Source: an uncultured Ignatzschineria sp.
Lineage (GTDB): Bacteria; Pseudomonadota; Gammaproteobacteria; Cardiobacteriales; Wohlfahrtiimonadaceae
Length of the DNA stretch: 60,397 nucleotides
Direction of reading: 5' to 3'
Assembly (NCBI GenBank): GCA_947632245.1
Contig: CANRON010000002.1
Coordinates: 1 to 60,397, forward strand
The stretch's first letter is position 1. Each line of letters starts with the position of its first letter. Of this stretch, positions 1 through 60,397 are shown piece by piece. The translations under genes were made by a program, and so were the position numbers. The notes beneath the pieces were generated by a model. It did not search any database. It saw only the letters and a list, made by a program, of their open reading frames with translations, and was not told where the DNA came from.

Positions 1-1095
1 GATTATCCGGAATATGATTATCAAGAGTGGCAAGAGATTATTGAAGGTACGCTTCGCTCTGCGATTAAGAAAGAGATGGGTTTTTCGAATGAAAAGGTCG
101 GGGTGCTGCTTTCGGGGGGATTAGATTCTACTTTGATCACAGCGCTTGCGATTGAAGAGGGCGTAAAAGGGATTCAGACTTTCTCGGTCGGTTTTGAAGA
201 TCAGCCGGAAGAGAAAGGATCAGAATTCTTCTTCTCAGATCAATTTGTGGATAAGTATCAAACGGATCACTTTAAATTTGAAGTCCCCAATAGCGAAGCG
301 TTAACGCGCTTGCCAGAAGCGATTCAAAATATGAGTGAGCCGCTCTTTGGGCAGGATGCAATTGGTTTTTATCTCTTATCCGAGCGTGTAAAAACGATTA
401 CATCAGTCGTACAAAGTGGGCAGGGCGCGGATGAAGTATTTGCCGGTTACTTCTGGTACCCAAAGATGGTGGAAGACAAAGCGCTAGATCCACTTGAAAG
501 ATTCTCCAAGCATTATTTTGATAGAACGCATGAAGAGTGGCTAGCAGCGTTTCAATCCCAATATCATACAGCAGATTTAGCCGGTGATTATATTCGGGAT
601 CATTTAACGCGCGCAGGTGCGGATACATTTTTAGATCGCGTACTGCGTTTAGATGCGACCCGATTAGTGGTCGATGATCCTGTAAAGCGTGTGGATAATA
701 TGACGATGGCGCACGGTTTAGAAGCAAGAATGCCCTTTATGGATCAGCGTTTAGTGGAGCTTGCGATGGCGATGCCCCCAGAATATAAGTTGATGCATCA
801 AGGGAAAGGAATCTTGAAAGATATCGCAAGAGGGCGCGTGCCGGATTCAATTATCGATCGTCCAAAAGCCTACTTCCCCATGCCGGCATTGAAATATGTT
901 CGCGGAGAGTTCTTGGATATGATGCGCGATACTTTAACCAGCCAAAAGGCGAGATCGCGGGGTATTTTCAATGAAGCCTATATTCAGGATCTATTAGATA
1001 ATCCAGAAGCAGCATCAAGCTTTACAAATATCCAAGGTTCTAAGCTTTGGCATGCGACACTGCTTGAATTATGGTTGCAGTCTGTTGATCTTTAG
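1..1095 (+). CDS. Asparagine synthase-family amidotransferase, C-terminal part (5' end cut off); likely N-acetylglutaminylglutamine amidotransferase
   Basis: The frame is open from base 1, so the N-terminal glutaminase domain lies outside the window. What remains is the ATP-dependent synthetase domain. The PP-loop SGGLDST lies about 38 residues into the Met-76 segment, and SGQGADEVFAGY and GLEARMPFMDQRL follow. The family uses ammonia released from glutamine to amidate a carboxylate through an adenylated intermediate. The GADEVFAGYFWYP context and the C-terminal GSKLWHATLLELWLQ resemble, from memory, the NAGGN osmolyte amidotransferases more than AsnB. The usual partners of that pathway (acetyltransferase/ligase and peptidase) are not downstream, so the subfamily call is tentative while the superfamily is secure. 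A terminator follows at 1188. Confidence 0.8.
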   Translation, partial: DYPEYDYQEWQEIIEGTLRSAIKKEMGFSNEKVGVLLSGGLDSTLITALAIEEGVKGIQTFSVGFEDQPEEKGSEFFFSDQFVDKYQTDHFKFEVPNSEALTRLPEAIQNMSEPLFGQDAIGFYLLSERVKTITSVVQSGQGADEVFAGYFWYPKMVEDKALDPLERFSKHYFDRTHEEWLAAFQSQYHTADLAGDYIRDHLTRAGADTFLDRVLRLDATRLVVDDPVKRVDNMTMAHGLEARMPFMDQRLVELAMAMPPEYKLMHQGKGILKDIARGRVPDSIIDRPKAYFPMPALKYVRGEFLDMMRDTLTSQKARSRGIFNEAYIQDLLDNPEAASSFTNIQGSKLWHATLLELWLQSVDL

Positions 1096-1187
1096 GGTGA
1101 ATAACTCATTTAAATATATAAATAGATAACATTATCGTTAATATTATTGGTGTTAGTTATATATATGGTAAAAATATGGTGAAAATA

Positions 1188-1216
1188 AAAGCTTCTCTTA
1201 TATAGAGAAGCTTTTT
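1188..1216 (+). terminator. Rho-independent terminator after the amidotransferase
   Basis: An 11-bp stem (1188-1198 with 1204-1214) closes a 5-nt loop and ends in a T-run, 93 bases after the stop codon. Confidence 0.85.
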
Positions 1217-1255
1217 ATTCTGCCGATTACGCGTTTAAATAAGGAGTTAGATCTC

Positions 1256-1330
1256 ATGAAGTCAATCATTAATAATGCTCTGAGTAAAATAAAAGAGTCG
1301 TCTTTGCGTCATGCGCAAAACGTATTTTAG
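1256..1330 (+). CDS. Possible 24-residue small ORF
   Basis: An ATG at 1256 follows AAGGAG (1241-1246) with nine bases between, and reads 24 codons to TAG at 1328. The peptide begins MKSIINNALSKIKESS and looks amphipathic with several Lys residues. No homologue is recognised. The same frame stays open for 28 more codons past the TAG, which could mean a decayed longer gene. The evidence is only the ribosome-binding site and the lack of any other feature in this 308-base gap between the terminator and the ACT gene. Confidence 0.25.
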   Translation: MKSIINNALSKIKESSLRHAQNVF

Positions 1331-1403
1331 GGATCAAAGAATTTTGGAAGATCTAGTAATAAGATAAACGGGCGATTCGAAAAATGGCTGTTGAAGGCGC
1401 TAA

Positions 1404-1826
1404 TTAGTGTGCCTTGATGCCCTGAACTTTTTGCTGAACGGAGCGTAAGATTTCGAGCGCTGTGTGCGCATCGTCTTTATCGACGAGTAATGAACGCTTG
1501 TAGAGAGTCTTAAGGGGGGTAACACCAATCCCTGCTTTTGCAAGTGCACTCGCGATGATTGCGTTAAAGCCGGCACATTCAAAATGATAGGGTGCGTTAA
1601 AGGTAATGCGGCAGAGTTCTTTGTCATACGCAAGCATATTGTTGTCTGCCTCTTCTTTACGTAGAACAAGCGTAATACCCTCAGGCTCCTTAAAAAAAGC
1701 AATGGGGTCATATCCCAATACCTTCAGTAAGGATTGATTATTGATCGCTACAAATACAAAGGTATCGGTAGAGATAGAGGGGTTAAGCTGTTGTAATATT
1801 TGTTGAAGGGATGTTTCTAAAGACAT
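1404..1826 (-). CDS. ACT-domain protein (ACT_3/CASTOR-like)
   Basis: A 140-residue protein with no catalytic domain. Small standalone ACT-domain proteins usually bind amino acids, but no ligand or partner is known for this one. The region around residues 85-110 (GFNAIIASALAKAGIGV) is the typical ACT helix-turn seen in CASTOR/ACT_3-type repeats, and the N-terminal half has the weaker partner fold. It is transcribed alone on the minus strand between the amidotransferase and uvrC. A 103-residue alternative frame on the same strand is a shadow of this gene. Confidence 0.7.
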   Translation of the reverse strand: MSLETSLQQILQQLNPSISTDTFVFVAINNQSLLKVLGYDPIAFFKEPEGITLVLRKEEADNNMLAYDKELCRITFNAPYHFECAGFNAIIASALAKAGIGVTPLKTLYKRSLLVDKDDAHTALEILRSVQQKVQGIKAH

Positions 1827-2029
1827 ATAGATGTTGTCCTATGGGTTAAATCATTAATTCTTAAAAGTCTTGAGCGGGGCATAGTACCACCGAAATGACT
1901 TAGAAAAGTAGCTATATGATAAACTTATAGTCATGTTTTATCACCTATTTTTTTTGAGTTTATTTTTTTAATCAACAATTGTTATATTGTGAATATTATT
2001 GTGTTTTATTGCCGTGGGGAAATGTTGAA

Positions 2030-3856
2030 ATGTTCAATGCAGATGAACTGTTGAAAAATGCGCCTGTAACGCCGGGTGTCTATATAATGCGAGATCTGCA
2101 CGGCGAGATTATTTATGTCGGGAAGGCTAAAAATCTTAAAAATAGGCTTTCTAGTTATTTTAAAACAAAGCAGCATCCGCCAAAAACACAAGCGCTCGTG
2201 GCGAATATCGATTCTGTTGAAACAACGTTAACAGCGACAGAGCGAGATGCATTGGTGTTAGAGGGGAATCTCATTAAGGCGCATCGCCCGCGCTATAATG
2301 TTCGCTTGATCGATGATAAGAGCTACCCTTATATCTATGTGTCAGATCATCCTTTCCCGCGATTTAGCTTTTATCGCGGCGCGCGTAAGCGTAAGGGGAA
2401 GATGTTTGGCCCCTTCCCCTCTTCCGGCGCTGTGAAAGAAACTTTGAACCTTATGAAAAAAGTTTTTCGAATTCGTGAATGTGAGGATGCTTTTTTTAGT
2501 CACAGAACAAGGCCCTGTCTGCAATATCAAATTCAGCGCTGTAGTGGTCCTTGTGTTGATAAAATCTCGCGGCAAGAGTATCTAACGCTTGTGCAGGAAG
2601 CGATGATGTTTTTGAGTGGCGAATCCGATCAGCTTGTCAATTTGCTGATAGAGAAGATGATGACTTTGAGTCAAAATTTGGAATTTGAAAAGGCGTCGAT
2701 TATTCGGGATCAAATTCAAGATATTCGGGAGATTCAAGGCGCGAATAGGATGGAAGAGAGCCGCGATTCACTGGATCTCATGGCGCTCTATATCAAGGCG
2801 GAAGTGGTTGTCGTAGAAGTGATGACGATTCGCGATGGCCGAGTATTAGGGACACGTGCTTATTACCCTAAAGTGCCAAAAGACACGACGACGGATGAGA
2901 TTATGAGTGCCTTTGTCACGCAATATTATGGTGAGCACCGCCCGCCGCCACGTAATGTGGTGTTAAATATGGCATTGCCGAGTGAAGAAGAGACTTGGTT
3001 ACGATTGGGATTGTCGGAATTTGTCGATTATGAAGTATTTATTCAATACCCCAATAATATCCGTGGGCGCAAGCGGAAATGGCTAGAGATGGTCGAAAAT
3101 AATGCTCAGCACTCTGTCGAGATAAAGCTTGCAAGCCGAGCACAGGTAGAAGATCGATTATTTGCGCTCAATCAACTCTTTAATTTAGATCGACTGATTC
3201 AGCGGATTGAGTGCTTTGATATCTCTCATAGCTTTGGTGAGCGAACAGTGGCTTCGAATGTGGTCTATACGCCGGAAGGATTCACAAAGAAACATTATCG
3301 CCGCTTTAATATTGAAGGCGTGACCGCCGGCGATGATTATGAAGCAATGCGCCAAGCTTTAACGCGGCGATTTAAAGGGAAAACTCGCGAAACCGATCCG
3401 AATGGGTTTCCGGATCTTCTCTTGATTGATGGGGGAAAAGGGCAATTACAGGTTGCAATCGAAGTATTGGATGCGTTGAATCTGCAAGATCTCTTTTTGA
3501 TAAGTATTTCAGAAGGGGAAGGCAAAATTCGCGGAAAGGATATTATCTGGATGCGCGATAAAGCACCGTTGCCGATTGATCCGAGCTCACCTGCCTTTCA
3601 TCTATTGGCGCAAATTCGAGATGAGGCGCACCGTTTTGCCATCGAAGGGCATAGGGCGCGGCGGGATAAAATGCGCCGGCGTTCAATTTTAGAAGATATT
3701 CCCGGCATTGGTGAATCGAGAAGAACGGCGCTATTAACGCACTTTGGCGGACTGGAATCCTTAAAGAATGCGGCGGTAGAGGATATCGCGAAAGTGCCTG
3801 GCGTGAGTCATAAACTTGCGGAAGTTGTGTATCAAGCATTAAGATCTGCACAGTAA
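2030..3856 (+). CDS. uvrC: Excinuclease ABC subunit C
   Basis: UvrC makes both incisions around UvrAB-marked DNA damage in nucleotide excision repair. From ATG 2030 it has 608 residues, close to the family norm. The GIY-YIG 3'-nuclease domain is at the N terminus (GVY at 16-18, YVGKAKNLKNRL at 29-40). A UVR motif that contacts UvrB follows near the first third. The RNase-H-like 5'-nuclease core (ECFDISHSFGE, LLIDGGKGQL) comes next, and a helix-hairpin-helix pair (IPGIGESRR, VPGVSHKLAE) ends the protein. The frame extends upstream to a TTG at 1979, but the MFNADELLKNAP start fits known UvrC N termini. The gene appears monocistronic; mfd, the transcription-coupling factor of the same pathway, lies 32 kb downstream. 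Confidence 0.97.
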   Translation: MFNADELLKNAPVTPGVYIMRDLHGEIIYVGKAKNLKNRLSSYFKTKQHPPKTQALVANIDSVETTLTATERDALVLEGNLIKAHRPRYNVRLIDDKSYPYIYVSDHPFPRFSFYRGARKRKGKMFGPFPSSGAVKETLNLMKKVFRIRECEDAFFSHRTRPCLQYQIQRCSGPCVDKISRQEYLTLVQEAMMFLSGESDQLVNLLIEKMMTLSQNLEFEKASIIRDQIQDIREIQGANRMEESRDSLDLMALYIKAEVVVVEVMTIRDGRVLGTRAYYPKVPKDTTTDEIMSAFVTQYYGEHRPPPRNVVLNMALPSEEETWLRLGLSEFVDYEVFIQYPNNIRGRKRKWLEMVENNAQHSVEIKLASRAQVEDRLFALNQLFNLDRLIQRIECFDISHSFGERTVASNVVYTPEGFTKKHYRRFNIEGVTAGDDYEAMRQALTRRFKGKTRETDPNGFPDLLLIDGGKGQLQVAIEVLDALNLQDLFLISISEGEGKIRGKDIIWMRDKAPLPIDPSSPAFHLLAQIRDEAHRFAIEGHRARRDKMRRRSILEDIPGIGESRRTALLTHFGGLESLKNAAVEDIAKVPGVSHKLAEVVYQALRSAQ

Positions 3857-3966
3857 TCTTTGCCGTCAATTATTTTCACGAAATTTGCGATTGAAGCTTC
3901 GTAGATGATGTGAGAAAAGAGATTGGAAAATAAAACCGAATTTTATGCCATAAAAATGTCCAACTG

Positions 3967-4032
3967 AGGTAGAATGCCTACCTTAATTTTGAAAGGTATT
4001 CTTCTGTTTTTAGAAGGTTATCACTACCTTTC
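3967..4032 (+). promoter_or_regulatory. Paired hairpins in the leader of the MATE gene
   Basis: Between uvrC and the MATE start there is first a 6-bp stem AGGTAG/CTACCT (3967-3972 with 3978-3983). Then an 8-bp stem GAAAGGTA/TACCTTTC (3991-3998 with 4025-4032) encloses a smaller CTTCT/AGAAG hairpin. The motif GGTA recurs in both, so alternative pairing between the two elements is possible. No T-run follows, so this is not a plain terminator. It does not match any riboswitch I know. Confidence 0.35.
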
Positions 4033-4060
4033 AGACCATGATTTTTGAAGGGAGTCGAGA

Positions 4061-5443
4061 ATGAAACTACGTGAGCGTTTTCGTTTTCAAAAAGATGAAC
4101 TCAGCATGCTCTTTGCGCTGACTTTTCCGATATTGATTACGCAATGGTTTTTAGTAGGTATGGGTGCGGCCGATATCGCAATTACAGGACATTTTGATGA
4201 TAATGTTCAAGCATCTGTTGGCCTAGGGGTGATGATCTGGAATCCACTGCTTCTATGTAGTACCGGCGTTTTAATGAGTGTGGCGATCTTCAGCGCGCAT
4301 GAGTTTGGACGGGGTAAAAATGAAGATGTGGCAAAAATTTGGCATAACGGATTATTGATCGCCGGGGTGCTGATGATTCTAGTCGTTATCATCATGAATA
4401 TTTTGTCAGAGCATCTGCTTCGCTTTTTAGAAGTTGACGAGGATTTGATCCCGGGATCAGTACTCTATCTGCAAGCGCTGAGTGTGGGCGCGCCGGCAAT
4501 ATTAATCTTTAATAGCTTAAGAGCCGTGTGTGAAGGCGTCGCAAGACCGCTGCCGATAACGATTGTGTGCGGCATTGGCTTTGTGGTGAATGCGCTATTA
4601 AACTATATTTTAGTGAATGGGTATGCGCCGCTCGGCATTGCAAGTTACGGCATTGTCGGCTCAGGACTTGGCACGGCATTTACATTTTGGATCATGCTCT
4701 TTTTGTTAGTGGGCGTGACATTTGTAGATAGACGACTTCGCAGCTTGAAGTTGATGACTCGCTTTGAAAAGCCCGATGGCAGATTAAAAGAGATGGTGCG
4801 TGTGGGGTTACCGAGTGGTGCAACATTATTTGCAGAAGTGGCGATATTTTCAGCTGCTGGTTTAATCCTCGGACAGTTTGGAACTGTGGTGGTTGCAAGC
4901 CACCAAATTTCACTCGCCATCACCTCGATGACGTTTATGATTCCGCTCAGTGTGGCAATGGCACTAACATCGATGACAGGGCAGCGCATGGGCCGAATGG
5001 ACTATGCGAGTGTACTGCGCGTTAGCGAAATGGGGCGAGTGGTGGTATTGGGCTTGATGATTATCACGAGTCTTCTCCTCTTTTTCTCTCGTTACTACAT
5101 TCCGCAGCTATTTAATGCAAATCCAGAGATTATCCATATGTCGGCGGCATTGATTGTCTATTCGATTTTCTTCCAATTGCCAGATGGGTTACAAATTTCG
5201 GCAAATGGTATTTTGCGCGGCATGAAGGATACGAAAGTCCCCATGTACTTGGGCATCGCTTCCTATTGGCTCATTGCCTTTCCGCTCTGCTACTATTTGG
5301 GCGTTGTGAAACAGCTTGAAGCGCCGGGGGTATGGATGGGGTTAATTGTAGGGCTGACTTTTGCGGCGATCTTCCTCAATACCCGATTATGGATCTTATC
5401 AAAACGATTGCCTAAAGATGTTACGCCGAAGTTTGCGTTATAG
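4061..5443 (+). CDS. MATE-family multidrug/sodium antiporter (NorM-like)
   Basis: A 460-residue inner-membrane protein with about twelve hydrophobic helices in two homologous halves. It starts with the cytosolic segment MKLRERFRFQKDELSMLF followed by TFPILITQWF, typical of the MatE Pfam repeat. The second repeat starts near VRVGLPSGATLFAEVAIF. The family exports cationic drugs and metabolites in exchange for Na+ or H+. The substrate cannot be read from sequence. GGGAG sits seven bases before ATG 4061. It is a single gene behind the structured leader described above, which may couple expression to a signal. Confidence 0.9.
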   Translation: MKLRERFRFQKDELSMLFALTFPILITQWFLVGMGAADIAITGHFDDNVQASVGLGVMIWNPLLLCSTGVLMSVAIFSAHEFGRGKNEDVAKIWHNGLLIAGVLMILVVIIMNILSEHLLRFLEVDEDLIPGSVLYLQALSVGAPAILIFNSLRAVCEGVARPLPITIVCGIGFVVNALLNYILVNGYAPLGIASYGIVGSGLGTAFTFWIMLFLLVGVTFVDRRLRSLKLMTRFEKPDGRLKEMVRVGLPSGATLFAEVAIFSAAGLILGQFGTVVVASHQISLAITSMTFMIPLSVAMALTSMTGQRMGRMDYASVLRVSEMGRVVVLGLMIITSLLLFFSRYYIPQLFNANPEIIHMSAALIVYSIFFQLPDGLQISANGILRGMKDTKVPMYLGIASYWLIAFPLCYYLGVVKQLEAPGVWMGLIVGLTFAAIFLNTRLWILSKRLPKDVTPKFAL

Positions 5444-5518
5444 TTCGGTGGATTGCGTTGTCAGAAAAAATGATAGAATATTGCCATTTATTAGATGGAT
5501 TGAATGATCGGAGTGGTT

Positions 5519-6034
5519 ATGTCTTTTGAATTTGAAAGAGTATTACAGACGGAGCTTGATACTGCACTATTTGCGCGGACATTTGCGAAGTGGTTGATGC
5601 AGGAGAATCCTGCGACCTTCAAGATCTATCTACAGGGAAACTTAGGCGCGGGGAAAACAACCTTTTCCCGCTACTTTATCCAAGGATTTGGGATCACAGG
5701 TCCTGTAAAAAGTCCGACTTACACTTTGATTGAGCCTTATGAAGTGGGCGCGTTTCATATTTTGCATGCCGATCTCTATCGCTTAGGTTCGCCGATGGAG
5801 ATTTTTGACTTAGGGTTACTGGAAGAGCCGGGGATTTGGCTGATTGAGTGGCCAGAAAAAGGTGAGGGTGTATTGCCAGATGCGGATGTTACATTAAAGC
5901 TCAATCGAGATGTTGAAACATTAAGGATGCAAGGATCAGCGCAGAATCCCGCGGCGATTACACTGCTTGAAAAGATGATTGCCGAGTATGATGCTTGCAT
6001 TCAAGAGCGGTCACTCGCAGAAACTGCTCAGTAG
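5519..6034 (+). CDS. tsaE: tRNA threonylcarbamoyladenosine biosynthesis ATPase TsaE
   Basis: TsaE is the P-loop ATPase of the TsaBDE complex, which makes t6A37 in ANN-decoding tRNAs. The Walker A motif GNLGAGKTT (residues 40-48) is followed by SPTYTLIEPY, HADLYRL and the LIEWPEKG motif near residues 105-115, the standard order. The ATG at 5519 is preferred over the in-frame ATG at 5504, because CGGAG lies just before it, giving 171 residues. The C-terminal tail, about 15 residues past the usual end, is not conserved. No tsaB or tsaD is nearby. Confidence 0.95.
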   Translation: MSFEFERVLQTELDTALFARTFAKWLMQENPATFKIYLQGNLGAGKTTFSRYFIQGFGITGPVKSPTYTLIEPYEVGAFHILHADLYRLGSPMEIFDLGLLEEPGIWLIEWPEKGEGVLPDADVTLKLNRDVETLRMQGSAQNPAAITLLEKMIAEYDACIQERSLAETAQ

Positions 6035-6192
6035 AGATGGATCGTTCAGGATCGATATAGCCCGATAACATGCTTGGGATTTGATCTTACGAGGTGCTCA
6101 TTGCAGAAGATTATATGATCCTTGGTTAATTTATTTCGTAACCGGTGTTAGAATAGATGTCATTAAAACTATATTCTAGCGAGGATGACCCA

Positions 6193-7299
6193 ATGAGCGT
6201 AACAAAAGAGACGGTTGAAGGCATTATTAAGCAGCATACGGACTATTTTTTAGGTGTGGATCTTGTCACTGCGGGCTGTGTAAAGTCTGTGGAGATGAAT
6301 GAAGCGCAAACGCCTGCAATTAAAGTGGGCATTGTGCTCGGCTTTTATGCAAAAGCGCATAGTGAGCATATCAAGGCGTTTTTTGAAAAAGAGATTGCCG
6401 AGAAAACAGGGCAATCTGTATCTGTTGCAGTTTCGACAAAAGTTGTTGCGCATAAAGTTCAAGGTCAGCTTCATGCGCTGCCTAATGTGCGTAATATCAT
6501 CGCCGTAGCTTCTGGTAAGGGCGGTGTGGGTAAATCAACCACCTCTGTCAATCTTGCACTGTCACTTTTAAACGAAGGCGCGAAAGTCGGAATTTTGGAT
6601 GCCGATATTTACGGACCGAGTTTACCTACGATGTTAAATAGCCATGAAAAGCCAGTATCTGTGGATGGTAAATCGATGGAGCCTGTTTTAACACAAGGCT
6701 TACAGACTAACTCGATTGGTTATTTGATCGCAGATCGTGATGCCGCTATTTGGCGAGCGCCGATGGCAGTATCCGCACTTGCGCAGATGCTAAAAGAGAC
6801 CAATTGGAAAGATCTCGATTACCTGATCGTGGATATGCCACCAGGAACAGGGGATATCCAATTAACGCTTGCACAACAAGTACCCGTTTCCGGCAGTGTG
6901 ATTGTGACAACGCCGCAAGATATCGCGCTGCTTGATGCTCGTAAAGGGATCACGATGTTTGAGAAAGTCGGGATACCGATCCTCGGGATTGTGGAAAACA
7001 TGAGCTACCATATCTGCGCAAATTGCGGTCATGAAGAGGCGATCTTTGGGACAGATGGGGGCAAGGCATTAGCAGAGAAAGAGAATATTACCCTCTTAGG
7101 GCGTATGCCGCTCGATATCAAAATTCGTGAAGAAGCAGATAGCGGAAAACCCACGGCAACCACAAAAGATAAGCTTGCAGAGTTGTATCGCGAGATTGCG
7201 ATTAAAACAGCGGCGATTTTGTCACTGCGTGAGCGCGATAAAATGGCGGGCTTCCCAAAAGTGGTTGTGCAGCAATCTCAAGGAAAAGAGTTAAAATAG
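6193..7299 (+). CDS. apbC: Iron-sulfur cluster carrier ATPase (ApbC/Mrp)
   Basis: This Mrp/NBP35-family P-loop protein holds and transfers Fe-S clusters as a dimer. From ATG 6193 (GAGG eight bases upstream) it has 368 residues. An N-terminal MIP18/DUF59-like domain covers about residues 5-95. The deviant Walker A GKGGVGKST is at about 108-116. DADIYGPS, DMPPGTGD and the cluster-bridging CANC motif (in MSYHICANCG) follow. The frame extends 12 codons further upstream to ATG 6157, but the ribosome-binding site supports the later start. A 12-bp-stem terminator follows, so the gene is transcribed alone. Confidence 0.93.
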   Translation: MSVTKETVEGIIKQHTDYFLGVDLVTAGCVKSVEMNEAQTPAIKVGIVLGFYAKAHSEHIKAFFEKEIAEKTGQSVSVAVSTKVVAHKVQGQLHALPNVRNIIAVASGKGGVGKSTTSVNLALSLLNEGAKVGILDADIYGPSLPTMLNSHEKPVSVDGKSMEPVLTQGLQTNSIGYLIADRDAAIWRAPMAVSALAQMLKETNWKDLDYLIVDMPPGTGDIQLTLAQQVPVSGSVIVTTPQDIALLDARKGITMFEKVGIPILGIVENMSYHICANCGHEEAIFGTDGGKALAEKENITLLGRMPLDIKIREEADSGKPTATTKDKLAELYREIAIKTAAILSLRERDKMAGFPKVVVQQSQGKELK

Positions 7300-7307
7300 A
7301 GTGTGTT

Positions 7308-7345
7308 AAAAATCACATTGAAAGTGAAAACTGAATGTGATTTTT
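7308..7345 (+). terminator. Rho-independent terminator after apbC
   Basis: A perfect 12-bp stem AAAAATCACATT/AATGTGATTTTT (7308-7319 with 7334-7345) with a 14-nt loop and a T-run. Confidence 0.85.
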
Positions 7346-7405
7346 GAATGATAAAACAGTGCTGTGCTTTTGTATGAGGCACAGCGGGATAGAGGAAAAA
7401 GACGT

Positions 7406-7972
7406 ATGTCCATAAAGGCAGACCATTGGATCCGCGAACAGGCTGAAAAGCACGGCATGATTGAGCCGTTTGAGCCGGGTCAAGTAAGAGAGAATGAGAA
7501 GGGTCGCATTATTAGCTACGGAACATCGAGCTATGGCTATGATGTACGTTGTAGTAATGAGTTTAAGATCTTTACGAATATTAATTCAAGCATTGTCGAT
7601 CCTAAAAACTTTGATGAAAATAGCTTCGTCGATGTTGTGTCAGATGTTTGTATTATTCCGCCAAACTCATTTGCGCTTGCACGTACCGTTGAATATTTTC
7701 GTATTCCCCGCAGTGTATTGACGATCTGCCTTGGTAAATCGACCTATGCGCGTTGTGGTATTATTGTGAATGTCACGCCGCTCGAACCTGAATGGGAAGG
7801 GCATGTGACTTTAGAGTTTTCGAATACTACGAATTTGCCGGCAAAAATTTATGCCGGAGAAGGCGTTGCGCAAATGCTCTTTTTTGAATCTGATAAAGAG
7901 TGTGATATCTCCTATAAAGATCGCGGTGGGAAATATCAGGGGCAAACAGGCGTAACACTGCCCAGAACCTAG
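7406..7972 (+). CDS. dcd: dCTP deaminase
   Basis: Dcd deaminates dCTP to dUTP, the main route to dUMP for thymidylate synthesis in Gram-negative bacteria. The 188-residue product from ATG 7406 (AGAGGA ten bases upstream) opens [22 protein letters not shown], like Dcd of Pseudomonas. SSYGYDVR and [14 protein letters not shown] follow, then the catalytic Glu segment [17 protein letters not shown], and [14 protein letters not shown] at the C terminus. A GTG at 7364 would add 14 residues unlike the family. The gene lies between two terminators and is probably its own unit. Confidence 0.97.
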
Positions 7973-7997
7973 TAATACATGGTGATAGAATTAATGC

Positions 7998-8027
7998 GAA
8001 GCTCCCTTAAAGGAGCTTCTCGTTTTT
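7998..8027 (+). terminator. Rho-independent terminator after dcd
   Basis: An 8-bp GC-containing stem GAAGCTCC/GGAGCTTC (7998-8005 with 8012-8019) followed by TCG and five Ts. Confidence 0.85.
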
Positions 8028-8135
8028 CACGGATCAGCAAGCGGTCTTGCGGAATATTTGAAAGAAAAAGTTTATTTGTCATTCGCATTATTGAGTGAAT
8101 AGGCGAATGACAAGCAGAGAATAAAGAAGGGAAAT

Positions 8136-8900
8136 ATGACAGAAATTGTGATTAAAGATCAAACTCAAATTGAGGGTATTCGTCTTGCGAACCAAGCAGT
8201 TGCCAATCTTTTAAAGCGCGTAAAGCCATTTGTCGTCGCAGGCGTTACGACCAAAGAGATCGATGACATGATCCACGGCTGGATGACAGAAGAAGGTCTT
8301 ATTTCAGGGAGTTTAAACTATGGTCAGCCACCATTTCCAGGGGCGACCTGTATTTCATTAAACCACGTTGTTTGTCATGGTATTCCGAGTGATAAAGCAC
8401 TGAAAAATGGCGATATCGTTAATATTGATATCTGTCTTGCGAAGGATGGTTTCTTTGGAGATTCAAGCCAGATGTTTTGCATCGGGGAGACATCAATTTT
8501 AGCGCAGCGATTAGTGGATGTGACTTATGAGTGCATGATGCTTGGCATTGAAGAAGTAAAGCCAGGCGCGCCATTTAGAAATATCGGCCGCGCTATTGAA
8601 AAGCATGCGCATGCGCACAATTACTCCGTAGTACAAGATTTCTGTGGTCATGGTGTTGGCTTAAGTCTTCATGAAGCGCCGCAAGTGCTGCATTATGATT
8701 CGCCGATGGTGACGGAAATTATGGAGCCGGGCATGATCTTTACGATTGAGCCCATGATTAATGTCGGGAAGCCGGGCGTAAAAGTTTTAGGGGATGGTTG
8801 GACAGCAGTCACGCGTGATAGATCATTAACGGCGCAGTGGGAACATGCGGTTTTAGTGACAGAAGATGGTTATGAGATTTTGAGTCTGCCGACAGAGTAG
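8136..8900 (+). CDS. map: Type I methionine aminopeptidase
   Basis: Map removes the initiator Met from nascent proteins whose second residue is small. The 254-residue enzyme has all five metal ligands in the expected positions: D98, D109, H172, E205 and E236, plus the auxiliary H81. The VCHGIP, GHGVGLSLHE and TIEPMI motifs are intact. AAGAAGGG precedes ATG 8136. In many relatives map sits beside rpsB, but here it stands alone between dcd and ubiH. Confidence 0.97.
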   Translation: MTEIVIKDQTQIEGIRLANQAVANLLKRVKPFVVAGVTTKEIDDMIHGWMTEEGLISGSLNYGQPPFPGATCISLNHVVCHGIPSDKALKNGDIVNIDICLAKDGFFGDSSQMFCIGETSILAQRLVDVTYECMMLGIEEVKPGAPFRNIGRAIEKHAHAHNYSVVQDFCGHGVGLSLHEAPQVLHYDSPMVTEIMEPGMIFTIEPMINVGKPGVKVLGDGWTAVTRDRSLTAQWEHAVLVTEDGYEILSLPTE

Positions 8901-8951
8901 TTGTGATTTGAAAGCGACGAATGATTAATGACAACATAAGAATCAGAAAGG

Positions 8952-8978
8952 CGCGCTAGGTAAGACGATCCTAGCGCG
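8952..8978 (+). terminator. GC-rich hairpin after map
   Basis: A 9-bp stem CGCGCTAGG/CCTAGCGCG (8952-8960 with 8970-8978) with a 9-nt loop. Only TT follows, so termination efficiency is doubtful. Confidence 0.5.
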
Positions 8979-9096
8979 TTATGACATTGTGAGCGGCGTC
9001 AGCTATATCGATAAAATCGCAATAACTTGTGATAAATCAATATACTATTCTCATAGCCCGTTACAATGGAACGCATGCTAAAAAAGGATAAGCCGC

Positions 9097-10281
9097 ATGA
9101 CAAAAGAGATGGGTAAACGTATTTTAATTTCAGGCGCGGGGCCAATTGGGCTCTCTTTTGCGTTGGGATTGAAAGATTCACCATTATCAATTGTGGTGGT
9201 GGATCAACAGCCACGGCCGACGATTGAATTATTGGCGCAAGATACAAGAATGATCGCGCTCTCCCATCGCTCGGTAAAATTCTTAGAAACGCTCAATATT
9301 TGGCAAGTATTAAAACAGTACGCAACGCCGATAGAGAGTGTACATATCTCTGAGAAAGGTTATGCAACTAAAGTTGAGCTGTTTGCGTCTGACCATAATC
9401 TACATGATTTTGGCGCGTTAATCCCCCTGGGGCGATTAGTGCTCTGTATGCTTGAAGCGATTGATGCATGTGACAATATTACCTATCTTGATGATACGCG
9501 GTTAGTGCATTACGATGTGAATCACATTAATCGCCGGGATATTGCGACGTGTACTTTGCAAACAGGTAGAGAGATGCATACTGAGGATTTTGACTGGGTT
9601 ATTGCGGCAGAAGGGATGAATTCCCACTTACGAATGCTCTCTGGCATTGAATCATTTCATACGGATTATGGACAAGTTGCGGTGATTGCAAGAGCACGAT
9701 TTACGGAGCCGCATCACAATATGGCATATGAACGCTTTACCAGTGATGGACCACTTGCATTATTACCCGTCGGCAGTCATGAGATGGCTGTGGTCATGAT
9801 TGCAGATAGTACAGAAAAAGAGCGCTGGCAAAATGCATCGAATGAAACATTCTCCAATGAAGTGATTTACCGCATAGGTTATGGTCTTGGTGATATTGAA
9901 GCGGTGACCGATCGCCATGTGTGGGACTTGACGATGATGGTACCAAAATCGGTATGTAAACCGTGTTTAACGTTAGTGGGTAACAGTGCGCATTCGCTAC
10001 ACCCCATTGCTGGGCAAGGTTTAAATTTAGGATTTAGGGATTGTGAGTTATTACTCCCCTATTTTATGGGCGGTACAATCCCTTCCCTTCATGATTTAGC
10101 ACGCTATCAGCGTGAAAGACGACATGATGTTGTGAAAGTGGTAGGGGCGACAGACTTTTTAGTGCGCGGCTTTGGGATTGATCTGCCGGGCGCTGCGCAA
10201 ATTCGAAATATCGCGCTTCGTAGTGTGAATTTCCTGACGCCACTTAAAAAGCGAATTGCGAAATTTGGCATGGGTTATTAG
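9097..10281 (+). CDS. ubiH: Ubiquinone ring hydroxylase UbiH
   Basis: A 394-residue class A flavoprotein monooxygenase of aerobic ubiquinone synthesis; UbiH acts at the C1 step. The N-terminal dinucleotide fold has GAGPIG. DTRMIALSHRSVKFLETLNIW is the UbiH-type flavin-contact region, and the GNSAHSLHPIAGQGLNLG motif binds FAD near residue 300. AAGGA lies upstream of ATG 9097. A second family member follows 91 bases later, the arrangement also known from the E. coli ubiH-ubiI locus. pepP and ygfB, which precede ubiH there, are missing here. Confidence 0.9.
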   Translation: MTKEMGKRILISGAGPIGLSFALGLKDSPLSIVVVDQQPRPTIELLAQDTRMIALSHRSVKFLETLNIWQVLKQYATPIESVHISEKGYATKVELFASDHNLHDFGALIPLGRLVLCMLEAIDACDNITYLDDTRLVHYDVNHINRRDIATCTLQTGREMHTEDFDWVIAAEGMNSHLRMLSGIESFHTDYGQVAVIARARFTEPHHNMAYERFTSDGPLALLPVGSHEMAVVMIADSTEKERWQNASNETFSNEVIYRIGYGLGDIEAVTDRHVWDLTMMVPKSVCKPCLTLVGNSAHSLHPIAGQGLNLGFRDCELLLPYFMGGTIPSLHDLARYQRERRHDVVKVVGATDFLVRGFGIDLPGAAQIRNIALRSVNFLTPLKKRIAKFGMGY

Positions 10282-10372
10282 TACGCATTAGGCAATGACA
10301 CGTATTCGGAAAGCGTTATCGCGAGAATGAAGCATAATGATTTCCCACTGATCGATAGAGAAGGAAGATAAA

Positions 10373-11584
10373 ATGAGTAACCGTTATGACGTAATTATCA
10401 ATGGCGCCGGGTTAGTGGGCTCAAGCATTGCAATTGGTCTTGCAAAAGCAGGTTTTAAAGTATTAGTCATTGAATTTAATCCGCTTGCAAAACTCTATCC
10501 GACAGAAGATTACGGTCTTCGTGTATCGGCATTTACGCCGTCAAGTAAAAAATGGTTAGAGTATGTCGATGCTTGGGATGGCATTATGCATACAGGGCGC
10601 ATTACCCCTTTTCTACATATGCACGTTTGGGATGAAGGTGGGCGCGGTGAACTCACTTTTGATGCCGAAGGAACAGGCTCTGATGCGCTGGGCTGGATAA
10701 TGGATAATGAAGCAACACAAGGTATTTTGATCGACCGCGCATTAACGCTTGATCTCATTAAAATTGTGGATAATACCAAGCTAGAATCCTTCACGCGTGA
10801 AAATGGCGAAGTGACAGTCACGCTGAGTAATGGCGATGAATATATTTCTGAATTAATTATTGGCGCTGATGGCGGTAGATCATTAGTGCGTGATTGGGCG
10901 AATATTCCAACGACGGGTTGGAGCTATGGGCAGAAAACGATTGTAGGGCAAGTCAGACCTGAAAAAAGCCATGAGAATACTTGTTGGCAGCGTTTTTTAG
11001 ATAATGGTCCTTTAGCACTCCTCCCTTTAAGTGATGGGCGCTGTTCACTCGCGTGGCATACGACTTATGAAGAAGCAGATGCCTTATTAGCGCTGGATGA
11101 AGAAGCTTTTTCACAGCGATTGACGGAAGGCTTTGAGGGGCGATTTGGTAAAATAGAAGTAGCAGGGAAACTCGGGGCGTATCCGCTGCGACTGAATCAC
11201 GCACAAACATATGTGCGGGAAAACTTTGCGCTCGCAGGCGATGCGGCGCACTCTATTCATCCGCTGGCCGGCTTAGGGGTGAATATTGGGTATTTGGATT
11301 CTGCCACTTTAGTCGAAGAACTCATTAACGCAAAAAAGGCAGGAATTCCACTGGGTGATTTAACAATGTTAAAACGCTATGAAAAGCGACGAAAAACGCA
11401 TAATATGTTGATCATGGGGTCGATGGATCTCTTTAAGAGAAGTTCGACAAGCCAATCCCGCCTTGTAAAGGGCATGAGAAACTTAGGATTATCGACCGCC
11501 GATAAGCTTCCGTTTGTGAAAAAGAAGCTCGCAAGAATAGCAATGGGGTATTATGGCGATATTCCTAGTTTTGTTAAACCATAG
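10373..11584 (+). CDS. ubiI: FAD-dependent ubiquinone hydroxylase, UbiI-like
   Basis: A 403-residue paralogue of the preceding gene with GAGLVG at residues 12-17, LRVSAFTPSSKKWLEYVDAWD and the FAD motif GDAAHSIHPLAGLGVNIGYLD. UbiI hydroxylates ring C5 in ubiquinone synthesis. The position directly after ubiH and the VisC-like N terminus favour UbiI. UbiF or a broader-specificity UbiL/UbiM type cannot be excluded without a tree. AGGAAG sits ahead of ATG 10373. Only 14 bases separate its stop from the coiled-coil gene, so co-transcription is likely. Confidence 0.85.
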   Translation: MSNRYDVIINGAGLVGSSIAIGLAKAGFKVLVIEFNPLAKLYPTEDYGLRVSAFTPSSKKWLEYVDAWDGIMHTGRITPFLHMHVWDEGGRGELTFDAEGTGSDALGWIMDNEATQGILIDRALTLDLIKIVDNTKLESFTRENGEVTVTLSNGDEYISELIIGADGGRSLVRDWANIPTTGWSYGQKTIVGQVRPEKSHENTCWQRFLDNGPLALLPLSDGRCSLAWHTTYEEADALLALDEEAFSQRLTEGFEGRFGKIEVAGKLGAYPLRLNHAQTYVRENFALAGDAAHSIHPLAGLGVNIGYLDSATLVEELINAKKAGIPLGDLTMLKRYEKRRKTHNMLIMGSMDLFKRSSTSQSRLVKGMRNLGLSTADKLPFVKKKLARIAMGYYGDIPSFVKP

Positions 11585-11598
11585 ATAAGGATTTTATT

Positions 11599-11850
11599 GT
11601 GTCAGAAACATTAAAGACAGCCCTCGATACATTAGAGCGCAAAATTACAGCGCTCGGAGAAGAGAAGAATCGTTTTGCAAATGCCTTAAAAACATCTGAA
11701 GAGCAATATCAATCACTTCAGGTTGATTTTACGAGTTTTAAACAATCAATGGAGCAGGAAAATGCTCGCTTAGCGGCAGATAATGCACTGTTGTCAGAGA
11801 AATTAAATAAGTTGATTTCTCGGGTTGAATCAATGAGTCAGAATTTTTAG
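11599..11850 (+). CDS. Small coiled-coil protein upstream of zapA (TIGR02449/ZapB-like)
   Basis: An 83-residue, entirely helical protein with a heptad pattern (LDTLERKITALGEEKNRF, then ENARLAADNALLSEKLNKL) and no Cys, signal peptide or membrane segment. Small coiled-coil proteins of this kind commonly precede zapA in gammaproteobacteria. The call rests on length, coiled coil and position. The start is GTG 11599 after AAGG. A role near the Z-ring is inferred from context only. Confidence 0.7.
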   Translation: MSETLKTALDTLERKITALGEEKNRFANALKTSEEQYQSLQVDFTSFKQSMEQENARLAADNALLSEKLNKLISRVESMSQNF

Positions 11851-11859
11851 GAGCTTACA

Positions 11860-12141
11860 ATGTCAGAAACAGTAGTGGTACCTGTAAGAATAGCGAATGA
11901 AGAGTTCCCGATTAGTACCCCCAAATCAGAAGAAGATGTATTAAGAGAATCAGCGCTCCGCTTAGACAGAGAGATTGCCAAGCTGCGTGAAAAAGGTAGA
12001 CTCTCGCTTGAGAAAGCCGCGATTATGGCAGGCATTATTTTAGCGAGTGAGTTAGTCCGTGCAGAAAAAGGGATTGAACTCACAGAATTTAAGCTGAGAG
12101 AACAGCTAGTTGAACTTACCAAAAAAGTGGATGAGTTTTAA
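11860..12141 (+). CDS. zapA: Cell division protein ZapA
   Basis: ZapA binds FtsZ and bundles protofilaments at midcell. The 93-residue product has the N-terminal globular head (PVRIANEEFPIS, EEDVLRESALRLDREIAKLRE), then the AAIMAGIILASELVRAE helix and a C-terminal coiled coil. GGAG stands eight bases before ATG 11860, just nine bases after the coiled-coil gene's stop. A strong terminator at 12193 closes the ubiH-zapA unit. Confidence 0.92.
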   Translation: MSETVVVPVRIANEEFPISTPKSEEDVLRESALRLDREIAKLREKGRLSLEKAAIMAGIILASELVRAEKGIELTEFKLREQLVELTKKVDEF

Positions 12142-12192
12142 GCCGTAAAATTGATCGGTATATCCTCTATATCAAGTCTCTAAAAAATTATC

Positions 12193-12218
12193 AAAAAAGC
12201 GTTTCCGAACGCTTTTTT
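12193..12218 (+). terminator. Rho-independent terminator after zapA
   Basis: A perfect 11-bp stem AAAAAAGCGTT/AACGCTTTTTT around a TCCG loop; symmetrical enough to work on both strands. Confidence 0.9.
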
Positions 12219-12485
12219 GCTATCGCAGCTTTAATTCCGAGTTGTACTGGTATCTATTTTAAATTTTATGAATGATGATTGCGCTTAAAAGGGCTTCATA
12301 TCGCGGGACTGTTTGGCGATTAAAATGAGATTAGGGTATGTAGATCACGCCAAAAGACAATATTGCCGGCATTTCCTGCTAAATAATTGCAAATATAGTA
12401 AGCCCGATAGATAATTGAGATCAATTTATAGATATATCGATTATGGCAGTATTAATAATAAACTTAATTTCATGAGGAGAAATGT
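12219..12485. other. Intergenic region between zapA terminator and HIT gene
   Basis: In many gammaproteobacteria ssrS (6S RNA) lies here, so I looked for it. I could not recognise the closing stem or the central bubble. What is visible is a 7-bp inverted repeat TTTGGCG/CGCCAAA (12312-12318 with 12348-12354) and otherwise AT-rich sequence leading to the HIT gene's ribosome-binding site GAGGAG. Confidence 0.3.
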
Positions 12486-12896
12486 ATGGCTTTAAATGAA
12501 GAGCTAGCAAAAAATAGTCGTCTTGTCACGGATCTTCCATTATGTGAGGTTCGAATTCAAAATGAGGCGCGTTTCCCTTGGATTCTTTTAGTACCTAAAC
12601 GTGATGATATTGAAGAAATTATTGATCTCTCGATTGAAGATCAAGAGCAGCTATTAAAAGAGATGGGCATGGCATCGAAAGTGATGCAGGATTGTTTTAA
12701 TGCGGATAAGTTGAATATTGGTGCGCTGGGAAATATCGTCAGGCAGCTGCATGTTCATGTGATCGCACGTTATGAAACAGATCTTGCATGGCCGAATCCT
12801 GTATGGGGCTATTTTGAACTGAGTACACAATACGGTGCAGATGCGCTTGAACGCCGCGTGAAACTGATCAAAGATGCATTTGATAAGCTCGTTTAA
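12486..12896 (+). CDS. HIT-domain nucleotide hydrolase
   Basis: A 136-residue histidine-triad protein. The active-site segment is QLHVHVIAR (about residues 91-99). The first two histidines of the HxHxHxx triad are present and the third position is Ile, which is common in this bacterial branch (FHIT-like dinucleoside polyphosphate or adenylyl hydrolases). FPWILLVPKRDDIEEIIDL is the usual beta-hairpin and helix ahead of it. GAGGAG sits six bases before the ATG. The substrate cannot be assigned. Confidence 0.85.
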   Translation: MALNEELAKNSRLVTDLPLCEVRIQNEARFPWILLVPKRDDIEEIIDLSIEDQEQLLKEMGMASKVMQDCFNADKLNIGALGNIVRQLHVHVIARYETDLAWPNPVWGYFELSTQYGADALERRVKLIKDAFDKLV

Positions 12897-12950
12897 TTTT
12901 AACCCGTAATGATATTAAGGGTATTCACTTTATATGATGAATAAAAACCT

Positions 12951-14117
12951 ATGATGGCAATCATTCAAAAGTTAGAAGCCTGGCTCTGGTCTGAGACAGG
13001 TTCTTTTTTGTGGGCAAGACGCTTATTGCAATTGCTCTATCGCATTGCGGTGCAATACAATCAGGCGAACTTTAAAGAGCGCGCGCAAGCTTTAACCTAT
13101 ACGACGATGTTATCGATAGTTCCTTTAATGGCGATCACATTCTCGGTTTTAGCCGGTTTTGGTGTGCATAATGAGCTAGAGCCTCTTATGCTTAAAGGGT
13201 TGTCATTTTTAGGGGAAAAAAATGCGAAAGACTTTGCTGGGGTATTGATCGGGTTTGTAGAAAATACCCGCGGCGTTATTCTGGGCGGGGTAGGGCTTTT
13301 AGTGCTGCTCTATACCGTGATTAACTTGATGACAACGATTGAGTCGGCATTTAATCGGATATGGCGTGTCAGTAAAGGGCGGAACCTGAAAGAGCAGATT
13401 CTTGCCTATGTGGTTGTGATCTTAATTGGTCCTATCTTGGCCTTTATCGCCCTCTCATTTTTATCGAGCTCTATTTTCTTTAAGGTGGGTGGATATGTCA
13501 CCGATCCCTTACTAAACTTCTTATTGAGCCAAGCCTTTACAATTTTTGTTGTCACGATTGTTATTTGGCTCGGATATATCTTTATTACATTCCGAAAGGT
13601 AGATTGGATTCCGGCATTAATCGGGGCGATTTTTGCGGCGAATGCCTGGTATTTTGTGGGTAAGCTCTTTACGCAATTTGTGGTTCTGTCGGGCAAACAA
13701 TCTCAGATCTATTCTGGATTTGCGAGTGTCGTTCTCTTTATTATGTGGATGTATCTCTCATGGATCATTGTTTTGGTGGGCAATCAAATTGCTTACTATT
13801 TACAATTTAGAGACCATATCGCCCATGATGATGATCAAACGGTTAAACCGAGCCAAGTGGAAGTCACGCTCTGTCTTGAGGCAAAAGATATTGATCGTCA
13901 AGAGTGGGTTGTGAAGCATGTGAAAAGCCAGTCGATCGATATCTCTACGCCACAAGAGGGTGAAGTAACACCTGAGAGAGCGGGTAGTCTTGAATCTGTG
14001 GTAACACTCAATGAGCTGAAAGATGGACCGAAGTTGAATGTCACCAGTAATATCGAAATATCTGAAGCAGAAGATAGTCGCAATATCGTAGAAATAAAAA
14101 ATAGTCATAAGGATTAG
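12951..14117 (+). CDS. yihY: YihY-family inner-membrane protein (UPF0761)
   Basis: The N-terminal 285 residues match the YihY family, once misnamed RNase BN. The signature ALTYTTMLSIVPLMAITFSVLAGFG opens a run of about six membrane helices, with SAFNRIWRV and FASVVLFIMWMYLSW as conserved segments. Its biochemical role is unknown. The product has 388 residues, roughly 95 longer than E. coli YihY. The extra C-terminal tail is hydrophilic and acidic, probably cytosolic and disordered. Only three bases separate the stop from the ycgN start, so the two are probably co-translated. Confidence 0.85.
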   Translation: MMAIIQKLEAWLWSETGSFLWARRLLQLLYRIAVQYNQANFKERAQALTYTTMLSIVPLMAITFSVLAGFGVHNELEPLMLKGLSFLGEKNAKDFAGVLIGFVENTRGVILGGVGLLVLLYTVINLMTTIESAFNRIWRVSKGRNLKEQILAYVVVILIGPILAFIALSFLSSSIFFKVGGYVTDPLLNFLLSQAFTIFVVTIVIWLGYIFITFRKVDWIPALIGAIFAANAWYFVGKLFTQFVVLSGKQSQIYSGFASVVLFIMWMYLSWIIVLVGNQIAYYLQFRDHIAHDDDQTVKPSQVEVTLCLEAKDIDRQEWVVKHVKSQSIDISTPQEGEVTPERAGSLESVVTLNELKDGPKLNVTSNIEISEAEDSRNIVEIKNSHKD

Positions 14118-14120
14118 ACG

Positions 14121-14609
14121 TTGTCACAGGAATTAGAACACATAGTAAGCGAGGCGCAGGTATCCCTTGATAAGTTTTGGGAAAAACCATTAGCAGAGTT
14201 ATCAAAGGCACAGTGGGAAGCACTGTGTGATGGTTGTGGCTTATGCTGTATTAATAAAATTGAAGATGAAGATACCGATGAAGTATTTTTTACAAATGTG
14301 GCATGTAATCTTTTAGATCTGAAAACCTGTCAATGTCGGCATTATCCAACAAGGCATGAGTATGTGCCGGAGTGTATAGAGCTTTCGATAGAGGATATTG
14401 ATCTTTTTGGTTGGTTGCCGCAGACGTGTGCTTATCGCGTAAGACATGAAGGGAAACCTTTACCGAAGTGGCATTACTTGATTTCTGGTAGTCGTGAGTT
14501 TGTGCAGGAGCGAAGATTACTGAAGAATGTGAAGCTTATTCATGAAAGACAGATGAAAGTGAATCGTGATTTAGAGGATTACATCGTTGAAGAGTTGAGT
14601 GATCTTTAA
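14121..14609 (+). CDS. ycgN: YcgN-family cysteine-cluster protein (UPF0260)
   Basis: A 162-residue YkgJ/UPF0260-type protein with conserved cysteines in CDGCGLCC (about residues 36-43), then ACNLLDLKTCQCRHYPTR and PECIEL, a pattern suggesting metal or Fe-S binding. No reaction is known. The start is TTG 14121, three bases after yihY, with AGGA overlapping the yihY end. The LFGWLPQTCAYR and KPLPKWHYLISG segments match the family closely. Confidence 0.88.
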   Translation: MSQELEHIVSEAQVSLDKFWEKPLAELSKAQWEALCDGCGLCCINKIEDEDTDEVFFTNVACNLLDLKTCQCRHYPTRHEYVPECIELSIEDIDLFGWLPQTCAYRVRHEGKPLPKWHYLISGSREFVQERRLLKNVKLIHERQMKVNRDLEDYIVEELSDL

Positions 14610-14771
14610 CGTAAGGTGAAGTAAAGCATAGAGAAAGAAGTATGGTTGCACTTTTTCAAGCGCTAGGGCTTAGTATATTGCTTTCAGGATAATTGAAAGT
14701 AAGTAGAAAAAACTGAAATACTTTGTAGGCCAAGCGTGATACTGAAGCGTAAACAATAAAAGAGGGAAATA

Positions 14772-15248
14772 ATGACAAATCAATTAACGCATCTTAATGA
14801 TCAAGGCGAAGCGCATATGGTGGATGTGAGCGATAAAGCCATCACGAAGCGAATCGCAGTTACAACGGGCAAAATTACGATGAATGATGCAGCGTTTAAG
14901 GCGCTTGTTGAAGAGAAGGTATCAAAGGGAAATGTGCTCGGTGTTGCGCGGATTGCTGCGATTCAAGCGGCTAAGAGAACAGCAGATTTGATTCCGCTTT
15001 GTCATCCGCTACCCCTTACAAAAGTGAACGTGGAATTTGAACTAGTCCCCGACAATAACAGCGTGATCGCAGAAGTTGAAGTGGTGACAAAAGGGGTGAC
15101 AGGGGTCGAGATGGAAGCTTTAACCGCAACATCAGTTGCGTTACTGACCATTTATGATATGTTAAAGGCAATTGATAAACGAATGATCATCTCCGATATT
15201 GCACTCGAAAGTAAGCAGGGTGGAAAAAGCGGTGATTTTGTTCGTTAA
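14772..15248 (+). CDS. moaC: Cyclic pyranopterin monophosphate synthase MoaC
   Basis: MoaC converts the MoaA product 3',8-cyclo-GTP into cPMP, the first stable molybdopterin precursor. The 158-residue enzyme has DLIPLCHPLPLTKV around 72-85 and the catalytic YDMLKAIDK segment with D129 and K132. GKSGDF is near the end. GAGGG precedes ATG 14772. moaA, moaB, moaD and moaE are not present in this window, so moaC stands apart from the usual moa operon. Confidence 0.96.
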   Translation: MTNQLTHLNDQGEAHMVDVSDKAITKRIAVTTGKITMNDAAFKALVEEKVSKGNVLGVARIAAIQAAKRTADLIPLCHPLPLTKVNVEFELVPDNNSVIAEVEVVTKGVTGVEMEALTATSVALLTIYDMLKAIDKRMIISDIALESKQGGKSGDFVR

Positions 15249-15260
15249 TAAACGGATTTA

Positions 15261-15289
15261 TTGCAAAAATTTGTGCAATAGATTAATAT
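15261..15289 (+). promoter_or_regulatory. Possible promoter for yceD-rpmF
   Basis: TTGCAA (15261-15266) and TAATAT (15284-15289) are 17 bases apart. Each matches the sigma-70 consensus at four of six positions, and the element ends 32 bases before the yceD start. Confidence 0.35.
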
Positions 15290-15320
15290 ATCCCTCTTTT
15301 ATTAGAATTGATGGTGTTCT

Positions 15321-15830
15321 TTGAATTACTCTACATTAACCATATGGCATGCTATTGATCAACGTCTTATTGTTGAAAATGAGCGTCTCCCAAAAAAACT
15401 GTTTCCTCGTTTAGAAGAAGCAGTGGAAGCGATCAATGGTGACATTGTTTTATCCTTCGAGGCAGGTCTCGATGAAAATCAGCATAAGAGCATTACAGGA
15501 CACGCTTCTGTCAATGTCGATGTTGAGTGTCAGCGCTGTCTTGAACCATTCCCGCTTGATGTGAACGTCGATTTCCGATGGATTCCTGTCAAGAGTGAAT
15601 ATGAAGCAGAGCTTGTTGGAGATGATGCAGATGTCATCGTGATTGAGGATGCGGATATCATTAGCTTCTTATATCATCTTGAAGACGAACTGCTGATGGC
15701 TCTGCCGATTATCCCTTATCACGAGGAAAATCAGCCGTGCGAAGGGCGTGAGTTTTTAAAGAATCAGGAGCTGCCAGAAGAAGAGGATAAGAAAAATCCT
15801 TTTGCTGTTCTGTCAGATCTATTGGATTAG
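15321..15830 (+). CDS. yceD: YceD/DUF177 family protein
   Basis: A 169-residue member of DUF177, linked in plants and bacteria to 23S rRNA accumulation. The VECQRCLEPFPLDV motif (CxxC near residues 72-75) and the acidic C-terminal half with EDELLMALPIIPYH are characteristic. The start is TTG 15321, reading MNYSTLTIWHAIDQ. It directly precedes rpmF, the conserved order in bacteria, which supports the call. A link to ribosome assembly is family knowledge, not something this sequence shows. Confidence 0.88.
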   Translation: MNYSTLTIWHAIDQRLIVENERLPKKLFPRLEEAVEAINGDIVLSFEAGLDENQHKSITGHASVNVDVECQRCLEPFPLDVNVDFRWIPVKSEYEAELVGDDADVIVIEDADIISFLYHLEDELLMALPIIPYHEENQPCEGREFLKNQELPEEEDKKNPFAVLSDLLD

Positions 15831-15881
15831 ATAGTAATTTCTATCACTTGAAAGAATATAGTGTAATTAGGAGTAGTTAAA

Positions 15882-16076
15882 ATGGCTGTACAAAAATCGA
15901 AGGTAACACGTTCAAAAAGAGGAATGCGTCGTGCGCATGATTTCTTAACTGCACGTCCTGTAAGTATTGATCAAACATCTGGTGAGACGCATTTACGTCA
16001 TCACGTTACTGCTGACGGTTTCTACCGCGGTCGTAAAGTAATCACTAAAAACGAACAAGTTGTAGATCAAGAATAA
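15882..16076 (+). CDS. rpmF: 50S ribosomal protein L32
   Basis: A 64-residue basic protein opening [20 protein letters not shown], the signature start of L32, followed by [14 protein letters not shown]. It lacks the zinc-binding cysteines found in some L32 forms. TAGGAG precedes ATG 15882. Two hairpins downstream separate it from plsX, while yceD, rpmF, plsX, fabH and fabD keep the usual order. Confidence 0.97.
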
Positions 16077-16154
16077 TCCTAATTTTTATTAGGATCGATA
16101 GACAATTATCGAAAAACCTACGCATGATCTTGGTCGAAGATAGCGTAGGTTTTT
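16076..16154 (+). terminator. Hairpin plus terminator/attenuator between rpmF and plsX
   Basis: A first 7-bp hairpin ATCCTAA/TTAGGAT (16076-16095) overlaps the end of rpmF. A second stem, AAAACCTACGC/GCGTAGGTTTT (16113-16123 with 16143-16153), is followed by further Ts. It would lower plsX-fab transcription relative to L32. Confidence 0.75.
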
Positions 16155-16193
16155 TATTATTATATTTATAGAAAAGAATTAGGAATCGCCAAA

Positions 16194-17240
16194 GTGATCG
16201 AAAATAATCGGGTGCAAATTAAACTTGCGGTAGACATGATGAGTGGCGACAATGGCGCCCCTGAATTTTTACCTGCAGTCATCAACGCGTTAACTGCACA
16301 TGATAACCTTTCAATTTTAGCGGTCGGGAAAGAAGAGGTATTAAAACCCCTTCTACTTAATGAGGCTTTTTATAAAGCCGGAAGAATTGAGTTAATCCCA
16401 GCGACAGAGGTTGTAGAGATGGATGATGCACCGCAAAGTGCATTACGTAATAAAAAAGATTCATCAATGCGCGTAGCAATTAATTGTGTGAAATCAGGAC
16501 AAGCAGATGCAGCAATGTCTGCCGGTAATACCGGTGCGCTTCTTGCAACGGCGAAGTTTGTATTGAAAACATTGCCCGGGATTATGCGCCCTGCAATCTG
16601 TACGTCAATCCCCTCTTTAAGAGCGCGTGGCTATGTCCATATGCTCGATTTAGGGGCTAATGTAGACGTCTCTCCAGAACATCTCTATCAATTTGCCGTG
16701 ATGGGATCACTTCTCTCATCAGTTGTCAGTGGTGATCCTGCACCTAAAGTCTCATTAATGAATATTGGCACGGAAGCAATGAAGGGTAATGAGCTTGTTC
16801 GGGGAACGGTTCCTTTAATGGAAGGCTCTGACTTAAACTACATTGGCTTTACTGAGCCGGATGGTATTTTCTTCGATGACGTTGATGTCATTGTTTCAGA
16901 CGGTTTTACCGGAAACATTGCCCTTAAGACGCTGGAGGGAACTGTCAAAATGATGGTGAAGCTGCTTTCTAATTCTTATAAAAAAAATCTCTTCACAAAA
17001 TGTGCAGCGATTGTATCGATGCCTGTTTTTAAAGATTTGAAACAGGGTATTGACCCACGGAAACATAATGGTGCAAGCCTACTAGGACTTCGCGGAATCG
17101 TCGTGAAATCTCATGGGAATGCAGATCGTATCGCTTTTCAAAATGCAATTGAAATTTCTGTTAAGCTTGTAGAACAACAGATTATTGAAAAGATGAGAAA
17201 ACAATTTGATACTGCGGCGACAGAGCAGTCAGAAGAATAG
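16194..17240 (+). CDS. plsX: Phosphate acyltransferase PlsX
   Basis: PlsX makes acyl-phosphate from acyl-ACP to feed PlsY in phospholipid synthesis. The 348-residue product opens with the family motif LAVDMMSGDNGAPEFLPAV. MSAGNTGALLATAKF, MLDLGANVD, DGFTGNIALKTLEGT and GLRGIVVKSHGNAD follow. The start is GTG 16194, with AGGAA upstream. It peripherally binds the inner membrane. fabH starts ten bases after the stop, so the two are coupled. Confidence 0.96.
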   Translation: MIENNRVQIKLAVDMMSGDNGAPEFLPAVINALTAHDNLSILAVGKEEVLKPLLLNEAFYKAGRIELIPATEVVEMDDAPQSALRNKKDSSMRVAINCVKSGQADAAMSAGNTGALLATAKFVLKTLPGIMRPAICTSIPSLRARGYVHMLDLGANVDVSPEHLYQFAVMGSLLSSVVSGDPAPKVSLMNIGTEAMKGNELVRGTVPLMEGSDLNYIGFTEPDGIFFDDVDVIVSDGFTGNIALKTLEGTVKMMVKLLSNSYKKNLFTKCAAIVSMPVFKDLKQGIDPRKHNGASLLGLRGIVVKSHGNADRIAFQNAIEISVKLVEQQIIEKMRKQFDTAATEQSEE

Positions 17241-17250
17241 GTTAGGTAGG

Positions 17251-18204
17251 ATGAATTCTAGAATTATTGGTACAGGGCAATATTTGCCAGAAAATGTCGT
17301 TACAAATGAAAAGCTTTCTGAAACAGTTGAAACCAGCCATGACTGGATTGTAGAGCGTACCGGCATCTGCCAACGTCATATTGCGGATGATGATGCAACG
17401 ACAGCCGGACTTGCCTATGAAGCCGTGGTAGCGGCGCTTGCTGATGCAAATGTCGATGCTGCGGATATTGACTTAATAGTTCTTGCCACCACAACGCCGG
17501 ATCATACATATCCCTCAACCGCGACACTTGTTCAAGATATGCTAGGTAATAGACATGCCGCATCGTTTGATATTAGTGCGGCGTGCTCTGGTTTTATTTA
17601 TGCGCTCGCAATTGCGGATAACTTTATTAAAGCAGGATCTGCGAAAAAAGCGGTGGTTGTGGGCTCAGAAATCTATTCTCGAATTTTAGATTGGGATGAT
17701 CGTACTACCTGTGTGCTTTTCGGAGACGGTGCTGCGGCAGTTGTTTTAGAAGCAACAGAAGAAGAGGGAATTATCTCAACACATCTTCATGCAGATGGTT
17801 CTTATAAAGATCTATTATCTGTGAAGAAAAGTGTGATTTCAGGACCGGATGTCTACCCTTTTGTACAGATGAAAGGCAATGAAGTATTCCGTCATGCTGT
17901 GACAAAACTGCATGAAATTGTCGATGAAACATTGACGGCTGCAAATTTAACCGGCGATGATATCGATTGGTTAATTCCGCATCAGGCGAATCTTCGTATC
18001 ATGACTGCAACGGCAAAACGAGCAGGCATGCCGATGGAGAAGATGATAGTGACGGTTGATAAGCATGCCAATACCTCGGCGGCGAGCATTCCTCTAGCGC
18101 TTGATGTTGCGCGTAAAGATGGGCGCGTTAAAAAGGGCGATCTCGTCTTAATGGAAGCCTTTGGGGGCGGATTCACTTGGGGTTCAGCGCTTGTTCGCAT
18201 GTAA
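17251..18204 (+). CDS. fabH: 3-oxoacyl-ACP synthase III (FabH)
   Basis: FabH condenses acetyl-CoA with malonyl-ACP to start fatty-acid synthesis. From ATG 17251 it has 317 residues, the same as E. coli. The catalytic triad falls at identical numbers: C112 in SAACSGF, H244 in IPHQANLRI and N274 in HANTSAASI. The frame can be read upstream to 17206 inside plsX, but the added residues are non-homologous. AGGTAGG lies immediately ahead of the chosen start. Confidence 0.97.
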   Translation: MNSRIIGTGQYLPENVVTNEKLSETVETSHDWIVERTGICQRHIADDDATTAGLAYEAVVAALADANVDAADIDLIVLATTTPDHTYPSTATLVQDMLGNRHAASFDISAACSGFIYALAIADNFIKAGSAKKAVVVGSEIYSRILDWDDRTTCVLFGDGAAAVVLEATEEEGIISTHLHADGSYKDLLSVKKSVISGPDVYPFVQMKGNEVFRHAVTKLHEIVDETLTAANLTGDDIDWLIPHQANLRIMTATAKRAGMPMEKMIVTVDKHANTSAASIPLALDVARKDGRVKKGDLVLMEAFGGGFTWGSALVRM

Positions 18205-18232
18205 TCTTTCAATAAGTATTAAATGAATAGAA

Positions 18233-18285
18233 GACGATTTAGATATTAGATGCATATGCATCGGTGTTTAAATCGTCATATTTTT
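18233..18285 (+). terminator. Terminator-like nested hairpin after fabH
   Basis: An outer 9-bp stem GACGATTTA/TAAATCGTC (18233-18241 with 18269-18277) encloses the palindrome GATGCATATGCATC (18249-18262). ATATTTTTG follows. It separates fabH from fabD, and the remaining 200 bases to fabD show no gene. Confidence 0.6.
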
Positions 18286-18489
18286 GTAACTTAAATAATA
18301 TGCTGCATCGCGGGTAGTGCTTAACTGCTAGATAATGTTATGATTTATAGATAACAATAGCAGTCATGGGCGGAAATGAACTACCAAGACAATAGTAGAG
18401 AAAGCATTCGATCGCACTTTCAACTATGTCACCGCGATCACAATTGATCATTATCTTTTAATAAGAGATTTAATAAGAGAGTATTCAAA

Positions 18490-19431
18490 ATGAGTGAAAT
18501 GAATCGTACATTAGCATTTGTATTTCCGGGCCAAGGTTCTCAGAGTCTTGGCATGATTCAAGATCTATTAGATCATGAAATTGTAAAACAAACATTAGCG
18601 GAAGCGGATGAAGCATTAGGTTTTTCGCTATCAGATATTATCAAATCTGGCGATGTGGAAACATTGGGTAAAACTGAAATTACACAACCGGCAATTTTGA
18701 CGGTAAGCATTGCGCTTTGGCGTGTTTGGTCTGCACAAAATGGTGCGCAGCCCATGTATTTAGCAGGACATAGTCTGGGTGAATATAGTGCGATGGTTGC
18801 GGCGGGCGTTTTAGCATTTAAAGATGCTGTGAAGTTAGTACATGATCGCGGCACATTTATGCAAGAAGCGGTACCTGCAGGTACGGGCGCAATGGCGGCT
18901 ATTTTGGGTTTAGATGATGCGGACGTGATTGCTCTGTGTCAGGATTCACAAGCTGCCGGCATTGTTGCGGCGGTGAATTTTAACTCACAAGGTCAGGTCG
19001 TGATTGCTGGAGAAAAAGCAGCAGTAGAAGCGGCATGTGCTTTGGCAAAAGAGCGCGGCGCAAAACGTGCATTGATGCTCCCTGTTTCAGTGCCTTCTCA
19101 TTGTATATTGATGAAGCCTGCAGCGGATAGATTAGCAGTCGAGCTAGATAATATGCTGCTTTCAACCCCGAGCTTAGTGGTGATTCATAACGTTGATGTG
19201 ATGCCGCATACAGATACGACAGAGATTAAAGACGTATTGGTGAGCCAATTATATGAGCCCGTTCGTTGGACAGAAACCATTGAATACTTAGCACGTGAAG
19301 GCGTGACCACGATAGTAGAATGTGGTCCTGGAAAAGTTTTAACGGGCCTGATTCGCCGTATTGATAAATCGCTCGTGACTTATAATATTTTAGATGGGGC
19401 AACACTTGAAACAGTTATCACCGAAATCTAG
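18490..19431 (+). CDS. fabD: Malonyl-CoA:ACP transacylase (FabD)
   Basis: FabD loads malonate from CoA onto ACP. The 313-residue protein has FPGQGSQSLGM at 12-22, the nucleophile S95 in GHSLGEYSA and H204 in VPSHCILMKPAA. E. coli FabD has 309 residues. AAGAGAG stands before ATG 18490. The gene lies 285 bases beyond fabH, so it probably has its own promoter. The next gene is yciB rather than fabG-acpP, which is unusual for this locus. Confidence 0.96.
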   Translation: MSEMNRTLAFVFPGQGSQSLGMIQDLLDHEIVKQTLAEADEALGFSLSDIIKSGDVETLGKTEITQPAILTVSIALWRVWSAQNGAQPMYLAGHSLGEYSAMVAAGVLAFKDAVKLVHDRGTFMQEAVPAGTGAMAAILGLDDADVIALCQDSQAAGIVAAVNFNSQGQVVIAGEKAAVEAACALAKERGAKRALMLPVSVPSHCILMKPAADRLAVELDNMLLSTPSLVVIHNVDVMPHTDTTEIKDVLVSQLYEPVRWTETIEYLAREGVTTIVECGPGKVLTGLIRRIDKSLVTYNILDGATLETVITEI

Positions 19432-19999
19432 TCCCATTCCTCAAGCACTATTAGGGATCTGTTCGGTTCTTTTTATCGGCGCATTTCTCTTTTTTGAATA
19501 TGATCTTGTTTTTGCCACGAAAGTATTAGTCGCAAGCTCTGCGGTGGCGCTCGTCATTCTTGCACTTTTTTTCCGCCAACAAACAAAACGCAAGGATTGG
19601 TTGATTTTAGCAGCGACGCTTATTTTTGGATCGATGACGGCTTTCTCGAATGATGCTGTCTTTATTCAATGGCGAACAACAATTGTGAATATTCTGATAG
19701 CGATTGGCTTAATTGGCATGTTTTACTTAAAGAAGTCGCCGGTGCAGATGATGTTTGAAAAGCCCTTAGAGATTGAATTGCCGGCAAAAGAGTGGCTTCG
19801 AACAAATCTCTGGTGGGCACTTTTTATGTTTGTGATGGCCGGTTTAAATGCGGTATTAATCTTGATCGGAGTGTCGGAAAAAGAGTGGATGACCTTTAAA
19901 ATGATCATCAATCCCGCGATTACATTTATCATGGCGATCGCTTTAATGGTGTATCTCGTGAAGAAGAGTAAAGCACTTAAAGCAGAGAAAGATTTGTAA
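19394..19999 (+). CDS. yciB: Inner-membrane septation/intracellular-spread protein YciB
   Basis: A 201-residue protein with about five hydrophobic helices. The segments WLILAATLIFGSMTAFSNDAVFIQWRTTIVN and LRTNLWWALFMFVMAGLNAVL (quoted in parts: FSNDAVFIQW, TNLWWALFMF) match the YciB/IspZ family. YciB influences envelope synthesis and interacts with elongation and division proteins in E. coli. The ATG at 19394 lies inside fabD, a 38-base overlap in another frame with no separate ribosome-binding site. That suggests coupled translation, although a later start such as TTG 19406 is possible. Confidence 0.85.
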   Translation: MGQHLKQLSPKSSPIPQALLGICSVLFIGAFLFFEYDLVFATKVLVASSAVALVILALFFRQQTKRKDWLILAATLIFGSMTAFSNDAVFIQWRTTIVNILIAIGLIGMFYLKKSPVQMMFEKPLEIELPAKEWLRTNLWWALFMFVMAGLNAVLILIGVSEKEWMTFKMIINPAITFIMAIALMVYLVKKSKALKAEKDL

Positions 20000-20010
20000 C
20001 AATCATAGAA

Positions 20011-20048
20011 AATGCGAGAGGCAAGAGACAGCTTCTCGCATTGTTTTT
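20011..20048 (+). terminator. Rho-independent terminator after yciB
   Basis: A 9-bp stem AATGCGAGA/TCTCGCATT (20011-20019 with 20034-20042) followed by GTTTTT. Confidence 0.85.
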
Positions 20049-20189
20049 ATAGGGTGATTTTCTCCTGGGGTGTAACGTCTTGAAGCGAGTAGGCTTTTCG
20101 AGAATAGTAAAACTAGAGATTGCATTGCCGACAAATTAATATAGGCTGTTAATGTATTAAACGAAACTTTAACTAAGATTGTAAAAAAG

Positions 20190-20465
20190 ATGAATAACCA
20201 ACCAAGATTAGATAAAATTAGAGAATTATTAGAAGCGGCACTATCACCAACATCCCTAGAGATTATTGATGATAGCCACTTACATGCAGGGCACGCAGGT
20301 GCGAGAGGTGGCGCGGGTCACTTCACTGTCAAGATAGATTCACCACTCTTTGCGGGATTATCAATGATAAAACAACACCGCTTAGTGTATAAAGCATTAG
20401 ATACGATGATGGATAGTGATATCCATGCCTTGAGTATCCAAGTAATGACTCAACAACCGAGATAA
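20190..20465 (+). CDS. bolA: BolA-family protein
   Basis: A 91-residue single BolA domain with the diagnostic SHLHAGH...GHFTVKI region (about residues 30-50) and the helix LSMIKQHRLVYKALDTMM. BolA proteins bind [2Fe-2S] clusters together with monothiol glutaredoxins and affect iron handling and morphology. The gene sits 13 bases before a periplasmic PPIase, so the pair is an operon. The yciB-bolA-PPIase order also occurs in other gammaproteobacteria. Confidence 0.88.
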   Translation: MNNQPRLDKIRELLEAALSPTSLEIIDDSHLHAGHAGARGGAGHFTVKIDSPLFAGLSMIKQHRLVYKALDTMMDSDIHALSIQVMTQQPR

Positions 20466-20478
20466 GGGAAGAGTAACA

Positions 20479-21369
20479 ATGAAAAAATTATTCAAAACAG
20501 CAATGTTAACAGCAGCAATCATGGGTGCTTTCTCACCTGTAATGGCACAAGATAGCGCAGCACCAGTCGTCGCTGAACAAGCAGAAGCTGTTTACGTGTT
20601 CCAAGACCCTGTTGCAAAGATCAATGGTAAAGATATTTCGAAAGCAGAATTTGATAACTTTCTTTTGCTCTCGCAAGGCGTAGAAGTTGATGAAGTTGCA
20701 AATGCCGCGCTTGCAGAGCAACTCGTAACCCTTTTAGGCACACAAGAAGCGTTAGCTGCAGAAGCGAAAACACGTGGCCTTGATAAAGATGCGGATTATC
20801 AGCTAAAAGTAAAATTGATTAGCGATCTCTTCTTATCAGATATGTTGTTCCAAGATATGCTCGCGAAAGGCGAGATTTCAGATGCGGATTTACAAAAACA
20901 GTATGAAGCGGCAGTCGGTCAACTTGAAAAAAATGAATATCAAGCATCGCATATCTTAGTTGAAACAGCTGAAGAAGCGCAAGCAATCATCGATTCAATT
21001 AATAAAGGGGATACTACATTTGCCGAAGCTGCTAAAGAGAAATCTCTTGATACAGCCACTGCCCAGCGTGATGGCGCAATTGGCGGTTGGTTCAGACTTT
21101 CAATGATGGACCCAAGTTTTGGGGAAGCATTGGCAGGTATGGAAAAAGGTAAAATGAGTGCAGCGCCTGTACAATCACAATTTGGTCATCATGTTATTGT
21201 ATTTGATGATGTGCGTCCTGTAGATGTGAAGCCATTTGCAGAGTTAGATGCAGAAACAAAAGCGCAGTTAGCACAACCTGTATTCCAACAACATGTAGAG
21301 AAAGTACAAGAAGGTCTTAAAGTAGAACTTCCTGCAGCAATCCCTGCACAAGCAGATGAGAAAAAATAA
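20479..21369 (+). CDS. Periplasmic parvulin-type peptidyl-prolyl isomerase
   Basis: A 296-residue protein with a signal peptide (MKKLFKTAMLTAAIMGAF, likely cleavage after VMA at 23), a helical SurA/PrsA-like N-terminal chaperone region, and a parvulin domain at about 155-250. The parvulin motifs are ASHILVETAEEAQ, FAEAAKEKSLD, GAIGGWF and SQFGHHVI. It probably assists folding of exported proteins. It is a PpiC/PrsA-like single-parvulin protein rather than SurA, which has two such domains. The mature chain is rich in Ala, Asp and Glu. Confidence 0.88.
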   Translation: MKKLFKTAMLTAAIMGAFSPVMAQDSAAPVVAEQAEAVYVFQDPVAKINGKDISKAEFDNFLLLSQGVEVDEVANAALAEQLVTLLGTQEALAAEAKTRGLDKDADYQLKVKLISDLFLSDMLFQDMLAKGEISDADLQKQYEAAVGQLEKNEYQASHILVETAEEAQAIIDSINKGDTTFAEAAKEKSLDTATAQRDGAIGGWFRLSMMDPSFGEALAGMEKGKMSAAPVQSQFGHHVIVFDDVRPVDVKPFAELDAETKAQLAQPVFQQHVEKVQEGLKVELPAAIPAQADEKK

Positions 21370-21398
21370 TTTCTCTATCTGACATTGAAATAGCATGT

Positions 21399-21469
21399 CT
21401 ACACTGATTAAAATAGTGTAGGTACTTTTTCTAGCCTGATCCTTTCAATATAAGGAATCAGGTTTTTTT
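21399..21469 (+). terminator. Two tandem terminators between PPIase and sohB
   Basis: First, CTACACT/AGTGTAG (21399-21405 with 21415-21421) followed by GTACTTTTT. Second, a stem CCTGAT-CCTT/AAGG-AATCAGG with one bulge (21435-21462) followed by seven Ts. The second ends 19 bases before sohB. Confidence 0.8.
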
Positions 21470-21487
21470 ATTCATTAGGATCCATTA

Positions 21488-22708
21488 ATGGTTTATTTTA
21501 TAGATTTTATTCTATTCTTAGCAAAAACAGCGACAATTATTTTGGCATTTATTGTTGCACTTCTTTTCTTAGTCTCGCTGCGTTCAGGTAATCAACAGTC
21601 GGGCGGGAAAATTGAATTTAAAGATATTGGTGATCGCTTTGATCAGATCAAGGAAGGTTTTTTAGAGTTTAAAAATGGTGATGCAGATGAAAAATCAGCA
21701 GATACTCAAGATGACGCTACCAAAAAGACAAGTGCGCAAGAATCGATAAAAACGATATCAGATCAAGATGCTGATTCTACGCTTTTAAACAGCGAAGAGA
21801 GTGCAGCTGATAAGGATAATCGTAATACGACAGACTGTAAACAAGCATTCGCAGCAGAGGATGGTACTTTAGAATCAAAGCCGCTTACTGCGACTAAAGA
21901 TGACGCCGCTTCAGAATCTCTCTGGAAAAAAGCTGTCAATTGTGTCTTGTTTTGGAAAAAAGATGCTGAAGATACGCCGGCAGAGAAAGAGAAGACGCTC
22001 TATGTGCTCGAGTTCGATGGTGATGTCCATGCGGAAGAGGTTAAAAACTTACGTGAAGAAGTCTCAGCGCTCTTGCATATTGCTGAAAAAGGGGATGAGG
22101 TGCTGTTAAAGCTCACGAGCCCGGGTGGTGCTGTGAATAGTTATGGCTTGGCGGCATCCCAATTAGTGCGTATTCGTGAGAAAGGTATTCCTTTAACAGT
22201 TGCTGTCGATGAAGTGGCGGCAAGTGGTGGGTATCTCATGGCATGTGTTGCCAATAAAATTGTCGCAGCACCTTTTGCAATCGTGGGCTCTATTGGCGTT
22301 GTTGCAGAAATGCCCAACTTTCATAAAGTACTTGAAAAATACAATATCGATTATGAGCAATTTACAGCAGGTGAATATAAGCGCACGGTATCGATGTTTG
22401 GTGAAAATACAGAGTCTGCAAAAGAGAAGTTTAAAGAAGAGCTCACAGAAATTCATGATGTGTTTAAAGATTTTGTCCTCGAATATCGTCCTGAGCTGGA
22501 TGTTGAGCTAATTGCGACGGGTGAATACTGGTTGGCGGTAAAGGCGATTAAGCTCGGATTAGTCGATGAGCTTAAAACGAGTGATTCGTTCATCCTCGAA
22601 GCGATCGAAGAGAAGAATGTCTACTCGATTACCTATATTGAGAAGACAACAGTACGACAAGGTATTTCAAGATTCCTCACGCGTATTATGAAACGCATTC
22701 CTTTTTAA
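21488..22708 (+). CDS. sohB: Inner-membrane S49 peptidase SohB
   Basis: SohB is a membrane-anchored SppA-like protease of the S49 family. A single N-terminal helix covers residues 4-30. The protease core starts near residue 170 with LYVLEFDGDVHAEEV. S246 in VAASGGYLMA is the nucleophile and K298 in GEYKRT the general base. The product has 406 residues against about 350 in E. coli. The extra length is an acidic, Ser/Thr/Asp-rich linker at about 62-165, which probably tethers the catalytic domain away from the membrane. The physiological substrates are not known. Confidence 0.92.
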   Translation: MVYFIDFILFLAKTATIILAFIVALLFLVSLRSGNQQSGGKIEFKDIGDRFDQIKEGFLEFKNGDADEKSADTQDDATKKTSAQESIKTISDQDADSTLLNSEESAADKDNRNTTDCKQAFAAEDGTLESKPLTATKDDAASESLWKKAVNCVLFWKKDAEDTPAEKEKTLYVLEFDGDVHAEEVKNLREEVSALLHIAEKGDEVLLKLTSPGGAVNSYGLAASQLVRIREKGIPLTVAVDEVAASGGYLMACVANKIVAAPFAIVGSIGVVAEMPNFHKVLEKYNIDYEQFTAGEYKRTVSMFGENTESAKEKFKEELTEIHDVFKDFVLEYRPELDVELIATGEYWLAVKAIKLGLVDELKTSDSFILEAIEEKNVYSITYIEKTTVRQGISRFLTRIMKRIPF

Positions 22709-22745
22709 GCGATTGCAATAGCATCAAGATACTGCGAAACAATAG

Positions 22746-22773
22746 AAAGCCGGACTGATCAGTTCGGCTTTTT
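22746..22773 (+). terminator. Rho-independent terminator after sohB
   Basis: A stem AAAGCCGGACT/AGTTCGGCTTT (22746-22756 with 22761-22771) with a 4-nt loop and a T-run. Confidence 0.85.
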
Positions 22774-22932
22774 CGCATTAATTTTATGTACTGTTTGTAG
22801 ATCTCAAAGGATTGATTAGCATTCTATACCGAGCGCGAGAAAGGGGAATATTGGCGTGGGAAATGATAAACTGTACTGAGTATACTCTTGAGAAATAGTG
22901 ACCTATTATGATACGAACAGGATTAGAGAAAC

Positions 22933-25125
22933 ATGCAAACTAAGTGCTTAGAGGTGATTGTTGAGGTGGCATTGCCATGCCCTTTGCATAAAACTTTTGA
23001 GTACCTGGCGAAGGGGGCGAATATTCAGCCCGGCATGCGCGTCTCTACTGACTTTGCACGTCGAAAAATGATTGGCGTGATTACAGCCGTTAAAGATGAG
23101 AGCGAGTACCCCCGGGGAAAACTGAAAGCTGTACATGCTGTTTTAGATGAATCGCCGCTGTTATCAGGATCTCTATTAGCGCTAGCAGTATGGATAGCCC
23201 ATTATTATCACGCGCCAATCGGAGAGGTATTTCAACTTTTTCTGCCCACAAAGTTACGACAAGGGCATCCATTATTTGAAGCGGGCACCCTCTATACGCT
23301 GACAGAGGATGGTTTGGCATGGTATCAATCTGATCAAAACCGGGCATCGAGAGCGAAGATTGCAATTTTAGAATCTATGCCACTGGGGCAAGCTGTTTCT
23401 GAGCAAGCATTGATGGTGCAATGCCCTAATTTTAAAAATCATCGTAAAGCTTTAATGGATGCAGCGTTAATCGTATCCACGCAGCATTTAGATGATCAGC
23501 CTTCAGTGCCGCAACTACCGATCAAAGAACTCCCATTAGTTTTAACGCAAGCGCAGCAATCTATCGTTGATGATATTACGGGGCGTTCGCAGGGGATCTC
23601 CTTTATTGAGGGGGTAACGGGTTCTGGGAAAACGGCTGTATACACGGAGATCGCACGAAGTTATTTAAATAAAGGACTACAAGTATTGATGCTTGTGCCT
23701 GAAATAGGTTTAACACCACAGTTTGTCGGGCGAATTCATAAAGCTTTGGGCGTGCGAATCGCCGTTATTCATTCGCAAATTACTGACAATGAACGCTTAA
23801 AAGCATGGCGAGATGCGATGCTAGGGCGCGTAGATCTGATTATTGGGACGCGCTCGGCGCTCTTTACGCCCTTTGCAAGGCTGGGGCTCATGATCATTGA
23901 TGAGGCGCATGATGGCTCTTATATTCAGCGAGATGGCGTGCGTTATTCTGCGCATAATAGTGCGATTAAACGCGCAGATCTCGAGAATATCCCTCTGATT
24001 TTAGGTAGTGCCACCCCGACTTATGAAAGCGTGCGTAATATTAAAGAGGGACGTTACGCGCATTATCAATTACCGGCAAGGGTAAGCGGGGCAATGCCTG
24101 AATGGGAAATTATCGATCTGAATGAAGAGAAAGCCTATGATGGCGTTTCGACAAAAGTATTAGATGATATTGAAGCCACTATTTCTCGTAACGAGCAAGT
24201 ACTTATCTTTTTAAATCGACGGGGATTTTCGCCTGTGATTACCTGCCTTGATTGCGGCACGATGCTTGAGTGTGATCATTGTAGTAGTTATCTGAATTAC
24301 CATAAGACAACCGGAAAATTACATTGTCACCATTGCGCGACGAAATATCCCTATCCTGAAGTATGCCGCGCTTGTGCGGGGACAAGCTTTAAAGAGCTCG
24401 GCGCTGGGACCCAAAAGATTGAAAAGATTTTAGCAGATGCATTTCCAGTCGCAAAAGTACTGCGTTTTGATCGTGATAATGTCAAAAATAGCCGAGATTT
24501 AGAATCGCATTTGGCCATTATTGGCGAGAATGAAGCGGATATTATCATTGGTACACAGATGTTGGCAAAAGGGCATGATTTCCCGAATATCACATTGGTC
24601 GTATTGCTCAATAGTGATGGACTCTTTTTTGCCAATGACTTTAGAGCCGATGAAAAGATGGCACAGCTCTTAATGCAAGTTTCAGGGCGAGCAGGGCGTG
24701 GCGAGAAAAAGGGGAAAGTATTGGTACAGACGATGTTCCCTGATAATGCACTGTTTCATGAGTTACCAAAAATTGGGTATCATGCTTATGCAGAAAAAGC
24801 ATTGGAAGTGAGAGAGATCTTGGCTTTACCGCCCTATTCAAATCAGATCTTGGTACAAGTAGAAGCACGAAGTGAAGTCGACGCAACCCACTATTTAGAG
24901 GGGATTTTAGGGCTACTGCCTAAAGCTTCAGATGTTGAAATTACGCCAGTGACGCCCAATAACTTAAAACGCCGGCAAGGATTTTATCGCGTCCATGCGA
25001 TATTACAATCAGAGTCCCGTGGGGCACTGCATAGAGCGGCTTACCAATTACGAATGATTTTTGATGCCAATATTCGTGCCGGTATTCGGCTTTTAATCGA
25101 GGTCGATCCTTTAGACTTTAGCTGA
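22933..25125 (+). CDS. priA: Primosomal protein N' (replication-restart helicase PriA)
   Basis: PriA reloads the replisome at stalled forks and D-loops. The 730-residue protein has an N-terminal 3'-OH-binding and winged-helix region, Walker A GVTGSGKT at 227-234, and an eight-cysteine zinc module at C438, C441, C447, C450, C465, C468, C478 and C481. GTQMLAKGHDFPN and QVSGRAGRG lie in the second helicase lobe. The Walker B box reads DEAH (323-326) rather than the DEEH of E. coli PriA; both are functional DExH forms. The gene is transcribed alone. Confidence 0.97.
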   Translation: MQTKCLEVIVEVALPCPLHKTFEYLAKGANIQPGMRVSTDFARRKMIGVITAVKDESEYPRGKLKAVHAVLDESPLLSGSLLALAVWIAHYYHAPIGEVFQLFLPTKLRQGHPLFEAGTLYTLTEDGLAWYQSDQNRASRAKIAILESMPLGQAVSEQALMVQCPNFKNHRKALMDAALIVSTQHLDDQPSVPQLPIKELPLVLTQAQQSIVDDITGRSQGISFIEGVTGSGKTAVYTEIARSYLNKGLQVLMLVPEIGLTPQFVGRIHKALGVRIAVIHSQITDNERLKAWRDAMLGRVDLIIGTRSALFTPFARLGLMIIDEAHDGSYIQRDGVRYSAHNSAIKRADLENIPLILGSATPTYESVRNIKEGRYAHYQLPARVSGAMPEWEIIDLNEEKAYDGVSTKVLDDIEATISRNEQVLIFLNRRGFSPVITCLDCGTMLECDHCSSYLNYHKTTGKLHCHHCATKYPYPEVCRACAGTSFKELGAGTQKIEKILADAFPVAKVLRFDRDNVKNSRDLESHLAIIGENEADIIIGTQMLAKGHDFPNITLVVLLNSDGLFFANDFRADEKMAQLLMQVSGRAGRGEKKGKVLVQTMFPDNALFHELPKIGYHAYAEKALEVREILALPPYSNQILVQVEARSEVDATHYLEGILGLLPKASDVEITPVTPNNLKRRQGFYRVHAILQSESRGALHRAAYQLRMIFDANIRAGIRLLIEVDPLDFS

Positions 25126-25155
25126 TTTTAAGTCTTGTAGGACAGACTTGAAATC
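25124..25155. terminator. Hairpin between the convergent priA and hydrolase genes
   Basis: A 12-bp stem GATTTTAAGTCT/AGACTTGAAATC with one G-U pair fills the 34-base gap and overlaps the priA stop. The T-run is weak. Confidence 0.5.
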
Positions 25156-25159
25156 ACCA

Positions 25160-26359
25160 TTATTGCGCCGGCATGTGAGCTTGAATAAATTGTACTAATT
25201 CTTCATTTTTCCAAAGAATCGCTTCTGTGTGAGACGCGCCTTCAACTAAGAGAAAGTGAATGTGCTGAGAGTCTAATATCTTGAGGTTTTCAACTAACTG
25301 CGCCGTCACCACTGCCGGCACATTTGTATCTTCTGTACCTTGAATAATTAAAACCGGCTTGTCGAGCTTTTGAGTGCCGGGTTGGTTTTTTGCAAAGAAC
25401 TCAAGCAGAACGGGATGTGATTGAAACGCCTCAATATCAATACCGGGATAATCCATCATGGATTGATCAGGATAGTTTTGCATGAATTGAATCAAATCTT
25501 GTTGGAACAGGTCGCGAATGCCGTGCAAACAGATACCATCTTCACCATTGGTACCTTCAGCACTTTGTGCAAAGCCTCTGGCATTAGGATAGAACAGGCT
25601 TAAGTAATCAAAGTCCGGTTTTTCGGCCTTAATACCCACGCCGACAAGTGCGCCATACGCAAGGATTGTCGCAAAGGAGCGCACAGCATTTCGTTCTTCA
25701 AGGGGGATATGACTTTCAGCTTCAAATTGATTGAGCGCTGTTAATTGGGAGGGCATGATATCTCGCACTATTTCTAATAGACCCGAAGCTGGCGCGCCTG
25801 CTACAGCGCCTTTAAAGTGCGTATCATAATTTGCATATTCTGCAGTGCCTAAAGATGCTTGCCCCCCTTGAGATTGGCCGACGACCATCCATGACCCTTC
25901 AAATTCCGAAGGAGATGCTGTTTTAAGTGCAACAACGCCATAGATCGCAGACAATGCCTCACTTTCTAGATGCAGATAAGGATGTATCCCGGGAGTTCCT
26001 AATCCTTCATAATCCGGTGCTAAAATCACATATCCTTTTTGCAGGAGTGCATCCGCGGCTACTTGGAAATTGGTATTGATAGGATTATTACTCGGCGCAC
26101 AGGCATCCCCAACGCCGACTGTGCCATGTGTCCAAACAACAATACGCCAGCCATCGATAGGTTTGGGGGTTTTAGGGTAAAAGACCAGCGCTGTCGCTGC
26201 CTGAAGTTTGCCGGAGAGATAAGGCATTTGATAAGTCATAACCTTAATTGTTTGTGCCGTGTCTAGCGTGCCAAGTAGATAGGGCTGGGTTGTGATATCT
26301 AGATTGGCAGATTCTGCTGCTTGAAAATGGTCAAAAACAGGGGCTTTAAATTGTGACAT
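25160..26359 (-). CDS. Alpha/beta hydrolase, secretory-lipase-like
   Basis: A 399-residue serine hydrolase. The catalytic nucleophile is S163 in VVGQSQGGQAS. The likely acid is the Asp of QGTEDTNVP and the base the His of EGASHTEAIL near the C terminus. VVWTHGTVGVGDACAPS provides the oxyanion region, and LAPDYEGLGTPGIHPY is typical of the LIP/secretory-lipase fold. No signal peptide or lipobox is seen at the chosen start, so a cytosolic location is expected unless the true start differs. The substrate is unknown. The gene is monocistronic. Confidence 0.8.
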   Translation of the reverse strand: MSQFKAPVFDHFQAAESANLDITTQPYLLGTLDTAQTIKVMTYQMPYLSGKLQAATALVFYPKTPKPIDGWRIVVWTHGTVGVGDACAPSNNPINTNFQVAADALLQKGYVILAPDYEGLGTPGIHPYLHLESEALSAIYGVVALKTASPSEFEGSWMVVGQSQGGQASLGTAEYANYDTHFKGAVAGAPASGLLEIVRDIMPSQLTALNQFEAESHIPLEERNAVRSFATILAYGALVGVGIKAEKPDFDYLSLFYPNARGFAQSAEGTNGEDGICLHGIRDLFQQDLIQFMQNYPDQSMMDYPGIDIEAFQSHPVLLEFFAKNQPGTQKLDKPVLIIQGTEDTNVPAVVTAQLVENLKILDSQHIHFLLVEGASHTEAILWKNEELVQFIQAHMPAQ

Positions 26360-26825
26360 TGATCTACACTCCTAATCTTTATGATCGATAATAAGGGGAT
26401 GCTTAAAATAGAGATGTGGATTGATATTCGATATTTAACGGGTTGTTAATCGGTATTAAAATCACTATTGGATAATTGAGTATATATTCGAATCTTTTAT
26501 AAGACTATTATTTCTGTGAAGGAGGTAGGTGAAAATATAGTGAAGATATAGAGGAGACATTTTTAGAGGGGAGCTATTAGCGAGGAGTAATATTTTTGAA
26601 TCCTCAAAACGTCTAGTTTTGAGCAAAATATACGCATGTTTTGCATAAGCATAAGTCGCAAATCTACTCAAAGAGAATGGAAAAATGTATCGGGTTTATT
26701 TGACAGAAATGTCAAAAATGATAGAAAAACGTATATTTTGGAAATATTGTCTTAAAAAGAGAAAATGACCATCAATAATTATCAAAAAAATAATAAATAG
26801 ATCGATAACTTGTTAAATTTTAAGC
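26360..26825. other. AT-rich intergenic region upstream of the hydrolase
   Basis: This holds the promoter side of the minus-strand hydrolase. One clear symmetrical element is TTTGACA-GAAA-TGTCAAA (26699-26716), a 7-4-7 palindrome that could be an operator. A 68-residue minus-strand reading frame (26465-26671) has no ribosome-binding site or recognisable features and is not called. Confidence 0.4.
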
Positions 26826-26855
26826 AAAAAAAAGCCGAGATCTAAAAGTCTCGGC
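26826..26855 (-). terminator. Terminator of the candidate small RNA
   Basis: A 7-bp GC-rich stem GCCGAGA/TCTCGGC with an 8-nt loop followed by eight Ts on the minus strand. It could also end read-through from tag. Confidence 0.85.
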
Positions 26856-26908
26856 AAAATAACCACCAAAGGAGGATATGGAGGAGAACGTCTGATTGCT
26901 CAAACGTC
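26826..26908 (-). ncRNA. Candidate small RNA with two anti-Shine-Dalgarno motifs
   Basis: On the minus strand a consensus-like promoter is followed by a predicted transcript of about 83 nt. Its parts, in order, are an 8-bp 5' hairpin ACGTTTGA/TCAGACGT (26907-26888) capped by the GNRA loop GCAA; an open pyrimidine-rich stretch with CCTCC at 26884-26880 and again at 26875-26871; a short GGTGG that could partly pair with the second CCTCC; and a terminator GCCGAGA/TCTCGGC (26855-26834) ending in eight Ts. No ORF of useful length fits. Repeated CCUCC in an unpaired region is typical of small RNAs that pair with ribosome-binding sites. No Rfam family is recognised. Confidence 0.65.
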
Positions 26909-26914
26909 ACGCAT

Positions 26915-26943
26915 ATAGTAGTGCTTTTAAGGTGACTTGTCAA
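26915..26943 (-). promoter_or_regulatory. Sigma-70 promoter of the candidate small RNA
   Basis: The -35 box TTGACA (26943-26938) is a perfect consensus. The spacer is exactly 17 bases and the -10 box is TACTAT (26920-26915). Transcription would start near 26908. TGAC-AA-GTCA straddles the -35 box and could be an operator half-site pair. Confidence 0.65.
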
Positions 26944-27044
26944 CTATTTATCTCACATAAAAGATATGTTTTGTCTTTGAGTCAGCCTTTACCATTTATT
27001 TTGAATCGTGTTTCAATATTGAGGGGAATTATTTGACGATAATA

Positions 27045-27614
27045 TTATTTTGCAAGATCGCATTCAGGAAGATGGTCATTAATAAATCCCGCGGCTTGTA
27101 GAAAAGCGTAAGCAGTCGTACTCCCTACAAACTTAAATCCATAACGTTTCAATTCTTGAGAAATCTCATCCGAAAGGGGGGAGGTTGCAGGGGATATTTC
27201 ATCATCTTGATAGCGATTAATAATAGGGCTGCCCCCGACTTTATCCCAAAAATATTGATGAAAAGAGCCTTTTTCAGCGATAAAACGGAGATATGTTTGA
27301 GCATTATGAACCATCGCTTTCACTTTTAAACGATTACGGATGATCCCTTCATCAAGTATTAACGCCTCGATGTCTTGTTCTGTCATTGCGGCGATTTTAG
27401 AGGCATCGAACTGATGATATGCTCGGCGGTAACCCTCTCGCTTAGAGAGAACTGTCCACCAAGAGAGCCCTGCATGTTGGGTCTCGAGCATAAAGAGTTC
27501 AAATAGCTCGGCTTCAGACTTATTCGGGTTCCCCCATTCATGATCGTGGTAATGCTTATAAAGCGGCTGATTACCGCACCAGCGACAACGCTGAATCTCT
27601 TTTTGATCTTCCAT
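27045..27614 (-). CDS. tag: DNA-3-methyladenine glycosylase I
   Basis: Tag excises 3-methyladenine from alkylated DNA. The 189-residue protein has the zinc ligands in the expected places: C10 and H23 near the N terminus, H181 and C185 in NDHLPEC at the end. HAGLSWWTVLSKREGYR, the base-stacking Trp region, is at about 48-64. FDASKIAAMTEQDIE and GFKFVGSTTAYAFLQA also match. It is followed on the same strand by the small-RNA candidate about 100 bases beyond its stop. Confidence 0.96.
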   Translation of the reverse strand: MEDQKEIQRCRWCGNQPLYKHYHDHEWGNPNKSEAELFELFMLETQHAGLSWWTVLSKREGYRRAYHQFDASKIAAMTEQDIEALILDEGIIRNRLKVKAMVHNAQTYLRFIAEKGSFHQYFWDKVGGSPIINRYQDDEISPATSPLSDEISQELKRYGFKFVGSTTAYAFLQAAGFINDHLPECDLAK

Positions 27615-27801
27615 TTTGAAATAACTCCTTATGCGATAGTATCGACTATATTACTGATATTTCGGGGAGAGGGATATTTGAATTTTTCAGAAACAAACTG
27701 TGTCGCTTAAATCCCTTATTTTTATGGTAGCGCCTTTTAAGGTTTTTTATGGATTTTAATGTCATGCTTCCCGCTAAAACATCTAAAGTTCATTTTTAAG
27801 G

Positions 27802-29310
27802 TTATTGGGAAGTAGATTGATATCCTCTATCTAAGGCCCTAAAAGCGAGGCTCTCGGTAATATGCCTGCTATTGATATGTTCACTTAGTTCAAGATCGGC
27901 GATCGTTCTGGCGACGCGTAAAATACGGTGGTAGCTTCTAGGGGAAAAGTTGAGTCTCTTTTGCGCCATTTCTAAGAGCTTGGTCTCCGCTTCCCCTAAT
28001 GCACAATCTTCCTCAATTTCCCGGACGCTTAAATTGGCATTAATCTTCCCCCGCCTTTGCATCTGCATCGTGCGCGCCTGATCGACGCGTTCCCGGATGC
28101 GGGCTGATTTCTCACCCACGGCCGTACTTTGCAGCTCCTCTGTGGAAATGCGAGGTACTTCCACATGAAGATCAATCCGATCGAGCATGGGCCCCGATAC
28201 GCGACCGCGATAGCGTGAAATTGCGAAATCACTACAGGTGCATTCATGGATAGGATCACCAAAATACCCACAAGGGCAGGGGTTCATTGCCGATAGCAGC
28301 TGGAATTTTGCCGGAAACTCCACTTGCTGCATCGCTCTTGAAACATGAATAACACCTGACTCTAGCGGCTCACGCAGTACTTCTAAGACACTGCGCTTAA
28401 ATTCGGGTAACTCATCTAAAAAGAGTACGCCATGATGTGCAAGGGAGATTTCCCCCGGTTTCGGATAAGAACCCCCACCGACAAGCGCGACCGAAGATGC
28501 AGAGTGGTGTGGCGTTCTATAAGGACGGATACCAAATTGTTCCGCCCGAAAGCCTTGCCGACTAATAGATGCAATCATTGCGCTTTCGATGGCCTCATCA
28601 CGGGTCATTTTTGGCATTATGGTAATAAAGCGCGAAGCGAGCATTGTTTTTCCAGTGCCGGGGGGGCCGATAAGGAGAAGATTATGACCGCCGGCAGCCG
28701 CAATTTCTAGCGCTCTTTTGGCAAAGAACTGCCCTTTTACTTCAGAGAAATCATGGAGAGTCTCATTTTGTGTGACGGTGATCTCAGGCGGCTCGGAGAG
28801 TTGCCGTTTTCCATCGATAAATTCGACGACTTCACGGAGATTATCTGCCATTAAAAATTGCGCATAGTGTAAAAAACCGATCTCTTCCGCCCCTGTTTTC
28901 GGGACGATTAATATGCCCTGACTCTTCATGACTTGAATCGCGGTGGGAAGGAGTCCCGTAATGGGTCTTAACTCTCCTGTGAGCGCAAGCTCACCAATAA
29001 ATTCATAGGCTTTTGGGTCTTTTTCGATCTGACCAGATGCTTCTAACACACCGAGTGCAATAGGCAGGTCATACCGACCGCCCTCCTTTGGAAGATCTGC
29101 AGGTGAGAGATTAATTGTGATTTTGCGATTCGGAAATTCAAACCCTGAGTTAACAATGGCGGCAATGACGCGATCCTTACTCTCTTTAACCGCTGTTTCC
29201 GGCATGCCAACAATGGTAAATGCCGGCAGACCATTGCTAATATGAACTTCAACTCGGACTTCAGGGGCATGAAGTGCATTGACTGCGCGCGTATAGATGA
29301 CAGAAACCAT
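27802..29310 (-). CDS. comM: YifB/ComM-family magnesium-chelatase-like ATPase
   Basis: ComM is a hexameric AAA+ helicase that drives branch migration during integration of DNA taken up in natural transformation. Many non-competent species also keep it. The 502-residue protein has the N-terminal Lon-S5-like domain (GLPAFTIVGMPETAVKESKDRV, quoted in part: FTIVGMPETAV), Walker A GPPGTGKTM, Walker B VLFLDELPEF, a cysteine cluster NPCPCGYFGD, and the C-terminal helical domain FSPRSYHRILRVARTIADL in parts. Competence genes are not in the window, so its role here is unproven. Confidence 0.93.
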   Translation of the reverse strand: MVSVIYTRAVNALHAPEVRVEVHISNGLPAFTIVGMPETAVKESKDRVIAAIVNSGFEFPNRKITINLSPADLPKEGGRYDLPIALGVLEASGQIEKDPKAYEFIGELALTGELRPITGLLPTAIQVMKSQGILIVPKTGAEEIGFLHYAQFLMADNLREVVEFIDGKRQLSEPPEITVTQNETLHDFSEVKGQFFAKRALEIAAAGGHNLLLIGPPGTGKTMLASRFITIMPKMTRDEAIESAMIASISRQGFRAEQFGIRPYRTPHHSASSVALVGGGSYPKPGEISLAHHGVLFLDELPEFKRSVLEVLREPLESGVIHVSRAMQQVEFPAKFQLLSAMNPCPCGYFGDPIHECTCSDFAISRYRGRVSGPMLDRIDLHVEVPRISTEELQSTAVGEKSARIRERVDQARTMQMQRRGKINANLSVREIEEDCALGEAETKLLEMAQKRLNFSPRSYHRILRVARTIADLELSEHINSRHITESLAFRALDRGYQSTSQ

Positions 29311-29395
29311 TCTACTACCTCATTAATAGATTACAAATGCTATAAGGATAGGAAAAACAACGGTGTTTCGGGTGATGTATTGAAATTCGATCGCA

Positions 29396-29425
29396 GAAAA
29401 AACGGCCGCTGATATCAGGGCCGTT
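29396..29425 (-). terminator. Rho-independent terminator after rluF
   Basis: On the minus strand AACGGCC/GGCCGTT (29425-29419 with 29407-29401) encloses the palindrome CTGATATCAG and runs into six Ts. Confidence 0.85.
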
Positions 29426-29473
29426 GCATTGAATGAATTCTTATAGGGTTTATGGATCTGACATAGACTTGAA

Positions 29474-30400
29474 TTAACGCTTTTTCTGATTACGACCCGG
29501 CTGATCAAAACGTTTTCGGGCGTGTTCCTTTTTCCCTCTTGCCGGTCTTTCAGATCGATCAGAAGCACTTCGTAAACCTTTAATCAGCGGCTTTTTAGGA
29601 CTTGTAGTATTTGCCGCGCTCGGTTTTGCTTTGGTTGATTTAGCGCGGGATCTTCGTGCCGGCTTTGTAGGTTGCCCCTCTGATGATGATTTTTCAATGG
29701 CTGCAAAGAGTGTCGTGAGCTCATCATCCGTTAAATCCCGCCATTCGCCGACCGGAAGGTTGTCGAGTTTTACATTCATAATCCGAATGCGCTCAAGGCG
29801 CGTAACGGTATATCCAAAGTGTTCTGTCATACGGCGGATCTGGCGATTTAAACCTTGAACTAAAATAATACGAAAGACAAATGACGATTCTTGCGTGACT
29901 TCACACTTTTTAGTTGTGGTGCCGAGAATAGGCACACCTTTACCCATACCTTCAATAAACGCATCTGTAATGGGCTTATCAACAGTCACGATATACTCTT
30001 TTTGATGATCGTTGCCGGCGCGGAGAATTTTATTCACGAGGTCGCCGTTATTGGTCAGGAAAATCATTCCTTGAGAATCTTTATCTAAGCGCCCAATCGG
30101 GAAGATGCGTTTACTATGATTCACGAATTTGACGATATTATCTCTTTCGCTGCTTTCTGTTGTGCTGACAATGCCAACGGGTTTATTGAGCGCGATTAAG
30201 ACTAAGTCATCTTCTTCCCTCGGCTCAATTAATCTACCGTTCACCATTACAGTATCAGAGGGACGAACACGATCGCCAATTTCTGCACGTTTGCCATTGA
30301 CGACAACAAAGCCACGTTCAATGTAGCTATCGGCTTCACGTCGTGAGCAGATACCGCTGTCACTGATATATTTATTAAGGCGTATTGTTGAAAAAGACAT
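29474..30400 (-). CDS. rluF: 23S rRNA pseudouridine(2604) synthase RluF
   Basis: RluF isomerises U2604 of 23S rRNA. The N-terminal S4 domain ([18 protein letters not shown]) is followed by the catalytic [12 protein letters not shown], whose Asp is the nucleophile, and [17 protein letters not shown]. It is far closer to E. coli RluF than to RluB or RluE, including [15 protein letters not shown] and the very basic C-terminal tail (about residues 230-308). ATG 30400 is preferred over 30412 because GAGG lies six bases ahead of it, giving 308 residues. Confidence 0.95.
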
Positions 30401-30412
30401 CAGGAACCTCAT

Positions 30413-30869
30413 TTGTAAATGAGCGAGATATCGATGAGTGATATTTCGCTATGGACAATCGACTCTATTACCTTACCCATACAGATCACTATAAGTCTCA
30501 ACTTAAAGAGAAAACCCGCTGGTAGAATCAGCGAAATCAGTAGAGGCGTATAAGCATATCGATTGTGAGATGAATAATTAGAATATGGTGTATTGAGGCA
30601 TTGAGCATGAGCCCCGAAATTTTCGGGTGCTTCAATGGACCTAAATACATATTGGCAGACAATATAACATATCAAGGCCGTGTTCATCATGGTTTGGTGG
30701 TGAATAGTGATGGAAAAGGATTCTTTTGGGGAAATGGAGAAATGACGGATTAGCATTTTGATTTTGAATAATAGGGCAACTTAAAGCATAAATTTCATGT
30801 TAAGATAACGGTATTTTATATCTGTTCACTTTAAGTTGATTTATTGTCATAAAAACAAAGGATTTAACT
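30413..30869. other. Divergent intergenic region between rluF and fabI
   Basis: No convincing gene is present. A 115-residue minus-strand frame here lacks features. A compact hairpin CCCGAAA/TTTCGGG (30613-30619 with 30621-30627), extended by GAGC/GCTT, is visible but has no T-run. The last 100 bases are AT-rich and should hold the fabI promoter; AAAGGA lies eight bases before the fabI ATG. Confidence 0.35.
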
Positions 30870-31649
30870 ATGGGATTTTTAAAAGGTAAACGCGCACTCA
30901 TCGTCGGTCTTGCATCGAATCGTTCTATTGCTTGGGGAATTGCTAAAGCAATGCGTGAACAAGGTGCGGACCTTGCATTTAGTTTTCAGGGCGATCGTTT
31001 AGAAGAGCGCGTGCGTAAGATGGCCGCGGAACTGGACTCTGAGATCGTATTTCCGTGTGATGTATCGAGTGACGCGGAAATTGAGGGCTTGATCGAATCA
31101 TTAAATGGCGTTTGGACAGACGGTTTTGATATCGTGATCCATTCTGTGGGTTTTGCACCGAGAGAAGCATTGGAAGGGGATTACCTCAATTCTGTCACAC
31201 GTGAGAATTTCCAAGTTGCACATGATATCTCCTCATACAGCTTTGCAGCACTTGCAAAAGCGGCGCGTCCATATCTTCGACCAGGCGCTTCACTCTTAAC
31301 ACTGACATACCTTGCAAGCGAGCGCTCAGTACAGAACTATAATGTCATGGGTCTTGCCAAAGCATCATTAGAAGCAAACGTGCGTTATATGGCATTTGCA
31401 CTTGGTAAAGAAGGCATTCGTGTGAATGGTATTTCAGCGGGGCCTATTCGTACATTGGCAGCTTCCGGGATTGCAGATTTCAAGAGCATGTTAACGGCAT
31501 TTGAAGCAGCTGCACCGATTGGCCGCTGCGTGACGATTGAAGAAGTGGGTAATACCGCCGCATTCTTATCTTCTGATTTAGCATCGGGCATTACGGGTGA
31601 AATCACTTTTGTAGATGGTGGTTTTAACACAGTAATGGGCGGTATGTAA
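30870..31649 (+). CDS. fabI: NADH-dependent enoyl-ACP reductase FabI
   Basis: FabI performs the last reduction of each fatty-acid elongation cycle and is the triclosan and isoniazid-type drug target. The 259-residue short-chain-dehydrogenase fold has the nucleotide loop [12 protein letters not shown] (12-23), the active-site pair Y147 and Y157 and K164 in [23 protein letters not shown] is the flexible substrate-loop region. No other enoyl reductase (FabV, FabK) appears in the window. It is monocistronic, ending in a strong terminator. Confidence 0.97.
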
Positions 31650-31731
31650 TTGAAAGAGAGTAGAGTTTTCGCCTTTGATTTTCATAAGTGAGATTGGAAA
31701 CGGCTCTATTGAAAGCAGATAAAGAAGCTCG

Positions 31732-31763
31732 AAAATCGCATCTATTTAGGGTGCGATTTTTTT
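31732..31763 (+). terminator. Rho-independent terminator after fabI
   Basis: A 9-bp stem AAAATCGCA/TGCGATTTT (31732-31740 with 31752-31760), seven Ts in all. Confidence 0.85.
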
Positions 31764-31911
31764 GTGCGATAATAGTCCGCAATATTGGCTATGTCGTATT
31801 TTAAATTTATCTGAAATTGTTATCTAAGATTGAATAGAGAAGGCGGCGTGAAGCCAATAACAATAATCCTAATGTCTGATTATCATTGAAACCGTATGAG
31901 GGAAGAGAAGC

Positions 31912-32697
31912 GTGTTATATCCATTTGAGATCACGAAGAAAGGTGCCAAAGTCCCCTTTAAATTGCCAGAAGCGGTCGCTTCTCAGCTCGGTGATACCTT
32001 TTTGCCGGATGAAAGCCGTTTTGTATGGGATGGAAAAAGCTTTTACTGGCATGATCTGGAAGCGGGACATTTGGAGATCGATTTTTTCTCTAAGAAAATG
32101 CGCTATAGAATGCAGCATATTAATAAGGCACAAGAGCCATTATTACGGGCATTAGGCTGGAAAAGTACAGAGCGAAAGCATGTATTAGATATGACAGCAG
32201 GTTTAGGGAGAGATTCCTGTTTACTCTTTTTTGCGGGCTTTGATGTCACGATGTTTGAGCGTGGGGAAGTGCTTCAATTACTGCTTTTAAATGCTTTAAG
32301 TGAGTTACCGGTTAATGATTTTTCACAATCTCTTCATTTAATGAGAGAGGATTCGATTCATTATCTTGAGCGTATGAAACAAGTCGATTTCGCAGAACCG
32401 AACGAAGCGCCGATTGCCGATGCGATTTATATCGACCCGATGTATCCTGAGCGGAAAAAATCTGCCCTTGTAAAAAAGGAGCTGCGTATTATTCGTAATC
32501 TTGTCGGGGCAGATTTTGATAGTGAGCAGTTATTAACGCGCGCAATTGAAAGTGGGGTACCGCGAGTTGTGGTGAAAAGGCCAAAGGGCTCTGATTATGT
32601 TGCAGATAGAGTACCGAGCCACTCTGTTGAATCACCCAATACCCGTTATGATGTATATTTAACGATCACGGGATCAACGATTTCCGCTATTGAGTAA
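31912..32697 (+). CDS. rsmJ: 16S rRNA (guanine1516-N2)-methyltransferase RsmJ
   Basis: RsmJ methylates G1516 of 16S rRNA using S-adenosylmethionine. The 261-residue product has the SAM-binding motif DMTAGLGRDSCLL and the catalytic-loop block IDPMYPERKKSALVKKE, followed by GVPRVVVKRPKGSDYV, all as in E. coli YhiQ. The N-terminal part, lacking strong motifs, probably contacts RNA. The start is GTG 31912, with a GGGAAGAG stretch upstream. The next reading frame overlaps its end, although that gene's real start is further downstream. Confidence 0.93.
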   Translation: MLYPFEITKKGAKVPFKLPEAVASQLGDTFLPDESRFVWDGKSFYWHDLEAGHLEIDFFSKKMRYRMQHINKAQEPLLRALGWKSTERKHVLDMTAGLGRDSCLLFFAGFDVTMFERGEVLQLLLLNALSELPVNDFSQSLHLMREDSIHYLERMKQVDFAEPNEAPIADAIYIDPMYPERKKSALVKKELRIIRNLVGADFDSEQLLTRAIESGVPRVVVKRPKGSDYVADRVPSHSVESPNTRYDVYLTITGSTISAIE

Positions 32698-32764
32698 CGT
32701 ACTCGGATCAGCTATCCTATTTTCTCTTTCATTTTTTGATGTTTGCATAAAGGACCTTACCACA

Positions 32765-33469
32765 ATGAGTTTAGATAATAATATGGCTGAATCTGATCGC
32801 CTCCAAGCGATAAATCTTCGAAATAAGCAGGTTCAAAGAGCACATATTTTTGATACTTCATTAGTGGCGGCAGAGTTAGATGCAGCAACGGAGAAGCTCG
32901 CTAATTTAGGCGTTGCTGTGAGTATTTTTGGCTCAGCGAGATTGCCGGAAACTAGCCCCGCTTATCAAAGTGCTTTTAATATCGCTAAAGCCCTATCTGA
33001 AAAAGGGGTATCGATCATCACGGGGGGCGGACCTGGGGCGATGGTTGCAGCCAATAAGGGCTGTAGAGAAGGGCAGTTTGGTGTTTCGGTGGGATTAAAT
33101 ATTAAACTTCCAAGAGAGCAGAATCCCAATCCTTATCAAGATATATCACTCTCTTTTGATCATTTTTTAACGCGAAAAACGATCTTTATGGCATATTCCG
33201 AAGCCTTTATCTGTGTTCCGGGGGGATTTGGCACTCTAGATGAGCTCATAGAAGTCTTAACTTTAATGCAAACCCAGAAAATGGCCATTAAACCGATCGT
33301 CTTAGTCAATCGTGAGTTTTGGGCGCCATTAATGGATTGGTTTAAATCTGAGTTTTTAAAGCATGAAATGATTGTAGAATCAGATCTCAAGAAGTTTACA
33401 ATTGTCGATACTGTGGATGAAGTCTTAGCAGTATTGAGTCCTTGTTGTGGCTTATCTGTGACTGAATAG
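32765..33469 (+). CDS. LOG-family protein (TIGR00730, nucleotide 5'-monophosphate phosphoribohydrolase-like)
   Basis: A 234-residue Rossmann-fold protein with GGGPGAMVAANKG and the active-site motif PGGFGTLDELIE. These are the two signatures of LOG/PpnN-type enzymes, which split purine or cytokinin nucleotides into base and ribose 5-phosphate. Many were misannotated as lysine decarboxylases. The frame opens at TTG 32690 inside rsmJ, but ATG 32765 has AAAGGA ten bases upstream and gives a normal N terminus. Whether it acts on nucleotides here is family inference. Confidence 0.88.
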   Translation: MSLDNNMAESDRLQAINLRNKQVQRAHIFDTSLVAAELDAATEKLANLGVAVSIFGSARLPETSPAYQSAFNIAKALSEKGVSIITGGGPGAMVAANKGCREGQFGVSVGLNIKLPREQNPNPYQDISLSFDHFLTRKTIFMAYSEAFICVPGGFGTLDELIEVLTLMQTQKMAIKPIVLVNREFWAPLMDWFKSEFLKHEMIVESDLKKFTIVDTVDEVLAVLSPCCGLSVTE

Positions 33470-33470
33470 G

Positions 33471-33491
33471 TGCCATCAAAAGTAGATGGCA
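33471..33491 (+). terminator. Hairpin directly after the LOG gene
   Basis: TGCCATC/GATGGCA, 7 bp with a 7-nt loop, immediately after the stop. It lacks a T-run; the next stem at 33527 may complete termination. Confidence 0.4.
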
Positions 33492-33523
33492 ACTGCTAGC
33501 GCACTACCAGAAAAAATAGAGAT

Positions 33524-33557
33524 AAAAAAGCCACCCGTTTGAATAACGGATGGCTTT
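33524..33557 (-). terminator. Terminator after the cytochrome c gene
   Basis: On the minus strand AAAGCCATCCGTT pairs with AACGGGTGGCTTT (one G-U pair) and ends in six Ts. It lies 26 bases beyond the cytochrome stop and may serve both convergent genes. Confidence 0.8.
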
Positions 33558-33582
33558 GAAATCGACGAAAGATATTACTATC

Positions 33583-33897
33583 TTACTGGGCTTTATGCAA
33601 AATTTGCTGCACGAGTAATTCAATTTTTTCTTGTGGGATATGAAGGTTTGGCGCCATTGGAATCGGCCCCCAAACACCTGAACCACCATTTTTTACTTTT
33701 TCAATGAGGTAAACTTCAGCCCCGTCATCATTTTGATATTTCTCATACACTTCATCATAGCTTGGGCCAATGAGTTTAGAATCTTGGCGGTGACATGCGA
33801 AGCATCCTGACGCAGTTGCTAAGTCTGGATCTACTTGTGCTAATGAAGGTGCTGAAAGTGCTGCGAATGACGCTGCAATGAGAAGTATTTTTTTCAT
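33583..33897 (-). CDS. Periplasmic monohaem cytochrome c (class I, c551/c552-like)
   Basis: A 104-residue exported protein. The signal peptide MKKILLIAASFAALSAPSLA is probably cut after residue 20. The haem-binding CFACH motif (C32, C35, H36) is followed by KLIGPSYDEVYEKY and the axial-ligand region WGPIPMAPN with M81, then an amphipathic C-terminal helix. It resembles small c551-type electron donors for terminal oxidases or nitrite reductase. Partner oxidases are not in the window, so its partner is unknown. It is transcribed alone. Confidence 0.92.
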   Translation of the reverse strand: MKKILLIAASFAALSAPSLAQVDPDLATASGCFACHRQDSKLIGPSYDEVYEKYQNDDGAEVYLIEKVKNGGSGVWGPIPMAPNLHIPQEKIELLVQQILHKAQ

Positions 33898-34332
33898 ACG
33901 GTTTTCCTTTTGAACGAATACTTAATTGGTTTATTTGGCTGCCTTCGTATAAATCGCTTCTGCTCTTGGCGCTTAACTCTCAACAGCATTTTTTGTATAA
34001 CTACATTATAACATTAATTATTTTAGAGAATAGAGCGATCCGTTTATAAGCGATGTATCTGCGATATTCTTATCTATGGTTTTATCTTAACAGATTTCAA
34101 AGAGAACATTCTTGATATGACTCTATATTTGGGTAGATAGGTAGTCATTACGGCTTAAAAATCTAAAAAGGATGAATACTGCTGGCGCGGGATATATAAA
34201 AGAATGCAAGCATTTGAACCAGCAATGTATCAGCCTATATAGTAGGATATAAAAATCCCCCAAAAGTAGTGATTCACTTATGGGGTGCTTATTATTCATG
34301 GCTCATTGGCAATATTGAGGAAATCTTAAAAA
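33898..34332. other. Intergenic region between glmU and the cytochrome gene
   Basis: This is the upstream region of the cytochrome on the minus strand and the downstream region of glmU. Apart from the glmU terminator at 34252, and a TATAAT on the minus strand near 34010 without a clear -35 partner, I see no gene or repeat in it. Confidence 0.4.
34252..34285 (-). terminator. Likely terminator after glmU
   Basis: On the minus strand CCCC-AT-AAGT pairs with ACTACTT-TT-GGGG around a short loop, then GATTTTT follows. Confidence 0.55.
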
Positions 34333-35700
34333 CTATTTCTCTTTTTTAGGCGTAACCCAATTTTCAACATGAATGGCCTCTAAGCGATTGCGTACAAGGG
34401 TATTATCTTTGACATCTTTAGGAACGATTGAACCTGCGGCAGTTGCTGCGTGATTGCCGATTGTGACGGGCGCAATGAGTGAGCTGTTAGAGCCAATAAA
34501 AGCATGATCACCGATAACGGTTTTGAATTTATTCGCGCCATCATAATTACAGGTAATAACGCCGGCACCAATATTGCTTTCAACACCAATTGTTGCATCG
34601 CCTAAATAAGAGAGGTGCGATGCTTTTGCGCCATCAGCGAATGTACTGTTTTTTGTTTCCACAAAGTTACCAATACGCGTGTTATCACCGAGCTTAGTAT
34701 TTTCGCGAATACGTGCAAACGGGCCAATGTCGGCATTTTTACCGATGACAGCTTTTTCAACGACTGAGTAGGGGTGAATTGTTGTATTGTCATCAATCAC
34801 GACATCTTTTAAGACAGAGCCGGTACGGATTGTCACATTTTTACCAAGCACAATATTTCCCTCTAAGATGACATTCGCTTCAATGTGGCAATCTAAATCA
34901 TTCTGTACTTTTCCACGAATCGTTAAAGAATCAGGGTTGTCGATAGTCACGCCATTGAGCATGAGTTGCTTTGCCATCTCTTTTTGATAGTAGCGTTCAA
35001 GCGTTGCAAGCTGAATACGATCGTTCACACCTTGAATGAGTGCCGGCACTTCGTTGAAAGTGTGGATGGTAATCTCATTAGCAACGGCAAGCTTGGCAAT
35101 ATCAGTGAGATAATACTCTTCTTGCTGATTATGATTGTCAATTTGTGGGAGCGCTTCAGAGAGAAAGTTTTGGCATACTGCGAAGATACCCGTATTGATT
35201 TCATGAATCTGTTTTTCCATCTCATTGGCATCTTTTTCTTCGATTATTGCCACCATGTGATGGTTATGATCACGAATAATGCGGCCATATCCTGTTGGGT
35301 TTTCGACCGTCGAAATGAGCCAATTAAGACGGGTTTTTTCCGCATTTTTCACCAGCTCTTCGAGAGTATTTGCATCAATGAGCGGCGTATCTCCATATAA
35401 AACGAGAACCGTTGAATCTTTGAGGGTGTAGGGAAGCGCATATTTCATCGCATCGCCCGTCCCTTCAAAGGTCTCTTGTTTAGCCCAGGTGATATCTTCA
35501 TGGTGGGTAAATGCAGCCTTTAATTCTTCGCCGCGATGGCCATAAACGACAACAAGACGATCAGGATTCAGTTTGCGAGCGCTTTCTAATACATGCTCAA
35601 GCATTGGCTTGCCACCAATTTTATGAAGCGGTTTAGGAAGTGCCGACTTCATTCTTGAGCCAAGACCGGCGGCAAGAATGACGATAGAGAGTTGTTTCAT
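34333..35700 (-). CDS. glmU: Bifunctional GlcNAc-1-P uridylyltransferase/GlcN-1-P acetyltransferase
   Basis: GlmU makes UDP-GlcNAc for peptidoglycan and LPS. From ATG 35700 it has 455 residues. The N-terminal pyrophosphorylase domain opens LSIVILAAGLGSRM and has LVLYGDTPLI and STVENPTGYGRI. The C-terminal left-handed beta-helix of hexapeptide repeats begins near residue 250 and includes NFVETKNSTFADGAKASHL in parts and the GAGVITCNYDGANK active-site loop. GGATTTCACC precedes the start; the frame continues 21 codons upstream without family similarity. glmS is not adjacent. Confidence 0.97.
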   Translation of the reverse strand: MKQLSIVILAAGLGSRMKSALPKPLHKIGGKPMLEHVLESARKLNPDRLVVVYGHRGEELKAAFTHHEDITWAKQETFEGTGDAMKYALPYTLKDSTVLVLYGDTPLIDANTLEELVKNAEKTRLNWLISTVENPTGYGRIIRDHNHHMVAIIEEKDANEMEKQIHEINTGIFAVCQNFLSEALPQIDNHNQQEEYYLTDIAKLAVANEITIHTFNEVPALIQGVNDRIQLATLERYYQKEMAKQLMLNGVTIDNPDSLTIRGKVQNDLDCHIEANVILEGNIVLGKNVTIRTGSVLKDVVIDDNTTIHPYSVVEKAVIGKNADIGPFARIRENTKLGDNTRIGNFVETKNSTFADGAKASHLSYLGDATIGVESNIGAGVITCNYDGANKFKTVIGDHAFIGSNSSLIAPVTIGNHAATAAGSIVPKDVKDNTLVRNRLEAIHVENWVTPKKEK

Positions 35701-35916
35701 GGTGAAATCCTTTTTAATCTTATTGTCGATTAAATGAATAATATTAGCCTTCAATATATTCATCTTTTAAATTATGATGCCGATATTTTAATACGTTACG
35801 AGGATAGATTCAGGGAATTTATCAATGATCATAAATAACTGAATAAACCATTCTGTAACACATTGTTTTATATATATTATTTACCCGCCCTAATAATAAG
35901 GTCATAGAAAATGATT

Positions 35917-38900
35917 TTAAGCCAAGGTATCGAGCAGTTTAGAAATTGCATTGATGCGTAATTCCGGGCTTTCAAGGGGGATGGTATAGCGCAGGGCTTC
36001 CTGACCTTGAAGTTGATAAAAATGCGGACGTTCTTGAATCAGCGCAATCAGATTTTGTGTATTGATGCGAGGTTGATCGCCAAAAATAATACGCACTCCA
36101 TTTTGATTTGCTTCAATTTTTTTGAGATTAAGGGGTTTTGCCTTGAGCTTTAACTCAGCAAGCTTAAAAAGTCGTTTAGTGGCATCCGGTAATAGCCCAA
36201 ATCGATCAATCATCTCGATTTGCACGCGATCTAACTCATCTTGATTTTTGCAACTCGCAATTCGTTTATAAAATGAGAGCCTTGTCGATACATCAAAGAT
36301 GAAGTCTTCTTGAATCAGCGCCGGTGCGCCAATACTGATCTCCATGCCTTTATTGAAAGGATCGGCAATATCTAGTTTTCCGCCGCGTTTGACCATCTCT
36401 GCCGCTTCACTTAAAAGCTCCATATAAAGCGAGAAGCCAATAGCATTGATCTCCCCACTCTGTTGATCGCCTAAAAGCTCGCCCGCGCCTCGGATTTCAA
36501 GGTCATGATTCGCAAGCATAAAGCCCGCACCGAGCGTATCTGTTGTGGCAATTGCTTCAATACGTTTTTTGGCATCTGAAGTCATTGCGGCATATTCTGG
36601 GACAATCAGATAACAAAAAGCACGGTGATGCGATCGACCCACGCGGCCCCGAATTTGATGAAGCTGCGCTAATCCCAAGTGATCCGCTTTATTAATAATC
36701 ACGGTATTAGCATTAGGCACATCGATTCCCGACTCTACGATCGTCGTACAGAGGAGAATATTAATACGATGATGATAAAAATCGAGCATCACTTTTTCGA
36801 GTTCCGTCTCATTCATCTGTCCATGAGCAATTCCGACAGAGATATCCGGCATCAGTTCGAGTAATCTTTCTTGAACGCTATCAATACTGCGTACCTCATT
36901 GTGTAGAAAGTAGACCTGCCCACCGCGTTTAAATTCACGCATACAGGCTTCTGTGATGAGCTCATCACTCCACTCGTTGACAAAGGTTTTAACTGCAATA
37001 CGGTTTTCAGGCGGGGTTGCGATGATCGATAATGCTTTAAGACCGGTTAATCCCATATTGAGTGTTCGGGGAATGGGCGTTGCCGTCATCGCCATAAAGT
37101 TCACTTCGGCGCGTAGTTCTCGTAACCGCTCTTTTTGTTTTACGCCAAAGCGGTGTTCCTCATCAATAATGACTAGGCCTAAATTTTTAAAGCGCGTATC
37201 TTCTGAGAGAAGCCGATGGGTACCAATGACGATATCCACATCTCCAGCTTCAAGCTTTGCGAGGATTTCCCGTGTTTCTTTTGTCTTTCGGAAACGGGAA
37301 AGCGCGGCAATTTTAATCGGCCAGTCTGCAAAGCGATCCTCAAAAGCGGTTGCATGTTGTTCGGCTAGAAGCGTTGTGGGTGCTAAAATTGCGACTTGAT
37401 AGCCATTCATTGCAGCCATAAAAGCAGCACGCATCGCAACTTCCGTTTTACCAAAACCCACATCGCCACAGATGATACGATCCATCTTTCCGCGCTCAAG
37501 ATCAGTGAGCACATCATCGATTGCGCGTTGTTGATCGGGTGTTGTTTTATAAGGGAAGCTATTCGCAAAGTCGGCATACTCAGCAGGAATGCGCATATGT
37601 TTACCATCTTGTGCTTCCCGGCGAGAGTAGATGTCTAGCAGTTCAGCTGCGGTATCGTTGGCTTTTTCAGCCGCTTTACGGCGCGCTTTATCCCATTGAT
37701 CCGAGCCTAATTTATGAAGGGGGGCTGTTTTCTTCTCGCTGCCTGAATATTTAGAGAGAAGATCAAGCGCGGTAACCGGGACATAGAGTTTTGCATTATC
37801 ACGATATTGAATGACGACCAATTCAGTGTCATCAATAATATCCATACCAACATAGCGCCCAACGCCGTGATTGATATGAATAATCGGATCACCGACTTCA
37901 AGCGTATCGAGGTTAGTGAGCATCGCTTCAATATCGGCGACTTTACTTTTTGCTCGATATTCTCGCGGCTTTACGCCGAGAAATTCGGCTTCGGTAATAA
38001 TTCTAAAGGGTGGGGTTTCATTGACGAAACCTTGAGTTAACCCCCCCGTCACCAACATGAGCCGGCTAGGATTATGAAAGGAATCTGTGATTGAGTGACA
38101 TACTTGTGTCGAGATCTCTTCATTTGCTAAACGGTTGAGGAGGTTTTCCCGGCGTCCGGATGTTTCTGCGCAGAGAATATAGGGAATATTGCCCTGTTCA
38201 GATTGTGTTTTTAGATCAGAAAGTGTGACCGCTGGCTGAAAGCTTGTCGTAAAATTGAGCGATATTTGGGGGTATTGCTCAATCATCCCTGCTAAACCTT
38301 TCGGCGTTAAGTAGAGTCTTGACGGCGGAAGTATCGGTTTTTCACTGTCATGACGATAACGCTCAAAACGGGTTTCAATGAGTTCATGAAAGCGTACCCC
38401 CTCTTTTTCGAGTTCAGGGTAGAGCATTAATGTCGTTTCTTTGGGAAGATAGTCGAAAAAAGTGGCGGTACTTTCAAAAAAGAGCGGAAGATAACTTTCA
38501 ATGCCGGAAGGGATATTCCCCTTTATTGTCTCTTGGTAAATATGGGATTTTTTTAAAAGGACTTCGTCAGTGGTAAAACTCGATTGATACTTTTGCTTGA
38601 AGGTCTCAAGCCCTTTATCGCTGATATTAAACTCACGCGTCGGCAGTAACGAGAGCGATGAATAGGTTTCAAGCGTATCCCCTGTTTCTGGATCAAAGGT
38701 GCGAATAGAATCGATCTCCTCATCAAAGAAGTCGATACGAATCGGCGCCTTTTCGCCCATCGGGAAGAGATCAAAAATAGAGCCGCGTGCGGAAAACTCT
38801 CCCGGCGAGAGGACATTACTGACTGCTAAATAGCCGGCTGCTTCCAAGTTACTTCTGAAAATCTCACGATCAATAATCTGTTCACGCTTAAAGATGAGTA

Positions 38901-39279
38901 CATTGCCATCAAAGAATTCTCGGGGTGGTAGTCGTTGAAGAAGGGTTGGAATCGTGACAATGACGATTGACTTATGGCCTTCTTTAAGATGATACAAAAC
39001 GGATAAACGCTGCGAGATGATATCAATCTGCGGAGAGAAGGTATCGTAGGGCAAAGTTTCGGTATCTGGGAAAATAGTCGCCATTCCCCCAAAAAATGCA
39101 CAATCTGCCACAAGGTTTTCTGCTTTTCGCATATCGTTGACAACAACGACAATCGTTCTGTCACTATTTTTAGCAGAATTGACAAGATGAAGTGCAAAAT
39201 TAGCGGGATTCTCAATATCCCAAGAGACTGCACGTTTCTGAGCGGGAATCGGAAGAGATTTGAGGACGATTTTTTTCAT
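35917..39279 (-). CDS. mfd: Transcription-repair coupling factor Mfd
   Basis: Mfd removes RNA polymerase stalled at lesions and recruits UvrAB. The 1120-residue protein has the UvrB-homology N-terminal domains (FFGGMATIFPDTETLPYD, LSPGEFSARGSIFDLFP), the RNAP-interaction domain around GDPIIHINHGVGRYVGMD, then the RecG-like translocase with Walker A GDVGFGKTEVA, box DEEH and the TRG-type region HQIRGRVGRS. A C-terminal regulatory domain ends the protein. It follows the RDD gene by three bases and so shares its transcript. E. coli Mfd has 1148 residues. Confidence 0.97.
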   Translation of the reverse strand: MKKIVLKSLPIPAQKRAVSWDIENPANFALHLVNSAKNSDRTIVVVVNDMRKAENLVADCAFFGGMATIFPDTETLPYDTFSPQIDIISQRLSVLYHLKEGHKSIVIVTIPTLLQRLPPREFFDGNVLIFKREQIIDREIFRSNLEAAGYLAVSNVLSPGEFSARGSIFDLFPMGEKAPIRIDFFDEEIDSIRTFDPETGDTLETYSSLSLLPTREFNISDKGLETFKQKYQSSFTTDEVLLKKSHIYQETIKGNIPSGIESYLPLFFESTATFFDYLPKETTLMLYPELEKEGVRFHELIETRFERYRHDSEKPILPPSRLYLTPKGLAGMIEQYPQISLNFTTSFQPAVTLSDLKTQSEQGNIPYILCAETSGRRENLLNRLANEEISTQVCHSITDSFHNPSRLMLVTGGLTQGFVNETPPFRIITEAEFLGVKPREYRAKSKVADIEAMLTNLDTLEVGDPIIHINHGVGRYVGMDIIDDTELVVIQYRDNAKLYVPVTALDLLSKYSGSEKKTAPLHKLGSDQWDKARRKAAEKANDTAAELLDIYSRREAQDGKHMRIPAEYADFANSFPYKTTPDQQRAIDDVLTDLERGKMDRIICGDVGFGKTEVAMRAAFMAAMNGYQVAILAPTTLLAEQHATAFEDRFADWPIKIAALSRFRKTKETREILAKLEAGDVDIVIGTHRLLSEDTRFKNLGLVIIDEEHRFGVKQKERLRELRAEVNFMAMTATPIPRTLNMGLTGLKALSIIATPPENRIAVKTFVNEWSDELITEACMREFKRGGQVYFLHNEVRSIDSVQERLLELMPDISVGIAHGQMNETELEKVMLDFYHHRINILLCTTIVESGIDVPNANTVIINKADHLGLAQLHQIRGRVGRSHHRAFCYLIVPEYAAMTSDAKKRIEAIATTDTLGAGFMLANHDLEIRGAGELLGDQQSGEINAIGFSLYMELLSEAAEMVKRGGKLDIADPFNKGMEISIGAPALIQEDFIFDVSTRLSFYKRIASCKNQDELDRVQIEMIDRFGLLPDATKRLFKLAELKLKAKPLNLKKIEANQNGVRIIFGDQPRINTQNLIALIQERPHFYQLQGQEALRYTIPLESPELRINAISKLLDTLA

Positions 39280-39282
39280 GGC

Positions 39283-39726
39283 TTAAGCTTTTTTCTCTTT
39301 TTTCGGGAGTTGAACAATTTCGGTGCCGGAAAGACGATCATGCCAAGCAAGCCGGGTAGGGGAAACAAATACCCAAAGGAACCCTAGCCCCAAAGGAATC
39401 CAGCTGATAATGGCAAACAGTAATCTTAGAATCGCTTGAGTGCCGGTAATCGGCGCTTCATTTGTCTGTTGTATCCGTAAACGCCATGCACGCATCCCTG
39501 TTGTATGTGCATCACGAAGCCAGAAGAAGAGAAAGTAGACAAAAGGAACGAGTGCAAATAAGACTTGTTGAATCTTATAAAGCGGGTGTCCTGATTCAAT
39601 CGCATTGCCCCCATTAAAGGGTAAAAAAGCGACAGCGACAACCATCTCAAGTGCGAAAATACAGAGGATATCATAAAGCAGAGCGCCCATTCGGCGATGA
39701 AGTAAGGCACGAGGATAAGAAGTCAT
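39283..39726 (-). CDS. RDD-family membrane protein
   Basis: A 147-residue inner-membrane protein of the RDD family. The conserved Arg and Asp lie in HRRMGALLYDILCIF (first helix), and the second conserved Asp in FFWLRDAHTTGMRAWRLRI. WHDRLSGTEIV near the end is the third block. It has three to four hydrophobic helices. Some RDD proteins act as Na+/H+ antiporters, but this small one cannot be assigned. Its stop lies three bases before the mfd start, so it leads a two-gene operon. Confidence 0.85.
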   Translation of the reverse strand: MTSYPRALLHRRMGALLYDILCIFALEMVVAVAFLPFNGGNAIESGHPLYKIQQVLFALVPFVYFLFFWLRDAHTTGMRAWRLRIQQTNEAPITGTQAILRLLFAIISWIPLGLGFLWVFVSPTRLAWHDRLSGTEIVQLPKKEKKA

Positions 39727-39922
39727 ATCGTTTCTCTTGAAAAATTAAGTGATAAAATTGCGTTCTATTTTAGCATGATGCCACTGAATTTAAGAGGTGC
39801 AAACGGTTTTATCCCTAGTAATAAAAGAATCAAGATTATTTCACTTAAACAGGGATAGAATTGTGTATGATGTTGAGTAATTAAGTACCATCCGTATTAT
39901 TGTGATTGATAGAGGAATCCGC

Positions 39923-40468
39923 ATGCATAATGAAGAAGAAATGCGAAAAATACCGCCAGCCTTAGAAGTTGATGATCTTTTTCAGTCGAGTATTGAAGAT
40001 AAGCGTAAAGTGAATCCTCAAGATGAAGCTTTGAAAATGGTCTCTGAATCAACGATTAGAGCCGAATCAGTCGAATCATCAGCGCATGAGAGAAATGAAG
40101 TGCCGCAGGATGATGCGCAGCATTATCATCAGAGTATGGGTCACCAAGATGCCGGGATTAATGGCAGCAATTCCTCCTACAATCCTGGCGGCACAACAAT
40201 TATTAATAATTATATTCAAGCTCCTGTTGGGAATAATACTCTAGGATTAACGGGCTTTATTTTGTCGATTGTGGCTTTTGTTTTAAGCTGGATTCCGATT
40301 TTAGGCGGCCTTTTATGGTTGGTTGGTGCTATTTTATCGATCATAGGACTCTTTAAAGCACCGCGTGGTTTTGCGATTGCGGGAACCATCATTAGTTTTT
40401 TAATGATATTCGTTTTCCTCTTCTTTTTTATGGGGTTTATGATGTTGGCCGCAATGAATACCTATTAG
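39923..40468 (+). CDS. Small membrane protein with hydrophilic N-terminal half (DUF4190-like)
   Basis: A 181-residue protein from ATG 39923, chosen because AGAGGA lies six bases upstream; GTG 39902 would add seven residues. The N-terminal 95 residues are hydrophilic and Asp/Glu/Ser-rich, followed by an Asn/Gly/Thr segment (GGTTIINNYIQAP) and two membrane helices with a short turn: GFILSIVAFVLSWIPILGG and the next hydrophobic run to TIISFLMIF. The helical region resembles DUF4190/DUF308-type proteins. The function is unknown and there is no signal peptide. Confidence 0.65.
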   Translation: MHNEEEMRKIPPALEVDDLFQSSIEDKRKVNPQDEALKMVSESTIRAESVESSAHERNEVPQDDAQHYHQSMGHQDAGINGSNSSYNPGGTTIINNYIQAPVGNNTLGLTGFILSIVAFVLSWIPILGGLLWLVGAILSIIGLFKAPRGFAIAGTIISFLMIFVFLFFFMGFMMLAAMNTY

Positions 40469-40530
40469 TCTGATAGCTTAATCGTATCTCATATTCTATA
40501 TTTGATGCCTTTGATGCGTTTTTAGATATG

Positions 40531-40559
40531 AAAAAGAGACTTCAAAGAAGTCTCTTTTT
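40531..40559. terminator. Bidirectional terminator between convergent genes
   Basis: A perfect 12-bp stem AAAAAGAGACTT/AAGTCTCTTTTT with a 5-nt loop. It can serve the membrane protein and the FAD oxidoreductase from both sides. Confidence 0.85.
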
Positions 40560-40695
40560 GTTTGTATCAATCCATCCTTGATTGGGTAATGCCCAATAAA
40601 AGAGTGCAGGGCAAAGATTGAATACTGAGAAAGACTATATTGAATTAAATATAGATATCTTCAATACAGATATCTGTATTCATTGAATCAGTACC

Positions 40696-41823
40696 TTATA
40701 GTAAGGCATGAATATTCTCTTCCCCAAGTGCGGGGCCAACGCTCATCCCTAAGCCAGTGCGCATCAATACGATAGTGACTTTACTGCTAGGTTTCACGAT
40801 AGAGATAGGCTCTGCACCTTTAGAGCCATAGAAACCTTGCCATCTTTCGACAACTTCTACTTTTTGACCCAATGTTTCTTCTGCAAGTGATTGAATAATA
40901 CTATCAATTTCACTACTCGCAAAAGGTTGAATGGTGGATTTATGGTAATCATGCGAGTCGCCGATAATAATGTCGCCATAAGGAGTTGGTGTCATTAAGA
41001 GATGGATTTTATATTGCTCTAATAGCGGTGTCTCTTCATTAACAAGTTGTTGCAGGGGGGCGATTTCAGGAAGGCCATTAAATGCATCATAATGAAGACA
41101 GCTTAAACCTGTGAAAATACCATGCTCAAGCTTGAAACGCTCACTAGGGCGAACACGGAGCATTTGGAGCCTACAAACGGTTGGGTCAAGTTCAGAGATC
41201 TCTTTTTGAAAGAGTGTTTGATAATCATGGCCCGAGCATACAAATGTATGATCTGCTTTAAACTCCCCTTGGGTTGTTCTTAGGCGTCCTTGATTTTCAT
41301 CAATTTCATAGACGAGTGTATTCGTTTTGAAAGTAACATTGGGATGATTACCAATCCATTTTGCGAGCGCAGGAATGGCTTCACGCGAATAGACGACTCG
41401 TTCTTTTGTACCATGAAGTGCGCGTTTATAACGAGAGAAGCGCCCATTATAGAGTTTTTCGATCTCCGATTCCGTTAAGAGTGAGCAAGCATAAGGCAGA
41501 GCTTTCCCAGGGCCTTCATAAAAGGATTCCAAGAGCGATTCTTCAATATCATTACGGGCAAATAAGAGTGAACCTTGTGTAAAGACATTAAAACCGACAT
41601 TTGTAGCAAAATTTTCCCAGATATCATGACTACGGTTTGCAAGCGTTAACATCTTTCCCGGTGCTTGGCCTAATACCATCGCAAAGCCAAAGTTGCGTAC
41701 AGATGCATCATTGGGCATATCATTACGTTCAAGTAAGAGTACTTTTAACCCTTTTTCAGCCGCCGCATATGCATGACTTAAACCTAAAATACCACTACCT
41801 ACCACGGCGATATCAAAACTCAT
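40696..41823 (-). CDS. FAD-dependent oxidoreductase, DadA/TIGR03364-like
   Basis: A 375-residue DAO-fold flavoprotein with the FAD motif VVGSGILGLSHAYAAAEKG (residues 6-24 in outline) and the segment ASVRNFGFAMVLGQAPGKM. The latter is close, as I recall it, to the TIGR03364 group, which has been linked with phosphonate catabolism. Such enzymes oxidise amines or N-methyl and D-amino acids. The substrate cannot be deduced. It is divergent from a cluster of two M20 hydrolases and an AbgT transporter, and that context suggests turnover of an imported amino-acid derivative. Confidence 0.8.
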   Translation of the reverse strand: MSFDIAVVGSGILGLSHAYAAAEKGLKVLLLERNDMPNDASVRNFGFAMVLGQAPGKMLTLANRSHDIWENFATNVGFNVFTQGSLLFARNDIEESLLESFYEGPGKALPYACSLLTESEIEKLYNGRFSRYKRALHGTKERVVYSREAIPALAKWIGNHPNVTFKTNTLVYEIDENQGRLRTTQGEFKADHTFVCSGHDYQTLFQKEISELDPTVCRLQMLRVRPSERFKLEHGIFTGLSCLHYDAFNGLPEIAPLQQLVNEETPLLEQYKIHLLMTPTPYGDIIIGDSHDYHKSTIQPFASSEIDSIIQSLAEETLGQKVEVVERWQGFYGSKGAEPISIVKPSSKVTIVLMRTGLGMSVGPALGEENIHALL

Positions 41824-42078
41824 ATCTAATTCCTATGCTCTATTAATTTGTAATTTATGAATATTGTTTTATAGCTCTATATGACGTTGTACTCATCAGT
41901 AGAAAGCATGTTTAAATAAATGGATAGTCTATCGGTACTATATGGCAGCAATATGACAAAATCATATTTTCAATTTGTACTTTGTATATGAATCTACATT
42001 TATATTAAAAATGAGTATTCATTTAGCTTAAACAGAGATAAGTTGATAAGGGTGAACATTCATAATCCAAGGATGCAT
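41824..42078. promoter_or_regulatory. Divergent promoter region of the hydrolase module
   Basis: Two divergent units start here. The sequence is strongly AT-rich. A small palindrome AATGA-GTAT-TCATT lies near 42010-42023. No regulator gene sits beside it and no known operator is recognised. Confidence 0.4.
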
Positions 42079-43350
42079 ATGGAGAAAAATTATAATTTAA
42101 TGATGACTCGTATTTTTGAATTGCGAGCGATAACTGAGCCTTATAGAGCATATACACGCCGCGCATTTACAGAGATATATCAACAAGGTAGGTCTTTAAT
42201 ATGTCAGTGGTTAGATGAGATGGATATTGATCATTGGTTTGATACTGCCGGAAATCTCCATGCTCGAATTGAGGGTGCATCAAAATCAACGGTCTATTTT
42301 GGCTCTCATAGTGACACAGTGCCTGAAGGCGGGGCTTATGATGGCGTTTTAGGTATTGTTGCGGGTATAGAGTTATTGTCTTATGTTAAGAGAAATCAAA
42401 TCCCCCTCAATTTATCTTTAGAGTTTATTGATTTTTTAGCGGAAGAAACCACAGATTGGGGATTGTCTTGCATTGGAAGTAGAGCTTTGACGGGGCAGCT
42501 GAGTGATGATGATCTCATGTTACGGCATCCGGAGACAGGGCAACTATTGAAAGATGCAATTGATGGTATTAGTGGCAATTTTAGTTTGGGATTCCCCGCG
42601 TTGGCATTAACGGATCAAGATTGTTTTATAGAGCTTCATATTGAACAAGGCCCTGTTTTAGAAAGACGCGGTTTGGATATAGGGATTGTTAATAGTATTG
42701 TAGGTATTACACGGTTAAAACTAGATATTCAAGGAGTTAGTAATCACTCAGGAACAACGCCAATGTCAATGCGGCAAGATGCTTTAGTAATGGCCGCGAA
42801 TATTATTGGAATTGTCCATGATATTGGGATTGAAATTGCAGAAGATGCTGAAAATCAGTATGCGTATTTTGTCGCAACAGTGGGGAAAATTGTCAATATT
42901 CCCAATGCTATTAATGTGGTTCCAGGGCAGGCTGAGGTTTATCTTGATTTGCGAACGACGGATCATATTTACACGACGAAATTTATTGAATTGTTACAGC
43001 AGCATATTGATCAAATGCTCAAGATATCTAGTGATCGAAACTTACCACTGACGATGAGATTATCTGTACTGAGCCAAACTGAGCCTGCATATTTTGATAA
43101 AGCATTAGTACAATTGTGTGAGGAATTAGTGAAGGAGAAAGGTTTTAAATATCAAATTATGACAAGTGGTGCTGGGCATGATGCAGCTTTTATGGTACAA
43201 AAAATGAAGGCTATGATGATTTTTATTCCGAGCCACAATGGGATTAGCCACAATGTAAAAGAACATAGTACAGAAGAAGATATCCAACGAGGATATGAAG
43301 TTTTTAGAGATTTAGTTTTACGATTAAGCGGTTCGTTGTGTATAAAGTAA
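42079..43350 (+). CDS. M20-family Zn-dependent amidohydrolase (allantoate/N-carbamoyl-amino-acid hydrolase type)
   Basis: A 423-residue member of the M20 carbamoylase branch (AllC, HyuC, beta-ureidopropionase). Metal ligands sit in FGSHSDTVPEGGAYDG (His, Asp), LAEETTDWG (the Glu pair), ELHIEQGP (His) and near the end in FIPSHNGISHN. GVSNHSGTTPMSMRQDA is the dimerisation-lid region. The family hydrolyses ureido or amide bonds of small amino-acid derivatives. The usual FTEEEG motif here reads FLAEETTDWG, so specificity may differ. AAGG precedes ATG 42079; a TTG at 42043 extends the frame. Confidence 0.85.
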   Translation: MEKNYNLMMTRIFELRAITEPYRAYTRRAFTEIYQQGRSLICQWLDEMDIDHWFDTAGNLHARIEGASKSTVYFGSHSDTVPEGGAYDGVLGIVAGIELLSYVKRNQIPLNLSLEFIDFLAEETTDWGLSCIGSRALTGQLSDDDLMLRHPETGQLLKDAIDGISGNFSLGFPALALTDQDCFIELHIEQGPVLERRGLDIGIVNSIVGITRLKLDIQGVSNHSGTTPMSMRQDALVMAANIIGIVHDIGIEIAEDAENQYAYFVATVGKIVNIPNAINVVPGQAEVYLDLRTTDHIYTTKFIELLQQHIDQMLKISSDRNLPLTMRLSVLSQTEPAYFDKALVQLCEELVKEKGFKYQIMTSGAGHDAAFMVQKMKAMMIFIPSHNGISHNVKEHSTEEDIQRGYEVFRDLVLRLSGSLCIK

Positions 43351-43388
43351 ATAGTATAAAAATAAAAAATAATAGGAGAAGACCCTAA

Positions 43389-44570
43389 ATGAGAGGAGAT
43401 GTTTTAGAGACCATCCAAGCATGGGGAGAGGAAGCTGCAGAGATACGACGATCAATCCATGCATATCCTGAATTAGGATTTGAAGAAACATTAACGCAGG
43501 CAAAAATAGTTGATCTGCTTGAAACGTATGGTGTGGATTTCATTGACACATCTTTTGCAAAAACAGCTGTAATTGCTACGATTCAGGGTGAAAGAGCTGG
43601 GAAGATGATCGGTCTTCGGGCTGATATAGATGCATTGCCGATACAAGAAGATAATCAATTTGAGCATCGTTCAAGGCATGACAAAACAATGCATGCTTGT
43701 GGGCATGATGGGCATACAACAATGCTCTTAATGGCCGCTAAATATTTGGCGATGCATCGTGACTTTTCAGGAACTGTCGTATTAATATTTCAACCCGCAG
43801 AAGAGGGGCGTGGGGGTGCTGAAACATTAGTTATCACAGAAAACATGTTGGGTCGCTATCCGCTTGAAGCGGTGTATGCGATGCATAACTGGCCAAGTCT
43901 TCCAGCAGGACAATTTGCGATTAAGCCAGGAAGTATTATGGCAAGTTCGGATCGACTTTTCATTACAATTAAAGGTAAGAGCGGGCATGCCGGTTTACCC
44001 CAACTCACAAAAGATCCCTTGTTGGTTGCGACTCATATTTATCAAGGTATTCAAGGTTTAGTGGCAAGAACAATAGAGCCATTATTACCAGTAGTTGTAG
44101 CAGTAACCCAAATTCATGGGGGAGAGACCACAAATGCTATTTCTGGCATTGCCGAAATGTCGGGGACTATTCGTACTCATAACGAAGAAGTTCGCCATGA
44201 TATTATTGATAAGCTAAAGACCTTAACGGTTAATATGGGGCAAGCATTTGGAATGGAAGCAGAGTTTAAGTTAGGACCTATTAGTCATCCTGTAACGGTC
44301 AATACAGCGGCCGAGACTGAACGAGCGAAAGCCGTCGCAGTAGATCTAGTTGGCGCAGAGAATGTCATCTTGAATATTACGCCACAAATGACTAGCGAGG
44401 ACTTTGCTTTTTTTCTAGAGAGGGTACCCGGTTGTTATCTATTCATTGGTAATGGTGGTAACGAAACTCATAGTACAGGACTGCACAATAGTACTTATGA
44501 CTTTAATGACGCCATCATTCCTTTAGGCGCCGCTTTTTTTGTTGAAATGATACATAGTTATCGAGATTAG
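43389..44570 (+). CDS. M20D-family amidohydrolase (hippurate hydrolase/N-acyl-amino-acid deacylase type)
   Basis: A 393-residue metalloamidase. The opening RRSIHAYPELGFEE, the ligand cluster HACGHDGHTT (Cys and two His), QPAEEGRGGAE (catalytic Glu) and the lid motif KGKSGHAGLPQ are all present. GGNETHSTGLHN supplies the last His. Enzymes of this branch cleave acyl groups from amino acids, including AbgA/AbgB-type p-aminobenzoyl-glutamate hydrolases. It follows the carbamoylase-like gene by 38 bases with TAGGAGAAGA as ribosome-binding site. The pair probably acts on one imported compound family. Confidence 0.87.
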   Translation: MRGDVLETIQAWGEEAAEIRRSIHAYPELGFEETLTQAKIVDLLETYGVDFIDTSFAKTAVIATIQGERAGKMIGLRADIDALPIQEDNQFEHRSRHDKTMHACGHDGHTTMLLMAAKYLAMHRDFSGTVVLIFQPAEEGRGGAETLVITENMLGRYPLEAVYAMHNWPSLPAGQFAIKPGSIMASSDRLFITIKGKSGHAGLPQLTKDPLLVATHIYQGIQGLVARTIEPLLPVVVAVTQIHGGETTNAISGIAEMSGTIRTHNEEVRHDIIDKLKTLTVNMGQAFGMEAEFKLGPISHPVTVNTAAETERAKAVAVDLVGAENVILNITPQMTSEDFAFFLERVPGCYLFIGNGGNETHSTGLHNSTYDFNDAIIPLGAAFFVEMIHSYRD

Positions 44571-44895
44571 CTTGATCTGTATCTCTATACGTTTAATAGA
44601 TTAAGAATTTTGTGGAATAATTGTATACCTATAATGTAATTATTTATTATCCAATAAACATCTTTGGTGCAGGGAGGCGTACTAAAGGATTTTTCGATAC
44701 TACTATAAGTAGTGACGTTAGTATGACTTTATAATAATAAAATGAGCAACTAATAAGCCGTATGCGAAATATGAACGCGCATATTTTTTAGATACATTGT
44801 ATCCCGCAGGCTGGTCACTACTTATATCAATTTAACTTAATGGCTCTTTGTTTTAGCCTACGATGTATCCCTTGCAATAAGGGAGGAGGATAATT
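44571..44895. other. Intergenic region between the M20D gene and the transporter
   Basis: Contains the inverted-repeat element above and, at its end, a very strong ribosome-binding site GGGAGGAGG for the transporter. No terminator with a T-run follows the hydrolase gene, so read-through into the transporter is possible. Confidence 0.4.
44704..44826. repeat. Pair of 13-bp inverted repeats 97 bases apart upstream of the transporter
   Basis: TATAAGTAGTGAC (44704-44716) is repeated exactly as GTCACTACTTATA (44814-44826). Both outer ends are TA. The interior is non-coding with small secondary hairpins, for example ATGCG/CGCAT and GATAC/GTATC. The layout fits a miniature inverted-repeat element inserted at TA, or a large stem in the transcript. 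I found no transposase remnant. Confidence 0.45.
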
Positions 44896-46389
44896 ATGCA
44901 AAAAAAGACTTGGTTTGATCGGGTAGAGACCTTTGGGGATAAAATACCTAATCCACTTTATCTATTTATCATTTTTTGTTTACTGATAGCGGTAATATCT
45001 GCAATATTAAGTGCAACGGGAACCAGTGTTCTCCATCCTGTCAGTAATGAAGTTGTAGCCATTAAAAATCTGATTAGCGGTGAAGGATTAGTCTATATTT
45101 TACAATCAACAGTCAGTAATTTTGTTAACTTCCAACCTTTGGGTCTAGTTCTTTGTATGATGATTGCAGTAGGCCTAGTTCAGGAAGTAGGGCTTGCCGA
45201 TTCAGCGATTAAAGCACTATTGCTAAATGCCCCAAAACAGTTTGTCACAGCATCTATCTTTATTGTGGGTATTATTGGAAATCTTGCATCTGATGCCGCT
45301 TTTGTTTTAGTTCCGCCGCTTGCAGGAATTATTTTTGCGGCGACAAAACGCAATCCTATTGTTGGAATTTGTACAGGATTTGTTGCAGTAGCGGCAGGAT
45401 TTACAGCGAATATCTTTATTGCCGGAACAGATGTTCTTTTATCGGGTGTTACCAATGAAGCCTCAAAGATTATTGATGGAACCCCCATAACGCCAGCAGC
45501 AAACTGGTATTTTATGTTGCTGTCGGTACCATTTTTGACAGTTTTAGGGACCTGGATTACAGAGCGATTGATAGAGCCACGCTTCCCGATGACTTCAGAT
45601 TATAAAGACAATCTTGCACCAGTCGGTGGTGATGATTATCAAGTGACGGCAAAAGAGCGTCGAGCATTAAAAATTACAGGATACTTTGCGCTACTCTTTA
45701 TTGTATTACTAGTTGCCACCATTTATCCAGCGTCCTCTCCCCTAAGAGGGCCTACTGGTGGTTTAGTGCCATCCCCATTTTTAAGTGGAATGATCCCAAT
45801 TATCATGGTGTTTTTCATGAGCTGTGCTATCGTTTACGGCGTAGTAGCAGGAACAATTCGAAGCTTTGATGATTTACCAAGACTACTTACAAATGCACTA
45901 AAGAACGTCGGTGGGTATATTGTGTTAGTCTTTTTTATTGCCCAATTTATTGGGTGGTTCAATTGGACGAATCTATCGATGTGGCTAGCTGTATCGGGTG
46001 CCGACTTTTTATCGGAAATTGAATTGCCCAATGTAGTGATGTTGGGTACTCTAGTATTGTTAGCGGGACTGATTAATCTAGTAGTATTTAGTGGATCAGC
46101 TCAGTGGGCCATGATGGCACCGGTATTTGTACCCTTGTTGATGTTGGTGGGTGTCGAACCTGATGCCATTCAGATGGCATATCGAATCGGCGATTCAACA
46201 ACGAATGTCATCTCGCCTACAAATCCCTACATGCCGATGGTACTTGCGCTCATTGCGCAATATAATCCTAAGGTTCGCTTTGGAACCTTCCTATCGATTA
46301 TGCTGCCATACTGTTTCTTCTTTATTATTAGTTGGACGGCATTATTCTTAGCATATTACGCTTTAGGGCTCCCTTTAGGTCCAATGTAA
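44896..46389 (+). CDS. AbgT-family transporter
   Basis: A 497-residue inner-membrane protein with about eleven hydrophobic helices, opening WFDRVETFGDKIPNPLYLFIIF, the AbgT signature. GNLASDAAFVLVPPLAG, AAGFTANIFIAGTDVLLSG and RIGDSTTNVISPTNPYMP are the conserved family blocks, including the hairpins that line the translocation path. E. coli AbgT imports p-aminobenzoyl-glutamate, and other members export sulfonamides. Here the companion amidohydrolases favour an importer of an amide-linked compound. The true substrate is unknown. Confidence 0.92.
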   Translation: MQKKTWFDRVETFGDKIPNPLYLFIIFCLLIAVISAILSATGTSVLHPVSNEVVAIKNLISGEGLVYILQSTVSNFVNFQPLGLVLCMMIAVGLVQEVGLADSAIKALLLNAPKQFVTASIFIVGIIGNLASDAAFVLVPPLAGIIFAATKRNPIVGICTGFVAVAAGFTANIFIAGTDVLLSGVTNEASKIIDGTPITPAANWYFMLLSVPFLTVLGTWITERLIEPRFPMTSDYKDNLAPVGGDDYQVTAKERRALKITGYFALLFIVLLVATIYPASSPLRGPTGGLVPSPFLSGMIPIIMVFFMSCAIVYGVVAGTIRSFDDLPRLLTNALKNVGGYIVLVFFIAQFIGWFNWTNLSMWLAVSGADFLSEIELPNVVMLGTLVLLAGLINLVVFSGSAQWAMMAPVFVPLLMLVGVEPDAIQMAYRIGDSTTNVISPTNPYMPMVLALIAQYNPKVRFGTFLSIMLPYCFFFIISWTALFLAYYALGLPLGPM

Positions 46390-46418
46390 CGGCGCATAAG
46401 TGCAATAAAACTGAAGGC

Positions 46419-46487
46419 AACAGCCCTTTTTTTATCATGAGTCATCGCTTTTATAGAGTGACTATCGCTAAAAAAGGGCTGTTTTTT
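46419..46487. terminator. Long bidirectional terminator between abgT-family gene and sbcC
   Basis: A 14-bp stem AACAGCCCTTTTTT/AAAAAAGGGCTGTT (46419-46432 with 46470-46483) with an inner AGTCA/TGACT stem, and T-runs suitable on both strands. The last bases overlap the sbcC stop. Confidence 0.85.
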
Positions 46488-49400
46488 AAGCCACAATAAT
46501 GCTAGTTTTACTAAATCCACCCGGTGTTTTTGTGACCTCAATGCGGGCAGGCAATGCTTGTTTGAGCTCTTCTACGTGGGAAATGACGCCAATCATTCTG
46601 CCTGACTTTTGTAGTTCAATGAGGACATCAATGGCTTGAAGTAGGGATTCTTCATCTAATGCGCCAAAACCCTCATCTATAAAGAGCGTGCTTATGGAGA
46701 TACCGCCTTGGTGCGCTTGAATAACATCCGCCATACCAAGTGACAAGCTTAAAGAGGCTTTGAATTTTTCACCGCCAGAGAGAGATTTTACATCCCGAGC
46801 TTCGCCGGTATACGCATCGTAAATATTAAGGTCTAGCCCACTCTGTTTGCCGCGTGAGGCTAATTCATCTGAGCGAACAAATTCAAATTGACCATTTGTC
46901 ATTTTCTGTAAGCGTAGATTGGCAGCCTCAATCACGCGTTCAAAATATTCGATTAAAATATAACGCTCAAACGAGATCTTTTGCGAATTTTCACCGCGCA
47001 CAAGATCATGGATTTCCATCAGGCGGCTGAGCTTCTCGGCAGCCTGCTGATAATTCACTTGAAGCGTGGTTAATGTGGATGTTGAGGTTGAAATCGTTTT
47101 TAAAAGTGCGGCAGTTTCAAAGCTTTTCAGTTTTGCAGCTTCATAGGCAGCTTCCGCATTGGCGACTGCATTTTCTAATAGACCGATCTCAACAGGCGTT
47201 TGATTTTTTAATTGCGTTTCTAAATCAAGTTTTTGAGTACGTAATACTTCCATTTTTTCTTGATATTGTTGCATTTTTTGGCGCAAATCCGTCAGCGCTT
47301 CAGCCGTTTTTTGGGCAGTAATGAATGCAGACTCATCACTGATTATTTCGCCACTTTCCGATAGCTGTACGAAGCCTGCTTTTATAAGGACTTGATCGAG
47401 CGTTTGGCGAGCTTCTTTGCCGAGTTTTATGAGAGATTCAAGCGCTTGTGTTTCATGTGAAACCGTACTTGCCACCGTGATCATCTCTTTCTCGGCATGT
47501 TGAAAGGCTTTCTCGGCATGTGACAGTGCAAGTTTGAGCGTATTCAACTCCGCTCTTTTGTCGATTAAGGTCTGTTGAAACTGAGAGATATCCTGAAGCG
47601 CTTCTGGAATTTCTGTGGATAGAAGCGCTAAAGATTCTTTTTCAACAAGAAGTTTGGATTCAATATCTCGCATAGCATCTTTCAATAGGCTGAGCGAATT
47701 TTGTTGTTCGAGCACGGATTGTTCGATCAATTCTTGTTGTTGACGCGCATCGATGAGTGATTTGTGGGCATCAATGGCTTCTTTCTCCGCTTCTTGAATA
47801 CAAAGGCTCAGCGCTGAAAGAATTTCCAAAGAGAGTAAGTCGATTGCTGTCGGGATTTTCGGAAGATTGAGGACTCTCAGTTGTAAAAATGCTTCGGAGT
47901 CATACAATAGATGGAGGTCTGAGAGGATCGCCGTAAGCTGCTGCTGTTCTTTGTGTAGATTTGCATTCGCTTGGGCTAACTGTGATTGTAGATGCGAAGT
48001 CTCGGCTTCTGCTTCAATAAGTGTGGATTGAGCCTGAGTGAGCGCCGTTTCTGCGTGTATTGAGTGCTGGGCGGTATTCAGTGTGTTTTGCTCTTCAAAT
48101 GAGAGCGCAAGTTGCGGGGAGCTTGTGGTTGCCTCCTCGTGGTTGTTCTTAAGTTTAGGGTGCGTTAAACTCCCGCAAACAGGGCAGGATTCACCCGGCT
48201 GAAGCATACTTGCAAGTCTATCTGTTTGTGCATTAAGCCAAGATTGGTAATGTTCGTTAAAGACTTTTTTATGGGTATTTAAATGAGTCTCAGATGCTGT
48301 TTTTGCAAGCTTGATTGTGGCAATGTTTTCCTGCTCTGAAAGTACAGTTTGAAAGCTTTGAGTGAGACTTTGTAATTTCCCCATTAATTGAATAAGGGGA
48401 ATACGCTGGTCACTTTTGAGTAATAATGTATTTATCCGTGCTTTTAATTGGTGCAGCTGCGCTGTTTTTTGCGCAAGCGAGTTTGTAATATTTTGGGATT
48501 GCTGGGTCTGTGTCGCATAGGTCGCATTTAGCTGCTCAACCTGTTTTTTTCTTACCAAGAGTTGTTGAACTTTAGGTGCATTTGCTTCAAGTTGTAATAT
48601 CTCACGAGTGAGCGCTTCTCGCTGTGCTTCTTTTTCTGATTCTGCTTGTAATTGCGACTGTGCAGTTTCTAAGACTTCTTGTTTGCTTTTTAAAGAGGTT
48701 TCCGCTTTTTTGAGTAATAGTTGTTTTTGTTGAGCTTCTGTACGAAGGCGAATGACAGCATCATAGTGCTTTTCTATCGGCTGTGCTTTTTCAGCGAGCG
48801 CAATTGTTTTTTGTAACTGATCAAACTCTGTTTTTTGAGCAAGATGAAGCTGATAGTGTTCGGAAACCGTGGCGAGTTTTAGAAATTCCGCATTGGTTGT
48901 TTTACCTTGAATCAGTGCCGTGTGTGCTTTTTGATGTTCGGCATAAGTGGTTTGAACGCTATTCGATAGGCGTTTTTTTTCAGTTTCATAAAACTGTGCT
49001 TCAACTTCTAGCCCCGTTAAGGCTTGGTGGGGATTTAACGAAGGTTCGCCTGCTTCATCGATATAGCTAAAGAGAAGAGAATCTCGCTGCGGTAATTGCC
49101 TAAATAGGCTCTCTATCGTGCTTTGAATATTACCGGTGAGCGCATCGACCTCTTTTTGAGCTTGGTCTCGAGAAGCTTTAAGGGTGTCATTTAATGCACG
49201 ATACTTTTCAGTATTAAAGACTGTGCGGAGAATTGCTTCTTTATCGCTCGTAGAAGAGGTCAGGAAGCGCTGATATTCTCCTTGGGGAAGCATGACAAGC
49301 TGATTAAACTGCTCTTTGGAGAGGCCTATTAATTCCCCCATTTTTTGATCGACATCATTAATCATCTGCCGATCAACTGCCGGGGTTTCAATGAGAACAC

Positions 49401-49764
49401 CATTTTCTTCAATCAGCTCGTAGAGCTCTGCTTTTGCGGGTGTGATACTTTTATTGCCGGCCTTTTGATAGGCCAATTGGCGCATAACACGAAACTTGCG
49501 ATCTTGAATCGTAAAAAAAAGTTCAACAGAAGAGGGGAGATCGTCACTTGCAAAGTCGCTCCGAAGAGAGAGTGCTTCTTTCCGATCTTCGCCGCTCGCT
49601 CCGCCAAATAAGGCAAATGAGAGGCCATCAAAGATAGATGTCTTGCCGGCACCTGTGTTGCCAGAGACAACAAACAGATCGTGAGGGGCAAGCTTATCGA
49701 AATCGATGACCTCTGTTTGATGGTAAGGACCAAAGGCTGTAAGACTGAGTTTATTGGGGCGCAT
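46486..49764 (-). CDS. sbcC: Exonuclease subunit SbcC
   Basis: SbcC is the Rad50-like ATPase of the SbcCD nuclease, which cuts DNA hairpins and processes blocked ends. The 1092-residue protein has Walker A GNTGAGKTSIFDG at the N terminus, then long coiled coils on both sides of the zinc-hook CPVC (C527 and C530), the signature SLSGGEKFKASLSLSL and Walker B LFIDEGFGALDEESL near the C terminus. E. coli SbcC has 1048 residues. It starts 13 bases after sbcD, so the order sbcD-sbcC is operonic. Confidence 0.96.
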   Translation of the reverse strand: MRPNKLSLTAFGPYHQTEVIDFDKLAPHDLFVVSGNTGAGKTSIFDGLSFALFGGASGEDRKEALSLRSDFASDDLPSSVELFFTIQDRKFRVMRQLAYQKAGNKSITPAKAELYELIEENGVLIETPAVDRQMINDVDQKMGELIGLSKEQFNQLVMLPQGEYQRFLTSSTSDKEAILRTVFNTEKYRALNDTLKASRDQAQKEVDALTGNIQSTIESLFRQLPQRDSLLFSYIDEAGEPSLNPHQALTGLEVEAQFYETEKKRLSNSVQTTYAEHQKAHTALIQGKTTNAEFLKLATVSEHYQLHLAQKTEFDQLQKTIALAEKAQPIEKHYDAVIRLRTEAQQKQLLLKKAETSLKSKQEVLETAQSQLQAESEKEAQREALTREILQLEANAPKVQQLLVRKKQVEQLNATYATQTQQSQNITNSLAQKTAQLHQLKARINTLLLKSDQRIPLIQLMGKLQSLTQSFQTVLSEQENIATIKLAKTASETHLNTHKKVFNEHYQSWLNAQTDRLASMLQPGESCPVCGSLTHPKLKNNHEEATTSSPQLALSFEEQNTLNTAQHSIHAETALTQAQSTLIEAEAETSHLQSQLAQANANLHKEQQQLTAILSDLHLLYDSEAFLQLRVLNLPKIPTAIDLLSLEILSALSLCIQEAEKEAIDAHKSLIDARQQQELIEQSVLEQQNSLSLLKDAMRDIESKLLVEKESLALLSTEIPEALQDISQFQQTLIDKRAELNTLKLALSHAEKAFQHAEKEMITVASTVSHETQALESLIKLGKEARQTLDQVLIKAGFVQLSESGEIISDESAFITAQKTAEALTDLRQKMQQYQEKMEVLRTQKLDLETQLKNQTPVEIGLLENAVANAEAAYEAAKLKSFETAALLKTISTSTSTLTTLQVNYQQAAEKLSRLMEIHDLVRGENSQKISFERYILIEYFERVIEAANLRLQKMTNGQFEFVRSDELASRGKQSGLDLNIYDAYTGEARDVKSLSGGEKFKASLSLSLGMADVIQAHQGGISISTLFIDEGFGALDEESLLQAIDVLIELQKSGRMIGVISHVEELKQALPARIEVTKTPGGFSKTSIIVA

Positions 49765-49777
49765 TGTAAATTCCTGA

Positions 49778-50938
49778 CTATTGATCTATTTCATTTTCAG
49801 ATTCGAGGGACATGATGGCTTCTGAGAATATTTTTAAGGTTTCAGCATCGATCTCTTTGTCGAGCAATGTTTGATAAAACCCCTTAAATAGGGCAAGGTC
49901 ATCCGTTCGCTCTAGTTGATGTAGTTTTGTATGTTCTTCTTGCCGTGTATATGATTTTTGTAGATCTCGGCGAACATGCATGGCGTTGGGGAAAACTGTG
50001 CGAATTTGTTCCATTGGTTGTAGTACCGGCATTTCATCGAGCAGCGTGACAAAAAGATAATCATCACTTTTTGGCATTTGTAAAATCTCTTGTAGCTTGC
50101 CGCGGACTTCTCGAAGATCACGCTTAGGCATAAAGGTGACTTTTTCGATGGTCAGATTCCCTTTTTCTTTGAGTTCGACTTCTAGAATTCCTTTCTCATG
50201 AGTGGCTTCTGAAAGAGAGTATTTCAGGAGCGATCCTGAGTAGCGAATCGCATCATGTTTTACTTTGTGGGCCTGATGCAGATGGCCGAGCGCTACATAA
50301 TCAAAATCTTGTAGATAATCAGCAGAGATATATTCAGAGCCGCCAATTGCCAGTGGTCTTTCAGAATCGGATGTCAGTCTTTCTGGTTGTGAGGAGTGAA
50401 TGACAAATGCATGTAGGATAAGGACATTGCGTGCAGCAGGGTCAAGCCGGGGGGCGAGATGCGCCATAATGGTGCGAAAAGCATCATCATGCGATTGAAT
50501 ATTGGGGTCACTATATATTTGCCGAATTTGAGAAGGCTCAACATAGGGAATCGGGTAAAAGTGTACTTCGCCCTCGGAGTCATGCATCACAATTGGCGTA
50601 AAACTTGGGTCAAATTCGGTGATGATGTGGCAATTTTGATGATTGAGGAATTGGCTGCCAAACCGTAGTCGCTGTGGGCTATCATGGTTACCACTGATCG
50701 CAATTATGGGGATATTCAGTTCCAGTACAACGCGATTGAGAAAGTGATCAAGGAGATTGATCGCATCGACAGGTGGAATCGCACGATCATAAATATCACC
50801 GGCAATAATGAGAAGATCCGGTTTTTCAGAAGCGATATAAGTGATTAACGCTTCAAGGAGAAACGCTTGATCCTCTGTCATATAGATACCATGAATGAGT
50901 TTTCCGAGATGCCAATCTGCTGTATGTACTATTTTCAT
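49778..50938 (-). CDS. sbcD: Exonuclease subunit SbcD
   Basis: SbcD is the Mre11-like Mn2+ nuclease partner of SbcC. The phosphoesterase motifs run in order: HTADWHLGK (residues 5-13), IAGDIYDRA, ISGNHDSPQRL, ILHAFV and ALGHLHQAH. The C-terminal part binds DNA and caps SbcC. ATG 50938 gives 386 residues with AGAGGG upstream. The frame continues to 50983 but the added 15 residues are not family-like. Confidence 0.95.
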   Translation of the reverse strand: MKIVHTADWHLGKLIHGIYMTEDQAFLLEALITYIASEKPDLLIIAGDIYDRAIPPVDAINLLDHFLNRVVLELNIPIIAISGNHDSPQRLRFGSQFLNHQNCHIITEFDPSFTPIVMHDSEGEVHFYPIPYVEPSQIRQIYSDPNIQSHDDAFRTIMAHLAPRLDPAARNVLILHAFVIHSSQPERLTSDSERPLAIGGSEYISADYLQDFDYVALGHLHQAHKVKHDAIRYSGSLLKYSLSEATHEKGILEVELKEKGNLTIEKVTFMPKRDLREVRGKLQEILQMPKSDDYLFVTLLDEMPVLQPMEQIRTVFPNAMHVRRDLQKSYTRQEEHTKLHQLERTDDLALFKGFYQTLLDKEIDAETLKIFSEAIMSLESENEIDQ

Positions 50939-51162
50939 CGAACCCTCTGATGTGATTGTAATATGGTAAGGAGCGCGTATCATTATGCCTGATATGAGGC
51001 AGGTGTGGTATCACCCCTAAAGTGACATTAAGAATATAACATCAAGCGATTACTAATAATAAAAGATCTAATAGTATGTCAATATGCTAAAATAATGGGC
51101 ATAATTTATGTGTATTGCATACATTTCTCGATTTTAATCAACTTATGATCAAGGGGTTATCT

Positions 51163-51699
51163 ATGGCGGCTCAAAATCAAACATATCAAGCGAACCAAAG
51201 TGGAAGAATTACACTGACATTCTTCTTTATTTTTAACTTATTGGCATTGATCTCCTTTGTCATGGGGTTTTCGGTTTTAAATAGCTTAGTCGCCGCAGGA
51301 GATTCAGGAGCGATTAATTTAAGCAAAATTATTCCGTTCTCAACGATTACATTTTCTGCCATCGTGCCGCTGGGATTAATCCTCGGTTTTTGGATGAGTG
51401 CATTTGCAAAGCAAGATTTAGGAAGTTATTTTAGAATGACTGCCTTAAAGCGCGGATTTATGCTGACATTTTTCTATCTTTTAGTGCTTGTTGGCCTTGT
51501 GTTGATGATTGATGAGCCGATTGCCAATATGTTGGGTCTTAAGGGATTCTCTTATCAGATAATGATTATAGTCCCTGTGGGTGCAGTATTAGGGGGGATT
51601 TATGCGTATATCTGCGCGCTGGTGGCGATTAAGTTTTCAAGTGTTGCGAAAGTATATGATGAAAATGTAAAGCCCGGTCGTATTGAAGATCCGAATTAG
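51163..51699 (+). CDS. Hypothetical four-helix membrane protein
   Basis: A 178-residue protein of unknown family. ATG 51163 is chosen because AAGGGG lies six bases upstream; a TTG at 51115 extends the frame. Four hydrophobic helices are visible: around LTFFFIFNLLALISFVMG, IVPLGLILGFWMSAF, FMLTFFYLLVLVGLVLM and IMIIVPVGAVLGGIYAYIC. A short polar C-terminal tail ends EDPN. It stands alone between sbcD (divergent) and a GNAT gene. No function is proposed. Confidence 0.7.
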   Translation: MAAQNQTYQANQSGRITLTFFFIFNLLALISFVMGFSVLNSLVAAGDSGAINLSKIIPFSTITFSAIVPLGLILGFWMSAFAKQDLGSYFRMTALKRGFMLTFFYLLVLVGLVLMIDEPIANMLGLKGFSYQIMIIVPVGAVLGGIYAYICALVAIKFSSVAKVYDENVKPGRIEDPN

Positions 51700-51780
51700 G
51701 ATTGAAGACTGTATGATATAGCCTGTAGGCATTAATTCTAGTGATCAATATAGATCATGAAAAGATCATAGAGTTTGTAG

Positions 51781-51810
51781 AAAACGTCATCTTGCAGGGT
51801 GACGTTTTTT
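51781..51810 (+). terminator. Rho-independent terminator after the four-helix protein
   Basis: A stem AAAACGTCA/TGACGTTTT (51781-51789 with 51800-51808), extended inward, followed by TT. Confidence 0.8.
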
Positions 51811-51997
51811 GATGTGGAAATGCATGCAAATGGTTTAATCGCTTCTGTATACTTCTCTCTATATCATCATGGCTGCTCAATCGAATAGGGCGGCGAGAAA
51901 ATTGGTATAAGCGATTGGGGATATAGGATATTCGCGTTAAAGTGGAAGCGAAAAAGCCGGAAGGCAGAGCATCAGATAAAGGATAAAAGGTTTTTAA

Positions 51998-52507
51998 ATG
52001 ACAGCTAAAGAGCGTAAAAATACCGCATCAATTGATTTATCATTCACACATGATATCGCTGTATTGCGAGAAATTAATAAACATGATGAATTGGATTCTG
52101 TTGTGGCACTAGTGGTAACGACACTTAAAGAGACAAATGAAGCGGTTGGAAAAGCTCTCTATTCGCTAGATGTGGCGTTAGAGCGAACGTATTTAGACGG
52201 CGTGAGCCATCTATTGGGCGCTTTTTTACGGGATACAGATGCGTTGGTGGGCGTTATTGCGATTGAAGAAGATGCCATTGAACGCATTATTGTTCAAAAG
52301 CCTTTTCAATGCCAAGGGATTGGTGCGGAGATGATGCGTGCGGTGCGTATTTTATTGGGTGCCGAGTACGTTGATGTATTTACGGATAATAAGAGGGCAT
52401 TGAAATTTTTTGAGATGCAAGGGATGGCGATGTTTGATGAAACAGCCCCTGAGCCAGGAGATTTATCTGCGAAAAGCCCGTATGGGATAACGCATTTGAT
52501 GTATTAG
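51998..52507 (+). CDS. GNAT-family N-acetyltransferase
   Basis: A 169-residue GCN5-related acyltransferase. The acetyl-CoA pyrophosphate loop is QCQGIGAEM (after IERIIVQKPF, beta-4), and the C-terminal strand VDVFTDNKRALKFFEMQGM is typical. The N-terminal 35 residues are longer than the core. ATG 51998 has AAAGG upstream. The acceptor substrate is not readable. A bidirectional terminator separates it from the regulator gene. Confidence 0.82.
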   Translation: MTAKERKNTASIDLSFTHDIAVLREINKHDELDSVVALVVTTLKETNEAVGKALYSLDVALERTYLDGVSHLLGAFLRDTDALVGVIAIEEDAIERIIVQKPFQCQGIGAEMMRAVRILLGAEYVDVFTDNKRALKFFEMQGMAMFDETAPEPGDLSAKSPYGITHLMY

Positions 52508-52553
52508 CGGGGGAAAGTGCGTGATCGAGAAACACTATACTGCGCTAAAATAG

Positions 52554-52590
52554 CAAAAATAGACGCTGATATTTTCAACGTCTATTTTTG
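52554..52590. terminator. Bidirectional terminator between GNAT and the MarR-type gene
   Basis: A perfect 12-bp stem CAAAAATAGACG/CGTCTATTTTTG (52554-52565 with 52579-52590) in a convergent gap. Confidence 0.85.
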
Positions 52591-52662
52591 TATTGATTAA
52601 TCACAACTGAGATGTCAACCTGCGGTTTGTATTTACATCGACCCTGATTTTAAAAGAGACGT

Positions 52663-53229
52663 CTATTTCGCTTCCGATTCTACATGTTTTAGCATCTTGC
52701 GAAGGAGTGTAATTAATGTTTCTTGTTCTGCTTCATTAAGGTTAGTAATTAAGGAGTTTTCAAGTTCCATATGACTTGGCGCAGCTCTTTCAATGAGCTC
52801 TTTTCCGTGCTCTGTCAGGGTGACAATCACGCTACGGCGATCTGTTGGGTCTGTTGATCTTTCAATAAGCCCTTTCTCTTCTAATCGTATCATGCGGTTA
52901 GAGAGCCCTCCTGATGATACAAATACCATCTCTTGAATACGCCCTGGTGTGAGCTGATGCGTCTTTTCACGCAGAAGAACAGCGAGAATATTAAAATCGC
53001 CAATATTCATGCGATATCTTGAGAGATTATCATCAATCATTTTACCAATAAAAGAATCCATACGGACGATGCGGCCAATAATTTCTGTGCCGGTAAAATC
53101 GGTATCCGCGAGAATAGTTGTTTTCCAATTAGCGATGACTTGGTCGACAAGATCCGCAGAGTGAGGTCTATCTATCTCATCAGTGGATGATTTCGGATCG
53201 ATTTCAAGTGTCTTGAGATCTTGTTGCAT
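52663..53229 (-). CDS. MarR-family regulator, PecS/UrtR-like
   Basis: A 188-residue winged-helix protein. The extra N-terminal helix (ADLVDQVIANWK, with W35) before the MarR core is the hallmark of PecS/HucR/UrtR regulators, which release DNA on binding urate or xanthine. LSRYRMNIGDFNILAVLL aligns with the PecS SKYKLSAREFDILATL region. The recognition helix SSGGLSNRMIRLEEKGL and wing DPTDRRSVIVTLT (R131, R132) follow. The Asp that binds ligand in HucR appears to be Asn80 here, so ligand response is uncertain. It is divergent from guanine deaminase, whose product is xanthine. Confidence 0.85.
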   Translation of the reverse strand: MQQDLKTLEIDPKSSTDEIDRPHSADLVDQVIANWKTTILADTDFTGTEIIGRIVRMDSFIGKMIDDNLSRYRMNIGDFNILAVLLREKTHQLTPGRIQEMVFVSSGGLSNRMIRLEEKGLIERSTDPTDRRSVIVTLTEHGKELIERAAPSHMELENSLITNLNEAEQETLITLLRKMLKHVESEAK

Positions 53230-53382
53230 GGTTATGTCCTTACTGTGATTTCTGCTAAATGCGAGTGATTATGTGAATATAAGTCAAAATTAAATATATC
53301 GGTATTGTATTTGTGCTCGCTGTATTAATATTACCCGAAATCCTCTCTGAACTAAAGTCGGAAAAGAGCTATCGTTTCGGAA

Positions 53383-53425
53383 AGAAGTATGGTATCTTCT
53401 CTCAAAGAATCTTTCATCAAAGATT
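53383..53425. promoter_or_regulatory. Two 18-bp palindromes, likely operators, between the regulator and guaD
   Basis: AGAAG-N8-CTTCT (53383-53400) and the perfect 7-4-7 repeat AATCTTT-CATC-AAAGATT (53408-53425) lie 25 bp apart centre to centre. They sit in the 310-base divergent gap. MarR-family dimers bind palindromes of this size. The rest of the gap shows only AT-rich promoter-like sequence. Confidence 0.5.
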
Positions 53426-53539
53426 GATTGCGGGTATTGTGGGGTGTTCTGGTGCAAATAAGAACGTAAAAAACATATTCGCAAAGGGGTCAATAACTTG
53501 GTGAAAGTTTTTTTATGCGATAAAGAAAAGGAACCTGAA

Positions 53540-54880
53540 ATGGTACAAAATCCGATGCGGAATTTACAAACGAAAGGCAAGAAAGCCATTCGCGGCGCAA
53601 TGCTAAGCTTTCATAAAGACCCTTTTTTTCATGCTTTAGAAGACTGCTATACCTATGAGTCTGATGCCATTATTGTGATGGAAAATGGTATTATTACTGC
53701 CGTAGGTGCTGCAGATACGATGCTGCCGATGCTTGAGCGGGAGGGAACTCCTGTTAAGCGTTATACAGATAGCATTATCGTACCTGGTTTTATCGATAGC
53801 CATGTCCATTATCCACAGACGCAAATTATCGCCTCTTATGGTGAGCAGCTCATTGATTGGTTAAATAACTACACCTTTATTGCTGAGCAAAACTTTAAAG
53901 ATCGCGAGCATGCGGATGAAGTCGCGGAAGTTTTTCTGCGTGAGCAGCGTCGAAATGGTGTGACGGCATCTACGGTGTTTTGTACGATCTTTCCTGAATC
54001 TGTCGATGCTATTTTTGCGGAAGCCGAGAAGTACAATATGCGTATTATGGCCGGTAAAGTATGTATGGACCGAAATGCGCCGGAAGCACTCTTAGATACG
54101 CCGCAAAAAGCTTATGATGAATCAAAGGCATTAATTGAAAAATGGCATAAAAAAGGTCGCGCTGAATATGTGATTACCCCGCGATTTGTGCCGACTTCAA
54201 CTTGTGAGCAGCTCGAAATGATTGGCGCGCTTGCAAGTGAGTATTCAGATACATTAATCCAATCGCATGTGTCTGAAAATATCTCGGAAATTGCCTGGGT
54301 AAAAGAATTATTCCCAGATGCCGTCGATTATACAGATGTTTACGATCGTTATAATCTACTGCGTGAGCGTGCGATTTATGGCCATGGGGTACATTTAACC
54401 GAGCGAGAATTTCATGTGTTGAGCGATAAAGGTGCGGCTGTTGCGCATTGTCCTACATCGAATTTCTTTTTAGGCAGCGGTGCGTTCAATGTGCATCAGG
54501 CAAAGCGTTCTGATCGCGCAATCAAGGTCGGTCTTGGGACAGATTTAGGTGCCGGAACCAGTTTTTCTATTTTACAAACAATGAATGAGGCGTATAAAGC
54601 TGCGCAGATGAATGGTGCGCCGTATACATCGCTTCATACATTTTATCTCGCCAGTCGTGGCACAGCGGAAGCATTGTCGTTGCAAGATAAAATTGGCTCT
54701 ATTGCGGTCGGAATGGAGGCAGATCTCGCGGTTATTAATCTCAAGTCAACGCCGATTATTGAATATCGTATGCGCTATGCTGAGAGCTTAGAGGAAACAC
54801 TATTTATTCAAATGACCTTGGGTGATGATCGCGCGATTAGTGCGACTTACATTGCTGGGGAACCTGTTTACATTGCCTAA
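53540..54880 (+). CDS. guaD: Guanine deaminase
   Basis: GuaD converts guanine to xanthine and ammonia in purine salvage or catabolism. The 446-residue amidohydrolase has the zinc ligands H88 and H90 in FIDSHVHYPQTQ, the QSHVSENISEIAW and HGVHLTEREF histidines, and the metal Asp in GLGTDLGAG. GEQLIDWLNNYTF is specific to guanine deaminases. ATG 53540 with AAAGGA upstream is preferred to 53498. No xanthine dehydrogenase or other purine genes are nearby. Confidence 0.95.
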   Translation: MVQNPMRNLQTKGKKAIRGAMLSFHKDPFFHALEDCYTYESDAIIVMENGIITAVGAADTMLPMLEREGTPVKRYTDSIIVPGFIDSHVHYPQTQIIASYGEQLIDWLNNYTFIAEQNFKDREHADEVAEVFLREQRRNGVTASTVFCTIFPESVDAIFAEAEKYNMRIMAGKVCMDRNAPEALLDTPQKAYDESKALIEKWHKKGRAEYVITPRFVPTSTCEQLEMIGALASEYSDTLIQSHVSENISEIAWVKELFPDAVDYTDVYDRYNLLRERAIYGHGVHLTEREFHVLSDKGAAVAHCPTSNFFLGSGAFNVHQAKRSDRAIKVGLGTDLGAGTSFSILQTMNEAYKAAQMNGAPYTSLHTFYLASRGTAEALSLQDKIGSIAVGMEADLAVINLKSTPIIEYRMRYAESLEETLFIQMTLGDDRAISATYIAGEPVYIA

Positions 54881-54947
54881 TTCATAACGAGGACATGCTT
54901 CATTCTCTCCAAGATTAAAATGTGTTCTATGTGATATCAGGCGGTAA

Positions 54948-54980
54948 AATGCCGGCGAATCGTTTGGGTTCGCCGGCATT
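54948..54980. terminator. Bidirectional terminator between guaD and ybiI
   Basis: A 12-bp GC-rich stem AATGCCGGCGAA/TTCGCCGGCATT with a 9-nt loop, in a convergent gap. Confidence 0.8.
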
Positions 54981-55019
54981 ATTTTGACGTTAAATTAAAA
55001 GTGGCTGTTTTAGGGAGGA

Positions 55020-55286
55020 TTAGCGGAGTTGGCTATCCTTACTCCCTCGGCGATTATAACCACTGAAAGCGGTCTGTTGTTGATCCGATTCCATTTGGCA
55101 GTGAATGCAAAGAGAAACACCGGGAACGGCATCTCTGCGGGCTTGCGGAATTTTTTTGCCGCACTCTTGGCATTCCAAAGCGCTTTCGCCTTGTCTTATC
55201 TGGCTTTTAATGCGAGCAACCGCATCATCAACCATTGCATCGATTTGATCTTGAACTGCACCATCATTTGCCCAGCCACTTGCCAT
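55020..55286 (-). CDS. ybiI: DksA/TraR C4-type zinc-finger protein YbiI
   Basis: An 88-residue protein nearly matching E. coli YbiI at both ends: MASGWAND at the start and GYNRRGSKDSQLR at the end. The four zinc cysteines are C39, C42, C60 and C63 (ECQECG and LCIHCQ), in the DksA-type arrangement. It lacks the long DksA coiled coil, so any effect on RNA polymerase would be through a TraR-like mode. That role is family inference. The gene is monocistronic. Confidence 0.95.
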   Translation of the reverse strand: MASGWANDGAVQDQIDAMVDDAVARIKSQIRQGESALECQECGKKIPQARRDAVPGVSLCIHCQMESDQQQTAFSGYNRRGSKDSQLR

Positions 55287-55709
55287 AAAGCCATCTCCTT
55301 GTAATATCTGCTACGATAATAATATGGTGTGTAAAGGTCCGGAAATCAAGCCTGGTTTTGTGTGAATAAAAAGTGTGTTTGAAAAGTAGTTTAAAAAAAG
55401 TGGCTCAAAATATTCGCAATAAATATCCGCAATAGATATAGGGCAAATATAGGAGAGAAAAGTGCCCTCAGTCAAACATATATCAATAGCGGAGTGATAA
55501 TCATAAAGATGATGGATATCAATGAATAAGACGGTAATCTGAGCATGTTCAAGATTCTGAATTTAGGGTTTAATGTTGCTTTCTATTATTAGGTGCGTTA
55601 TAGCTATTCGTTAAGTGCTGAGTTTATGTTTCTAATTTTTTGGACTCAGGCGATTACTTTTCTTACACAACAAATTTGTGTGAAACCAATAAAATTTAGG
55701 AGTTCTTGA
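55287..55709. other. Intergenic region upstream of metY
   Basis: No gene is seen. I searched by eye for tandem MetJ boxes (AGACGTCT) and a SAM riboswitch and saw neither. A 6-bp hairpin ACACAA/TTGTGT (55665-55670 with 55676-55681) lies about 30 bases before the metY start. TAGGAG is the ribosome-binding site. Confidence 0.4.
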
Positions 55710-56999
55710 ATGACTACCCAAAACTGGAGTTTTGATACTCTACAGCTTCATGCCGGCCAAGTGGTTGATGAAACCCGCTCTAGAGCCGTTCCTATTTACC
55801 AAACTTCAAGCTACGTCTTTGATGATTCTCAGCATGCTGCTGACCTTTTTGGTCTTGCTAAGCCTGGGAATATCTATACGCGTATTATGAACCCAACGAC
55901 CGATGTGCTTGAGAAAAGAGTGGCGGCGCTTGAAGGCGGTGTTGGTGGGCTTGCGACAAGTTCAGGGATGGCGGCGATTCTCTACTCTGTATTGAACGTG
56001 GCAACACCTGGCGATGAAATTATCACTTTAAGTACCATTTATGGCGGGACTTATACCCTTTTCAATAATCGACTACAATCTCAGTTTGGGATTAAGGTTC
56101 ACTTTATCGAGCCAGAAGATTTTGAAGGATTAGAGGCTGCGATTAATGATAAAACAAAAGCAATTTTCTTTGAAAGTATCGGTAATCCGGATATCAATAT
56201 TCCCAATATTGAGAGAATTGTAGCGATCGCACAGAAGCATCAGATCGTCACTATTGTGGATAATACCTTTGGTACGCCTTACCTTATTAACTTAAAGCGT
56301 TACGGCATTAACGTGATTGTTCACTCGCTTACAAAATATATTGGCGGTCATGGTACCTCAATTGGTGGTGCGGTGATTGATAACGGCAACTTTAATTTCA
56401 AAGATAATCCGCGTTACCCAGGATTTAATACGCCAGATGCGGCATATCATGGATTACAATATGCTGATCTTGGTGAACAGGCTTATATCCTGAAATGTCG
56501 CGTTGAATTGTTGCGTGATACCGGCGCTTGTATTAGCCCGTTTAATGCCTTCTTAATTCTGTTGGGGCTTGAAACTTTAAGTCTTCGTGTTGAGCGTATG
56601 ACGGCGTCCGCGTTGAAGATTGCTAAGCATCTAGAGAATCATCCTGCCGTTGCATGGGTAAAACACCCAGGGCTTGAATCCAGTGAATATTATGAGCGTG
56701 CCAAGTATTACTTCCCGAAAGGTGTGGGCGCGATCTTTACGTTTGGTGTGAAAGGTGGAAAGGAAGCTAGCATTAAGTTTATTGATAGTCTTGAAATCTT
56801 TTCACTCCTTGCAAACGTTGCTGATGCTAAGAGTTTGGTGATTCATCCTGCGGGAACAACACATTCGCAATTAGATGAAGAAGGGCTTAAAAAAGCAGGA
56901 GTACTTCCAGAGTTGATCAGACTTTCAGTCGGGCTTGAGGATCTAGATGACCTCATTGCAGATATTGATCAAGCGCTCGAAAAGTCGCAAGAAGCATAA
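55710..56999 (+). CDS. metY: O-acetylhomoserine sulfhydrylase (MetY type)
   Basis: MetY makes homocysteine directly from O-acetylhomoserine and sulfide. The 429-residue PLP enzyme opens FDTLQLHAGQVVDETRSRAVPIYQTSSY in parts, has TRIMNPT, the PLP lysine K209 in VHSLTKYIGGHG, and GTTHSQLDEEGLKKAGV. Its length and the roughly 50-residue insertion after the PLP lysine distinguish it from MetB, MetC and MetZ, which are near 390-400 residues. The metA gene lies just downstream, so the two enzymes form a two-step route to homocysteine. Confidence 0.95.
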   Translation: MTTQNWSFDTLQLHAGQVVDETRSRAVPIYQTSSYVFDDSQHAADLFGLAKPGNIYTRIMNPTTDVLEKRVAALEGGVGGLATSSGMAAILYSVLNVATPGDEIITLSTIYGGTYTLFNNRLQSQFGIKVHFIEPEDFEGLEAAINDKTKAIFFESIGNPDINIPNIERIVAIAQKHQIVTIVDNTFGTPYLINLKRYGINVIVHSLTKYIGGHGTSIGGAVIDNGNFNFKDNPRYPGFNTPDAAYHGLQYADLGEQAYILKCRVELLRDTGACISPFNAFLILLGLETLSLRVERMTASALKIAKHLENHPAVAWVKHPGLESSEYYERAKYYFPKGVGAIFTFGVKGGKEASIKFIDSLEIFSLLANVADAKSLVIHPAGTTHSQLDEEGLKKAGVLPELIRLSVGLEDLDDLIADIDQALEKSQEA

Positions 57000-57012
57000 T
57001 AAAGATGTAGTT

Positions 57013-57075
57013 GAAATGCGTAAAAATCGCATTTCGATAATAGAGGGCTGTTTATCACTGTTAAACAGCTCTTTT
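57013..57075 (+). terminator. Two tandem hairpins after metY
   Basis: GAAATGCG/CGCATTTC (57013-57020 with 57028-57035), then GAGGGCTGTTTA pairing with TAAACAGCTCTT (57044-57072) and ending in a T-run. The second is the effective terminator, so metA probably has its own promoter. Confidence 0.8.
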
Positions 57076-57149
57076 CTCATTTTACCTATACAAAATATAG
57101 CAAGATGCAGATTGTGAAAGCATTGAAGAATTGAATATGAGGAGGCGAA

Positions 57150-58076
57150 ATGCCTGTTAAAATTCCTAGTACCTTGCCTGCCTATCAGGTTTTAAAGAAT
57201 GAAAATATCTTCGTTATGGATGAAGATCGTGCGATTGCACAGGATATTCGGCCGCTTAAAATTGCGATTTTGAACTTAATGCCCTTAAAAGAAGTCACAG
57301 AAACTCAGCTTTTAAGAATGCTCGGTAATACTTCGCTTCAGATAGATCCTGTATTTATTGCAACTGAGAGTTATCAGCCTAAAAATACCGATAAAGCGTA
57401 TTTAGATGCTTTTTACCGAACATTTGATGATATTAAAGATGAAGCCTTCGATGGTTTTATCATTACGGGTGCGCCCGTTGAGTTGTTGCCATTTGAGGAA
57501 GTACAGTATTGGAATGAACTCACTAAAATTATGGAGTGGGCAGATAAAAACGTGTTTTCGACGCTTTATATCTGCTGGGGCGCACAAGCGGGGCTTTATC
57601 ACCGCTATGGCGTGCCGAAATATAACCTCGACAATAAATGCTTTGGGGTATTTCCTCATAACGTCAATATCCAAAATGTGAAGTTGATGCGGGGATTTGA
57701 TGATCAGTTTTATGCGCCGCATAGTCGGCATACCGAAGTGAGGCGTGAAGACATTGAAAAGCATGATGATCTCATGATTTTGGCGGAATCAGAAGAAGCG
57801 GGCGTGCATATTGTAGCGAATAGAGATTTACGTCATGTCTATATTATGGGGCATGGTGAATATGATGTTGATACGCTTGATCGGGAGTATAGGCGCGACA
57901 CTGAACGTGGGGATGTTATCGATCCGCCGAAAAACTATTATAAAGATAATGATCCGAATAATTCTCCTATAGTGACATGGCGATCGCATGGTAATATGCT
58001 ATTTGCAAACTGGCTCAATTACTGTGTATATCAAGAGACGCCTTTTGATCTACACACCCTTAAGAAAGGGATATAG
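57150..58076 (+). CDS. metA: Homoserine O-acyltransferase MetA, predicted acetyl-CoA specific
   Basis: MetA acylates homoserine at the first committed step of methionine synthesis. The 308-residue protein has the nucleophile C142 in [12 protein letters not shown] and the H235/E237 dyad in GHGEYD. Residue 111 in [11 protein letters not shown] is Glu. Published structure-function work on MetA ties Glu111 to acetyl-CoA and Gly111 to succinyl-CoA. The sequence also resembles acetylating Bacillus MetA ([20 protein letters not shown]). Default annotation as succinyltransferase would therefore be misleading. The neighbouring metY supports acetylation. Confidence 0.93.
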
Positions 58077-58133
58077 TTTTTAAAATCAATCGCGATCAAG
58101 GTCGTGAAGATCAGAATGTAATTATAATAAGAT

Positions 58134-58157
58134 AAAAAGGGCGAAAGCTCTTTTTTT
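58134..58157 (+). terminator. Rho-independent terminator after metA
   Basis: A 9-bp stem AAAAAGGGC/GCTCTTTTT with a GAAA tetraloop (58134-58155), then more Ts. Confidence 0.85.
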
Positions 58158-58199
58158 ATGCAAATCAATTATTGATAATAGATAGAGATACTTTAAAAA

Positions 58200-60242
58200 A
58201 TGAAAAAAAATCTTATTGCGGTAAGTCTATGGATGGCTTTAATGCCGGCATTATTACAGGCCTCTTCAGGCGAAGGAAATGACAGTCTGAAGATAGGGAT
58301 TGATTTAAATAATGTGGATACGTTAAGTGGTATTTTTTCAGGAGAGGTTTCTACTAGTGAGACAAGATCTTTAGACAGTATCCCGCGAGTGGAAGCGCAA
58401 AAATCATCTGGCTTTGATGCCGGTGTTGAAGCTGTCGGAGAAGCCTTTATCGTTAAGTCAGTGGCAAGTACGCCGATAGAGAGCGATCGTATTCGCAATC
58501 AAGAGCATTCGAATGACGTAAGAGCATCGGACGAGACGTTAACATTGATCACGCCTGAGCTTAATTTACAGTCTGTCGCAATAGATGAATCCGCGCCAGT
58601 GATGACGGCTTCAGAAATATTGGAGGACGATGAGGGTGATGAGGCGATCATTTTAGAGAATTTTCAAAAATTTGAAATGCCGAGTCAAGCGATGAATTAT
58701 CGTGATAAAGCAGGGTTTTGGGCAGAGAAATCGCCCGTTGCAGGTGCGCAATATCGATATCAATCTCGGGTTTCGGCGAGTGATAGGCAAAGATTTGAGC
58801 AAGCATGGGCCGATGGAATAGCGAAAGGGCAGCTAAGTCTGGATGAGTTTGTCACTATAAAGGGCTTGACGGCGAAGGGCGAGGCGATCTATTCGCTATT
58901 ATTAAGTAGTGAGGTAGAAGGACTTAATCCCGCGACTTATCATGTTGGAAGAATTGAGAACTTATTAAATGATGATATAGCTGCGCATCAAGTGGAACTC
59001 AATGCCTTAATACAAGATGGTGCGTTAAGTTACATCCGTGATATGACAATGGGTCGCCCAGAATTAAAGAAAAAAGATCGGGATTGGTTGCTAGAGGGGC
59101 GTAAAGTTGATGTTGTAAGCATACTTATTGAGAGTTTAGGCGCCCCTGATACAACTGCCGCTTTAATCGCAATTGCACCACAATATAGTGAGTATAAAAA
59201 CCTTAAAAGAGCATTAGCGGCATTTAAATCCCGCGAGGCAGTGCTTGAGCCTGCGGTTGTGCCAAAAGGTAGTACGATCAAGCCGGGTATGGCGGGTGAG
59301 CGAGTAACTTTAATGCGTGACCGTTTAAATTATTTGGGGTATGAAGCGGGGGAGAGTGATCTATACGATCCGAAAATGGTGGAAGCTGTGAAAGCATTTC
59401 AGCGAACGCATTTGCTAGAACCGGATGGTGCTGCGGGGGCAAAAACGATCACGGAGCTGAATCGATCGAATGAGGAGCGAGTTCAGCAAATTCAAATTAA
59501 CATGGAAAGGTGGCGCTGGATGCCAGAAACAATGGGAGATCATTATGTTGTTGTTGATATCCCGGGATTCCGTTATTCGGTGATGAAAGATGGGCGAGAA
59601 GCGATTAGTGCGCGCACTGTAGTCGGAAGAGAGGGGCGAAAGACCCCTGTATTTATGTCACCAATGAGCTATATCGTATTTAGCCCTTACTGGCATGTAC
59701 CAAGATCAATGGCAGTGAGAGATTTTCTGCCACGTTTAAAGAAAGACCCTTATGCATTAACTCGCTCAAAAATACGGGTTTTTTCGGGTGGGCAGGAGGT
59801 AGATCCGGGTTCTATTGATTGGTCTTTATATAGTGCCAATAAATTCCCCTTTCAATTACGACAAGACCCCGGTGATCACAACTCGCTTGGACGAGTGAAG
59901 TTTATGTTCCCGAATGATCATGCGATCTATCTCCATGACACGCCGTCAAAGTCTCTTTTCAATAGAACTTCTCGTGATTTCAGTTCAGGATGCGTGCGCA
60001 TAGAGAACCCAGAAGAATTGGCTGAGTATTTTTTAGGCGAAGCAGGTTGGGATCAAAATCGTATAAAGTCAGCATTTAAGCGGACTTCCGAAGCTCATGT
60101 GAGTTTAAATAAAGATAAAAAGATACCTGTCTATACTTTGTACATGACAACGAGGGTCGAGGGTGATAGTATTTCATTCCGTGCTGACATCTACAACAAA
60201 GATAAGGTCCTTATTGAAGCGCTTCAAAGTCTCAATAAGTGA
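58200..60242 (+). CDS. ldtD: Periplasmic L,D-transpeptidase (LdtD/YcbB type)
   Basis: This enzyme makes 3-3 cross-links in peptidoglycan. The 680-residue product has a signal peptide (MKKNLIAVSLWMALMPALLQA), a long Ser/Asp/Glu-rich region to about 150, a scaffold domain, a peptidoglycan-binding domain (MRDRLNYLGYEAGESDLYD, VKAFQRTHLLEPDG), and the YkuD domain with NMERWRWMP, IYLHDTPSKSLF and the catalytic C598 in SSGCVRIENP. E. coli LdtD has 615 residues, so the N-terminal region is about 65 longer. The ribosome-binding site before ATG 58200 is weak. Confidence 0.92.
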   Translation: MKKNLIAVSLWMALMPALLQASSGEGNDSLKIGIDLNNVDTLSGIFSGEVSTSETRSLDSIPRVEAQKSSGFDAGVEAVGEAFIVKSVASTPIESDRIRNQEHSNDVRASDETLTLITPELNLQSVAIDESAPVMTASEILEDDEGDEAIILENFQKFEMPSQAMNYRDKAGFWAEKSPVAGAQYRYQSRVSASDRQRFEQAWADGIAKGQLSLDEFVTIKGLTAKGEAIYSLLLSSEVEGLNPATYHVGRIENLLNDDIAAHQVELNALIQDGALSYIRDMTMGRPELKKKDRDWLLEGRKVDVVSILIESLGAPDTTAALIAIAPQYSEYKNLKRALAAFKSREAVLEPAVVPKGSTIKPGMAGERVTLMRDRLNYLGYEAGESDLYDPKMVEAVKAFQRTHLLEPDGAAGAKTITELNRSNEERVQQIQINMERWRWMPETMGDHYVVVDIPGFRYSVMKDGREAISARTVVGREGRKTPVFMSPMSYIVFSPYWHVPRSMAVRDFLPRLKKDPYALTRSKIRVFSGGQEVDPGSIDWSLYSANKFPFQLRQDPGDHNSLGRVKFMFPNDHAIYLHDTPSKSLFNRTSRDFSSGCVRIENPEELAEYFLGEAGWDQNRIKSAFKRTSEAHVSLNKDKKIPVYTLYMTTRVEGDSISFRADIYNKDKVLIEALQSLNK

Positions 60243-60300
60243 TGTCAGGCAGTGTTGAGAAGTGATTTAAAGATTGATTAAAAAGAGATCAAAAATTAAA

Positions 60301-60328
60301 TTGACACATTGAAAACACGGTGTATAAT
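60301..60328 (+). promoter_or_regulatory. Strong sigma-70 promoter of the tRNA-Tyr gene
   Basis: Perfect -35 TTGACA (60301-60306) and perfect -10 TATAAT (60323-60328) with a 16-base spacer. Transcription would start about 60335, only a few bases before the mature tRNA. Confidence 0.85.
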
Positions 60329-60340
60329 GATGACTTCTTT

Positions 60341-60397
60341 GGTGGAGTTCCCGAGTGGTTAAAGGGACTAGACTGTAAATCTGGCGGCTATGCCTTC
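60341..60397 (+). tRNA. tRNA-Tyr (GUA), 3' part beyond the window
   Basis: GGTGGAGTTCCCGAGTGG is the class II tRNA-Tyr 5' end, with the D-arm next. The anticodon stem-loop GACTGTAAATCTG carries GTA at 60375-60377. The window ends inside the long variable arm. More tRNA genes may follow in the same transcript, as is common. Confidence 0.95.

Follow-up and report, generated by a model that had tools for sequence, protein, structure and literature searches.

The window analysed here is the whole stretch of 60,397 nucleotides taken from contig CANRON010000002.1 of an uncultured Ignatzschineria sp. On its minus strand, between a Tag gene upstream and a hydrolase gene downstream (25160-26359), lies a short element which is, as judged from sequence comparison, a small RNA (sRNA) gene having its own promoter and terminator. 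Its features, including two segments that match the anti-Shine-Dalgarno (anti-SD) word, are collected in Table 1.

Table 1. Features of the sRNA locus, in window coordinates
Feature	Coordinates	Strand	Basis
sigma-70 promoter, TTGACA-17-TACTAT	26915..26943	-	Read from the sequence; counterpart in 28/28 distinct orthologous upstream regions
sRNA transcript, ~83 nt (predicted)	26826..26908	-	Start placed by the -10 box and end by the T-run
5' hairpin SL1, 9 bp including closing G-U, GCAA loop: GACGUUUGA-GCAA-UCAGACGUU	26887..26908	-	Two-sided changes
anti-SD1, CUCCUCC	26880..26886	-	CUCCUC[C/U] in every Cardiobacteriales ortholog found; partly paired in SL2
SL2, CCUCCA with UGGUGG across one U-U mismatch, 10-nt loop	26863..26884	-	Predicted fold
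anti-SD2, UCCUCC, in the SL2 loop	26871..26876	-	Invariant among Cardiobacteriales orthologs
Intrinsic terminator, 7-bp stem (26855-26834) and U8 tail	26826..26855	-	Compensatory changes

Promoter, transcript and predicted fold

The first-pass annotation had read a TTGACA, a 17-bp spacer and a TACTAT on the minus strand; these are indeed present at 26943..26915, and a promoter can be recognised in all 28 distinct orthologous upstream regions, each of which retains TTGAC with a -10 box following after a 16-17 bp spacer. The predicted start, 26908-26906, was derived from the -10 box and the predicted 3' end from the T-run. Promoter, two CCTCC motifs and T-run occur together once in the window and in none of 200 Markov-shuffled windows, and a search of the window for tRNA and tmRNA genes gave none. 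A TGAC-AA-GTCA symmetry over the -35 box, previously taken as the hint of a repressor site, does exist in the window but in 0 of the 27 other upstream regions compared, and no inverted repeat of useful length was found at the promoter.

GC-rich discriminators (GCGCCCC, CCGCCCC) are found in several Cardiobacteriaceae orthologs; in L018-L029 the Cardiobacteriaceae promoters, which lie some 20-30 bases 5' of the core, read TTGACG/A...TATAAT, mostly with such a discriminator (e.g. GCGCCCC). This feature is shared with Neisseria NmsRA, where it has been linked to stringent control (PMC5362039), and by analogy there is a hint that the Cardiobacteriaceae promoters are stringent-control-like. For the sRNA of the window stringent control is a hint only, since its discriminator, ATGCGTG, is only moderately GC-rich.

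The transcript has a predicted folding energy of -26.1 kcal/mol, whereas shuffled sequences average -14.5 (z -4.1; 0/200 shuffles as good). SL1 begins exactly at the predicted start and has the GCAA loop described earlier, although its stem counts 9 bp with the closing G-U and not 8. The two CCUCC motifs (26886-26871, minus strand) lie inside the segment CUCCUCCAUAUCCUCCUUUGGUGG, between SL1 and the terminator; this segment had been regarded as an open pyrimidine stretch, which holds for CCUCC-2, located in the SL2 loop and predicted to be 82-100% unpaired, but not for CCUCC-1, which is mostly paired in a weak stem with UGGUGG downstream (C positions ~15-22% unpaired, predicted). The GC-rich hairpin with eight Ts proposed to end the RNA corresponds to the terminator of Table 1. 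A U8 tail is compatible with Hfq binding, and that of the sRNA is likely to be an Hfq site; an hfq gene is encoded in the related genome G001.

Conservation and distribution in the Cardiobacteriales

A DNA search detected the sRNA in 29 of 57 relatives, and a covariance model built from 11 sequences of the window's family only (R1) matched in 29 of 32 Cardiobacteriales genomes. Among the three order genomes lacking an R1 match, G018 was recovered with E 1.7e-6 by a second model (R2, built from the window's family plus class-wide loci), G020 gave a marginal value of 0.04 and G010, an assembly 80% complete and in 330 contigs, gave none. An exact scan of named genomes found the sRNA in Ignatzschineria, Wohlfahrtiimonas, Cardiobacterium, Dichelobacter and Rappaport, that is, in Cardiobacteriales. 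The source genome has one strong copy, and no core was found in the viral contigs searched.

The checks first proposed for this locus, retention of promoter, CCTCC core and terminator in relatives and compensatory changes in both stems, gave positive results: the three elements recur in 29 of the 32 Cardiobacteriales genomes, and strong covariation is seen in both SL1 and the terminator over 52 sequences. It is because of this recurrence, together with the compensatory changes in SL1, that we regard the element as an sRNA gene. Within the window's family 5 of the 9 SL1 pairs were changed on both sides, with 100% of cells paired (11 sequences); the covariation score for the whole structure was 0.319 versus 0.194 in shuffles, and slid pairings failed. 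In the case of SL2 the pairing is kept in 99.6% of cells (52 sequences), the changes being one-sided only, from C-G to U-G, and no two-sided compensatory change was seen in that set; thus SL2 rests on conservation and energy.

The core, TCTCCTC[C/T]ATATCCTCCTTTGGTGGTT, has a single variable base among the Cardiobacteriales sequences. It comprises 27 near-invariant bases, which beyond the CCUCC words take in AUAU and UUUGGUGGUU, and within the window's family it stays invariant while the sequence of SL1 changes. Two bases of the core spacer, AU, are missing in distant relatives.

These patterns bear on whether the locus could encode a small protein. A GTG at 26910 does open a 22-codon frame (MTFEQSDVLLHILLWWLFCRDF), read directly from the sequence; however, the start codon is missing in order-mates such as L008, the length of SL1 differs by two bases between genera and so shifts the frame, the distant relatives lack the two core bases, and sequence changes track base pairing, all of which makes a coding role extremely improbable.

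The neighbourhood is informative in a similar way. Both the hydrolase and Tag genes are on the same strand as the sRNA, so the element might be a cis-acting 5' leader or attenuator of the former or a 3'-UTR fragment of the latter. A leader would have to accommodate a strong terminator followed by ~470 bases before the hydrolase, which was detected adjoining the sRNA within the genus only, while Tag was not detected next to it in most relatives. Within Ignatzschineria the genes detected near the sRNA vary (Tag, ComM, the hydrolase, PriA), and in genus g4 PriA alone is the nearest shared neighbour, yet promoter and sRNA are kept. A cis leader or processed 3' UTR is therefore very unlikely, because the detected neighbours differ while promoter and sRNA stay.

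Two observations concern g4. Genomes of this genus give a second, weak match (L083:1501-1582; E 0.002-0.003); its core, AUGCUCCUUAUAUGAUCAU, is a different one, and the match may represent an unrelated sRNA. The sRNA sequence in a metagenome-assembled genome titled Lysobacteraceae (L035, JAAZCI010000179.1) is of the g4 type; this genome is perhaps mislabelled.

RF02278 and probable relatives across the class

At gathering cut-offs Rfam gave no match in the window and none for the sRNA in 12 order-mates. The first-pass annotation had accordingly recognised no Rfam family, a statement that has to be corrected: the best match, RF02278 'Betaproteobacteria toxic sRNA', reaches 35.5 bits, under its gathering cut-off of 50 (missed likewise by 12/12 order-mates tested), and is significant (E 4.8e-6 locally), aligning end to end over model positions 1-64 of 64 with both hairpins. 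Over the source genome its E-value is 1.5e-5 and it is the sole strong match there.

RF02278 comprises the Burkholderia 'double-hairpin RNAs' ncS03, ncS05, ncS27 and ncS62. In common with the sRNA of the window they have a CU-rich start with CUCCUCC, a CCUCC in a hairpin loop and a terminator with U-run; the sRNA described here differs in having an additional covarying 5' hairpin and a shorter SL2 with a U-U mismatch, and in coming from Cardiobacteriales as a single strong copy per genome. According to PMC5688073 and PMC4603805, members of this family are toxic in E. coli and their CU-rich regions are predicted to cover ribosome-binding sites. B. cenocepacia expresses these sRNAs, and its growth is attenuated when ncS27 is overexpressed (PMC5688073, PMC4603805).

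Moreover, in orders of the class other than Cardiobacteriales R1 matched at 54 places, distributed over 52 genomes (E<=1e-3); these places carry the core CTCCTCCATCCTCCTTTGGTGGTT or one close to it plus a terminator, and 41 of the 54 are also matched by RF02278. The cut-off of RF02278 is passed in only 2 of 274 genomes, and R1 recovers both of those members (L114, L115). The two models detect each other's loci via intermediate genomes; as a sign of common ancestry this is strong, but it is limited by the RNA being short and CU-rich. With R2, whose training loci are included in its matches, 117 of 350 class genomes matched (E<=1e-4). The E-values of both home-made models are rough. Of 299 genomes drawn from the whole phylum 14 matched, 1 of them lying outside the class.

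On this evidence we lean towards a single anti-SD family, present in about one third of the sampled class genomes, which would unite the Cardiobacteriales sRNA, RF02278 and many uncatalogued sRNAs with a CTCCTCCATCCTCCTTTGGTGGTT core. RF02278 looks like one branch of it; the 'toxic' sRNAs known from Betaproteobacteria would then belong to a family found across the class, with a core that mimics the anti-SD of 16S rRNA. If so, it would be among the most widespread base-pairing sRNA families, mostly invisible at the present Rfam cut-off, and such an under-recognised family would be a more interesting outcome than a single sRNA. The natural variants across the class could be compared to address how RNA pairing with a generic ribosome-binding motif attains specificity. 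For the Cardiobacteriales themselves (Cardiobacterium, Dichelobacter, Ignatzschineria, Wohlfahrtiimonas) the gain is an order-wide conserved sRNA, no tested copy of which reaches the Rfam cut-off.

Copy number and context vary among the relatives. L085 carries two in tandem on the minus strand (1501-1587 and 1656-1741), ~155 bases apart; one is devoid of anti-SD1 (GUUUUUCAAUCCUCC...), and for that reason the pair suggests sibling divergence. G292, G313 and G332 have 3-6 copies each, and in the class genomes L096 and L101 the sRNA relative is near a tandem glycine riboswitch.

Proposed mode of action and comparison with known anti-SD sRNAs

We consider it probable that the locus encodes a trans-acting sRNA that is transcribed on its own, occurs throughout the Cardiobacteriales, is related to RF02278 and blocks ribosome entry at several mRNAs. 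Both CCUCC motifs are identical to the anti-SD word of 16S rRNA, and competition between the RNA and ribosomes for GGAGG sites is therefore to be expected. Hfq would be bound at the U-tail, the CU-rich SL2 loop would pair with the GGAGG ribosome-binding sites of several mRNAs, anti-SD1 would join the pairing once SL2 opens, and ribosome entry at the paired mRNAs would be blocked, by analogy with NmsR, a repressor of translation that acts at ribosome-binding sites; the targets, again by analogy, may be metabolic and uptake genes. SL1 probably protects the 5' end, given that its sequence varies freely and that distant relatives have a short one or none.

In a duplex-energy screen of G001, 131 of 2077 genes scored at -20 kcal/mol or lower versus 64 of 1913 coding interiors. 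No function stood out among the 2077 genes beyond a scrambled, CCUCC-bearing control; an enrichment of proteins with multiple membrane spans among the top matches was equalled or exceeded by that control and is thus no evidence of targets. Extended complements such as ACCAAAGGA were not enriched at G001 gene starts. Genes of the TCA cycle, which along with uptake genes are translationally repressed by the NmsR siblings via their anti-SDs, were not distinctive either, citrate synthase ranking 231 of 2077 and the aconitases 779 and 1779.

The AbgT gene of the window had been put forward as a visible target. It does have GGGAGGAGG upstream (44881-44889, ATG at 44896; Pfam ABG_transport), but its duplex, at -17.9 kcal/mol, is unremarkable, as 264 of 2077 G001 genes score at least as well; its ortholog in G001 ranks 92 in duplex energy. 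The gene itself (44896-46389, plus strand) encodes a transporter of the AbgT family, and its GGGAGGAGG is unusually strong; AbgT homologues number four in the source genome, and one of them contains an in-frame TAG.

The sRNA might instead act narrowly, its 27-base core being kept for long pairing with one or two particular mRNAs or with another sRNA. Conservation well past the CCUCC words, including AUAU and UUUGGUGGUU, would fit this, as would the few G001 genes with 10-11 base complements at their start, where a second AbgT copy and an M20-type hydrolase both carry ACCAAAGGAG (a 10-base complement, taken as a lead only) and gene 1621 carries AGGAGGATATG. However, a 20-base complement with <=3 mismatches was sought in the source genome outside the sRNA gene and only poor matches appeared; the SL2 pairing also accounts for the downstream core, and the distant relatives do without the spacer AU. 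We therefore hold a narrow target range to be unlikely, if less so than a cis-acting or coding role.

The broader reading, a dedicated trans-acting anti-SD sRNA as the first-pass annotation proposed, is favoured by the order-wide conservation, the compensatory changes and close parallels tested by others. The closest in layout are Neisseria NmsRA and NmsRB (NgncR_162/163; RF02877 is NmsRb), which share three stem-loops with a terminator, an anti-SD1 between SL1 and SL2 and an anti-SD2 in the SL2 loop; they are tandem siblings, in contrast to the one gene of the source genome. The NmsRb model did not match the sRNA of the window significantly (21 bits, cut-off 52; E 0.18), and it gave one weak link in the class, at G225 (E 0.004), at a place that other models also match. 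Six target fusions are repressed by anti-SD sRNAs with such an arrangement. The repression depends on the anti-SDs and is lost on their mutation, in the case of gltA on mutation of anti-SD2 only; NmsR expression also slows the growth of E. coli (PMC5362039). In gonococcus the siblings act on amino-acid uptake as well (PMC9973317).

Other resemblances are looser. Burkholderia ncS16 (RF02866) and anti-hemB (RF02837) are likewise small CU-rich sRNAs with a terminator, but their matches are weak, far under cut-off, and their structures are not alike. Xanthomonas sX13 and other C-rich-loop sRNAs have C-rich loops in common with the sRNA of the window as an analogy only, the architecture of sX13 being unlike; through such loops, mRNAs that bear G-rich motifs close to their start codon are repressed (PMC3771888).

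Anti-SD sRNAs of such a layout are already known from Neisseria and Burkholderia (PMC5362039, PMC5688073), so that the novelty is lower than at first implied. By analogy, the sRNA of the window is functionally most like NmsR, while by sequence it is nearest to RF02278, without reaching its formal cut-off.
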